Below, one piece after another: positions 1-41,926 of a DNA stretch of 41,926 nt. Within the stretch, counting starts at the first letter, position 1; every line of letters starts with the position of its first letter. Made by a program: the position numbers and the translations under genes. This stretch comes from Candidatus Nomurabacteria bacterium RIFCSPHIGHO2_01_FULL_37_25 (GTDB lineage: Bacteria > Patescibacteriota > Minisyncoccia > Phycocordibacterales > UBA9973): the NCBI GenBank assembly GCA_001786765.1, contig MFTH01000013.1, positions 83,974 to 125,899 of the forward strand. Reading direction: 5' to 3'. The notes beneath the pieces are model-generated. The model had not been told where the DNA came from. It searched no databases and saw nothing but the letters and a program-made list of their open reading frames with translations.

Positions 1-1185
1 AAAGTCTGAAAGAAGCGGAGGCTCTATGTTTGTAAAATCTGATTCCGGAGTGATGTCTTTGATGGCATAAGTTTCTGAAATAGCTCTGTCCACCATCGAA
101 TCTTCTTCGGGGGTGAGCCCTCCTAACATCAATCGAAAAAGTCCGACTAGATTAATAATATTTGACCGCAAGACATCTTCTGTTGTTTCGTCTTCACGCG
201 GTATCGGCAGGTCAAAAGGGTTCATATGATGGCTTGAAGAAAGAGAAATATTAAAATATCGTCCACCGACAGTTTCAGCCAAGAATTCATATTCTCTCTC
301 CGGGTCTATTACGATGACATCAATGTCAAACATTAAAGACCTTAAAACTTCCAATTTTGAGGCGTATGATTTTCCTGAACCGGATTTAGCAAATGTTACC
401 GAGTTATAATTCTCAAGAGAAAATCTGTCAAAAATTACTAAACTTGAATTATGCCTGTTTTGGCCGTAGAGAATTCCTTTATCGGAAGTTAGGTCTAAAG
501 ATATAAATGGGAAGACACTTGAAAGGGATTCAGAATTTAATTTTTGGTGGATATCCAACAAGTCCGTATTTGTCGGTATAACGCTCTTGAAACCATCTTC
601 TTGTTGGAAAAACGCTGGTTTGATGTATATCAATTTTGACTCCAACATTGACTTTATTTCATTTTCAATTTTAAAGAGTTCAAAATCATTCTCAGCGTAA
701 ATCGTAATATAAATACCAGCATTAAACATTTTTTCTTGCGCCTGTATCAAGCTGTCGCGAAGCTCTTCCAGGTCTTGATAAGAGGTATCAAGCATCGGGT
801 CGCGCACCATACCCTTCGCCTCTCGTGTATTTATCTGGCTTTGCACTTCAGCCACTTTTTTCTGGAATTGTCGTAATATTAAAGATGTGTCTATGGGGTG
901 AACAAAAATTGAAATATCAAAAACCCTGTCTAAATTTATTATTGGGGAAAACCAATTGTCAGTCAAAAATCTCGGGTAAGATATTACAAAAAACGTACGG
1001 GCGATTTTATCACCCAAATTTATGTATTTTGGTTCAATTTTCAGCACCGACGGCGCTATGACATCTTGGAGCTCTAGACTAGCTGACTCATAGATTTGTT
1101 CTGGCGCTACCGCCTCTATAGAGGCTCGCGCTTCATAATTATTAGAATTTATTTTATTTTTTGTAAATATGTTGAATATATTCAT
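1..1185 (-). CDS. virB4: VirB4/TraC-family T4SS ATPase, N-terminal 395 codons (runs off the left edge)
   Basis: This frame is open from the ATG at 1185 to the window edge and is absent from the ORF track because its stop lies outside. The protein begins MNIFNIFTKNKI and shows a Walker A P-loop FAKSGSGKSYA and a following VIVIDPEREY strand, which is the arrangement of VirB4/TraC/CagE ATPases that power type IV secretion or conjugative pilus assembly at the inner membrane. The C-terminal part with the Walker B and arginine finger is missing here only because the window ends. The start overlaps the stop of the upstream gene as ATGA, so the two are translationally coupled. It is the most distal gene seen of the operon that includes PrgI and a VirB6-like protein. 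The family call is firm; whether the machine moves DNA or protein cannot be told. Confidence 0.9.
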   Translation of the reverse strand, partial: MNIFNIFTKNKINSNNYEARASIEAVAPEQIYESASLELQDVIAPSVLKIEPKYINLGDKIARTFFVISYPRFLTDNWFSPIINLDRVFDISIFVHPIDTSLILRQFQKKVAEVQSQINTREAKGMVRDPMLDTSYQDLEELRDSLIQAQEKMFNAGIYITIYAENDFELFKIENEIKSMLESKLIYIKPAFFQQEDGFKSVIPTNTDLLDIHQKLNSESLSSVFPFISLDLTSDKGILYGQNRHNSSLVIFDRFSLENYNSVTFAKSGSGKSYASKLEVLRSLMFDIDVIVIDPEREYEFLAETVGGRYFNISLSSSHHMNPFDLPIPREDETTEDVLRSNIINLVGLFRLMLGGLTPEEDSMVDRAISETYAIKDITPESDFTNIEPPLLSDF

Positions 1186-1823
1186 TGTTCTAATTTGATT
1201 TTTCCTTCCACTTCTCCCGGATTGAAAACTTTATAAAACACCTCCACTACCTCTTCACTGCCCAGTTGAGCTGATTTTATGCCACAGCGACTGAGCCCTT
1301 GTTGTATCACGCCCACTCTTTCTTCTAGCTGGGACCTTTTTTCTTCAAAATCTTCTTCTTTTGCTAATTTCTCTTCTTCTTTATTTTTTCTCTTAAATAA
1401 CTTCTGCAATATTCCGGAATCTGATTTTAAAACAGTGTGAGTGTATGGAACTACAACAAAAAAGTTTTTTGTCATTATGTTTACATTTTCAGTGAAGTTT
1501 TTAATAAATTCAATATATTCTCTTGTTTGTAATTTTAGCAAGGGTTCGTTTTGCACCTTTTCTCTGTTTTCTAAAAGAAAAAGATAAGGTCGGATATCTA
1601 GTCTTCTTGATTGGATAGATATCTGGATGGAAAAATCAAGGGTGTTTAAAAAACTTTTGAATTGAAGAATTATAGCTTTTTGCTCGTCGTCTGATTTCAG
1701 TGATAAATTGACTGAACTAGCTAGCACAATTGCTCGCAAGTCGCCATTTTTCAGCACGATTATTCCATCGCGGATTTCCTGAATTGGCACAAAATCTTGA
1801 GTTGCTTTTGCTTTTAACGCCAT
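1182..1823 (-). CDS. TraC-like / VirB4 N-terminal-domain-like T4SS accessory protein
   Basis: 213 aa with no signal peptide or membrane segment. The first half (VPIQEIRDGIIVLKNGDLRA, then a stretch ending in QSRRLDIRPYL) resembles the N-terminal module found at the start of VirB4/TraC proteins and in small stand-alone proteins beside PrgI in Gram-positive and CPR conjugation-type clusters. The second half is charged and probably coiled (KRKNKEEEKLAKEEDFEEK). It sits 4 bp after prgI and overlaps virB4 by 4 bp, which supports a role as partner of the VirB4 ATPase at the membrane. The family assignment comes from pattern and context, not from a search. Confidence 0.7.
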   Translation of the reverse strand: MALKAKATQDFVPIQEIRDGIIVLKNGDLRAIVLASSVNLSLKSDDEQKAIILQFKSFLNTLDFSIQISIQSRRLDIRPYLFLLENREKVQNEPLLKLQTREYIEFIKNFTENVNIMTKNFFVVVPYTHTVLKSDSGILQKLFKRKNKEEEKLAKEEDFEEKRSQLEERVGVIQQGLSRCGIKSAQLGSEEVVEVFYKVFNPGEVEGKIKLEQ

Positions 1824-1827
1824 TTGA

Positions 1828-2289
1828 TTAATTTTCTACATGTTTATTTAAATCTAATATATCTAAGCTCCAAGCTAAATCTCGCAACTTGCTTCCACCC
1901 AAACGAGCTGTATTCTCCATATTTTCTCTTCTTTCACCCGCGCTTGAAGCTTGATTTGTTTTGCCCACAGAACTACGACCTAGGGCTTGTGTGTTTTCAT
2001 TGATTTTATTTTCGCGTCTTTTCCAGATATACAGTTTATCTTGTATGAAATAAGTGAATCCTGCCTCAATCATATTGAGAAAAGGTTTGTTATTTGGTCG
2101 ATAGCGGGCAAGGGCTACCGCGAGCGCCGCCACAGCTAAAATAGGTATAGCGCCTAAATACCATCCCAGTAGCTTGTAAAGCACAAAACATAAACCGCCT
2201 CCGCCCGCCAAATACACAAATTCTTTGAAGGTGAATGGGCCAAAGATTTTGTCTTCTATGTCTAAAAATTGTGGTACTTTGAATTGCAT
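1828..2289 (-). CDS. PrgI-family membrane protein (VirB3-like T4SS component)
   Basis: 153 aa. The N-terminus MQFKVPQFLDIEDKIFGPFT followed by two adjacent hydrophobic segments (about residues 25-45 and 48-65) and the basic motif ARYRPNNKPF is the classic PrgI layout. PrgI is the small inner-membrane protein that accompanies VirB4 in Gram-positive-type T4SS and probably replaces VirB3. The C-terminal 60 residues are polar and look disordered. The start codon lies at the tip of the palindromic element 2288-2411, so its upstream context is CTAACGGGATG with no Shine-Dalgarno sequence. The TraC-like gene and virB4 follow immediately. Confidence 0.85.
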   Translation of the reverse strand: MQFKVPQFLDIEDKIFGPFTFKEFVYLAGGGGLCFVLYKLLGWYLGAIPILAVAALAVALARYRPNNKPFLNMIEAGFTYFIQDKLYIWKRRENKINENTQALGRSSVGKTNQASSAGERRENMENTARLGGSKLRDLAWSLDILDLNKHVEN

Positions 2290-2411
2290 CCCGTTAGAGA
2301 TAGGAAATCTTTAGATTTCCGTTGAATTAATTATTTTTAATATTTTTTTTAAACCCATCATAATATTTTTTACTTTATTTATTATTTTTTAATATTGATC
2401 TCTAACGGGAT
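2288..2411. repeat. ATCCCGTTAG palindromic element, copy 1
   Basis: A 124-bp element ends in perfect inverted repeats (GCATCCCGTTAGAGAT at the left, ATCTCTAACGGGATGC at the right, counting one flanking GC). Next to the left end is an internal hairpin GGAAATCT-tt-AGATTTCC, followed by an AT-rich filler. A second copy at 37599-37676 shares the termini, the AGGAA...GATTTCCGT block and the same orientation, although the surrounding genes are unrelated. This copy separates prgI from the upstream 2420-3097 gene and provides the prgI start codon. It encodes no protein, so it is best viewed as a small non-autonomous (MITE-like) or regulatory element. Confidence 0.85.
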
Positions 2412-2419
2412 GCATAATT

Positions 2420-3097
2420 TTATTCCGGAATCTCTCTATAAGGGTCAACTTTATTCTTTTGGACTGTTTCATTTTGCGCTGAAGGTTGGATGTTCGGCAA
2501 GGAGTATTCGGTTTTTATTATCGGAATCTGGACAGGGCTAGATAATTTTTGTGACAATATCATGGGCAGGTTAGGAATTGGCAATGTTTCTTTATTTTCT
2601 CCGCCTGCTCCCTGCCAGCTCTCTTTAGAGGGCAGGCTGGCCTGCCCTCCGGGAGGGCTGGTATGGATAATTTTTATACCAGCGGAATTTAATATTTTAG
2701 TATCGTTTGTATCTTTTGCTTTACTTGCCTCATTACTCATCTCATTTTTTTGGAATAATTTTTTTCTTTCAGTATTTTTTATAAATTCCTCCCGTATTTT
2801 TTTAAAAACCAAATCGTTCATTTCATTCATTAATTCATTTACAGCTGCAGGTGATATTCCCATTCTTTTTTCTAATTCTTTTGGATAATCCTCTGGACTG
2901 ACAAGTCCACAAAGCACTAATTCTGTCTCAAGCTCCAGGTCGCCTAATTGCTCAAAATTGTATCCATGCTTGTCTCTCATTCCTAAAATAGCCACTCTCC
3001 AATCAATAGCATTTATAGCGTTGAGAGTTTCTACTGGAAGTTCCCTTTTTGCTGTTTCTATTTTTATTTTTAGTAAATCTACTGTATCGTTATTCAT
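2420..3097 (-). CDS. Helical protein of the T4SS-like operon, paralogue of the upstream gene
   Basis: I place the start at the internal ATG (3097, MNNDTVDLLKIKIETAKREL). The longer ORF in the track would run into the upstream gene and adds only a basic, non-conserved leader. The first ~110 residues repeat the pattern of the 3129-3551 product: LP.E...AIN...W, then LELET..L.GLV...Y, a G.S turn and E....VFKKI. The C-terminal half is low-complexity and carries a palindrome-derived stretch (PPGGQASLPSKESWQ). The function is unknown. Position between the VirB6-like and PrgI genes suggests a cytoplasmic T4SS accessory role. It may belong to the DUF5663-type small helical families common in CPR, but I am unsure. 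Confidence 0.65.
   Translation of the reverse strand: MNNDTVDLLKIKIETAKRELPVETLNAINAIDWRVAILGMRDKHGYNFEQLGDLELETELVLCGLVSPEDYPKELEKRMGISPAAVNELMNEMNDLVFKKIREEFIKNTERKKLFQKNEMSNEASKAKDTNDTKILNSAGIKIIHTSPPGGQASLPSKESWQGAGGENKETLPIPNLPMILSQKLSSPVQIPIIKTEYSLPNIQPSAQNETVQKNKVDPYREIPE
2629..2650. repeat. GC-rich palindrome inside a coding region
   Basis: GAGGGCAGG-CTGG-CCTGCCCTC is a perfect 9-bp stem inside a GC-rich patch (about 2603-2662) of an otherwise AT-rich gene. It is read in frame as part of PPGGQASLPSKESWQ. Confidence 0.8.
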
Positions 3098-3128
3098 ATT
3101 TTTTTTTCTTATATTTCTAATTTGTCTT

Positions 3129-3551
3129 TTATGATTTATTCCTTTCTTCCATAAAAACCGAATAATCCCCGCCAGAAAGAATGAAATTAAGGTTTTGTTC
3201 TGCGTTCGGATTTCTGTTGGGCATATTTTTCTTGATATTTTCTTCAAAAGTGTTATTTATTGGTGTAAATATTTTTTGAAATATTTCTTCAGATATTTTT
3301 TTTGCTTCGTCCTTACTTGTTCCTACTTCGTCCTCAATATTGCCGGCGTACGCATCTTCATCAACCAGACCGAGCAAGAAAGAAGCCGTTTCTAATTGAA
3401 GAGTTTCTATTTCATTTTCATTAAGTAAATATTTTCTACCTATTTCTTCAGACATTTTCTCCCAATAAAAAGAATTTATCGCATCCCGCATTTCTTTTGG
3501 TAGACTCAACATTTCTTCTCCTATTAAATTTTTTGATTTTTCAGTTATCAT
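3129..3551 (-). CDS. Helical protein of the T4SS-like operon (paralogue of 2420-3097)
   Basis: 140 aa, all helix and acidic, without signal peptide or membrane segment. It starts 5 nt after the stop of the VirB6-like gene and is followed 31 nt later by its paralogue. Both share LP.E...AIN..YW, LQLETASFLLGLV, a Y....IEDE.G.S block and EIFQKIF. This points to a tandem duplication. The function is unknown. Conserved placement within a secretion operon suggests a cytosolic regulator, chaperone or assembly factor, which is inference only. Confidence 0.7.
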   Translation of the reverse strand: MITEKSKNLIGEEMLSLPKEMRDAINSFYWEKMSEEIGRKYLLNENEIETLQLETASFLLGLVDEDAYAGNIEDEVGTSKDEAKKISEEIFQKIFTPINNTFEENIKKNMPNRNPNAEQNLNFILSGGDYSVFMEERNKS

Positions 3552-3556
3552 AAGTT

Positions 3557-5845
3557 TTATTTTTTATCTTCTATTTTTGATTCCATTATTATTGCATGCG
3601 CAGCTTCTCTACTAGCGTTACTGCCTAAATCAAAACCATTCGTAATACCTAAAGTGCCCCACTTTGTAAGATTTTTTGACCAACGATTTATTTTATTTGT
3701 TCTATAAGCAAAAGCAACTCTTCGCCTTCTATTTTCGGTTTCTATGTCATGTTTTCTATCTCTAATTTCAATATCTTCCATATAGTCTATAGTTCTAGCA
3801 TGTTTTACTCCAGCTGAGTCAGTATAAGTTCCAACATTTACGCTTGCGTAATCTTTTTGATTAGTTGTTGTTGTTGCTCCAGTATTTATATCTATATCTC
3901 CGGCGTAATTTGCTCCAGTTTTTAGCGCTTTCTTTCTGTTCTTGTAGTTGTTTAAGTCGCGTCCAGCCTTTTCTGCTTGAGGAGAGTTTCCACCAAATTG
4001 TGCGTTCGCATCAGAAAGTGCTTGCCTTCTTACGGTGATTAATTTATCAAGATCTGACAACTCTTTAGAGTTTGCGTTTAACAATCCCTGTAAGTCTGCT
4101 TCTGTCTTATTTAATTTTTGTTTCAATCCCTCATCCGCTCGAACCCCAAGTTCGTCTGCTCTTTTCTTTTCTTTTTCTACCTTTTCTTTATTTTTTTGTT
4201 CAATACTACGAATTGGTCCTCCCATAGACATACCAGTTTTGGACGCAAAAGTTTTTCCAAGACCTGTTGCTCTAATATCAAAGCTACTCTGTTGGGTAGC
4301 CTTGCCAACACTTGTTAATCCACTAGCTAATTTATTAACCCCCAGTCTATTCCCCCACTTGCCCATTTTACTCCCAACCCAATTTGTTCCTGTCGCCGCT
4401 TTATTAGCAACAAACCCTCCAGCTCCACCAATAGCTCCTCGAGCAAGCAACGCCGTTCCACCCGTCGCCACGCCCAAGGCAACTCCCCCAGCTATCTTTG
4501 CGCCTGCTAACAGCACTTCCCCAAACTGCCCCCCTCCTTTCTTGGCGAACTGAGTTGCTTTAAGAAGCATAGACATGACTATTATCGCTGGTATTAAGAT
4601 GCCCAAGATAGCTCCTAATATTGTTGTTGTTGCCCCTCTAGAAAATATTGGTTTTACTCCCCCTCCATGTTCATATATGTGCGGTAACAACATAAATATG
4701 AGGTATATAAAGAACATAAAGATTGGCGCCATAAATGCTGTTGAAATCAAACGTTTAAACCAAGCATCCCAGCCTAGATATTCAATACTTGCAAACTTTG
4801 GCACAGTCCACGACATAAAAGCAAAAGGAGAGAATATGATCAATACCCAAAGTTCAAGTAATCTTCCTATAAACATTAGCCCAGAGACAAAAAAGGCGTA
4901 CGCGGCAAAAAGCATAATACCTCCAGCAAACAACATTATTCCAAGCGTTAAGGAAAAAGAGAGATTATTTTCTTCTGTAACTTTACCATCAACTATGTTT
5001 GTTTTTAGTAGTTTTATATTTTTGTCTGTTATTAATCGAGTGGCGTCAAAAGTTTTCCACATTGCGCCGGATATGTCTTTTCCCCCATTGAGCGCAGCGT
5101 CTGTCGGTACAGCTATTCCATCTGTGCTTGTTACCTCAACATCTACTCTATTATAAAAAATTAAAGCTAGAATATTTGAAGAATCAATAACTACTTTCGT
5201 GAAAAACATAGAGAAGTTTATAAGCAAAGCTATAATTATCACTTTAGCTATCATTTGTTTAACTTCATGTCCCCCTAGACCCAAAATGGTTCGAATAGCT
5301 ATATAAAGTAAGATAAGTATAAAGAAAATATTTGAAAGGTCTCTAATGACCGCCCAGGCCGCAGGGATGAAACCCGAATCACTTGTCACGGTGCTTTTTA
5401 TTCCAAGATCAATCATAACATCAAAAAACTGCGCTGATAACCACAGAAACAAGGAAGGAATTTGAAAAAAAAAGTTGTAAGAAATCTTTAATAAACATCC
5501 GTTAAACCAAGTAGGAGGCCAGTAGTCGCAATCAAGGTTATTAATTTGCCTTTCAAAGGGAGTACTACCTGCAGGTGTTGCCGCCGCCGCTGCTTCTTGA
5601 GCAGCTTTATCTCTCTCCGCTTCTGGGAGTGTTTCAAACCATCGCCCTCCTCCATTTGTGCAAGTACTGTTCTTAACTTCAGCAGCTATCTCTATTTTTT
5701 TTCCTCTTATAAAATTATAACTAGAAGTCACACAAAATCCTTTTAAGTCTTCTTGCGCATTCACCTGCGCCAGCGGACTAAAAAGTCCGACTAGGATGAT
5801 GAACATCAGGCAGTACGGGATTATTTTTTTGATTTGCTTGCTCAT
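3557..5845 (-). CDS. VirB6/TrbL-like polytopic T4SS membrane protein
   Basis: 762 aa. A signal sequence (MSKQIKKIIPYCLMFIILVG, cleavage near VNAQ) leads a ~110-residue external segment with four cysteines, then about seven hydrophobic segments (for example SNIFFILILLYIAIRTILGL, MIAKVIIIALLINFSMFF, LTLGIMLFAGGIMLFAAYAF and ILGAILGILIPAIIVMSMLL). A Gly/Ala-rich segment and a long charged cytoplasmic tail of ~280 residues with coiled-coil character (KNKEKVEKEKKRADELG) follow. This is the topology of VirB6/TrbL channel proteins in CPR T4SS clusters. It probably forms the inner-membrane core with PrgI and VirB4. Primary-sequence similarity in this family is low, so the call rests mainly on topology and context. 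Confidence 0.75.
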   Translation of the reverse strand: MSKQIKKIIPYCLMFIILVGLFSPLAQVNAQEDLKGFCVTSSYNFIRGKKIEIAAEVKNSTCTNGGGRWFETLPEAERDKAAQEAAAAATPAGSTPFERQINNLDCDYWPPTWFNGCLLKISYNFFFQIPSLFLWLSAQFFDVMIDLGIKSTVTSDSGFIPAAWAVIRDLSNIFFILILLYIAIRTILGLGGHEVKQMIAKVIIIALLINFSMFFTKVVIDSSNILALIFYNRVDVEVTSTDGIAVPTDAALNGGKDISGAMWKTFDATRLITDKNIKLLKTNIVDGKVTEENNLSFSLTLGIMLFAGGIMLFAAYAFFVSGLMFIGRLLELWVLIIFSPFAFMSWTVPKFASIEYLGWDAWFKRLISTAFMAPIFMFFIYLIFMLLPHIYEHGGGVKPIFSRGATTTILGAILGILIPAIIVMSMLLKATQFAKKGGGQFGEVLLAGAKIAGGVALGVATGGTALLARGAIGGAGGFVANKAATGTNWVGSKMGKWGNRLGVNKLASGLTSVGKATQQSSFDIRATGLGKTFASKTGMSMGGPIRSIEQKNKEKVEKEKKRADELGVRADEGLKQKLNKTEADLQGLLNANSKELSDLDKLITVRRQALSDANAQFGGNSPQAEKAGRDLNNYKNRKKALKTGANYAGDIDINTGATTTTNQKDYASVNVGTYTDSAGVKHARTIDYMEDIEIRDRKHDIETENRRRRVAFAYRTNKINRWSKNLTKWGTLGITNGFDLGSNASREAAHAIIMESKIEDKK

Positions 5846-5901
5846 TCTTAATTTATTTTACCTTTTCTACCCAACAACGAATTCATTTACTGCCAAACTT
5901 T

Positions 5902-8106
5902 CTAGTCTCTAACTATAATATTGATAGTAACAGTTGCAGAGGGCGTAGCCGAATCGTTTATTTCAACCCAAGTATTACGATTTTCATTTGCGGCAGTGAT
6001 GGTAAAAGTATTACCGGTAAGCTTTGATGATTTTAGTTTATGAAAGTCACCTGCCCTAAGTCCTAGCGTATAAGGTTCCGTGCCGCCTGATATGGTCACG
6101 CTCGCCGTCTGGTTTTCATGAATAGAAATATAGCTTGACGGACTAACTACCAAGGTCGTCGGCGCGTCAGTTACTGTAATTGTGGCGCTTGCTTGTTTTT
6201 CTGGTGTGGATGAATCTTTGATAATCACTCCCATTTGTTCATTACTTGTGACTCCAGTAATTATTAATTGTGATGAATCAGTTTCAGAAATTTTTACAGT
6301 TGCTCCCACGCCTGATACATTTTCTATAGAATAAGGTCTTGTTCCGCCGTCTATGATTACAGTTTTCTCTTCTCCGACAGCGACGGAAATATCTTGTTGG
6401 ATATTTAATTCTTCTTGGCTTGTTATTCTAATATCAACTCTTTTTTCTTCACCTAGAGAATCTTTTATTATGACAAAAGTTTCACCTTCATTAACACCGC
6501 TTATTACTAAAGAATTAGAAGCAAAGGTTGCTATCGCGATGTTTTGATTAGGATATGCGCTTATGTTATAAGGTCCCGTTCCCCCATCTATTCTTGCGCT
6601 GAAGATATTACTGACGCTGGTTGATATACAAGCATTATCGACATCAATCGTTGATGTACAGTTTGTTGGGATTATTGCCAGCGCTCCGATAGCATTTACT
6701 TCAATTCTAATTGAAGCTGTGATTTCTGAATCAGAGGAATCTTCGATTGTGACTTCGGTGGTGCCTGGAGCGACGCCTGTAACTGAAAGTTTTGTTCCAG
6801 AGGCGCCAGAAGAATCAATTTTAGCGGTTGCTATTCCCGAGTCTGGCGCAGTTTTTATATTATAATCTCCAGAGCCACCAGATATAGGCGCGCTAGTTGT
6901 TTGCCCGACTCTTATAGAAACATTTGTTGGGATGTTTAAGGTTGCCGGCGCGTCGCTGGGGTAGTCGTCTAGTGTTACTGGGTCGCCTAGAGGGTCGTCA
7001 TAGCTCCAATTGTCGCTTCCTCTACCGCCTTCACCACCTCCACTGAATGCATCTGAAAGTGAATTCAAGCCTACTTCTAAGAACTTACCTAATAGCGCGT
7101 CAAAAATAGCCGCCAAGCTGTTGCCTATAGCGCCGTCAAGCGCAGTTTGCAGAAAAGGAGTTTCTAACGCGCTGAATACTTGGTTTGCCGCCACAGATCC
7201 GGGGGTGGTGTTTACTAAACGCGGACAATAATTTTCCTTTTCCCATTCTTCGGCTGCTTTATTATATCTATTCATGAAATCATCGTTAGATTCGCCTGGG
7301 TCCATGGTTGGTCCTTTGAATTTTGGTCTTACAAATTCGTTTATGCCATTGTTATATTTTGGATTGTCCGGACATGTTTGTGGCGACAAAAAGCCCATTC
7401 CTTGCTGTAATGCGTCGCGCACTTTCTCCGCCGGCGCTTGGAATACCCCTTCTAGTCGGCTTGCCAGATTTTCTTGTACTATCATCTGGAATCCTAAATA
7501 ATTATTTTGCGGATATTGGGTATTTATCAAAAATCCATTCCATCCTCCGTAATTGAAATCGTTCCTGTATCTAACCAATAAATCAGGGTCATTTATGACT
7601 TTACTTAAAGTGTATTGGCTATTTTCATAAAGTTGGCTTTTATAACTGTCTATTACACCTAGCGCGGTTTCTCGGCCGAAAGGAAAGTGAAAAGTGTCAT
7701 AGCCTATCATATCCACTAAATTCCTAACTTCATTTTTTGCTATGTCTTTAAAGAAAGAGTCTGGGTTTTCTAGGAAAAGGGGCGCTCCGTGAAAACCAGA
7801 GTTTATCCAGTTTATTGTGGATTGAGTCATTTCCGCTAAAAGTCTTTTTGCTATCATTTTAAGAATTTGTTCAAGAACTGTTTGCGCCCAGTCTTTGAGA
7901 GTAGTAGCGGTATTTGTGAGTGTTGAAGCCAGGTTCAGTTTTTCAAGAGCTGCAGTTAAAGCAGTTTTGATTCTAACAACAATATCATCCACTAGTACCC
8001 CCTGCGCTTCCGCTTGTTTGGGTCTAGAAAGTAAAACATTCGGCAACAATATTGAGATTATCAATATAAAGGAGATAAGTTTTGTTGTTTTGTTTTCTTT
8101 ACTCAT
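5902..8106 (-). CDS. Exported protein with four C-terminal Ig-like repeats in the T4SS operon
   Basis: 734 aa. The signal peptide is LISFILIISILLPNVLLS with a cut near AEAQG. The N-terminal ~370 residues are helical and polar. A Gly/Ser/Asp linker (GGGEGGRGSDNW) leads to four ~80-residue beta repeats, each with a V.VG....I.GG..PY core, an S.L.I.GV..G section and a V.I.DSS strand, like BIG2/Ig-type surface domains. Two cysteines sit in the second repeat (NCTSTIDVDNACIS). It is followed 56 bp later by the VirB6-like gene and preceded by the anchored TSP3-type protein. A surface or pilus-associated adhesin is the likely role. A TATAAT box lies 11 nt before the start codon. Confidence 0.7.
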   Translation of the reverse strand: MSKENKTTKLISFILIISILLPNVLLSRPKQAEAQGVLVDDIVVRIKTALTAALEKLNLASTLTNTATTLKDWAQTVLEQILKMIAKRLLAEMTQSTINWINSGFHGAPLFLENPDSFFKDIAKNEVRNLVDMIGYDTFHFPFGRETALGVIDSYKSQLYENSQYTLSKVINDPDLLVRYRNDFNYGGWNGFLINTQYPQNNYLGFQMIVQENLASRLEGVFQAPAEKVRDALQQGMGFLSPQTCPDNPKYNNGINEFVRPKFKGPTMDPGESNDDFMNRYNKAAEEWEKENYCPRLVNTTPGSVAANQVFSALETPFLQTALDGAIGNSLAAIFDALLGKFLEVGLNSLSDAFSGGGEGGRGSDNWSYDDPLGDPVTLDDYPSDAPATLNIPTNVSIRVGQTTSAPISGGSGDYNIKTAPDSGIATAKIDSSGASGTKLSVTGVAPGTTEVTIEDSSDSEITASIRIEVNAIGALAIIPTNCTSTIDVDNACISTSVSNIFSARIDGGTGPYNISAYPNQNIAIATFASNSLVISGVNEGETFVIIKDSLGEEKRVDIRITSQEELNIQQDISVAVGEEKTVIIDGGTRPYSIENVSGVGATVKISETDSSQLIITGVTSNEQMGVIIKDSSTPEKQASATITVTDAPTTLVVSPSSYISIHENQTASVTISGGTEPYTLGLRAGDFHKLKSSKLTGNTFTITAANENRNTWVEINDSATPSATVTINIIVRD

Positions 8107-8156
8107 TTTTATTAGTTATTATACCTTTTTCTGCGTGGCAATAAAACCTTTTTCTG

Positions 8157-9005
8157 TTATTGGGATAATTTTTGACTAACTGCTGTGAATAAATTACCCA
8201 AAGATGACTCTAGTTGATTTACATTTTTTTGATAATTGCTTATTCCGCCTAATGTCATTATAGGATCGCTATCATATAATCTGATATCGCTTAGATTTTC
8301 TATTATTCTTTCGTGTGAATTTATTACCTTTAAGTGTAAATCTGAAATAGATTGTGGCACTCTTGTTTTTATCAATTCTTCCATTACTTTATTCATGTTT
8401 TTAATGATAGGATCAAGTTTTGCTAAAACGCTGGCATCAACATTGTCTTCATCAACGATAAATTCTTGAAGCACATCAAGCACAGTATAATTTATTCCTG
8501 AATTTTTTGTATAAATACTATTCAAAGCATCGTTATAATTTTTAAAAGCCTGAACAGTATCGTTGTTTACCACTTTTACATCAAAAATTGAAAATACTTT
8601 TCTAGGTGGAGAATTTTGCACTTTCTCTGCCAAGGAGCTGGTTAATTTTTCTATTGAGGCTTCGTTCACAGCTCCATTTTGGCTAGCTGACACGATAGTC
8701 GCAAAAAGTTCTCTGGAGAATCTTTCAGTCGCTGTCAGGTTTTCCGTGTCTGAATTTATTTTTTCTATTGTTCCTGCCAGGTCTGCTTTTGTATCTTTTA
8801 ATTTTTCTATCGCCACACTGTCCGGTGTTCCGGGTGTGGTTTCTTTTTTCGTTGGGTCAAGCCCAAACAAACCTTCTTGCCAATCCGGCACTTTGTCGCC
8901 ATCAGCATCTTTAGTTACTAAATCTTCCAGAGTCAAATCGCCATAAATCAATCCACTTTCTTTATTATTTTTTTGATATGTTTCGGTATTTTCAAATGTC
9001 GGCAT
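8157..9005 (-). CDS. Membrane-anchored protein with TSP3-like calcium motif; true start probably upstream at a non-AUG codon
   Basis: The track gives 282 aa from the ATG at 9005. Reading the same frame upstream to the stop at 9101 adds a basic stretch and a clear transmembrane helix (KKTLWIVLAVLFLTALFFLK), so the ATG would remove the anchor. No ATG, GTG or TTG exists in the extension. A TATAAT box (9102-9107) stands exactly 6 nt before ATA (9093-9095), followed by ATT, and 6 nt is the spacing of the leaderless genes elsewhere in this window. Beyond the anchor is DADGDKVPDWQEGLFGLDP, a thrombospondin type 3 calcium-binding motif, then ~220 residues of helical sequence. It is the first gene of the envelope operon. 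Its function is unknown. Confidence 0.7.
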   Translation of the reverse strand: MPTFENTETYQKNNKESGLIYGDLTLEDLVTKDADGDKVPDWQEGLFGLDPTKKETTPGTPDSVAIEKLKDTKADLAGTIEKINSDTENLTATERFSRELFATIVSASQNGAVNEASIEKLTSSLAEKVQNSPPRKVFSIFDVKVVNNDTVQAFKNYNDALNSIYTKNSGINYTVLDVLQEFIVDEDNVDASVLAKLDPIIKNMNKVMEELIKTRVPQSISDLHLKVINSHERIIENLSDIRLYDSDPIMTLGGISNYQKNVNQLESSLGNLFTAVSQKLSQ

Positions 9006-9101
9006 TATTTTTAGGAAAAAAAGCGCAGTAAGAAAAAGTACCGCCAGAACGATCCAAAGTGTCTTTTTATGTTTTAACCAAATATTCTTAATTATGGTTT
9101 A

Positions 9102-9107
9102 ATTATA
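9102..9107 (-). promoter_or_regulatory. -10 box of the T4SS-like operon
   Basis: TATAAT on the minus strand, 6 nt before the ATA codon that opens the extended reading frame of the TSP3-type protein. A TTGACA lies upstream but only about 12 nt away, so the -35 element is uncertain. Confidence 0.5.
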
Positions 9108-9129
9108 TCATTAATAATATGTCAAACGC

Positions 9130-9190
9130 TAGGTCGTTCAGACTCCCTCGGGGCTGAGGACTCGGGACGAACGCCTGAGGTCTTCAGACT
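9130..9190. repeat. GC-rich imperfect palindromic patch between divergent genes
   Basis: A GC-rich block in AT-rich surroundings contains CGTTC...GAACG ends around CCTCGGGGCTGAGG, and a repeated AGACTC word. It resembles a decayed copy of one of the palindromic elements in this window. No gene is seen in 9108-9241. Confidence 0.35.
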
Positions 9191-9241
9191 CGATGAGTTT
9201 TTGTGTTGATATTTTTATGAGTTTTGTGATTTTCTATATGT

Positions 9242-9247
9242 TATAAT
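9242..9247 (+). promoter_or_regulatory. -10 box, leaderless start of the PG-binding protein
   Basis: TATAAT lies 6 nt before the ATG at 9254, which puts the expected transcription start at the start codon. There is no Shine-Dalgarno. Confidence 0.65.
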
Positions 9248-9253
9248 CTAGCA

Positions 9254-10531
9254 ATGAAACGACTTTACCCACTTTTTCTTGTTGTATTTTTATTTTCTTT
9301 CAAGACTGTTTTTGCAGTTTCTGTAAATATTTCCGATTGCGCTATTACTTCTACATTAAGATTGGGTTCTAGAGGTTCTGAAGTTATGTGTCTACAAGAC
9401 AAGCTAAAGCTTTCTTCTGTGGATGGTATATTTGGTCCACTGACCAAAATAGCAGTTAAAGCTTTTCAATCAAGTAAAGGACTAGTAGTTGATGGAATAG
9501 TTGGACCTCTCTCTAGCAAGGCGCTTGGTGTTGCTGTGAAAAACAGCGTAAATTATCCAGTAGGTTGCACTTCTACTACAGGGTACAGTCCGACAACTGG
9601 CATAAAGTGTGACGGTAGTTCTAATCTAACAATTTCAAATCCTGGAACAAACAACTCTGATTCGTCTGCTAATAACGAAGTTAAGGTGATTATTCCCAAA
9701 GTTCAACCCCCGAAGGTTTTTAGCGTTTCTCCAGAAAAAGTGCGATCCGGAGATATTGTAAAAATTTACGGTGAGAATTTTTCACTTACTGGCAATACTG
9801 TCCGTCTTAGATATGGACATATCGAGGCTAGGTTTGAAAATTTATCTTCTAGTGATGGAAAAGTTATATCATTTGTGTTTCAACCGCCAGAAGTGAAAAC
9901 TATGAATAAAGAAGAATTGTTGGATTTGCCCTCCACGGCTTTGAATAAAATTTTGGATCCAATAAAAGCAGCTGGTGGTTCTATTGATGATATTTTGATT
10001 CCTTATAGAAATATGAAAAACGAAGATGACTTACGACAATTTTTAAATAATAATGGTCACAATTTTGATGAATTATACGGTAAGTTTTATGTGACAATTG
10101 AAAATGTGTACGGTCAGGGTTCTTCGGATAAGGCAATTTTGGCGGGGTTGCGAAAACTATCATTTGGTTCTAATTTAGTAATTTCAGAACAGAAAAATTT
10201 TTTGAAAAAGATTTTTTCTTTGCTTGAAGTTTTTGCGCCGAGAAAAGCTTATGCGCTGTTAGGGCAGGGAGGCGTGAATAGTGGCATTATTACGGAGTGT
10301 ACTTGTGGACCAGGATATATAACATTTATGACTGATAATCGTGGAGTAGGGACTAATTTTTATTGGTGGGCTCCTGGATATGTTCCCAGGACTGGAAATC
10401 CTGTGCTTCCTGGACCTAACCAACTCGGTTGGTTTATTCCAAATGTTGCCCAATGTTGGATGGAGGCTGGACCCATTTGTTTTCCCATCGTGGCCAATGT
10501 CGTTGGTATTCAATGGGGTCAATGGCCTTAG
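9254..10531 (+). CDS. Exported peptidoglycan-binding / IPT-TIG domain protein
   Basis: 425 aa. The signal peptide is MKRLYPLFLVVFLFSFKTVFA. Residues ~30-90 are a PG_binding_1 domain with the two typical repeats (LGSRGSEVMCLQDKL, DGIFGPLTKIAVKAFQ, DGIVGPLSSKALG). After a Ser/Asn-rich linker, residues ~152-210 form an IPT/TIG Ig-like domain (PPKVFSVSPEKVRSGDIVKI). The C-terminal ~80 residues carry several cysteines and Trp/Gly/Pro-rich sequence (TECTCGPGYITF, NFYWWAPGYVP) and may be a surface head domain. A cell-wall-attached surface protein is likely. It is monocistronic, driven by its own leaderless promoter, and convergent with rsmA. Confidence 0.8.
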   Translation: MKRLYPLFLVVFLFSFKTVFAVSVNISDCAITSTLRLGSRGSEVMCLQDKLKLSSVDGIFGPLTKIAVKAFQSSKGLVVDGIVGPLSSKALGVAVKNSVNYPVGCTSTTGYSPTTGIKCDGSSNLTISNPGTNNSDSSANNEVKVIIPKVQPPKVFSVSPEKVRSGDIVKIYGENFSLTGNTVRLRYGHIEARFENLSSSDGKVISFVFQPPEVKTMNKEELLDLPSTALNKILDPIKAAGGSIDDILIPYRNMKNEDDLRQFLNNNGHNFDELYGKFYVTIENVYGQGSSDKAILAGLRKLSFGSNLVISEQKNFLKKIFSLLEVFAPRKAYALLGQGGVNSGIITECTCGPGYITFMTDNRGVGTNFYWWAPGYVPRTGNPVLPGPNQLGWFIPNVAQCWMEAGPICFPIVANVVGIQWGQWP

Positions 10532-10562
10532 TTTTAATAGTTGTTGAATTGAATTACTAGGT

Positions 10563-10603
10563 CTAAGCTGTGAGATTTTGTTTAATAATTTCTTACAGTT
10601 TAG
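10563..10603. terminator. Hairpin between convergent genes (possible bidirectional terminator)
   Basis: A 13-bp stem with two G-T pairs (CTAAGCTGTGAGA / TCTTACAGTTTAG) and an AT-rich loop overlaps the rsmA stop. It separates the PG-binding gene from the rsmA/uvrD operon. There is no long T-run, so terminator function is plausible but not certain. Confidence 0.5.
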
Positions 10604-11564
10604 TCAGCGTAATCCAGTCTACCAAAGTTAAATCTTCCGCCCTTTTATTCCCCAATTCTGTCAAATATGTCAAAGTGTCTCTTTGACATACGCTTTTTAG
10701 GTTACTGGAGAGTTTTTTTCTTTTATGCGCAAAGCCAGCTTTTACTATTTTCCAGAATTTTTCTTCAAAATCTTGACTGTTCCAAGTTTTATCTTGAACA
10801 GTCGTTTTGCCTCCCTCTCCTTTATAAGGAGAGGGCTGGGGTGAGGTAAATATTTTTCGTGAGATGTTTTTTATAGCGATTATTGCTGAATTTACTTTTG
10901 GCGCCGGAGAAAAATATCTTTTATCAACTTTGGCGATCATTTTTACTTCTCCATATGCTTTGACTGAAATAGATAAGATGCTTTCTTTCTTGCCCGCCGA
11001 AGCTTTAGCGGAGGAGGGGCTATTTCCCAATATTCTTTGAGCCACTTCGTGTTGAACCATCAATACCATGCTTTCGGGTTGATTTAATCCTCCCAAAAAT
11101 TTTTTCAAAATCGCGCCGGTGATGTTGTAAGGGATATTAGCGATAATTTTATAGGTACTAGGCTTCAGGCCGTAGGCATTAGTATTAAAATCTAAAATAT
11201 CTCCGCATACTAGTATGAGAGTATTTAATTTTATCTGTTCAGCAAATTTGTTCTGCAAAATTTCATAAAGTTCTTTATCTTTCTCTATCGCTAGAACCTT
11301 GCACCTAGTCCCTAACAACTTTTCTGTCAGCGCTCCTTTACCGGGACCTATTTCTAGTATTATATCGTTCTGTTTTATTTCTCCCGCTTCAACAATCTTG
11401 CGGAGCGCTGTTTCAGATTTTAAAAAATTCTGCCCCAAAATTTTTCTTGGCACGAACTTTTTCTGGGTACGGATTTTTTGAAGCTTAAAAAATCCTGAAA
11501 TTGGCTCGCCGTCGCTCGCCAAACCCCCTCCAAAAGTTGTGCCTGCGACAAATTTTCTTTTCAT
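10593..11564 (-). CDS. rsmA: 16S rRNA (adenine1518/1519-N6)-dimethyltransferase RsmA/KsgA
   Basis: Methylates two adjacent adenines of helix 45 in 16S rRNA using SAM. The family signatures are clear: RKILGQNFLKSETALRKIVE at the N-terminus, SAM motif I LEIGPGKGALTE, and the catalytic IANIPYNITGAIL. The ORF is 323 aa against about 270 for the family. The surplus comes from palindrome-derived stretches: ~40 residues before the conserved N-terminus (a two-hairpin element), PSSAKASAGK, and TSPQPSPYKGEGG. The start ATG overlaps the uvrD stop as ATGA, so translation of the odd N-terminus is plausible through coupling. An internal start closer to KKFVPRK is possible but no ATG is available there. Confidence 0.93.
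   Translation of the reverse strand: MKRKFVAGTTFGGGLASDGEPISGFFKLQKIRTQKKFVPRKILGQNFLKSETALRKIVEAGEIKQNDIILEIGPGKGALTEKLLGTRCKVLAIEKDKELYEILQNKFAEQIKLNTLILVCGDILDFNTNAYGLKPSTYKIIANIPYNITGAILKKFLGGLNQPESMVLMVQHEVAQRILGNSPSSAKASAGKKESILSISVKAYGEVKMIAKVDKRYFSPAPKVNSAIIAIKNISRKIFTSPQPSPYKGEGGKTTVQDKTWNSQDFEEKFWKIVKAGFAHKRKKLSSNLKSVCQRDTLTYLTELGNKRAEDLTLVDWITLTKL
10810..10846. repeat. Small palindrome in rsmA (encodes SPQPSPYKGEGG)
   Basis: CCCTCTCC-tttata-GGAGAGGG with GC-rich flanks inserts a Pro/Gly-rich peptide in frame near the C-terminal domain of RsmA. Similar peptides are familiar from dispersed palindromes in other bacteria. Confidence 0.75.
10991..11020. repeat. Small palindrome in rsmA (encodes SSAKASAGK)
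   Basis: GC-rich imperfect dyad (GCCCGCCGAAGC / GCGGAGGAGGGGC) read in frame as PSSAKASAGK, a peptide I associate with dispersed CPR repeats. It lies in a loop between catalytic-domain strands. Confidence 0.7.
11437..11560. repeat. Two-hairpin palindromic element, copy A (uvrD-rsmA junction)
   Basis: The core begins GGTACGGATTTTTTGAAGCT, closing the first hairpin with AAAAAATCC, and continues with TTGGC...GCCAA as a second hairpin and CAAACCCCC. The outer arms are imperfectly complementary and unique to this copy (AAAATTT.TC..GGCAC.AACTTTT on both sides). It encodes the first ~40 residues of the RsmA ORF. Copies at 27429-27552 and 35345-35454 share the core but not the arms. Confidence 0.8.
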
Positions 11565-13726
11565 ATATAAATCGTCTTTATTCTATCTTTTTCTCCTTCT
11601 TTTTCTAATAAATCTGCTGGAATGTCGCTGATAAACTCTGATGGAGCATTAATATTGCGAGCTCCAAAAATGGTGCGAAAATTCGCAAATGATAAAAACA
11701 ATTTTTCTTTAGCGCGGGTGATTGCCACATAAAAAAGCCTGCGTTCTTCTTCCTGCGCCTCGCCGTAGCCTTGCGCGGAGGTGGAGCTATCTTCATTATG
11801 ACGCTCATGCGGGAAAAGTCCGTCTTCTAGTCCTGTGATAAAAACATGTTTAAATTCAAGCCCTTTTGAAGCGTGCACAGTCATTAACTTGACCGCATTT
11901 ATTTTTTCTTTTTTATCTTCATTAATTATTAGTGAATCTTGGTCTGAAGCTAGTGAAGCGTCTTCCAGAAGTTTTTCTATTCCACGACCGTTTTCTAGGT
12001 TGTCATATTTAAGAGCCAATGTTGCCAACTCTTTTATGTTTTCCAGTCTTTCTTTGTCTTCTTCTGTGCCAGAGGAAAGTTCATTTTCAATGCCGGACTT
12101 TTTTACCACAAATTTGATTACTTCAGATGTTTTTACTTGCTCTATTTTTTCTTTTATCTCTTCCAGTATTTTGTAAAAATTATCAATTTTAATTTTCATT
12201 TTTATGGGCAGGTTTTCGATATCATTGGCCCAGCCTTCGCCGAGGCTTCGGCGGGGCGAAGCAAAAATTTTGATTAAAGTAACTTTGCCTATGCCTCGCG
12301 CGGGGAAATTTATTATTCTTTTTATGTCTCCTAGACTATTTCTGTTTAAGGCTGCGCGCAAATATGCTAAAGTGTCTTTTATTTCTTTTCTTTCAAAAAA
12401 TTTAATTCCCAAAACTTGATACGGAATATTGTATCGTAGCATCGCTTCTTCTAAGGCTCTGGATTGGAAGTTTGCTCGATACAGAATGGCAATTTCGGAG
12501 AGAATGTTCTTTTTTTCATAAACGGAGCTGTCAGCAGGATCATCTTTTGTGGGGTCGCTGTCTCCGCGTGCTCGCGGAGCGCTGCCTCTCGGCTCGTCAG
12601 CCTGCGAGACACCCCAAAAAGATGATCCTGCTTCAGCTATTTCTAAAATCTTTGTGGCCACGAAGTCGGCTTCGTCATTTTCATCTAGCGCTTCATACAG
12701 TCCTATCTTTTCTCCCAGATCATTTTTTGTAAATAAATTCTTGTCCGGTCTGTATTTATTTTTTTTAATTACCACATTCGCCGCCTCCAAGATGTTTTGT
12801 GTTGAGCGATAATTCTCTTCTAGTAGAATTATTTTTGCATTCGGATAATCCTTCTCGAAATTTAAAATATTTTTCAAATTCGCTCCCCGCCACGAATATA
12901 TATTTTGATCTACATCACCAACTACACAAATATTTTTATTATTTTCTGCCAGCATTTTGGCCATCAAATACTGTACTTCGTTGGTGTCTTGATATTCATC
13001 TATGTGGACATATTTCCATTTTTCTTGATAAATTTTTCTAATTTGTTCATTTTCCTTCAACAATTTTGCCGCTTTTAAAAGCAAGTCGTCGAAATCCAAC
13101 GAATTTTCTTTTATTTTCTTTTTTTCATATAAATTCCAAACTTGCGCCACGATTCTCCCGAAAGAATTCGCGCTATTTATTTCTTCATAATCCGCCAAAT
13201 GCGTGAATTTTCCCTTCTCCCGCGAGATGACATTTTTTATTTTCTTCGGGTCATATTGCTTCGGGTCAATAGCAAGCTCTTTTTCCGCTTCTTTTATCAA
13301 ACTCGTGGCGTCATTCTCGTCTAGAATAGTGAAATATTTTGTCAGCCCTAAAATCCGCGCATTTTCTTTTATTATGTAAACTCCGAGAGAATGAAAAGTA
13401 GAAATAAAAGGTTCGCGATATTGCGTTCTGTCACCACGAAAATTTTCTACTGAAAATTTTCTCTGTCCGTCGTCGCCACTCCTCCCAAGGGTTCCATAAC
13501 GCAATATCGCTTTCTCTATCCGTTCGCGCATTTCTTTGGCGGCTTTATTGGTAAATGTTACAGCCAAAATATGCTCTGGCGACACGCCATTTTTTATCAG
13601 ATTTACTATTTTATGCGTTATAGTTTTAGTTTTCCCCGCTCCCGCGCCAGCTATAATAAGCAGTGGACCATCTATATGTTCCGCCGCTTCTCTTTGTTTT
13701 TTATTCAAGCCTGCCAGATGTTGCAC
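11561..13726 (-). CDS. uvrD: UvrD/PcrA-type SF1A DNA helicase with palindrome-derived insertions
   Basis: An ATP-dependent 3'-5' helicase for nucleotide-excision/mismatch repair and replication restart. All SF1A motifs are visible: Q motif LNKKQREAAEH, Walker A GAGAGKTKT (26-34), TFTNKAA, TFHSLG, DEYQDTN, VGDVDQNIYSWRGA, LEENYRSTQNIL, MTVHASKGLEFKHVFITGLE and RRLFYVAITRAKEKL. Four stretches foreign to the family are encoded by palindromic DNA: residues ~73-106, ~365-400 (QADEPRGSAPRARGDSD), ~488-498 (SPRRSLGEGW) and ~645-657 (STSAQGYGEAQ). All keep frame. The start is GTG with TATATT exactly 6 nt upstream (leaderless). The ATGA overlap links it to rsmA. Confidence 0.93.
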   Translation of the reverse strand: MQHLAGLNKKQREAAEHIDGPLLIIAGAGAGKTKTITHKIVNLIKNGVSPEHILAVTFTNKAAKEMRERIEKAILRYGTLGRSGDDGQRKFSVENFRGDRTQYREPFISTFHSLGVYIIKENARILGLTKYFTILDENDATSLIKEAEKELAIDPKQYDPKKIKNVISREKGKFTHLADYEEINSANSFGRIVAQVWNLYEKKKIKENSLDFDDLLLKAAKLLKENEQIRKIYQEKWKYVHIDEYQDTNEVQYLMAKMLAENNKNICVVGDVDQNIYSWRGANLKNILNFEKDYPNAKIILLEENYRSTQNILEAANVVIKKNKYRPDKNLFTKNDLGEKIGLYEALDENDEADFVATKILEIAEAGSSFWGVSQADEPRGSAPRARGDSDPTKDDPADSSVYEKKNILSEIAILYRANFQSRALEEAMLRYNIPYQVLGIKFFERKEIKDTLAYLRAALNRNSLGDIKRIINFPARGIGKVTLIKIFASPRRSLGEGWANDIENLPIKMKIKIDNFYKILEEIKEKIEQVKTSEVIKFVVKKSGIENELSSGTEEDKERLENIKELATLALKYDNLENGRGIEKLLEDASLASDQDSLIINEDKKEKINAVKLMTVHASKGLEFKHVFITGLEDGLFPHERHNEDSSTSAQGYGEAQEEERRLFYVAITRAKEKLFLSFANFRTIFGARNINAPSEFISDIPADLLEKEGEKDRIKTIYI
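11756..11786. repeat. Small palindrome in uvrD (encodes STSAQGYGEA)
   Basis: CCTCGCC...GCGGAGG dyad in a GC-rich island, read in frame just before helicase motif VI. Confidence 0.65.
12233..12262. repeat. Small palindrome in uvrD (encodes SPRRSLGEGW)
   Basis: Nested dyad GCCTTCGCC-gaggcttc-GGCGGGGCGAAGC, read in frame as SPRRSLGEGW, a peptide typical of dispersed GC-rich palindromes. Confidence 0.75.
12533..12632. repeat. Two-hairpin palindromic element, copy D, in frame inside uvrD
   Basis: The outer arms AGCAGGATCATCTTTT(g)TGGGGT and ACCCCAAAAAGATGATCCTG are complementary over 22 bp with one bulge and are unique to this site. Inside are CTCCGCG-tgct-CGCGGAG and then TCTCGGCTCGTCAGCCTGCG, which matches the second-hairpin module of copies B and C. 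Its 100 bp add about 33 residues to the helicase without breaking the frame. Confidence 0.85.
13415..13510. repeat. Palindromic element in frame inside uvrD, N-terminal site
   Basis: Arms GCGATATTGCGTT / AACGCAATATCGC (13 bp, perfect) enclose a hairpin GAAAATTTTC-TACT-GAAAATTTTC and a GC-rich segment. The overall plan matches the two-hairpin elements, but the core is different. It encodes ~32 residues between helicase motif Ia and TFHS. Confidence 0.8.
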
Positions 13727-13732
13727 TTATCA

Positions 13733-13738
13733 AATATA
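13733..13738 (-). promoter_or_regulatory. -10 box of uvrD-rsmA, leaderless GTG start
   Basis: TATATT on the minus strand with exactly 6 nt to the GTG start codon at 13726. Confidence 0.55.
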
Positions 13739-13761
13739 ACACAAGTATCCAAATATGATTA

Positions 13762-14058
13762 CTATTTAGTTAAACTAGATCTTAAATCTTCAATTTTTAT
13801 CTTTTCCGCAAGAATTTTTTTAGCTTTATCTATTTGGCTTATAGCATCCAAGCCTTGCTTTTGTATTTCCGCTATATCTTTTACACCTTTTGTTTCGTCC
13901 ATCAACGCTTCTTCAAAAAACGCAAAAGTTAATTTGTCTTGCATTTCTTTTGGGAATTTTTGCAAATTATTAATTAAAAAAATTCGAGCGCCTTCCTCGT
14001 CATTTTTTTCTACAAAAGTTAGAAATTCATTGTATAATTCTGAAAATGTATTGTTCAT
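13762..14058 (-). CDS. Small helical hypothetical protein
   Basis: 98 aa, all-helical and charged, with no signal peptide or membrane segment. Its C-terminus (KAKKILAEKIKIEDL) resembles the in-frame sequence found after the stop of the 15300-15626 gene, so the two are probably paralogues. It lies 15 nt after the 353-aa gene and is the last gene of the coiled-coil cluster. The type is similar to the DUF5663-like small proteins of CPR, though that name is only a suggestion. Function unknown. Confidence 0.6.
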   Translation of the reverse strand: MNNTFSELYNEFLTFVEKNDEEGARIFLINNLQKFPKEMQDKLTFAFFEEALMDETKGVKDIAEIQKQGLDAISQIDKAKKILAEKIKIEDLRSSLTK

Positions 14059-14073
14059 AATTGATTATTTTTA

Positions 14074-15135
14074 TTAGCTTAATGTATTTCTCTTGTCATT
14101 AATGTTTCCTTCAAGCCATGCCGCAAAAATGCTAGCCCAAAATCCTTTGTTTTTCTTATTTTTTTCTTCATATTTTGTCTTTTGTTCAGCAATAAACATA
14201 TCTTTAACAATATCTTGTTCAAGCGTATTTTTCCCCGCATAGTCAGAGCTTGTTTTATATCTTTCCCAGTCTTCATTGAATTCCTTTTCGTCTAAAGTAG
14301 TTTCCTTTTTTGCATCAAGGAATCCAGTCTTTTTTTCTGTTGCCACCGGCGCGCTTTCTGATAGTAATTCTTTAGACAGAGCATCTCTCATATCATCATT
14401 ACCGCTAACACTAGCAAATAGAATAGAACCAATATCGCTCTTATATTTATCTAATTCGGCATAAGAATCTTCAAGTGAACGGGCGGCAGTATTCAAATTA
14501 TTTAAAAGATCTTTATTAAGCCTATTCCACCAAAGCCCCCCATACTTTTTTGCTAGTTGCTTTATCGCTTCCTTCTTTTCAATAGGATCTTTTATTGCCA
14601 GAGTGTCTAAATATTCCTGCGAAGTAATACCATTATCATTCAATAATTTGTCAACTTTATCACTCGTTTCTTTGTCTTTTCCATTCTTAAAACTATCATG
14701 TATATCTATTGGCTTGGCAATTGCATCAAAGCTATCTTCATCATTAAAGCATATTTCTTTCAGCTGGTTGCGTATTACTTTTAAGGCTTTTTTAGGAGTA
14801 AGACTATCAAGTATTTTTGCAAAATCGGGATGCTTGCGCGCAATTTCAATTATGTTTTCTTCGGTCAGTAAATTTTCAATCCTTTCCGATTGAGCGATTT
14901 TTTTTGAAAATTCTACCCTGTATTCGCTAAGAAGTTCAAGATCATCTTTTTCAAGTTTTCCTTCCCTGATTCTTTGCCCCAGATCTTGTTGCCCATCTTT
15001 TTCAAGCAGTTTACCAAAAAGGTCAGACTTGTTTTTATCTTGCAATATTTCCGCTACAGTATGACCTACTGGAGGTGGCGTAGTATGTACTTTATTATCT
15101 TCTTTACTTTTTCTAAAATCGTCCATTATTCCCAT
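14074..15135 (-). CDS. Helical hypothetical protein with leaderless promoter
   Basis: 353 aa, strongly charged and helical, without signal peptide or transmembrane segment. No catalytic motif is recognised. The N-terminus (MGIMDDFRKSKEDNK) and a Lys/Glu-rich stretch near the end (EEKNKKNKGFWASIFAAWLE) suggest a cytosolic protein with an amphipathic C-terminal helix. TATGAT stands exactly 6 nt before the ATG, so it probably starts a transcript that includes the 98-aa gene 15 nt downstream. Function unknown. Confidence 0.65.
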   Translation of the reverse strand: MGIMDDFRKSKEDNKVHTTPPPVGHTVAEILQDKNKSDLFGKLLEKDGQQDLGQRIREGKLEKDDLELLSEYRVEFSKKIAQSERIENLLTEENIIEIARKHPDFAKILDSLTPKKALKVIRNQLKEICFNDEDSFDAIAKPIDIHDSFKNGKDKETSDKVDKLLNDNGITSQEYLDTLAIKDPIEKKEAIKQLAKKYGGLWWNRLNKDLLNNLNTAARSLEDSYAELDKYKSDIGSILFASVSGNDDMRDALSKELLSESAPVATEKKTGFLDAKKETTLDEKEFNEDWERYKTSSDYAGKNTLEQDIVKDMFIAEQKTKYEEKNKKNKGFWASIFAAWLEGNINDKRNTLS

Positions 15136-15141
15136 ATATTT

Positions 15142-15147
15142 ATCATA
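15142..15147 (-). promoter_or_regulatory. -10 box, leaderless start of the 353-aa gene
   Basis: TATGAT on the minus strand, 6 nt from the ATG at 15135. Confidence 0.5.
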
Positions 15148-15257
15148 AAACTTTTAATCTTAATAAGCTATTTGTAACTAAAGGCTCTCAATATTATATA
15201 AATTAATATTTTTTCTGTCAATTTTCCGTTATATTACTTGATAATTTTCAAATTATA

Positions 15258-15299
15258 TTATACTATTTTTATCTTTTCCTCAAGAATTTTTCTAGAATT
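15258..15299 (-). pseudogene. Orphaned C-terminal coding remnant after the 108-aa gene
   Basis: Read in the same frame past the TAA stop, the sequence gives NSRKILEEKIKIV and then stops. It matches KAKKILAEKIKI near the end of the 98-aa paralogue. A single codon change to TAA seems to have shortened the gene. Confidence 0.6.
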
Positions 15300-15626
15300 T
15301 TATTTAATCTGTTCGAGAACAGACAATGATTCATTTCTGAAATTTTCTGATTCTTCTCCAATAATATTCAAAAATCCAGGAACTTTTTCAAAGAAAAAAT
15401 CAAGAACCACATCTGGCATAGCGTTACTTTCTATTAATTTTTCATACTCTTCTAGGTCATTTTTTTCTAAAAGGGGCAGAACCCTGGTCAATACTGATTG
15501 GAAAATTATTTTTCCAATTCGAGATATCATTTCTTCTTGTTTATCCTCAGGTAATTTGTTGATTCCAAACAAAGTTATAATATTTTTACGAACTTCTTCT
15601 TGCGCTACTAGTGTATTTGTATTCAT
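15300..15626 (-). CDS. Small helical protein, DUF5663-like, apparently truncated
   Basis: 108 aa, helical. The pattern of LPEDKQEEMISRIGKIIFQ, VLPLLEKNDLEEYEKLIE and a final LDFFFEKVPGFLNIIGEE is that of the small DUF5663-type proteins frequent in CPR genomes, whose role is unknown. The gene follows the 1017-aa gene by 30 nt. An in-frame stop appears to have removed a C-terminal segment that is still readable downstream and is intact in the 98-aa paralogue. It may still be functional in the short form. Confidence 0.6.
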   Translation of the reverse strand: MNTNTLVAQEEVRKNIITLFGINKLPEDKQEEMISRIGKIIFQSVLTRVLPLLEKNDLEEYEKLIESNAMPDVVLDFFFEKVPGFLNIIGEESENFRNESLSVLEQIK

Positions 15627-15656
15627 ATTTTTAATTTCATTATTAATAATTTTATA

Positions 15657-18600
15657 TTAGACTTTTATAATATAGTTTTTTACTTCATCTAATTTTCCCA
15701 TTTCAGCCGCTTTTTGCAAGGCTCGAGCAATGTAGTGTTCTGTATTTTCTTTTTTCCAGAAAAAGCTATCAGTTGGTCTAAGACCGGTGTATTCTTGAAG
15801 TTTGTGAATGTATACAAGAAAATGATTTTCCGGATCTTCTTGTTTTAGTAAATTTCCAACATTAGAATATCTTATTTTTTGCCATTCATTTATTTTCTCA
15901 CCAGAGAAAATTCCTTTCAGAATTTCTTGATGAGTTTGATAAACCCCTATTAACCCTTCCCCGCTTAAATGAAAAGGATTTCCAATAATAAATTCAGGAT
16001 GTTCCTCTAATAAACGACTTTGTTCCATAGAAATATCTGAAAAAAGTTGGCCCCGATTTATACTGAATCCAAATGTATTATCATTTTGCCCAGCGTTTCT
16101 TTGTATACCAATTCTTCCTATTTCCTCAGGTATTTCAGCATACTTTTTTAGTGTATTAGCTCTTGCTGTCTCTATGGGAGAATTATTTTTATGTTCAGGA
16201 TTAACTTTTTCAATATTATCTGAATCAAACATTGCCCCAGTGTATTTTTCTACATCTTGTCCAATTTTTGCATCATGAAAAATTATTTTCCCAGTTGTTT
16301 CATCGTACTTTAGACTTGATCCTTTCATAATGTATGCGCTTTCTGCAGTGTTGTTGGGGTCATAGAAACCTAAGTCTATCGCTTGTCTAGTAGCGTTCGT
16401 GTCTTTCAAAAATTCTTGGATATTTTTTGGTAAAACTGTAATATCTGGATATTTAGCTCTAAGATCTGCCTTGAAATCAATCAACCCTTGTATACCACCC
16501 TTTCCTTTGTCAAAAACATAACTTCCTTCTGGTGTTGTTTCTTGTGTTTCAATAGTAGATGTGTTAAAAGACGCTGGGATAACAGTTGGTGTTGTATGGT
16601 CAGAAGAAGCCCCTGGCTCATGTGTTTTTGATGGTGTAGTTGTGGGTGTTTTTGATCCTGATTCAATACCTAAAGCTTGAGCTGCATTTTTCGGTAAAGT
16701 TTCGCTTCTTTCAAATCCTCCATTTGCATTATATATATTATATGTTCCATCAGGAAATATTTTATACTTAGCTCCTCCCGATCTTTCTGCGTATATTATT
16801 TTTTTTCCATTTTCATAAGTTTCCCGTAATTTTGTTATATTTGGATCTACTTTTTTCAGTTGTGTAAGTTTTTCATCGAGAGTCTTTGTTGGGTTTTTAG
16901 CTTCAGCTGTTTCTGTCGTTTTGTCTTCAGACTCTATTTTTTCTTCTGCAGGTTTTTGACCACTAGGAGTATCTATTTCAGGTTTTGGTGGAGTTTCTGG
17001 TTCTAATTTAATACCCAAAACACTTTTCATATTATCTGCTATAGTTCCTTTGTCATAAAGTATTTTCTGGTTATTATAAGACTCATATTTTCCATCAGGA
17101 AATATTTTATGCGTATATCCATTATCAGATTTTAAAATAAAGGTTTTTTCTCCTCTTCCATTGACTCCCCCCTGTAACTCTTTTATAAATGGAAATATTT
17201 TTTTCACCTCTGTAAGTGTTTCTAGTTCTTCAGGAGACATGCTTGTTTCAGTTGAAACCGGTGGTTGTTCTGTTCTTTCTTGCTCTTGTATTGGCTGGGG
17301 TGGTTGTAAAGCTTTTTCCATTTTTGGTGGAAGGGAATCTCCTTTAGTAAATAATTTTCCATCTATATCATAAAGTTCATAAGAATTTTTATCAGGAAAT
17401 ATTTTATATATGTATTCGCTTTTTGGGTTTTTTGCAAAAAATACTTCCTCCCCGTTCTCTTCAATTTTCTGTACTTCTGTTATAAATGGATCGAATGGTT
17501 TCAATTTTGTAAGTACTTCATTTTCTTCGGGAGACATATCTCCAGTAAATACAGACTGGTCTAATGCATTAGTTTTTGTTGGCGATTCAACATTTGGTAG
17601 TTGAGTTCCTTGCCGTAATCTATTAAAGGGTGAGTTCTCAAATGCTTGATGATTTGCGTTTATTGCAGTCATTGTGCCGAGACCAACTCCAATCGTTAAA
17701 GCTCCACCAAGAATATTTTTTGCCCATTGGTATCTTTTTAATTTTTTTCCTATATCATTGTTATATGTGTTTTCATATGTATTCAAAATATCAGCTAAGT
17801 TAGTTTCATTAAAAGCATCTGAGCTGATTAAAGGACTCATTTCGTGTTTATTAGATATTTTTTCTTTTAAATCTTTTATTTTTTTATCGATAAAATAATT
17901 TAATGCTCTTCTTCCAGCAAACCCCCCAGCTGCAACACCAGCCACTATACACCCACCAAATAAAAAGGAAATACTAGTTCCTCCAAGCATTGCAAGATTT
18001 TGAATAGTGAAAATCTTATTTTTTTTGTTTTCATCCCCCTTCTTTTTAAATGACTTTAGGTGTTCTATGAGTTCCGAACCTGTTTTTGAAGTTAGTGCCA
18101 TATTCAACCCTACAGCAGCGCTCACTCGAGCACCCAATCTAGCTGAAACCATAAGCGCTGATGATGAACCAATGCCGAGAAGCGCCGCAGAAGCTAATGT
18201 TGCTCCCCCAATCAAGGCAGTACTAGAAAAAACCTTGAACGCTTTTCCTTTTTTAGTTTTTTCTAAATTAGCCCACCATTTATTGGTTTTAGCGAGAGGT
18301 CTTTCTAGAAGACCAGTTTTAGCGATAGCTTCAGCATCAAAATCTTCTTTTGCTTTTAAGAATAGTTCTCGCGCTAATTCTTCTTTTTTTTCTGTGGAAA
18401 GACCAGGTTGTTTATTTAATTCTTCTTTGATCCTTTGCGCTATAGCTACTGTGTCCATCTTTGATACTGGTTTTATAACAGGATCTGTTTCATCAATTTC
18501 TGACTTACTCTTTTTTGTTCTAGCTTTTTCAAGAGAAGCTTTTAATTTTTCAATGTCTTCTGCTCTTTTACGTCTCTTTTCTTTTAATTCCTCAAGAGCT

Positions 18601-18710
18601 TTTTCTTCTGGATCTGTTTCATCAATTTCTGGCGCACCTTCTTTTTCTGCTCTTTTTAATGCTTCTTTTTCTCTTTCTGCTTTTTTTAATGCGTCGTATG
18701 TTTTTGACAT
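15657..18710 (-). CDS. Large membrane protein with YKIFPDG repeats
   Basis: 1017 aa. The N-terminus MSKTYDALKKAEREKEALKR is charged and coiled, and a very similar start occurs in the 168-aa protein upstream. Three hydrophobic regions lie at about 157-200, 238-270 and 333-351 (for example LGGTSISFLFGGCIVAGVAA). Then come three ~70-residue repeats with the scheme LT.LK...P.I..L....NG, YKIFPDG.Y..Y and a final G.....LGI, separated by Pro/Glu/Thr-rich linkers. A single diverged copy of this repeat sits near the start of the 957-aa neighbour. The C-terminal ~300 residues look globular and are unknown. No enzymatic motif is seen. An envelope-anchored scaffold or effector-like protein is possible. 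Confidence 0.65.
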   Translation of the reverse strand: MSKTYDALKKAEREKEALKRAEKEGAPEIDETDPEEKALEELKEKRRKRAEDIEKLKASLEKARTKKSKSEIDETDPVIKPVSKMDTVAIAQRIKEELNKQPGLSTEKKEELARELFLKAKEDFDAEAIAKTGLLERPLAKTNKWWANLEKTKKGKAFKVFSSTALIGGATLASAALLGIGSSSALMVSARLGARVSAAVGLNMALTSKTGSELIEHLKSFKKKGDENKKNKIFTIQNLAMLGGTSISFLFGGCIVAGVAAGGFAGRRALNYFIDKKIKDLKEKISNKHEMSPLISSDAFNETNLADILNTYENTYNNDIGKKLKRYQWAKNILGGALTIGVGLGTMTAINANHQAFENSPFNRLRQGTQLPNVESPTKTNALDQSVFTGDMSPEENEVLTKLKPFDPFITEVQKIEENGEEVFFAKNPKSEYIYKIFPDKNSYELYDIDGKLFTKGDSLPPKMEKALQPPQPIQEQERTEQPPVSTETSMSPEELETLTEVKKIFPFIKELQGGVNGRGEKTFILKSDNGYTHKIFPDGKYESYNNQKILYDKGTIADNMKSVLGIKLEPETPPKPEIDTPSGQKPAEEKIESEDKTTETAEAKNPTKTLDEKLTQLKKVDPNITKLRETYENGKKIIYAERSGGAKYKIFPDGTYNIYNANGGFERSETLPKNAAQALGIESGSKTPTTTPSKTHEPGASSDHTTPTVIPASFNTSTIETQETTPEGSYVFDKGKGGIQGLIDFKADLRAKYPDITVLPKNIQEFLKDTNATRQAIDLGFYDPNNTAESAYIMKGSSLKYDETTGKIIFHDAKIGQDVEKYTGAMFDSDNIEKVNPEHKNNSPIETARANTLKKYAEIPEEIGRIGIQRNAGQNDNTFGFSINRGQLFSDISMEQSRLLEEHPEFIIGNPFHLSGEGLIGVYQTHQEILKGIFSGEKINEWQKIRYSNVGNLLKQEDPENHFLVYIHKLQEYTGLRPTDSFFWKKENTEHYIARALQKAAEMGKLDEVKNYIIKV

Positions 18711-18720
18711 ATATGCTTAA

Positions 18721-18834
18721 TTATTTTTTCAATGCCTTTTGCATTAGAGCCAACTCAGGATTAGTCCTCGCAATAAGTTCTTTGTTGTCTCTGTCACTTT
18801 CGTCTAGTTTTTCAAGGGCTTCTTTAATTTTCAT
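18721..18834 (-). CDS. 37-aa small protein between cluster genes
   Basis: A short ORF not listed in the track: ATG at 18834, TAA at 18721, product MKIKEALEKLDESDRDNKEL... and ending ALMQKALKK. It is helical, lies 25 nt after the 168-aa gene, and its stop is 10 nt before the 1017-aa start, so it neatly fills an otherwise empty gap on the same strand. It carries the same Lys/Glu/Asp-rich style as its neighbours. It could be a genuine small protein or the remnant of a larger one. Confidence 0.5.
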   Translation of the reverse strand: MKIKEALEKLDESDRDNKELIARTNPELALMQKALKK

Positions 18835-18859
18835 CTTTTTTCTTTTTTAATAATTTCTT

Positions 18860-19366
18860 TTAACGTTTTCTTAGTTTTTCCACATTTTTTTTAATTTGCA
18901 TCTTTTTTTTAAGAGCTTCTTTTAACCTTTCCTCTAAAATCTTATCTTTCTCATCCTCTGCGATTTCTTTTCTAAGCCTTCTTTCTATTTCAGCAATCCC
19001 ACCTACTTTTTCTGGGTCTGCTTCTTCATCAGCCATTTTCCAACCCTCATCTTCTTCCATTTCTTCTAAAAATATATTTCTTTTTTCTTTTAAAGATTTT
19101 ACAGGTGTAGCCGTTTCTTCTTCTGGCGCTTCTGCCGCTGCCGTTTTTACAGGTGCAGGTGCAGATGTAAGTGCGAATGTTGCTTCAGGTTCAGTTGATA
19201 CTTTTCCTTCAGCTTCTGCTAAAGCCACCAGTGCACGCCGTAAATCTTCTCTAGTTTTATTGTCGCTTTCTTCTATCTCTGCGTCTCTTTTTCCAATATC
19301 TCTGAGAGTTTTTTCAATTTCCTGTTCTCTTTCTACTCTTTTTAATGCCTCATAAGTTTTTGACAT
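18860..19366 (-). CDS. Acidic coiled-coil hypothetical protein
   Basis: 168 aa, highly charged. The start MSKTYEALKRVEREQEIEK parallels the 1017-aa protein, and the segment REDLRRALVALAEAEGKVS parallels a repeated module of the 957-aa protein (EALAALAEAE). The middle is Ala/Pro/Glu-rich and the end is a basic coiled coil. It looks like a mosaic of modules shared across the cluster. TATAAT occurs 8 nt before the start, so a promoter sits here. The MSKxYEALKxAE opening is vaguely like that of polysaccharide-export tyrosine autokinases, but no kinase domain exists. Function unknown. Confidence 0.6.
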   Translation of the reverse strand: MSKTYEALKRVEREQEIEKTLRDIGKRDAEIEESDNKTREDLRRALVALAEAEGKVSTEPEATFALTSAPAPVKTAAAEAPEEETATPVKSLKEKRNIFLEEMEEDEGWKMADEEADPEKVGGIAEIERRLRKEIAEDEKDKILEERLKEALKKKMQIKKNVEKLRKR

Positions 19367-19399
19367 ACATTTATATTATATAATAATTTAAACTTTATG

Positions 19400-22273
19400 T
19401 TATTTTTCTAATCCTGCTAAGAGTCTATCATATCTGGCGTTGATTGCCTTTATTTCATCGATTGTTGTTTCGAGTCTTTTCAAGTAAGAATCTTCTCCTG
19501 ATAATAGTTCTTTGGAATAGTTTAATTTTTCTGTGTAATATTCCAATGGTGAAGTCCTTATGGCTTCCAAATCTTCATCAATTTTCTGTTCTTTCCAGAG
19601 TGGGAGTGGTCCTGATCTAAGCGTCTCTGTTTTATCTTTTATATCTAACACAATCATCTCGATACTATTTATTCGTTCTTTCCTTTTTCTTTCTAAAAAT
19701 CCTCTTTTCTCCCCCACTGTCTTAAGAGATTCCATTTCTCTTATTTCCATTTCAAAATCAAATTGATCGAGCTGTTGTGTTTGATATTCTTCTGCTTTTT
19801 TATAGAGTAAATCATTTCCTGTTTCAAAATCAAGGTCATCTGCTTCCAAACTACCGTCTGGGCGATAAAGTTCAAATTTTGATTTTGGATTTCCAAGTTC
19901 TATTACACCCATTGCATCTCTTGGGGTTTCTTTTATATTTTTGAGTCTCAAATAAAATCCGTTTGAAGAAAAATTAGTGGCATTATTTGTGTAGTCTTCT
20001 ATATACTTATACAAATTCCAAAATTTCAAATCTTTACCATCCTGTGGCATCGCATTATTAATACTTTTGAGTGTTTCTAAATTAAGTTTTTCTTTGTTCG
20101 TATCAAATAAAATTTCAAAATTTATCGGGTGTAATTTACCTATTAAGTAATATGTGAAAGGATTTTCTTTCCTGTGTTCCAATATAGCTATTTGCTCTTT
20201 CAAATTCTTACGCTTGAACGGTCTAATTTTAGAAGTTTTTTCTAGTTCTGATCTGAGTAAAGCTAATCTGGATTCAAGCTCGTCTAAATCAGGAATTGGT
20301 CTTATTGGATTTTGATTTTCTGATGGTGTTGCTATTTCTGGAGGTTTTTTTCCCTTAAGTTCTGCCAACTCTCTAAGCAAAGCTTCTCTTTTGACTCTAT
20401 TTTCTTCTCTTTCAACCCTATTTCTTTCAAGTTTTATCTGCGCAGTTGCTATCGTTTCGTTTAGTTTTGCTATTGCAACAGCTTTTGCGTCTGCTTCTGT
20501 CTTTATCGGCTCTGAAACGGCTGGTTCAGCCGTTTCTTCAGCTGCTGCCAAAGTCGCCAATGCTTCTGCATTACTTCTTTTCGCTTCTGCTATAATCCTT
20601 CTAAGTTGTTCTGCTCTTATTTCGTCGTCTGTTTTCTGACTTTCAAATAAAGCTAGTTGTTTCTTTTGATATTCTTCTGCTCTCTGTCTCATTAATCTTT
20701 GCCCCTCTTCATAACTTAGCGAATCTTCCCCAGTAAAATATTCCCAATTTGGATTCACCAATTTATATTTTGCTCTTGGGCTACTTGTAAATATTCCTTT
20801 TTTGCCATCTTCTCCCTTACCTCGTACTTCCTCCACATTTTGCAATTGTAAAGTAAATCCGTTAGATGATAGTTCTACCGTATTACTTTTCCCTGGTAAA
20901 ATAAGTTTAGAAGTAAAAAATTTTACTTCTCGACCAGATTCTCCACAAGTTCTATTAATATCCTCGAGCGTAGCTTCTGCTTTTCCTTTTGAGAATAAAC
21001 ACCAAAAGGCTGCATCACTCATATTTTCTATTACAAAATATTTAAAAGGATTTTGTACTTTATCTTTCTCCAAAGCTTCCTTTGATGCCTGTTCGGGTGT
21101 GGCAGAAGCTGTGATTGACGCTTCTCCTGAATCTATTTTAGCTCGAGCAATCCTCCTTTCAATCTCTGCTAACTCTTGTGTAGCATCAGCTATAATTCCT
21201 TCATTTTTTACTATTGTCTCTCCAAGCGTTGCTTTTGCGTCTGCTTCTGCGTTCGGTCCTGGAGCAACTTCTGCCATTGATGTTTTAGATTCAGGTTCAG
21301 TTGTTTCTTCTTCTAATGGTTGTCTTTCATCTCCTTCTTTGATTAGTAGTTGTACCACATTCCCTGCAGTCTCTTGAGATTTTTTGATACGCTCTCGTTC
21401 TTTTAGGATTGTGAGAGCCTCTCTTGAATTTTTTATAAACTCGTTTATTCGTTCAGTTTGTGTGGAATTTGGGTCTACTTCATATCTAGTTTTTTCTATA
21501 TATATAATTTTTTTCTCTAAATATTCAATACCTGTAGGCAACATAGAATTTTTGAGATATTCATCAACCGACTCCCCAGTTTTTTTTAGAAACTCATCTT
21601 CCATTTTTTCTAGTTCACTTATTGGTATTGTTTCTCTCCTTATTATTGGTACTTCTTCTCTTGGTACCATTAGAACCTCCGGCTTTGCTTCTATCGGTAC
21701 TTCTTTCCTTGGTACTGATTTTACTGTTTCTATAAATGTTGATTTCACCTCTAGTCTTGTTGGCCCTCTTCCTAATCGTACTTCTTCCTCTACTGGTATT
21801 TGTGCCGGAATATCCTTTGATTCTACTTTTTCTAGCTCTGGGGGAAGATCCAAAGTCTCCATAGCTTCTTTTTTTAAAGTTCCTTTACCAAGTCGTTTTC
21901 CAGCTTCATCATAAAACTCATATCTTCCATTAGAAGATAGCCTATAATAATTTTTAGCTTTAGTTGTTGCAACAATTATTCTTTCTCCATTTTCACCAAT
22001 CTCTTCTTTTAGTTCGGTTATATTTCTATCTATTTTTTGAAACCTTTCAAGCCTTTCTTGTTCTGCTTGCGCTTTTATTAACCTTGCCTGCCTTTCTTTC
22101 ATTTTTTCTAATATACTTTTTTGTTTTGGTTGCGGAGCGTCTACAGACGGAACTGTTTTTTCAGCTTCTGCCAAAGCCGCCAGAGCTTCTTTGTTGTCTT
22201 TGTTCGCTTCTTCTATAACAGCTCTAAGTTTCTCTGCTCTTATTTCATCCGCTGTTTTTGATTTTTGTTCCAT
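19400..22273 (-). CDS. Large coiled-coil protein with two tandem copies of an unrecognised domain
   Basis: 957 aa, no signal peptide or membrane segment. Order: the module DEIRAEKLRAVIEEA (residues ~8-42); one diverged ITELKEEIGENGERI...Y.FYDEAG repeat related to the 1017-aa protein; a coiled middle with KNEGIIADATQELAEIERRI; domain copy 1 (from NPFKYFVIENMSDAAFW to AEEYQKKQLALF); the DEIRAEQLRRIIAEA module again; a second coiled coil; domain copy 2 (from NPFTYYLIGKLHPINFEILF to AEEYQTQQLDQF); and a helical end AINARYDRLLAGLEK. Each domain copy has an SSNGF.L.L.N core and ends in AEEYQ..QL..F. The internal duplication is clear. Function unknown; cytosolic scaffold or toxin-like roles cannot be separated. 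Confidence 0.65.
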   Translation of the reverse strand: MEQKSKTADEIRAEKLRAVIEEANKDNKEALAALAEAEKTVPSVDAPQPKQKSILEKMKERQARLIKAQAEQERLERFQKIDRNITELKEEIGENGERIIVATTKAKNYYRLSSNGRYEFYDEAGKRLGKGTLKKEAMETLDLPPELEKVESKDIPAQIPVEEEVRLGRGPTRLEVKSTFIETVKSVPRKEVPIEAKPEVLMVPREEVPIIRRETIPISELEKMEDEFLKKTGESVDEYLKNSMLPTGIEYLEKKIIYIEKTRYEVDPNSTQTERINEFIKNSREALTILKERERIKKSQETAGNVVQLLIKEGDERQPLEEETTEPESKTSMAEVAPGPNAEADAKATLGETIVKNEGIIADATQELAEIERRIARAKIDSGEASITASATPEQASKEALEKDKVQNPFKYFVIENMSDAAFWCLFSKGKAEATLEDINRTCGESGREVKFFTSKLILPGKSNTVELSSNGFTLQLQNVEEVRGKGEDGKKGIFTSSPRAKYKLVNPNWEYFTGEDSLSYEEGQRLMRQRAEEYQKKQLALFESQKTDDEIRAEQLRRIIAEAKRSNAEALATLAAAEETAEPAVSEPIKTEADAKAVAIAKLNETIATAQIKLERNRVEREENRVKREALLRELAELKGKKPPEIATPSENQNPIRPIPDLDELESRLALLRSELEKTSKIRPFKRKNLKEQIAILEHRKENPFTYYLIGKLHPINFEILFDTNKEKLNLETLKSINNAMPQDGKDLKFWNLYKYIEDYTNNATNFSSNGFYLRLKNIKETPRDAMGVIELGNPKSKFELYRPDGSLEADDLDFETGNDLLYKKAEEYQTQQLDQFDFEMEIREMESLKTVGEKRGFLERKRKERINSIEMIVLDIKDKTETLRSGPLPLWKEQKIDEDLEAIRTSPLEYYTEKLNYSKELLSGEDSYLKRLETTIDEIKAINARYDRLLAGLEK

Positions 22274-22309
22274 AAAATAAAATTTATAAATTAATTTTTA
22301 CCTTTATAT

Positions 22310-22368
22310 TATTTATTGAATGTAGTTCTTGCTAGTAGCATATCATATCTGGTATTAATTGCATTTAT
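22310..22368 (-). pseudogene. Relic of the 3' end of a 957-aa-type gene
   Basis: Just past the kinase-like stop, the minus strand reads AINTRYDMLLARTTFNK, which matches AINARYDRLLAGLEK, the end of the 957-aa protein. DNA similarity is also visible (CATATCTGG.ATTAATTGC). Stops lie upstream in this frame, so it is a fragment left by duplication and deletion. Confidence 0.7.
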
Positions 22369-22378
22369 TTATTGCTCT

Positions 22379-24052
22379 TTATTTTGTGGGTTCTTTATGG
22401 GAAGCTGGGATTGACGCTTTCCCTAAATCTGTTCTAGTCTGAGCAATCCTCTTTTCAATCTCTTGTAATTCTTTTACAGCATCAGCTATAATTTTTTCAT
22501 TTTTTGCTATCCTTTCCCGAAGTTTTGCTATCTTTTCAGTTCGCTCTTCTGTTCCAGAATCAGCTCTCTCGTCTTTCTCGCCACCCTCCCCTTTCGTATC
22601 TCCTACGAGCTCTTTGGGTCTCTTGACAGATTCCAGTGATGCTTCTTGGGCAGCTTCTCTTTGAGCATACGTGCTATGTGTCGCTGTCAGGTCCTGTGAT
22701 ACTTCGGTCTCCGATCTCCTCGCCTTGAGAACTATTTTTGTGTATCTAGGACCTGGGGTACAACTTACCTCTTCAATAGTAATGGGTTCGCCGTCGACAG
22801 CCTGGGGGATGAGATCAATGCTGAATTCTACCAGATAACTTGCACCATCTTTAATTTCTACTGCTGGCCATAATGACTCGTCTTCTCCGAAGCCCCGTTC
22901 CACTTGCAGATAGAAAAAATTTGCATCGGTCTGCGAAGATTGGAGCACACTTTCAAGCTGAGCTGACAAGCCGAGCTTTCCAGCAATTTTTAGCACATCG
23001 TCTTTAGAGATGTTAATACGATCAAGATCGACACTCCGTACCAGTAATTTTCCTGATTCGTGCACTCCATTTAGGTGTCCATATGTTTCGTACCCTCGGG
23101 CGCTCTTTTTTTGGTTAGGGAACAATTCTACTAACGAATATTCATGTTGTTTCCGTGGCATCTCGCCAAATTCTAGTGGTTTTCTTTGCTCCGGTGGTTT
23201 TGCTATTTCTCTCACAAGGGCTATCGCCTCTTCTCCACTCATATTATAAAAACGGGGTTTTCTAGAATGATTTAGTAATTGTATAAGCTCCTTATATCTA
23301 GCCGTCTCTTCTTCCGGGAGACATCCCTTGCTAAACTTATTAAGTATCATTTGGAGACCATGAAGCACATTTGTCTTTTTTACTTTTTCGCTCACATGCC
23401 TTTCTTCGACAACCCCATCCACATCACGAAATCCGGTTGAATTCCAATCAAGCACCACCAAACGACCATTCTCCGGTATATAATAGAAATCATCAAGTTT
23501 TCTGTCGGTCGTTTGAAGATTCAAGGCAAAAACCACCTCAAGAATTTCCATGTACTGCCGCAGCACGTCCTTGGCTCTTTCTTGGTGACTCTGGAAAACT
23601 TTCTCCATCTCGCTACCCGACATGTGAGAGGATTCTTCCATAAACTCAAGCACGAGGGCGGGCTTTTCGTTTATTTCAATCAATCTGGCGGCAGGAAAAT
23701 GAGATGGAGTCCCGGGGAACATCTCCTCTTGTTTCGCCTGCAAAAGATGAATTACTTTCTCTTCATCAATGATGTGTGGCTCCCAACTCTCTTTCAGAGG
23801 AATCTTTACAGCAACAGGGAGCCGCATGCCATCACTCATAGTCAGATCTGCCTGTAATACCCTGCTCGTTGCTCCGAATCCGAGCTCATTATCACGCTCG
23901 TACTTGGCCTTTCTTATTTCGAGCGAAAATTTTACCCCCGGTTCCGCCCAAGATTTAGGTTGATCGGTTGTTTTAATAATAGGTTCTTTAAGTATTTTAT
24001 CGCCAGAAGCAATTACTGACGACTGATCTATTTTTGTAGGCCGTGGTTCCAT
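22379..24052 (-). CDS. Kinase-like protein fused to a coiled-coil module
   Basis: 557 aa. Residues ~50-215 look like a protein-kinase-like fold: glycine loop GFGATSRV (58-65), VAVK lysine (K83), hinge LVLEFMEE, a catalytic-loop equivalent TTDRKLDDFYYI where the usual Asn is Asp, and a metal-binding equivalent VVLDWNSTG in place of DFG. It may be an atypical kinase or pseudokinase. A middle region of ~250 residues is unrecognised. The last ~70 residues (RIAKNEKIIADAVKELQEIE) nearly match the 957-aa neighbour at protein and DNA level. The kinase part is visibly richer in GC than the genes around it, which suggests import followed by fusion. Its partner or substrate is unknown. Confidence 0.65.
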   Translation of the reverse strand: MEPRPTKIDQSSVIASGDKILKEPIIKTTDQPKSWAEPGVKFSLEIRKAKYERDNELGFGATSRVLQADLTMSDGMRLPVAVKIPLKESWEPHIIDEEKVIHLLQAKQEEMFPGTPSHFPAARLIEINEKPALVLEFMEESSHMSGSEMEKVFQSHQERAKDVLRQYMEILEVVFALNLQTTDRKLDDFYYIPENGRLVVLDWNSTGFRDVDGVVEERHVSEKVKKTNVLHGLQMILNKFSKGCLPEEETARYKELIQLLNHSRKPRFYNMSGEEAIALVREIAKPPEQRKPLEFGEMPRKQHEYSLVELFPNQKKSARGYETYGHLNGVHESGKLLVRSVDLDRINISKDDVLKIAGKLGLSAQLESVLQSSQTDANFFYLQVERGFGEDESLWPAVEIKDGASYLVEFSIDLIPQAVDGEPITIEEVSCTPGPRYTKIVLKARRSETEVSQDLTATHSTYAQREAAQEASLESVKRPKELVGDTKGEGGEKDERADSGTEERTEKIAKLRERIAKNEKIIADAVKELQEIEKRIAQTRTDLGKASIPASHKEPTK

Positions 24053-24114
24053 TAATATATTTACATTATATATTCTTTACCCAAAATAGTTATCCCCACT
24101 TTGTTAGTTTTGGA

Positions 24115-24143
24115 TTGACTTTCGGCTTATTTTGGGCTAGCAT
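24115..24143 (+). promoter_or_regulatory. Promoter of the LysM-M23 gene
   Basis: TTGACT, a 17-nt spacer, then TAGCAT. The expected start near 24150 leaves a ~58-nt leader before the ATG at 24208. The leader contains a 15-codon ORF beginning at 24178 (MIEIQSRWYYHENFI) that overlaps the gene start; its significance is unknown. The rest of the divergent gap 24053-24207 shows nothing else definite. Confidence 0.5.
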
Positions 24144-24207
24144 ATGGATGTACCTTTTAGGTAGTTATAGCGGAAAATGATTGAAATTCAGAGCCGATGG
24201 TACTATC

Positions 24208-25338
24208 ATGAGAACTTTATCTAAAATATTCAGGTCTATTCGGGCCTTTTCCTTATTGTTTGGGGCTTTTTTGTTGTTATTTGCCCCTTTACAAGCGCAA
24301 GCTGGGCTTCTTTCTTCGATTTTAGGCGATGAAGCCTATGCGGACACAGAAATCACCGAAGGAACTCAATCCAACTATAACTCACAGACTATGGGGCTTC
24401 TTCAAGCAAACGTTTCTTCTGCCTCAATTTTTGAAGATAAAAATGACAAAAAAGATAATATTATTGATGAAAATGCCAAAGTAAGCATTGTTTCTGACAA
24501 TGCCCTTATGCCCACAAGTAGTCCGATGGGTTTTTCCGATGGTAAAGGTGGCGCAGAATTTTCGCCGGAAGAGACAAGTGTGTATGTAGTAAGAAAAGGC
24601 GATTCTGTCTCTCAAATAGCTGAAATGTTTGGAGTTTCAGTCAATACTATATTGTCGGTTAATGATATGAAAAAAGGTGAAAAGCTTGCAGAAGGCGACG
24701 TTCTTTTTATATTGCCTATTTCTGGTATTGAACATACTGTGGCTAAAGGTCAAACTTTAGCCAGTATTGCAAAGCTTTATAAAGTGGATATAAACGACAT
24801 TGCTTTTTATAATGGTATTTCTGCGGACGCTAAGCTTTCTATAAACGATGAACTCATTATTCCTGGTGGCGATATGGTTCATGAAGGAGGCGATAAACCT
24901 GCTTCAAACCTAAGCTCTGCAATTTCTAGAGACCAAAACTATTATGCTACGCACCCAATCCAGAATCTTGTCGGATATTTTATAAATCCAGTGCCTATAG
25001 GACGCAAAACTCAAGGTCTTCATGGTCCGGGTAATCGAGGGATAGACATTGGCGCTCCAAAAGGTACGCCAATCTACGCTTCTGCTCCCGGAAAAGTACT
25101 TATAGCGAAGACAGGCTGGAGCGGAGGTTATGGAACTATGGTGATCATTGAACATCCTAATAACACAAAAACTCTTTATGCGCATATGACAAAGCTCGGC
25201 ACTCATTCTGGCGCGCAAGTATCTCGAGGAGAAGTTATTGGCTATGTCGGTTCAACAGGCCGTTCTACTGGTCCACATTTACATTTTGAAGTTTTCAACG
25301 CTAAAAATCCAGGCTCTGACTGGTCTTGGGCGAATTAA
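24208..25338 (+). CDS. LysM-LysM-M23 (LytM) peptidoglycan endopeptidase
   Basis: Predicted zinc endopeptidase acting on peptide crosslinks in the cell wall. From the ATG at 24208 the signal peptide is compact (FSLLFGAFLLLFAPLQAQAG). The track's TTG at 24181 adds only nine polar residues. Two LysM domains follow (YVVRKGDSVSQIAEMFGVSV and EHTVAKGQTLASIAKLYKVD), then the M23 domain with metal ligands in HGPGNRGIDIGAP, YAHM and GPHLHFEV. All ligands are present, so it should be active. It is monocistronic, divergent from the kinase-like gene, and ends 30 nt before a convergent tRNA-Gly. A role in envelope remodelling during growth or division is likely. Confidence 0.9.
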   Translation: MRTLSKIFRSIRAFSLLFGAFLLLFAPLQAQAGLLSSILGDEAYADTEITEGTQSNYNSQTMGLLQANVSSASIFEDKNDKKDNIIDENAKVSIVSDNALMPTSSPMGFSDGKGGAEFSPEETSVYVVRKGDSVSQIAEMFGVSVNTILSVNDMKKGEKLAEGDVLFILPISGIEHTVAKGQTLASIAKLYKVDINDIAFYNGISADAKLSINDELIIPGGDMVHEGGDKPASNLSSAISRDQNYYATHPIQNLVGYFINPVPIGRKTQGLHGPGNRGIDIGAPKGTPIYASAPGKVLIAKTGWSGGYGTMVIIEHPNNTKTLYAHMTKLGTHSGAQVSRGEVIGYVGSTGRSTGPHLHFEVFNAKNPGSDWSWAN

Positions 25339-25367
25339 AGTAAGTTCTAAAACTGCAAAGAATTATG

Positions 25368-25438
25368 TGCGGGGTGGGGTAATCGAAACCCCGACCGCGG
25401 TTTGGAAAACCGCCGTTTTACCACTAAACTAACCCCGC
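25368..25438 (-). tRNA. tRNA-Gly (anticodon UCC)
   Basis: Acceptor GCGGGGT/ACCCCGC, anticodon stem GCGGT/ACCGC with loop TTTCCAA, T-arm GGGGT-TTCGATT-ACCCC. CCA is not encoded, so the Cca enzyme is needed. Confidence 0.93.
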
Positions 25439-25516
25439 GTATTTAAATTTATACTCCAAAAAATAGACAAAAACAAGACTTGTTTTATTTTTCATAACCA
25501 TCTTACTATTTTATTT

Positions 25517-26764
25517 TTATTTATTTCTTTGTTCCAATAATCTCTTTACTGTCTTCGGCCATTCAAATAATGTTTTATCAGTCAAAAGAGCAATTGCTTC
25601 CTGAGTTGAATATTTACCAACAGTTACTAATTTAACATAAGAATCAAACGCATCTTCAATAATTATTTCATATTCACTGACAAGCACCTTCTGTGCTGTT
25701 TTTTGATAAAGCGGATCATTTTCAAATTTTTTTAGTTTCCGTATGGGTCCAAGATAATCATATGGTCCTTTTTTACTAAAAAAAAGGTTCTCCAAATTAT
25801 TTTCATTAAAGATTGACAAGTCTCTAGTCTTTGTATAAGCAATGATTTCATCCCGCACTCTCTCTAAAGCAACTATTCTATTTTCAATAAAAAAATTCTC
25901 AAGAATTGTTGTTTTAATTTCTATGTCTTTTTCTGCTATGTAACCTTTAAGTTCTATCGGAGATTTTATATACCCAAAAACTTCCCCAAAGAGTCTATTT
26001 TTTTGGTGTTCGTGTTCGTGTTTTTTGGTTATTTCGCCAGTTGGGTCATCAGAGTTTTTTCTGAGCTTTTTATCTGTGTTTATTACTGTATAATAAATAT
26101 CATTTTTGATTACAGATTGTGAGGCAAACCCAGCGTATTTAAATATAACTGGTTTATCTGCTCTTTCATACAACCTTCCTGCATTAAATCCTTCAGTATA
26201 AATATCTATAGTCATTGGTCCAACTAAAATATCAATTTTTTCTTCTTCATCAATTTTTACTCCTGTTAATTCACTTATGAGTTCATAGTTATCCGGAAAT
26301 TGTTGTCTTATTTCTAGAACCTTTTGGTGATTTTCAAAATATTTGTTTATAAGTTTTTCTATGACCTGTTTTTGTTTAGAAGTAAAACCGTATTTAGCGC
26401 TAAATTTTTCAGTTAATGCAAGAAGTTTCTCTTTTGAAACATCGTGATTAAATTCTATATTTCGCTCAATAAAAACACGAAGAGTAGCTAATGCTTCGCG
26501 TTGTCTCGCTAAATTTTCTTTGAAAATTGCTAAAGCTTCCCTTTTCTGTTCCTTAGGCAGACTTTTTATTTTCTGTAACTCTTCTTCGGACGAAAATATT
26601 CCATTAATTGGTGTATTATTTTGTAATTTTTCCTCAAAATCAAAATCTAAAAGCTTCTCAAATTCTTCTTGTGTAAGTTGTCCAAGAAGTTCTTTTTCTT
26701 TTAATGTTTTATATTTATCAAAACTATTTTCCGGGTTAATTTCTAGTTTTTGAAAATTCTCCAT
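25517..26764 (-). CDS. Hypothetical protein with HExxH metal-binding motif
   Basis: 415 aa, soluble and mostly helical, no signal peptide. KKHEHEHQKNRLFGE around residue 248 contains HEHEH, a match to HExxH, and RDEIIAY about 60 residues later could supply a third ligand Glu, as in gluzincin-type metallopeptidases. The region before it (DIYTEGFNAGRLYERADKP) is beta-rich and may be the N-terminal lobe of such a domain. A TATAAA box stands very close to the ATG. The gene lies alone between two tRNAs on the same strand. Peptidase function is inferred only from the motif. Confidence 0.6.
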   Translation of the reverse strand: MENFQKLEINPENSFDKYKTLKEKELLGQLTQEEFEKLLDFDFEEKLQNNTPINGIFSSEEELQKIKSLPKEQKREALAIFKENLARQREALATLRVFIERNIEFNHDVSKEKLLALTEKFSAKYGFTSKQKQVIEKLINKYFENHQKVLEIRQQFPDNYELISELTGVKIDEEEKIDILVGPMTIDIYTEGFNAGRLYERADKPVIFKYAGFASQSVIKNDIYYTVINTDKKLRKNSDDPTGEITKKHEHEHQKNRLFGEVFGYIKSPIELKGYIAEKDIEIKTTILENFFIENRIVALERVRDEIIAYTKTRDLSIFNENNLENLFFSKKGPYDYLGPIRKLKKFENDPLYQKTAQKVLVSEYEIIIEDAFDSYVKLVTVGKYSTQEAIALLTDKTLFEWPKTVKRLLEQRNK

Positions 26765-26812
26765 AAAATTTATAACATCAGCTTAATATTTATTTTTTAA
26801 AAATATCTGAAT

Positions 26813-26886
26813 TGGTCGGGCCGCTGGGAATTGAACCCAGTCTAAATGCTCCCAAAGCACTTGTACTACCGGTATACTACGGCCCG
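26813..26886 (-). tRNA. tRNA-Pro (anticodon UGG), CCA encoded
   Basis: Acceptor CGGGCCG/CGGCCCG, anticodon stem AGTGC/GCATT with loop TTTGGGA, T-arm CTGGG-TTCAATT-CCCAG. The 3' ACCA is in the DNA. Confidence 0.93.
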
Positions 26887-26891
26887 TCTTC

Positions 26892-26909
26892 GCGAGGCCA
26901 AAGCCTCGC
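26892..26909. repeat. GC-rich palindrome upstream of tRNA-Pro
   Basis: GCGAGGC-caaa-GCCTCGC, followed by GAGGCGGAGGCCC. It is a small GC-rich hairpin in the gap between yraN and the tRNA and could terminate yraN transcription, but no T-run follows. Confidence 0.6.
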
Positions 26910-26953
26910 TATGACGAGGCGGAGGCCCGATCCCCTAAAGTTAAATAACTATA

Positions 26954-27394
26954 TCATAAAATAATATCACTTACCACTTTTACTCTAGCGTTTTTGTCCT
27001 TTAGATTTAAAAATACAACTAACAGATCTACTTGCCATTCCTTTTCATCAAGATTTTTTGACAAAAGATAAGTTTGAATTGTACGCGCCATTCTTTTAAG
27101 TTTCCACGGATGCATATTGTCTTCGGGTTTATATTCATCTAATGTTCCCGTCTGCTCCCTATTTGAGAGGGCGGGCAGGTCACGATTAACACTACTTAAT
27201 GTTTCACGCGCAACAGATTTTACTTCAATAAAGTATAGTTTATTAGATTTTTCAGCAATAATATCTATCTCTCCCCATTTTTTTGTGTAATTTCTATCTA
27301 ATATTAAAAAATTATGTTTCATGAGAAACTTTACAGCCACATTTTCCCCTATCTCTCCTATTTTTTGTGTTTCTGAAGTAAAGACTTTAGGCAT
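26954..27394 (-). CDS. yraN: YraN/UPF0102-family endonuclease-like protein
   Basis: Restriction-endonuclease-like fold protein of unknown cellular role, often linked to DNA uptake or repair. I start it at MPKVFTSETQKIGEIGENVA (27394), which begins the conserved domain. The longer ORF in the track reads into a palindromic element. Signatures are GENVAVKFLMKHNFLILDRN, GEIDIIA and FIEVK, the last two carrying the D-E.K nuclease residues. The protein has an in-frame insertion RDLPALSNREQTG from a small palindrome after EVKSVARE. A parS-like site lies inside the gene at 27200 and a weaker one at 27315. Confidence 0.88.
   Translation of the reverse strand: MPKVFTSETQKIGEIGENVAVKFLMKHNFLILDRNYTKKWGEIDIIAEKSNKLYFIEVKSVARETLSSVNRDLPALSNREQTGTLDEYKPEDNMHPWKLKRMARTIQTYLLSKNLDEKEWQVDLLVVFLNLKDKNARVKVVSDIIL
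27151..27179. repeat. Small palindrome in yraN (encodes DLPALSNREQTG)
   Basis: CTGCTCCCT-atttgag-AGGGCGGGCAG dyad in a GC-rich patch, translated in frame as a loop of YraN. Confidence 0.7.
27200..27215. promoter_or_regulatory. parS-like site 1 (inside yraN)
   Basis: TGTTTCACGCGCAACA matches the bacterial parS consensus TGTTTCACGTGAAACA at 14 of 16 positions. Confidence 0.5.
27315..27330. promoter_or_regulatory. parS-like site 2 (inside yraN), weaker
   Basis: TGTTTCATGAGAAACT matches 13 of 16 positions of parS. Confidence 0.35.
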
Positions 27395-27428
27395 ATTTGT
27401 CTTGTCTAAGCTTTGGTAATCGTGAATT

Positions 27429-27552
27429 ACGAAACTCGTCGAAGGCATGTCTTTTTTAGGGGGTTTCGAGGCTGTCGAGCCGAGAACTTCAGGATTTTTC
27501 AAGCTTCGAAAAATCCGTACCCTAGAAAAAGACATGCCTAGAAAGAGTTTCG
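27429..27552. repeat. Two-hairpin palindromic element, copy B (upstream of yraN)
   Basis: On the minus strand the core reads GGTACGGATTTTTCGAAGCT, closing with TGAAAAATCC, then GTTCTCGGCTCGACAGCCTC and GAAACCCCC. It is closed by copy-specific arms CGAAACTC...AGGCATGTCTTTTT on one side and the complement on the other. The first ~30 residues of the longer yraN ORF are read from it. Confidence 0.85.
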
Positions 27553-27586
27553 GAATTTAAAGTTGGTAAAAGCTTGTTACTATCAA

Positions 27587-27602
27587 AGTTTCACGAGTAA
27601 CA
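27587..27602. promoter_or_regulatory. parS-like site 3 (intergenic), weaker
   Basis: AGTTTCACGAGTAACA matches 13 of 16 parS positions. Confidence 0.35.
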
Positions 27603-27612
27603 CAATAATATA

Positions 27613-27628
27613 TGTTTCACGTGAAATC
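27613..27628. promoter_or_regulatory. parS-like site 4 (intergenic)
   Basis: TGTTTCACGTGAAATC contains the perfect 12-bp palindrome TTTCACGTGAAA and matches parS at 14 of 16 positions. It lies in the AT-rich gap between yraN and tRNA-Gly. Confidence 0.6.
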
Positions 27629-27743
27629 TATATATAAATTTAATGTCTTTTATTAAAATATCTTTATTTTACAATATATTCTTGACAAAATAATTCTTTA
27701 GGACAATCTTGTAATATGTCCTTTATAAACATTATTAACATAG

Positions 27744-27752
27744 TTATCCACA
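27744..27752 (+). promoter_or_regulatory. DnaA box in AT-rich intergenic region
   Basis: TTATCCACA is a perfect consensus DnaA box. It lies in a 260-bp gene-free AT-rich stretch that also has a repeated AATTCTTTAGG word at 27691 and 27792 and is flanked by parS-like sites. No further perfect box is visible, so an origin call stays tentative. Confidence 0.45.
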
Positions 27753-27816
27753 GATTTTCTATAAATTAGCTTTGTTTTACTTAATGATAAAAAATTCTTT
27801 AGGTCACTAAACTTTT

Positions 27817-27890
27817 TGGTGCGGCCAAGGGGAATCGAACCCCTATCTCAATCTTGGCAAGATCGTATTTTACCACTAAATTATGGCCGC
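27817..27890 (-). tRNA. tRNA-Gly (anticodon GCC), CCA encoded
   Basis: Acceptor GCGGCCA/TGGCCGC, anticodon stem CGATC/GATTG with loop TTGCCAA, T-arm AGGGG-TTCGATT-CCCCT, and an encoded 3' ACCA. Confidence 0.93.
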
Positions 27891-28022
27891 ATTTTTAAAA
27901 CACTGTTTTTATTATAATATTTTATTTTAAATAATGCAATTATAAAATTAGCTTGTAAAATAAGCATTATTTACTAATTTTATAAAAAATAGTATAATAC
28001 AGTGATATTATAAAATAATTTT

Positions 28023-28094
28023 GCACCCGTAGTGAAATGGATATCATATCCGCCTTCGAAGCGGTCGTTGGGGGTTCGAATCCCTCCGGGTGCA
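28023..28094 (+). tRNA. tRNA-Arg (anticodon UCG)
   Basis: Acceptor GCACCCG/CGGGTGC, anticodon stem TCCGC/GCGGT with loop CTTCGAA, T-arm GGGGG-TTCGAAT-CCCTC. CCA is not encoded. The cca GTG start lies 10 nt after the discriminator base, so tRNA and cca are probably cotranscribed. Confidence 0.93.
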
Positions 28095-28104
28095 CTAAGT
28101 AATA

Positions 28105-29661
28105 GTGGAACAAGATACTAAAAATTTAATATCAAAAATACCAAAAGAAGTTTCATATGTAACAGACACGCTTGAAAAGGCTGGTTTTGAAGCGTATTTA
28201 GTGGGTGGTTGTGTGCGAGATCTTTTGATGGAGATAGAACCTAAAGATTGGGACATTACAACAAATGCTAAACCCGAAGAGATTATGAGTCTTTTTGAGA
28301 AAACTATTTATGAAAATACTTTTGGAACTGTAGGGGTATGCCTGCCCGCCAAAGTAAAAGAGGGTGTTTTACGTGAAACAGTTAATATTAATGTTTCACA
28401 AGAAACATCTAAGAGTAATGTTACTCATGAAACAGCAGAATACATGATTATTGAGGTTACGCCTTATAGAATTGAAGCAAAATATAGTGATTTTAGACAT
28501 CCAGATAAGCTAAAATTTAGCAACAAGCTCTCTGATGACCTAAAAAGACGAGATTTTACAGTGAATGCTATAGTACTTAATTCTAAAGGACATATAACGG
28601 ACATGTTTGATGGTCTAAAGGACATAAAGGACAAAACTTTACGGACAGTAGGGGAGCCAGATCATAGATTTCAGGAAGATGCTTTGAGGATGCTGAGAGC
28701 TGTTCGTTTTTCTACGCAATTAAATTTCTCAATTTCTCATGAAACGATGGAAAGTATTATAAAAAATTCTGAACTAATAAAAAAAATTTCAGCAGAAAGA
28801 ATTCGTGATGAGTTTGTAAAAATACTTATGTCAGAAAACCCAACAAGCGGGGTCATAATGTTACAAAAATTTGGTTTGCTTAAAAATATTATTCCAGAGC
28901 TTGAAGAGGGGATAGGGTGTGAACAAGGCGGAGCCCATTTATACAATGTGTTTGAGCATTTATTGCTTGCTTTACAACACTCAGTTGAAAAAAAATGGTC
29001 TTTAATAATAAGACTTTCTGCGCTCTTTCATGATATTGGGAAACCGAGAACTAGACGTCCCGGAGAAAAAAAAGCATATACTTTTTATGGTCATGAAGTT
29101 GTCGGAGCGAGAATGGTAAAAAAAATAATGGAGAGATTAAAATTCCCAAGCAAAGAAATTGAGTTAGTGGAAAAACTTGTCGGTAATCATATGTTTTTTT
29201 CTGACACCAACCTCATCACGCTTTCAGCAGTACGCAGAATTATTGCTAAGATGGGCAAAGAGAATATTTGGACTCTGATGAATGTCCGAGAGTGCGACCG
29301 AGTGGGAATGAAAAAAAAAGAAGCGCCTTATCGATTAAGAAAATATTTTGCAATGATAGAAGAAGCCTTAAGAGATCCGATATCTGTCAGCCAGCTAAAA
29401 ATCAACGGGGAATTTATGATTAAAGAGCTCGGCATCAAACCAGGTCCTCGGATGGGGTGGATTCTTCATGCGCTTTTAGAAGAAGTTCTTGATGCGCCAG
29501 AGAAAAACACAGTTGAACACTTGAGTGAACTTGTTAAATCGTTAAACACGCTCAATGATAGTGAACTTAGGGTTTTAGGAGAAAGAGGAAAAGAAAAAAA
29601 AGAGGAATTAGAAGAAGGAGAAATAGAAAAACTTCACACTAAACACGGAGTTAGGAAGTAA
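28105..29661 (+). CDS. cca: CCA-adding tRNA nucleotidyltransferase with HD domain
   Basis: Adds or repairs the 3' CCA of tRNAs, needed here because two of the four tRNAs seen lack an encoded CCA. 518 aa from a GTG start. The class II nucleotidyltransferase head has LVGGCVRDLL and the metal-binding DWDIT, followed by the RHPDKLKFSNKLSDDLKRRD region and the tRNA-binding RMLRAVRFSTQL. The C-terminal HD phosphohydrolase domain has ALFHDIGKPRTRR and YGHEVVG. Residues ~86-112 form an extra segment made of three 9-residue units (V..ET....) encoded by a 27-bp tandem repeat holding parS-like palindromes. It is downstream of tRNA-Arg, probably in one transcript. Confidence 0.93.
   Translation: MEQDTKNLISKIPKEVSYVTDTLEKAGFEAYLVGGCVRDLLMEIEPKDWDITTNAKPEEIMSLFEKTIYENTFGTVGVCLPAKVKEGVLRETVNINVSQETSKSNVTHETAEYMIIEVTPYRIEAKYSDFRHPDKLKFSNKLSDDLKRRDFTVNAIVLNSKGHITDMFDGLKDIKDKTLRTVGEPDHRFQEDALRMLRAVRFSTQLNFSISHETMESIIKNSELIKKISAERIRDEFVKILMSENPTSGVIMLQKFGLLKNIIPELEEGIGCEQGGAHLYNVFEHLLLALQHSVEKKWSLIIRLSALFHDIGKPRTRRPGEKKAYTFYGHEVVGARMVKKIMERLKFPSKEIELVEKLVGNHMFFSDTNLITLSAVRRIIAKMGKENIWTLMNVRECDRVGMKKKEAPYRLRKYFAMIEEALRDPISVSQLKINGEFMIKELGIKPGPRMGWILHALLEEVLDAPEKNTVEHLSELVKSLNTLNDSELRVLGERGKEKKEELEEGEIEKLHTKHGVRK
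28365..28380. promoter_or_regulatory. parS-like site 5 (inside cca), best match
   Basis: TGTTTTACGTGAAACA differs from the parS consensus at one position of 16. Confidence 0.65.
28392..28407. promoter_or_regulatory. parS-like site 6 (inside cca)
   Basis: TGTTTCACAAGAAACA matches parS at 14 of 16 positions; exactly 27 bp from site 5. Confidence 0.5.
28419..28434. promoter_or_regulatory. parS-like site 7 (inside cca), weaker
   Basis: TGTTACTCATGAAACA matches parS at 13 of 16 positions; exactly 27 bp from site 6. Confidence 0.4.
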
Positions 29662-29676
29662 CTGATTGGATATATT

Positions 29677-29698
29677 TTACTTTACTAAACTAAAGTAA
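29677..29698. terminator. AT-rich hairpin after cca
   Basis: TTACTTTA-ctaaac-TAAAGTAA is a perfect 8-bp stem between the convergent ends of cca and the PLP enzyme. Being AT-only and lacking a T-run, it is a weak terminator candidate. Confidence 0.3.
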
Positions 29699-29768
29699 TT
29701 AATAAACTTCCTGCTGGTAGCAACTTTCATAGTAAACCACTTCTGGACTGTTTGGGGATTGTGAAATT

Positions 29769-30785
29769 CTACCATTTTGTTTTTCCAGTATTAATAATTA
29801 AAATTTTCTTGTCTTTGGAAATTTTGTCTTTTATTTGTAGAAGCAAACCTAGCCCAGCAATCCCAGATGGTTCGCAATTTATTTTCTGTTCGTTTGCGAT
29901 TTTAATTGCTTCATCTAAATACTTCTCTTCCAAATTATAAACTTGGCTCATTTCTCCAGTGAGACCAGTGAATCTATAAAACTTAATCCATTGTTTTGAA
30001 TAGTTAGCAAATGGTAAAAATGGCGCATATAATTTGTCCATTTTGCTTTTTGGATTTGTAGTCTTTGCTCCTAAAATAGATGTTTTTTTTAAAATTTTAA
30101 TACTTCCCTTAAATCTAGGGTCATTTATTTTATAATTCAGTTCTTTTTTAATTATATTCATTATATTTTCATAAAGTTGTCCTGTGCCAAAAGGTACGAA
30201 AATATAATCCGCATTGCTGTTTATGATTTCGTAACTTAACCAATCATAAAATCTAACCGTTGGGTCGTATGCTTCGTTTGAAGTAATATCAAAACCGTCT
30301 TCATTTTCAGTTAATCGTAAAATTTCCTTCCAATCAAATGTTTTTCTACTTAAATCTTCTAGGAAAATTCTACAACCTACTTTTTTAAGATTATCTGTAA
30401 TATTAGGATCAGTTTGAGAATCCACCAATACATGCAAATTCGGCAGCCCATATTTTTTAAGTTGTGTTTGTATTGCCAGGGCGGCAGAACCGGAACTTAA
30501 AATAGACAGGATGGGAAGTTTATCTATTTTGCCAATCTTTTTAGATTTGAGAAATTCTTTGTAGGTAACAATCATCTCCCAAGCCATTCTGTCTTTGTGT
30601 GTTCCGGTCTTGTTATGACTTTCGTCTTTCAGCCAAACATTAGAAAATCCAGGCACTTCAATTTTGTATGTTGGTGTAGCAGGGAATTTTGGGTCATCAG
30701 GAGGGAATTCAGGTTTGTCTGGATTATTTTCTGATGCCACTACGATAGAGTTTAAAATCGCCTCTTCTTTTTCAGTTAAAGCCAT
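29769..30785 (-). CDS. Fold-type II PLP-dependent enzyme (threonine synthase / cysteine synthase-like)
   Basis: 338 aa. Probable beta-replacement or elimination enzyme on an amino acid. The Schiff-base lysine is in WLKDESHNKTGTHKDRMA (the K of GTHKDR). The cofactor-phosphate and substrate loop is SSGSAALA, the Gly-rich loop is VPFGTGQLYENI, and EPSGIAGLGLL lies near the C-terminus. This arrangement resembles threonine synthase more than CysK, but the substrate cannot be assigned from sequence alone. TAAAAT lies 6 nt before the ATG, so it is probably leaderless. The channel gene precedes it on the same strand by 18 nt. Confidence 0.75.
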   Translation of the reverse strand: MALTEKEEAILNSIVVASENNPDKPEFPPDDPKFPATPTYKIEVPGFSNVWLKDESHNKTGTHKDRMAWEMIVTYKEFLKSKKIGKIDKLPILSILSSGSAALAIQTQLKKYGLPNLHVLVDSQTDPNITDNLKKVGCRIFLEDLSRKTFDWKEILRLTENEDGFDITSNEAYDPTVRFYDWLSYEIINSNADYIFVPFGTGQLYENIMNIIKKELNYKINDPRFKGSIKILKKTSILGAKTTNPKSKMDKLYAPFLPFANYSKQWIKFYRFTGLTGEMSQVYNLEEKYLDEAIKIANEQKINCEPSGIAGLGLLLQIKDKISKDKKILIINTGKTKW

Positions 30786-30803
30786 ATTTTAATTTTAAAA
30801 AGT

Positions 30804-31436
30804 TTAGTTTTCAATTGGAGTAAATACTTTTAACATATTCTCAAAAAGTTGAGTGCTATACGATGAAAGATTAAAAATTACCGCCAAGGTAAGTAAAGTA
30901 AGTGAGGTGGGTATATTCCAAAAACAAATCGCTATGGCAATAATAGCAAAAACGACGGGTACTAATGTGCGGATGGTACTGCCACGGATTTCCTTTTTAC
31001 TGATTTCTGGATTTTTAATGTGTTCTGAATAAAGCACATATCTGCGCATCCAATATAAAGACAAACCAATTAGAATAATGTGTGTGGCAAATATTACGAT
31101 GGACAACTCATTTTTTGGAAAGTCGCCAAGAACTCTGGCGGAAAAAGGAATAAGAGATACTAACATGAAAAATAGCGCGTTTATATTAGTGAGCATACTG
31201 TCCACATTTTTTGCATAAACAGAAACGAAAAAGTGATGCGCTCTCCAATAAGTGAAAAGAAGAGAAAAAGACAATAAATAACTTAAGAATAATGGAAGTA
31301 AGTTCTCGACTTCAAGCCAGAGGTCGTGATTGTTCACGGGTTCAAAAATAATTGGTACTTTTATTTCAAAAACCAAAATTGTCATTACAATAGCAAAAAT
31401 CCCGTCTGATAACTGGTCTAATCTTGTGTGGCTCAT
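30804..31436 (-). CDS. TMEM175-family (DUF1211) potassium channel-like membrane protein
   Basis: I choose the ATG at 31436 (MSHTRLDQLSDGIFAIVMTI) because it opens the family motif and has TATTAT 7 nt upstream. The track's GTG adds 17 residues with no support. The motif (F/L)SDG.FAIV.T.LV.EI in the first helix is diagnostic for TMEM175/DUF1211, a family of K+-conducting channels in bacteria and lysosomes. About six hydrophobic helices can be counted (for example LLPLFLSYLLSFSLLFTYWR). The protein has one FSDG-type repeat, as usual in bacteria, so it should work as an oligomer in the cytoplasmic membrane. Confidence 0.82.
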   Translation of the reverse strand: MSHTRLDQLSDGIFAIVMTILVFEIKVPIIFEPVNNHDLWLEVENLLPLFLSYLLSFSLLFTYWRAHHFFVSVYAKNVDSMLTNINALFFMLVSLIPFSARVLGDFPKNELSIVIFATHIILIGLSLYWMRRYVLYSEHIKNPEISKKEIRGSTIRTLVPVVFAIIAIAICFWNIPTSLTLLTLAVIFNLSSYSTQLFENMLKVFTPIEN

Positions 31437-31548
31437 GCTAGAAATAATAGCACAAAACTCTTTTTTGGTATAGTTTTTGCTAGACACACATAAAAATCTG
31501 CTGATTTTTTGCTATGCTCGGCCCGTCCGGCCTGCGCAATGTCTCTCA

Positions 31549-31572
31549 AAAACTACACCTGCGACGAGTTTT
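31549..31572. repeat. AAAACT-ACACCTGCGACG-AGTTTT motif, copy 1
   Basis: A 24-bp motif with complementary ends covers the xth stop codon. Related words occur at 11532-11556 and 33716-33738. See the separate finding. Confidence 0.55.
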
Positions 31573-32368
31573 GTAATTCCAGCCAAATCGGACAATGGTC
31601 CGAACCCATATAGTTTTGTATCGTGCCTGCGTTTTTTATTCTTAGGCCACCTTCGCCATGCTTCGGCGAGCCAAGCATTAATTTTTTGTCAGCAAAAAAA
31701 TAGTCTATACGCCAGCCTACATTCCTAGCTCTAGCTCCTGTTTTCATATCCCAATAAGTATAAATGTCTTTTTTATTCGGATTTAATTCGCGCCAAACAT
31801 CTAGAAAATTATTTTTTATAACTTTAGTAATCCAAGCGCGCTCTATTGGCAAGAAACCGGTGTTTTCTTCATTTGCTTTTGGACGAGCTAGGTCTATAGC
31901 TGTATGGGCAGTATTTATGTCACCACAGAAAATCACATTTTCACCATTTTTCCTTAATTTTAAAATAAATTTTAAAAACGCTTCATAAAATTCTAATTTG
32001 TATTTTAATCTATGCGGACCTTGACCGCCATTTGGATAATAACCATTTATTAATGTGAAGTTTTTGAATTTTGCGCCGACTAATCTGCCTTCATCGTCAA
32101 ATTTTTTTATACCCATACCATAAAAAACTTCCCTCGGTTTTTCTTTGGAATAAATTGCCACTCCACTATAACCCTTTTTTTCTTTTGGATGTGAAAAAAA
32201 GGAATAATAATTTTTCACATTGCGCGCTTCCTCCGGCAATTGTTCTGGCGTGGCTTTTGTTTCCTGCAAGCAAACAATATCCGGCTTGTATTTTTCAAAA
32301 AGCGGACTGAAAAATCCTTGTTTTGCCGTCGCCCGCAGACCGTTTGTGTTCCAAGAAATTATTTTCAC
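31553..32368 (-). CDS. xth: Exodeoxyribonuclease III (AP endonuclease)
   Basis: Class II AP endonuclease and 3'-5' exonuclease of base-excision repair. 271 aa from a GTG start with TATGAT 8 nt upstream. Catalytic signatures are in order: SWNTNGLRA, CLQETKA (metal-binding Glu), NGYYPNGGQG, FCGDINTAH (Asp/Asn), GWRIDYFF and GSDHCPI (the catalytic His). A palindrome-derived segment LGSPKHGEGGLRIKNAG stands just after the DYFF strand, a tolerated surface loop. The last residues NSSQV are read from a recurrent 24-bp motif. The XerC gene ends 28 nt upstream on the same strand. Confidence 0.95.
   Translation of the reverse strand: MKIISWNTNGLRATAKQGFFSPLFEKYKPDIVCLQETKATPEQLPEEARNVKNYYSFFSHPKEKKGYSGVAIYSKEKPREVFYGMGIKKFDDEGRLVGAKFKNFTLINGYYPNGGQGPHRLKYKLEFYEAFLKFILKLRKNGENVIFCGDINTAHTAIDLARPKANEENTGFLPIERAWITKVIKNNFLDVWRELNPNKKDIYTYWDMKTGARARNVGWRIDYFFADKKLMLGSPKHGEGGLRIKNAGTIQNYMGSDHCPIWLELQNSSQV
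31646..31672. repeat. Small palindrome in xth (encodes SPKHGEGG)
   Basis: CTTCGCC-atgc-TTCGGCGAG dyad in frame in xth. It is similar in wording to the SPRRSLGEGW palindrome of uvrD. Confidence 0.65.
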
Positions 32369-32396
32369 GATAAATAATCATAGCATATAAAACTCT

Positions 32397-33332
32397 TCAA
32401 CGAGTTTTATTTTTGCCATGATATTTCTTGTGCACATCTCTAAGGTGTTTATCGGTCACATGAGTATAAATCTGGGTAGTGCCGATATTGGCATGACCGA
32501 GCATGGCTTGGACAGAGCGTATATCTGCGCCGTTTGAAAGGAGGTCAGTGGCGAACATATGACGGATGACGTGTGGAGTCACCTTTTTTGATATACCAGC
32601 TTTTATGGCGTGTTCTTTTACGATACGCTCCACTGATCTTTTATTGAGATGAGTCAAGTCTTCAACTTTTTTATTCCTATCTTTTTGATTAGGTATGGCG
32701 ACGAAAAGCGCTTCACTCATGTCTTTGCGTGTAGCTAAATATTTTTTTACCGCTGTTTTCGCTTCTTCAGAAATAAAAACTACGCGTATTTTGCCACCTT
32801 TGCCACGGATGGAAAGTTCATCTGAATTTAAATCAATATCTCGAGGGAGAGAACATAATTCTGAAACGCGTAAGCCAGTGGAAAATAAAAGCTCAAGAAT
32901 GGCTTTATCCCTTAAGTCTTTGATGTCGGAGTTCTTAGGTGAGGATAAGAGACGACTTAATTCTTCGCCAGTGATGAGGTCAAGGGGGCGTTCGCTTACT
33001 TTTGCCAATTCTATTCTTTCAGCCGGCATAGATTTTACATCTTGTCGCGCCAGATATTTCAAAAATGCTCGAATAGAAATCAGATAATAATTTTGGGTTT
33101 TTCTGGTTAGAGTTTCTCTGCTTGTGGCTCTATGCACACCCGGTTGTCTGTTGAGCCAAAGGCGAAATTCACGAATATTTGCATCATTTATATTTTCTGG
33201 ATTGTCGGTCTTTATAAAATTTAAAAAACGATTAAGATAGTGATCATAATTTTCCACTGTTTTCTGCGACCTGCCTTTCTCTATTTCTATATATTCCAAA
33301 AATTGAGTTTTGAGTTGTTTCAGAGATGCCAT
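32397..33332 (-). CDS. xerC: XerC/XerD-type tyrosine recombinase
   Basis: 311 aa, typical length. The N-terminal SAM-like DNA-binding domain (FLEYIEIEKGRSQKTVENY) is followed by the catalytic domain with the complete R-K-H-R-H-Y set: STGLRVSELCSLP (Arg), GKGGKIR (Lys), TPHVIRHMFATDLL (His, Arg), LGHANIGTTQIYTHV (His and the Tyr nucleophile). It is a good candidate for the chromosome-dimer resolvase; only one is present in the window and no dif site was recognised. A -10 box TAGAAT lies 6 nt before the ATG, so it is leaderless. It probably heads a transcript with xth. Confidence 0.9.
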   Translation of the reverse strand: MASLKQLKTQFLEYIEIEKGRSQKTVENYDHYLNRFLNFIKTDNPENINDANIREFRLWLNRQPGVHRATSRETLTRKTQNYYLISIRAFLKYLARQDVKSMPAERIELAKVSERPLDLITGEELSRLLSSPKNSDIKDLRDKAILELLFSTGLRVSELCSLPRDIDLNSDELSIRGKGGKIRVVFISEEAKTAVKKYLATRKDMSEALFVAIPNQKDRNKKVEDLTHLNKRSVERIVKEHAIKAGISKKVTPHVIRHMFATDLLSNGADIRSVQAMLGHANIGTTQIYTHVTDKHLRDVHKKYHGKNKTR

Positions 33333-33338
33333 GTGTGT

Positions 33339-33344
33339 ATTCTA
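33339..33344 (-). promoter_or_regulatory. -10 box of xerC (leaderless)
   Basis: TAGAAT on the minus strand, 6 nt from the ATG at 33332. Confidence 0.5.
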
Positions 33345-33421
33345 ACATGTCGCACAGCCTTTTATTTATTATGTAGAAATTGTAACTAAAAGGTCGAATA
33401 CAGGAACGGGGTCTAGACAGA

Positions 33422-33450
33422 TTGCATTTTTTGTTACTTTATGCTAGTAT
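33422..33450 (+). promoter_or_regulatory. Promoter of rpsO (leaderless)
   Basis: TTGCAT, 17 nt, TAGTAT preceded by ATGC. The ATG begins 6 nt after the -10 box. Confidence 0.6.
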
Positions 33451-33456
33451 ATAGGT

Positions 33457-33717
33457 ATGTTAGCGACTAAGAAAAAGCAAACAATTATAAAAAAGAGCCA
33501 AATTCACGACAAGGATACAGGTTCCCCTGAGGTGCAAGTAGCTGTTATTTCCGCTTCCATTGATGAATTGGCGAAGCATTTAAAGAAACACAAAAAAGAC
33601 AATCATTCTAGAAGGGGATTAATCAAGATGGTGGCTGACAGACGCACTCATCTAAAATATCTAGAGCGAACAAACAAGACTCGCTACAACGCGCTCATAA
33701 AGAAAATTGATTTGTAA
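33457..33717 (+). CDS. rpsO: 30S ribosomal protein S15
   Basis: 86 aa, normal length. It binds the central domain of 16S rRNA (helices 20-22). Recognisable blocks are TGSPEVQVAVISASIDELA, HLKKHKKDNHSRRGLIKMVA and RRTHLKYLE. In many bacteria rpsO directly precedes pnp. Here a NYN-domain gene and a membrane-protein gene have come between them. The usual S15-binding leader pseudoknot cannot exist because the -10 box is 6 nt from the ATG. Confidence 0.97.
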   Translation: MLATKKKQTIIKKSQIHDKDTGSPEVQVAVISASIDELAKHLKKHKKDNHSRRGLIKMVADRRTHLKYLERTNKTRYNALIKKIDL

Positions 33718-33748
33718 AACTACATCTGCAACACTTTTCAAAAAGTGC

Positions 33749-33754
33749 TATACT
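33749..33754 (+). promoter_or_regulatory. -10 box of the NYN-domain gene (leaderless)
   Basis: TATACT, 6 nt before the ATG at 33761. Just upstream is a hairpin CACTTTT-ca-AAAAGTG (33733-33747) that may end rpsO transcription. Confidence 0.55.
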
Positions 33755-33760
33755 AAATAA

Positions 33761-34270
33761 ATGACAGTTATAAAACACAAAGAACAGAGGGTTGGGGTTT
33801 TTATTGATACTCAAAATCTATACCATAGCGCTCGCAATTTATATAAAATGCGGGTGAATTTCGGCGCAGTTTTGAAAGACGCTGTTTTTGGCAGGAAGCT
33901 TGTGCGAGCTGTAGCCTATGTCATTACCACTGAAGCGCATGATGAAAAGAATTTCTTTGAAGCTCTCACTAAACTTGGAATAGAAACCAAAACAAAAGAC
34001 CTGCAAATCTTTGCAGGTGGAGCAAAAAAAGCTGATTGGGATGTGGGGCTCGCAGTTGATGTTATTAAAATGGCGCCTCGACTTGATTCAGCGGTTATCA
34101 TATCTGGTGATGGCGACTTTATTCCGTTAGTGGAATATTTACAAAGTATTGGTGTGCAAGTGGAAGTAGTTTCATTTGGTAAATCAACTTCTGGAAAACT
34201 TCGCGAAGTGGTGGATGATTTTTTGGATCTTTCCGAGAATCCTAGAAAATATTTGATCGGAGCGAGATAG
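33761..34270 (+). CDS. NYN-domain (LabA/DUF88-like) putative ribonuclease
   Basis: 169 aa. PIN-like NYN domain with the expected acidic set: VGVFIDTQNLYHSAR (Asp, Asn), KKADWDVGLAVDVI (Asp pair) and VIISGDGDFIPLVEYL (SGDGDF). These residues form the metal site of RNA-cleaving NYN proteins. The gene has its own leaderless promoter and the next gene begins 6 nt after its stop. Its position between rpsO and pnp fits an RNA-processing role, though the target is unknown. Confidence 0.85.
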   Translation: MTVIKHKEQRVGVFIDTQNLYHSARNLYKMRVNFGAVLKDAVFGRKLVRAVAYVITTEAHDEKNFFEALTKLGIETKTKDLQIFAGGAKKADWDVGLAVDVIKMAPRLDSAVIISGDGDFIPLVEYLQSIGVQVEVVSFGKSTSGKLREVVDDFLDLSENPRKYLIGAR

Positions 34271-34276
34271 CTATCT

Positions 34277-35131
34277 ATGGAACCCTATTCTGATGAATAT
34301 AGCGAAGTACTCGATATTAAAAAAGTATTTTTTCAAATTCTCAAGAAAAAAATTAAAAACATTATTCTTGGAACTTTTCTATTATTAATTTGGAGTGTTC
34401 TTTGTATTATATTTTTAGTACCAAAAATTACTTCATCGGATTTTGGTTTTTTCCTCATTCTTTTTCCTTGGCTTCTTTTTTTAGGATGGCTTAGCATACT
34501 TTATTCAAAAGTTCGTGAAGCTTTTTGGAAACAGCTTGCTTTAAAATATGGTTGGGAATACACATCTACTAAAAATATATCTCAAGAAAAAGCCCTCTTA
34601 TTTAATATAGGTCATTCTAAATTCGCACCATATGGAATCATAGGTAGCTATAACAATCATCCTTTTCATATCTTTGAATATGAATATACTATCGGAAGTG
34701 GTAAACACAAAACAACGTATTCCTTTACAGTTTTTGAAGTAAAATTTACGGGGACATTTCCACATCTTTATTTAAATTATAAAAGTGATGGATATTCGAA
34801 TATGCCTTCGGTTTTTTCTTCTCTTGCAAAAATTTCTGTTCCATACGAATTTGAAGATAAATTCAAATTATATGCACCGAAAGAATATGAGACAGAAACA
34901 CTTGAAATTTTTACTCCTGACATTTTTGCACTCCTTATTGATTCAAAATGGAATCATGATATGGAATTTGTGGATGGCGAACTCATTATTTATAGAAATG
35001 AAAAGTTTAACAATTTTACAGACCTCGATGGAGAGTTTAATAAGATTAAAAAATTCATTAGTATTCTCTCTCCACGACTAAACAGACTCAAGCTTACTCA
35101 GATTGGAGATATAGCACCTCTGTTGCGTTAG
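34277..35131 (+). CDS. Two-helix membrane protein, DUF3137-like
   Basis: 284 aa. Two adjacent transmembrane helices (IILGTFLLLIWSVLCIIFLV and FFLILFPWLLFLGWLSILYS) lie in the first 80 residues, followed by ~200 residues of soluble, beta-rich cytoplasmic sequence (HPFHIFEYEYTIGSGKHKTT). The plan, a helical hairpin followed by a domain that starts with a KYGWEY-type block, recalls the DUF3137 family, but I am not certain. It is cotranscribed with the NYN gene and ends in a terminator that overlaps its stop codon. Confidence 0.65.
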   Translation: MEPYSDEYSEVLDIKKVFFQILKKKIKNIILGTFLLLIWSVLCIIFLVPKITSSDFGFFLILFPWLLFLGWLSILYSKVREAFWKQLALKYGWEYTSTKNISQEKALLFNIGHSKFAPYGIIGSYNNHPFHIFEYEYTIGSGKHKTTYSFTVFEVKFTGTFPHLYLNYKSDGYSNMPSVFSSLAKISVPYEFEDKFKLYAPKEYETETLEIFTPDIFALLIDSKWNHDMEFVDGELIIYRNEKFNNFTDLDGEFNKIKKFISILSPRLNRLKLTQIGDIAPLLR

Positions 35132-35149
35132 AAACACCTAACATTTTTT
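35127..35149 (+). terminator. Rho-independent terminator after the NYN/membrane-protein operon
   Basis: GTTAG-aaacac-CTAAC followed by ATTTTTTT; the stem begins in the stop codon. The stem is short, so strength is uncertain. Confidence 0.6.
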
Positions 35150-35166
35150 TGAATAACATAAATTAC

Positions 35167-35197
35167 TTGCTTTTCAGCTCAAAAATGCTACTATAAA
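35167..35197 (+). promoter_or_regulatory. Candidate promoter of pnp
   Basis: TTGCTT, 19-nt spacer, TATAAA. The expected start near 35204 gives pnp a leader of about 265 nt, in contrast to the leaderless neighbours. Confidence 0.45.
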
Positions 35198-35203
35198 AAT
35201 TAG

Positions 35204-35344
35204 TTTATTAGTCCCGACGTAAAGTTGGGACCCTGATTTATAAAGCGTCGGGGTTAATCCGTTCGCGTCTAGACATAAAGTAGTGTTTCCCAGAAAAAAA
35301 TATTTGGTGAAACAACACTGTAGTCTGGATACGAACTTAGACAC
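35204..35344 (+). ncRNA. Structured 5' leader of pnp (candidate regulatory RNA)
   Basis: The gene-free gap 35132-35469 holds a highly structured segment. A first hairpin GTCCCGACG...GGGAC (35211-35231) competes with a pairing of CCCGACG to CGTCGGG (35246-35252). A long stem then joins GTTCGCGTCTAGAC (35261-35274) to GTCTGGATACGAAC (35323-35336), with one mismatch and two G-T pairs, and encloses AGTGTT...AACACT. Mutually exclusive pairings are typical of attenuators and ligand-binding leaders. I do not recognise a known riboswitch. A role in pnp control, as PNPase autoregulates in E. coli, is inference. It could also be a small independent RNA. Confidence 0.5.
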
Positions 35345-35454
35345 ATTCATAAAATATAATTTTCTTTCGGTACGGATTTTTTGAAGCTTAAAAAATCCTG
35401 AAGTTCTCGGCTCGCCAGCCTCGAAACCCCTTCAGAAAATTATATTTTATGAAT
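35345..35454. repeat. Two-hairpin palindromic element, copy C (just before pnp)
   Basis: The clearest copy. Two perfectly complementary 21-nt arms (ATTCATAAAATATAATTTTC.. and its complement) are unique to this site. They enclose GGATTTTTTGAAGCTTAAAA(AATCC) as hairpin 1 and TCTCGGCTCGCCAGCCTCGA as hairpin 2, giving a three-way-junction plan. The right arm ends 15 nt before the pnp ATG, so in RNA it would sit at the ribosome entry site. Confidence 0.9.
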
Positions 35455-35469
35455 CTATAAAAAAAATTC

Positions 35470-37608
35470 ATGCAAAAAAAAGAATATAGTGTGGAGATAG
35501 GCGGAAAAAATTTGACTGCTATTTTTACAGATTTAGCAGAGCAAGCTCATGGGTCAGTGATGTTAAAATATGGCGAGACTATAGTGCTCGCAACGGTTTG
35601 TATGTCAAAAGACAAACAAAATGGTCTAGGCTTTTTTAATTTAACAGTAGATTATGTAGAGAAATTTTATGCAACTGGAAAAATTCTAGGCTCTCGTTTT
35701 ATGAGAAGAGAAGGCAAGCCGTCAGAAGACGCGATACTCGCAAGTCGGGTGATTGACAGGACTCTTCGTCCGCTTTTTGACCAATCAATTCGTCATGCCG
35801 TGCAAGTTATCGTGACGGTTATTTCGGTTGACGATAATGACCCTGTTATTTTAGCAGTTAATGCTGCTTCGCTAGCTCTCGCAGTTTCAAATATTCCTTG
35901 GAACGGACCTATCGGTTGTGTGCGTATTGGTAAATATAATGATGAAAATTTAAAAATAAACCTTGCAAAACTACGTGACGAAGACTCTCTAAATGGGAAC
36001 CTTACAGGTGAAATGCAATATAAATTTGACCTGACCGTTTGTGGGAAAAATGGAAATATAAATATGATTGAAGCCTCTGCGCGCGAAGTTTCAGAAAAAG
36101 AACTGGAAAAAGCCTTAGAAGAGGCAAGTAAAGAAATAACCAAATTAGAAAATTTTCAAAAAAATATCGTAAAAGAAATCGGCAAAGAAAAAAGAGTTAT
36201 AGAAAAAGAAGAAATAGATTCTCAATCTGTAAAATTGTTTAATGAAAATATTTTGCCAAAGATGCCTCCTGCTATTTTTTCTGGAGCAGGGAAAGAAAAA
36301 ATAGATGAATTACACAATGTTTGGAATAAAATGGTTGCTGATAATTTTCCAGACAGGGAAGATTTTGCGCTAGAAGATAATTTATTTGATGACACAGAAA
36401 ACGATATCTTGCACCAAAAAGCGATTCAAGAAAATAAAAGAGCTGACGGCAGAGGGATGGATGAACTTCGTGATATTTATGCGCAAGCAGGAGGCGTCTC
36501 GGCAGTTTTACATGGTTCAGGAATTTTTTATCGTGGAGGAACACACGTCCTTTCAGTTCTTACACTGGGTGGTCCAGAAGATAGACATTCTATTGACGGC
36601 ATGCAGACAAAACTTGAAAAAAGATTTATGCATCATTACAATTTTCCACCTTATTCATCTGGAGAAACAGGACGAGCGGGATTTACAAATCGTCGAGAAG
36701 TTGGGCATGGCGCGTTAGCTGAAAAAGCGTTGGCTATGGTTTTACCACCTCTTTCCGAATTTCCATATACTATTCGTGTAGTTTCTGAATCAATGGCTTC
36801 AAATGGTTCTACTTCTCAAGCATCAATCTGCGCTTCCACTCTCGCGCTCATGGATGGTGGCGTGCCGATTTTAGCGCCTGTCGCAGGTATAGCTATGGGG
36901 CTTATGCATGAGACTGATGAAAAATATAAGATTTTAACTGACATTCAAGGACCAGAGGACCATCATGGAGATATGGATTTTAAGGTTGCTGGGACAAGGA
37001 AAGGTGTTACCGCTATACAATTAGACGTAAAAGTAGAAGGGGTGCCAATAAAAATATTAGGTGAAGCGATGGAGCAGGCAAAAAATGCCAGGATAATTAT
37101 TTTAGATAAAATTCAAAAAGAAATTAAGGCTCCACGCAAAGAGATATCTCCGAACGCTCCAAAGATACTTATTATTAAAATTAATACAGATATGATTGGC
37201 ATGGTTATAGGCGGTGGAGGCAAGACCATCAAGGAAATAAAAGAAAAAACTGGAGCGGAAATAACCATTGAGGATGATGGAACAGTTTATTTTACTGGCA
37301 AAGGCGATGGAGCAGAAAAAGCCAAGTCTATAGTTTTGGAAATGACGCATGAATATACAGTAGGAGAGGTCTTAAAAGGTGAGGTTGTAAAAATCGCTGA
37401 TTTTGGAGCTTTTGTCAAGTTGAATTCTTTTACCGATGGAATGGTGCATATCTCAGAGCTTGCGCCATTTCGCGTAGAGAGAGTTAGCGATATAATAAAG
37501 GAAGGTATGATTGTGCCAGTGAAAGTCATATCTATAGATAGAGAAAAAAGCAGGATTGGTCTGTCTATTCGTGAAGCTGATAAATATTTCTTCAATGGAT
37601 CCCGTTAG
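35470..37608 (+). CDS. pnp: Polyribonucleotide nucleotidyltransferase (PNPase)
   Basis: Phosphorolytic 3'-5' exoribonuclease of mRNA decay, 712 aa, usual length. Domains: RNase PH 1 (residues ~1-215, with GSRFMRREGKPSEDAILASR), a helical linker, RNase PH 2 (~315-545, with RADGRGMDELRDI, HGDMDFKVAGTRKGVTAIQ), KH (~558-615, MIGMVIGGGGKTIKEIKEKT) and S1 (~620-700, GEVVKIADFGAFVKLNSFTD). The KH loop is GGGGK where GPGGK is common. The stop TAG and the last residues (GSR) are read from the start of palindromic element copy 2, so the original C-terminus was probably altered by its arrival. A long structured leader precedes it. Confidence 0.96.
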   Translation: MQKKEYSVEIGGKNLTAIFTDLAEQAHGSVMLKYGETIVLATVCMSKDKQNGLGFFNLTVDYVEKFYATGKILGSRFMRREGKPSEDAILASRVIDRTLRPLFDQSIRHAVQVIVTVISVDDNDPVILAVNAASLALAVSNIPWNGPIGCVRIGKYNDENLKINLAKLRDEDSLNGNLTGEMQYKFDLTVCGKNGNINMIEASAREVSEKELEKALEEASKEITKLENFQKNIVKEIGKEKRVIEKEEIDSQSVKLFNENILPKMPPAIFSGAGKEKIDELHNVWNKMVADNFPDREDFALEDNLFDDTENDILHQKAIQENKRADGRGMDELRDIYAQAGGVSAVLHGSGIFYRGGTHVLSVLTLGGPEDRHSIDGMQTKLEKRFMHHYNFPPYSSGETGRAGFTNRREVGHGALAEKALAMVLPPLSEFPYTIRVVSESMASNGSTSQASICASTLALMDGGVPILAPVAGIAMGLMHETDEKYKILTDIQGPEDHHGDMDFKVAGTRKGVTAIQLDVKVEGVPIKILGEAMEQAKNARIIILDKIQKEIKAPRKEISPNAPKILIIKINTDMIGMVIGGGGKTIKEIKEKTGAEITIEDDGTVYFTGKGDGAEKAKSIVLEMTHEYTVGEVLKGEVVKIADFGAFVKLNSFTDGMVHISELAPFRVERVSDIIKEGMIVPVKVISIDREKSRIGLSIREADKYFFNGSR

Positions 37609-37676
37609 AAATAGGAAGCTGGAGATTTCCGTCAAACTAACAGGGTTCTTGTATTAGTATTAATTTCTAACGGGAT
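37599..37676. repeat. ATCCCGTTAG palindromic element, copy 2
   Basis: A 78-bp element with 14-bp perfect inverted termini (ATCCCGTTAGAAAT / ATTTCTAACGGGAT). It shares AGGAA...GATTTCCGT with copy 1 at 2288-2411. Its left end supplies the pnp stop and its right end supplies the first two bases of the next gene's ATG. Confidence 0.88.
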
Positions 37677-38598
37677 GGAAAAAAATAGTGAAAAAATATT
37701 TGTTCGTAATGTTTCTCCAGTAGCCCGCAATAGATATGGTATTTCTGGCGAGCAAAGTGAAACAGACGGGAAAAATAAAATTATTGAAACTTATGCCGAA
37801 GATATGGCGAAGGTGCTTGAAGATGACAAAAGCGGGTTAATAAAAAAAATAATTCATGAAGAAGAAGAACACGAAATAGAGAAAAAGAATTTATCTCCCG
37901 AGTCAACAAAAAATAAACTTTTTATGCTGATAGGCGCATTATTTATTATATTTAGTTTTTCTACTTTGTTTTATCTTATATTTATGAGAGATGTCGCCAC
38001 TGTTTCTGTAGAAAAACAATTTAGGCCTCTGATTTTTCATGACACAAGTATTTTTATTGAAGTAAAAGATTTTAAAAAAGAAGAAATAGCTCAAGCCGTT
38101 TCAAATAAAGTAAATACAACGAAAGTTAAAAATAAAGGAGTAGAGGGGATTTATCTTACTTCTGATAAAAAAGTTATAGGCTTCACGAAGTTTATAGAAC
38201 TTATTAAAGGTAATTTTATTTTAAATGATATTGATCTCGTGGATGATAATTTTTTACTTGGTGTTGTAAATGGCGCAACGAAGGACTTTTTTATATTACT
38301 CAAGGCGCGCTCTATGGCTGATATTTTTGGCCCTTTGCGCGCTTGGGAAAACAAAATGTTTTTTGATTTCTATGGATTTTTTGGAAAAGAGATTTCCCCT
38401 GAAACAAAAGATCTCTTGACTGCAAATTTTGAAGACGGTGTTGTGGAAAATAAAAATGCGCGCATTCTTTACGATGAAGACAGAAAAATAGTAATGATGT
38501 ATATTTTTGCGAACGATACTTCGGTTATTATCACTAATACTGAAAATGCCGCGCAAGAGATAATGCTTCGTCTGGCTTCTAGCGGAGTAAAAAAATAA
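37675..38598 (+). CDS. Single-pass membrane hypothetical protein
   Basis: 307 aa. An ~80-residue charged cytoplasmic N-terminus, one transmembrane helix at ~83-105 (LFMLIGALFIIFSFSTLFYL) and ~200 external residues with alternating strands and helices. No catalytic motif or cysteines stand out. The predicted topology is N-in. The start codon comes from the end of the ATCCCGTTAG element directly downstream of pnp, with no Shine-Dalgarno. It is convergent with metK, with only 3 bp between stops. It looks like a CPR envelope protein of unknown role. Confidence 0.65.
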   Translation: MEKNSEKIFVRNVSPVARNRYGISGEQSETDGKNKIIETYAEDMAKVLEDDKSGLIKKIIHEEEEHEIEKKNLSPESTKNKLFMLIGALFIIFSFSTLFYLIFMRDVATVSVEKQFRPLIFHDTSIFIEVKDFKKEEIAQAVSNKVNTTKVKNKGVEGIYLTSDKKVIGFTKFIELIKGNFILNDIDLVDDNFLLGVVNGATKDFFILLKARSMADIFGPLRAWENKMFFDFYGFFGKEISPETKDLLTANFEDGVVENKNARILYDEDRKIVMMYIFANDTSVIITNTENAAQEIMLRLASSGVKK

Positions 38599-38601
38599 AT
38601 A

Positions 38602-39666
38602 TTATTTTGTTTTCTTGATTTTTTCCCAAGGCAGATTTTCTTTGCCAAAATGACCATAAATGGCAGTTTGACTAAATATTGGATTGCGAAGTCCCAAGGT
38701 TTTAATAATTGCAAGGGGTTTAAAATCAAAATTCTTTCGAACAATTTTTGCCAAATCTTCGCCTTTTTCATTGATTGCTTCTATCATAAGCGGTTCTGCC
38801 ATGCCGATAGCGTAAGCGACAGATACAAGAACTTCTTTGCCATATCCGGAAGCCACCAAATTTTTAGCCACATATCGCGCCATATAAGCTCCAGAACGGT
38901 CCACTTTTGTCGCGTCTTTGCCAGAAAAACATCCTCCGCCGTGCGGAATTATTCCGCCATAAGTGTCTACCATTATTTTTCGTCCAGTCAGTCCAGTGTC
39001 AGCTTTGAAACCACCAGATACAAAATAGCCTGTCGGATTTATTAATATTTTTACTGACGCTCTTTCTTCTTTGGTAAGAAAAGGGAAGATAATTTTTTCT
39101 GTAATTTCTTTTTTTATTTCTTCTAATTTAACATCAGACGCATGTTGTGTGCTTATCAACACGGTCTCTAATTTTCCGTTAGTATAAGTGACTTGCGTTT
39201 TACCATCGGGACGAAGCCACTTAATTTCTTTATTTTTTCTTGCTTCTTCTAAACGTTTTGCTAATTTATGCGCCAGCACTACCCCTTTCGGCAAGAACTC
39301 TGGCGTCTCATCTGTGGCAAATCCGTACATTATTCCTTGATCGCCGGCTCCGCCAGTGTCTACTCCCATAGCTATATCCGGTGATTGAGTGACAATATGA
39401 GCGGATATATCTAGTTCGTCATCGTAGCCAATTTTTTTATAAACTTCGCGCGCAATTTTAATATAATCAATTTCTGCTTTTGAGGTTACTTCGCCGCCAA
39501 TGACAAGCTTGCCATGTCCGCCAAAAATTTCCACCGCTACCCGGCTTTCTGGGTCCTGTGTTAAGTATGCGTCTAAAATAGCGTCTGAAATTTGGTCACA
39601 AATTTTGTCCGGATGCCCGGAAGTCACGCTTTCAACTGTGTAATTGTTATTGTGTTTGTAGAACAT
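38602..39666 (-). CDS. metK: S-adenosylmethionine synthetase
   Basis: Makes SAM from methionine and ATP. 354 aa, somewhat shorter than the ~380 of E. coli. Signatures in order: ESVTSGHPDKICDQISDAIL, GGHGKLVIGGEVTSKA, GAGDQGIMYGFATDETPEFL (the GAGDQG loop), and the P-loop-like GGGCFSGKDATKVDRSGAYM. All active-site blocks are present. TATAAT lies 14 nt before the ATG, leaving a very short leader. It follows the P-loop kinase and ahcY genes on the same strand; the three form a SAM production and recycling group. Confidence 0.96.
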   Translation of the reverse strand: MFYKHNNNYTVESVTSGHPDKICDQISDAILDAYLTQDPESRVAVEIFGGHGKLVIGGEVTSKAEIDYIKIAREVYKKIGYDDELDISAHIVTQSPDIAMGVDTGGAGDQGIMYGFATDETPEFLPKGVVLAHKLAKRLEEARKNKEIKWLRPDGKTQVTYTNGKLETVLISTQHASDVKLEEIKKEITEKIIFPFLTKEERASVKILINPTGYFVSGGFKADTGLTGRKIMVDTYGGIIPHGGGCFSGKDATKVDRSGAYMARYVAKNLVASGYGKEVLVSVAYAIGMAEPLMIEAINEKGEDLAKIVRKNFDFKPLAIIKTLGLRNPIFSQTAIYGHFGKENLPWEKIKKTK

Positions 39667-39696
39667 AAATATACGAGCCTATTATACTATAAAGAT

Positions 39697-40218
39697 TTAA
39701 TATTTTTTAAATAAATTTTTAACTTTTGCTAATCGTTCTTTTGGCGAACCGACTATCTTAATAAATGGAATCTTGTGTTTTTCTAAAACATTTCTAATTC
39801 GCGTATCTACAGCTCGCTGGAATTTTATATCAGTTGTTCGCGCGCCATCATCTTCAATAGCAAATTGTCCACTGGGTAAATATAACACTAAATCATAATT
39901 ATAAAATCTTGGCACCAATGTTTTGGTGGCAAATTCAATCAGGGTTGATTCTTTGGAAAACAAATGGTGTATATAAGCGAGCAAATCTATACAGGATCGG
40001 TCAGCCACCCATTTTTCATTTCCATCTTCTAACTCAATTTGTTTCGCTATTAGCCAAAGCTCTGTTTCTGTTGTGGCCGTTTGGTCAATATTGTATCTCA
40101 CTTCTTTTGCTAGTCGCGCCGCTTCAGGTAAAATTTTGAAATCAGGATATTCTTTACTAATTTGATTGGCTAGAGTAGTTTTACCTACTCCTTGAGCCCC
40201 AATAATTGCAATTTTCAT
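39697..40218 (-). CDS. P-loop NTPase, AAA_28 / NadR-like kinase domain
   Basis: I start at MKIAIIGAQGVGKTTLANQI (40218), which begins right at the P-loop; the track's longer ORF overlaps the ahcY end. The 173 aa carry Walker A GAQGVGKTT, a PEAARLAKEV block, a Walker-B-like WVADRSCIDLLAY and a C-terminal strand-helix. This matches the small AAA_28 family that includes the ribosylnicotinamide kinase half of NadR and related nucleoside kinases. The substrate is unknown. It sits 11 bp after ahcY, whose pathway yields adenosine, so a nucleoside-kinase role is conceivable but unproven. Confidence 0.75.
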   Translation of the reverse strand: MKIAIIGAQGVGKTTLANQISKEYPDFKILPEAARLAKEVRYNIDQTATTETELWLIAKQIELEDGNEKWVADRSCIDLLAYIHHLFSKESTLIEFATKTLVPRFYNYDLVLYLPSGQFAIEDDGARTTDIKFQRAVDTRIRNVLEKHKIPFIKIVGSPKERLAKVKNLFKKY

Positions 40219-40229
40219 ATGTATATTTA

Positions 40230-41498
40230 TCAACGAGTTCCATCTCTCCATTCAGACATATATTTTTTTTGTCTTTTAGACAGGATATCAATCTTTGCGC
40301 CTAAACTTTTAAGTTTTAAAGTAGCGATTTTTCGGTCTAAAATTTCCGGTAAAATATGGACTGAGTTAGAGAGTTTATTTCTATTTTTAAGAATGAATTC
40401 CACAGCCAGAATTTGATTGGCAAAACTCATATCCATAACAGATGCAGGATGCCCTTCGGCGCTACTAAGGTTCACTAACCGTCCACCAGAGAGCACAAAT
40501 ACGGTTTTTTCATTTTTTCCATATTTTATTTTGTAACTTTCTACAAAATCACGCAGGACTTTTTTCGTTTTTGTAATTTTTTTAAGCGCGACTAGGTCAA
40601 TCTCAACATCAAAATGTCCGGAGTTTGAAATTATACATCCATTTTTAATGGTTTTGAATGTTTCCAGTCCAACAACATTTATATTGCCAGTAACTGTGCA
40701 AATAAAATCAGCAATTTGCCCAGCTTGCGCCATCGGCATAACACGAAATCCATCCATCAATGCTTCCAGCGCTTTTATTGAATCAATTTCTGTGACAATA
40801 ACATTTGCTCCCATTCCCCGCGCTCGCATTGCGAGTCCTTTTCCACACCATCCGTAACCAGCAACCACAAAAACAGAACCGGCTATTAATTTGTTAGTGG
40901 CGCGAATTATACCGTCTATCGTTGACTGTCCCGTGCCGTAGCGATTATCAAAAAAATGTTTAGTCATAGAATCATTCACCGCGATAATGGGAAAAAGCAA
41001 CACGCTTTCTTTCTCCATTGATTTTAAGCGAGAAACGCCAGTGGTAGTCTCTTCTGTACCGCCAATTATTTTTTTTGCCTGAACTTTTCGTGAAGAATGT
41101 AATTCTCCCACTAGATCCGCCCCGTCGTCCATCGTGATGGAGGGCTTCATATCAAGCACATTGCGCAAATGCGTAAAATATTCTTTTTTATTTTCACCCT
41201 TTTTAGCGAAAACGGGAATATTAAAATTTTTTACTAATGCCGCCGCGACATCATCTTGGGTGGAAAGCGGATTTGAAGCGCATAACGCGACATTCGCTCC
41301 GCCACCCTTGAGCGCAATTAGTAAGTTTGCCGTTTCGGCGGTGACATGAAGACAAGCTCCGATAGTGATATTTTTGAACGGCTTAGATTTTTTAAAATTA
41401 GAAGCTATACCAGCAAGTACGGGCATGTCCCTCTTAGCCCACTCTATTCTAGCCATTCCGGCTTTCGCCAGATTGATATCTTTAATAGCGTATTTCAT
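40230..41498 (-). CDS. ahcY: Adenosylhomocysteinase (SAH hydrolase)
   Basis: Splits S-adenosylhomocysteine to adenosine and homocysteine with bound NAD+. I start at MKYAIKDINLAKAGMARIEW (41498), the family's usual N-terminus, with TATAAT 7 nt upstream. The track's start adds 18 unrelated residues. Signatures: GACLHVTAETANLLIAL, CASNPLSTQDDVAAAL, DDGADLVGELH, the NAD-binding AGYGWCGKGLAMRARGMGA and NSGHFDVEID. 422 aa, normal for the bacterial/archaeal type. Together with metK it recycles SAM after methylations such as that of RsmA. Confidence 0.95.
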   Translation of the reverse strand: MKYAIKDINLAKAGMARIEWAKRDMPVLAGIASNFKKSKPFKNITIGACLHVTAETANLLIALKGGGANVALCASNPLSTQDDVAAALVKNFNIPVFAKKGENKKEYFTHLRNVLDMKPSITMDDGADLVGELHSSRKVQAKKIIGGTEETTTGVSRLKSMEKESVLLFPIIAVNDSMTKHFFDNRYGTGQSTIDGIIRATNKLIAGSVFVVAGYGWCGKGLAMRARGMGANVIVTEIDSIKALEALMDGFRVMPMAQAGQIADFICTVTGNINVVGLETFKTIKNGCIISNSGHFDVEIDLVALKKITKTKKVLRDFVESYKIKYGKNEKTVFVLSGGRLVNLSSAEGHPASVMDMSFANQILAVEFILKNRNKLSNSVHILPEILDRKIATLKLKSLGAKIDILSKRQKKYMSEWRDGTR

Positions 41499-41505
41499 GG
41501 TGTTC

Positions 41506-41511
41506 ATTATA
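41506..41511 (-). promoter_or_regulatory. -10 box of ahcY (leaderless)
   Basis: TATAAT on the minus strand, 7 nt before the ATG at 41498. The -35 element is weak. Confidence 0.6.
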
Positions 41512-41623
41512 GCATTTAATAAATTTCTTAAATCGGCATGGACAAGACTCAAGGTTGCCTTTATTTTTTTCTAGTATATACTTTCGTTGACTATCATTAT
41601 TACTTAATCAACTGACTAAACAT

Positions 41624-41926
41624 ATGCGGACATCTATTTTTAGTACGTTTTTTAAAGATATTCTAGCTTCTTCTCTAATTCTAGCTTTTTTCATAGTGCC
41701 ATTGACACCGGTCTTTGCGCAAGAGACAACAGCAGATCCTATTGTCTCCTTGTCTGAAACAACTTCTCCAGATACTGTTACCACACCAACTCCAAATATT
41801 CCAGACACATCAAGTGATTCTACTTTAGATGTAGATAACTTAAATACAAATGAGAATACAGTCTTACCAGAAGAAATATCACCAACAGCACCTAAAGAAG
41901 AACAGATGATGGAAATGTCGTCTTTT
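41624..41926 (+). CDS. Exported Thr/Ser/Pro-rich protein, N-terminal 101 codons (runs off the right edge)
   Basis: Not in the ORF track because it has no stop inside the window. The ATG at 41624 opens MRTSIFSTFFKDILASSLIL, whose hydrophobic core continues AFFIVPLTPVFA with a signal-peptidase site before QETT. What follows is a low-complexity Thr/Ser/Pro/Asp/Glu segment (TTSPDTVTTPTPNIPDTSSD), typical of the stalk or linker of a surface protein. The listed ORF 41608-41808 on the other strand is its shadow. TAGTAT/TATACT boxes occur 40-50 nt upstream. The rest of the protein and its function lie outside the window. Confidence 0.75.
   Translation, partial: MRTSIFSTFFKDILASSLILAFFIVPLTPVFAQETTADPIVSLSETTSPDTVTTPTPNIPDTSSDSTLDVDNLNTNENTVLPEEISPTAPKEEQMMEMSSF

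Follow-up and report, generated by a model that had tools for sequence, protein, structure and literature searches.

A conserved hairpin leader upstream of pnp in Candidatus Nomurabacteria and related bacteria

Autocontrol of pnp is described in E. coli, where RNase III cleaves a stem-loop in the leader and PNPase then degrades the resulting duplex (PMC7866481; PMC3997798). The Actino-pnp RNA (RF01688) is listed as cis-regulatory and not as a switch (PMC2864571). Here we describe the leader of pnp, encoding polynucleotide phosphorylase (PNPase), in Candidatus Nomurabacteria bacterium RIFCSPHIGHO2_01_FULL_37_25; the window analyzed is a stretch of 41,926 nucleotides that forms part of contig 13 of a 0.73 Mb genome. 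The conserved part of this leader, element B, resembles the E. coli leader in being a long double-stranded hairpin downstream of rpsO, and an RNase III gene was found in most genomes carrying it. The two differ in that cleavage is proven in E. coli but only predicted for B, and in that two near-complete genomes retain B although searches for RNase III came up empty in them. Actino-pnp, which takes its name from pnp, is like B a structured and conserved cis-regulatory RNA, but it is restricted to Actinomycetales.

Searches of Rfam at gathering score gave no match beyond tRNAs for the window or for 20 related loci, and low-threshold scans (E up to 10 or 5) of three leaders returned only tRNAs and chance matches. 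Actino-pnp did not score at its gathering threshold, and the low-threshold scans did not list it either. With R2, one of two covariance models of B, no match up to E 10 was obtained in the E. coli rpsO-pnp region, and a kinship of B with the E. coli or Bacillus pnp leaders was rejected, as the regions of neither match the model. In the literature searched, no cis-regulatory RNA was described as particular to candidate-phylum (Patescibacteria) genomes, and we found nothing relevant on Patescibacteria regulatory RNAs and repeats.

The pnp locus and its three-part leader

The usual gene order is rpsO-pnp. Locally it is rpsO, an NYN gene, a 284-amino-acid ORF and pnp, and the closest relatives of the pnp in the window are Candidatus Nomurabacteria and related Paceibacterota records. 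The features of the locus are:

33457..33717, + strand: rpsO (ribosomal protein S15), upstream of pnp; Pfam Ribosomal_S15
33761..34270, + strand: NYN-domain gene; Pfam NYN
35167..35194, + strand: predicted pnp promoter, TTGCTT-16-TACTAT with extended -10 (TGC), from sequence
35470..37608, + strand: pnp, polynucleotide phosphorylase, 712 aa; Pfam RNase_PH x2, KH_1, S1

The 284-amino-acid ORF (window 34277-35131), between the NYN gene and pnp, has no Pfam match. Other genomes of the genus (L022 and others) have the NYN gene directly before the pnp leader.

The predicted promoter consists of TTGCTT at 35167, a 16-nt spacer and TACTAT with an upstream TGC (extended -10, 35186-35194), and is missing from the list produced by a simple consensus promoter scan. 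Given this promoter-like sequence the leader is about 265-270 nt long, in agreement with the ~265 nt of the initial annotation. An extended -10 of the form TG[CT]TANNNT was seen upstream of B in 53/67 genus leaders, mostly 15-18 nt before it. All the pieces of the structured leader that had been described were found in place, and the leader folds far better than its shuffles (-89 vs -50.7 kcal/mol, z -8.1, 0/200 shuffles as good).

When the leader sequence was searched against 41 genomes, query positions 67-126 (element A) gave scattered matches, positions 122-206 (element B) matched directly before pnp in the genus, and positions 219-318 (element C) gave many scattered matches in this genome and others. 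The leader is thus a composite of three separate elements, not one switch:

35205..35257, + strand: element A, a dispersed tandem-hairpin repeat between promoter and B (H1 35212-35230, H2 35231-35253); from copies elsewhere, empty sites and pair counts
35253..35337, + strand: element B, the conserved pnp leader RNA; from covariance models R1/R2, a single locus in the genome, at pnp
35345..35454, + strand: element C, a dispersed fold-back repeat (arms 35345-35365 / 35434-35454, core about 35369-35430); from genome matches and arm complementarity

In this genome's copy A and C are insertions of dispersed repeats flanking B; they are unrelated to B, which is the conserved part of the leader. The same query gave 22 match rows in this genome, for the most part C, with a few that belong to A or B or are strand duplicates; a genome of another family (G037) gave 18.

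Structure and distribution of element B

Element B is made up of two helices around an internal loop, with the following parts:

35261..35274, + strand: outer helix P1, 5' arm (partner 35323-35336); two-sided changes
35323..35336, + strand: outer helix P1, 3' arm; two-sided changes
35275..35278, + strand: conserved asymmetric internal loop, 5' side (3' side 35320-35322); near-invariant columns in alignments A1/A2
35279..35319, + strand: inner helix P2 and variable apical loop (35290-35308); covariation and length variation

P1, which pairs 35261-35274 with 35323-35336, corresponds to the 14-bp long-range stem of the initial annotation. The leaders of about 70 genus genomes were taken, and an iterated profile search gave 68 matches, of which one came from a distant relative and nearly all from the genus itself. 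In the genus alignment of B (54 sequences) 88% of cells were paired in this two-helix form, and 14 pairs showed two-sided changes; cells with such changes numbered 102, compared to 45 in shuffles and at most 37 in slid controls. An order-wide alignment of 32 sequences, chosen by eye, had 90% paired cells and two-sided changes in 21/24 pairs (163 cells vs 57 in shuffles; slid controls at most 53). Because these sequences were chosen by eye, a held-out set of 29 distinct sequences was also checked, and two-sided changes were seen in 19/24 pairs (99 vs 31 cells), although this alignment was fitted to the model and its counts lean towards it. Within P1, two-sided changes affected 9/15 pairs in the genus and 13/14 in the order. 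The order-wide form of B is GAUA-nn-UAG...UUGAA / UUCAA...CUA-AA-AUC. This very strong covariation in the alignments indicates an RNA structure under selection.

The apical loop varies in length from a few to more than 60 nt among relatives, and in L053, L064, L158, L168 and L179 hairpin-like repeats are inserted in it, such as CCTTCGAC...CTCAGGG. These insertions suggest that the loop itself is not recognised and, since it is free to vary, recognition of B probably lies in the stem and internal loop.

Model R1 matched leaders of distant lineages directly before pnp. Model R2 gave matches in 58 of 158 order genomes; in 57 of the 58 the best match shares the strand of pnp and lies upstream of it, at a median distance of 11 nt. 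The one exception (G157) lies at a contig end in sequence that resembles the beginning of the stretch preceding pnp in the same genome, and so may be an assembly break. Of order genomes with a pnp N-terminal match, 57 of 109 carry B; about half of the pnp-bearing order genomes, with 158 genomes covered, had no R2 match. Among the order and class loci taken, 46/46 B matches precede pnp, as do 18/18 further class-level matches. B was also found before pnp in one genome of another class (L327); a further match outside the class, in G643, was a low-complexity repeat and was dropped. Overall, B extends through the whole class and is present before pnp in nearly all relatives.

In eleven genus genomes (G042, G045, G050, G051, G055, G011, G061, G075, G079, G095 and G085) the pnp query gave an S1-type match only, suggesting that pnp has been lost, and B is absent too (0/11 genus genomes without a full pnp have it). 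In G077 pnp and RNase III are present and B was not found. B accompanies pnp genes with a promoter of their own as well as those that directly follow the upstream gene; as about 14 leaders without an extended -10 retain it, most of them running straight on from the upstream gene, B need not be the 5' end of the transcript.

By its genomic positions, B is tied to pnp and to nothing else. This position, together with the covariation, argues that B is a cis-acting leader RNA of pnp that is new and class-wide, and we regard its existence as a regulatory RNA as near certain. The initial annotation had proposed a structured regulatory leader and had named a lack of conservation or covariation upstream of pnp in close relatives as the finding that would count against it. 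The opposite was seen, both being strongly present, and the proposal is strongly supported by the covariation and pnp-bound position of B.

The dispersed repeats A and C

Copies of A were found away from pnp, both in this genome and in others, and most pnp leaders have an empty site, TTATTAG^TTAATC, where A sits here. Four genomes carry A at the site before pnp: this one, G019, G048 and G060. A pattern search found A in 24/80 genus genomes, and the reversed control found none. Further copies were noted at L021-L029, L052, L065 and L275-L324. The loops are almost all GNNAA.

The initial annotation had described a hairpin in this region competing with a downstream segment. Both the hairpin (35212-35230) and its rival CGTCGGG (35246-35252) are present, but the compensatory changes follow two local hairpins: at the outermost pair these are kept in 43/47 and 47/47 copies, compared to 28/47 for the competing pairing, and the outer pairs of H1 and H2 switch C-G/T-A together, which the competing pairing does not follow. 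A competing-hairpin switch in A was therefore rejected, as the pair counts show that the mutually exclusive pairings are not both kept.

Between co-directional genes, all unambiguous copies of A were in the sense orientation (24 sense, 0 antisense). Seven copies inside predicted ORFs were also sense, and one copy, located before rplL, was counted as lying within an antisense ORF, itself probably spurious. A is often found 7-100 nt before tuf, rpoB, nusA, rplL, rpsA, rnc, atpE, csp, mraZ, glnA and pnp, gene names that were assigned by eye from the first residues. A DNA palindrome would not be expected to show such a sense bias, which suggests a role at the RNA level. That A is a functional, sense-only mRNA module spreading before translation and RNA-turnover genes, possibly by RNA-level movement, and in this species adding pnp to a shared post-transcriptional regulon, is a speculative reading that we consider doubtful.

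The palindrome near the start codon described in the initial annotation is real, with 21/21 complementary arms and an end 15 nt before the ATG, but it is the dispersed repeat C. C occupies the interval from B to the start codon here and in L040, L051, L067 and L155, with a short form in L162. Its copies share a common core, GGTACGGATTTTTTGAAGCTTAAAAAATCCTGAAGTTCTCGGCTCG.CAGCCTCGAAACCCC, flanked by arms of about 20 bp; the arm sequences vary from copy to copy, and the two arms of any one copy are complementary. Other copies were seen at L002-L018 and L332-L345, and also in other families of the order. The orientation bias of C is weaker than that of A. Both repeats resemble small dispersed repeats (MITE, REP, RUP, Correia-like) in being short, palindromic, present in many copies and mostly intergenic. 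A differs from these in its almost exclusive mRNA-sense orientation, and C in its copy-specific complementary arms around a fixed core; terminal inverted repeats common to all copies, as in a MITE, were not found for C.

Possible modes of action of element B

We consider it modestly probable, and the best of several readings, that B is a cis-acting leader RNA for post-transcriptional feedback by PNPase. B would work after transcription as a double-stranded site; a protein or nuclease, RNase III and/or PNPase itself, would recognise it at the internal loop, and PNPase may then act back on its own mRNA by changing its stability or translation, as with the unrelated E. coli leader. Recognition at a stem and internal loop would suit a dsRNA processing or protein-binding site. 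An RNase III gene was found in 23/26 genomes in one search and 32/35 in another, this genome included. Profile and protein searches did not find it in G009 (99% complete) or G019 (100%), both of which keep B. A strict RNase III dependence of B was set aside in view of these two genomes, and because of them we take autocontrol as the best of several readings. Of the three that the initial annotation had offered, the RNase-cleaved autoregulatory leader stays the best, with cleavage as a putative step.

Retention of B where RNase III was not found also fits binding by another protein, such as a translational repressor or a ribosomal protein, which would control ribosome access with no involvement of PNPase or RNase III. 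In most genomes about 8-30 nt separate the end of the hairpin from the start codon, which places it within or beside the ribosome footprint; the internal loop is conserved, and the gene upstream of pnp encodes S15, a candidate binder. An SD-like motif overlaps the 3' arm of B in 9/68 genus leaders. This overlap is a minority, so general SD sequestration by B was rejected, and no second gene carries B, though a general repressor would allow it; we judge this explanation rather unlikely. A constitutive stabiliser or insulator that protects the pnp mRNA and senses nothing would account for the long stable helix and variable apical loop, but the near-invariant internal loop and strict gene specificity exceed what a generic stabiliser needs, and B also occurs away from the promoter, after an upstream gene, which makes such a role improbable.

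The other two readings of the initial annotation fared less well. B is, as a small-molecule riboswitch would be, a conserved structured leader of one gene; it is also a single hairpin with a small conserved internal loop, in which no aptamer with an expression platform was found (no convincing terminator, and the SD overlap given above), and its gene set is one nuclease gene, with no metabolic or transport genes, so that we think a riboswitch very unlikely. Attenuation by competing hairpins, the main reading proposed, draws on the ability of CCCGACG to pair with two partners and on one weak terminator-like site (35211-35231). A terminator in the leader was rejected, as this weak site is the only one, and the hairpins have no real U-tract; the competing segment lies in repeat A, which is absent from most pnp leaders, and the pair changes favor the two local hairpins, leaving attenuation scarcely credible. 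That all three parts are mobile palindromes without function agrees with the dispersed nature of A and C, and is refuted for B, which has a single copy per genome, invariably at pnp, and covaries across the class; we give it a negligible probability.

Element B is a class-wide, gene-specific and strongly covarying leader RNA of candidate-phylum bacteria, and it supplies a ready covariance model for an RNA family library. With genomes at hand that retain B but yielded no RNase III, what reads the hairpin becomes a directly testable question. If autocontrol through B is true, PNPase control by a leader hairpin would exist, or would have evolved separately, in reduced bacteria.
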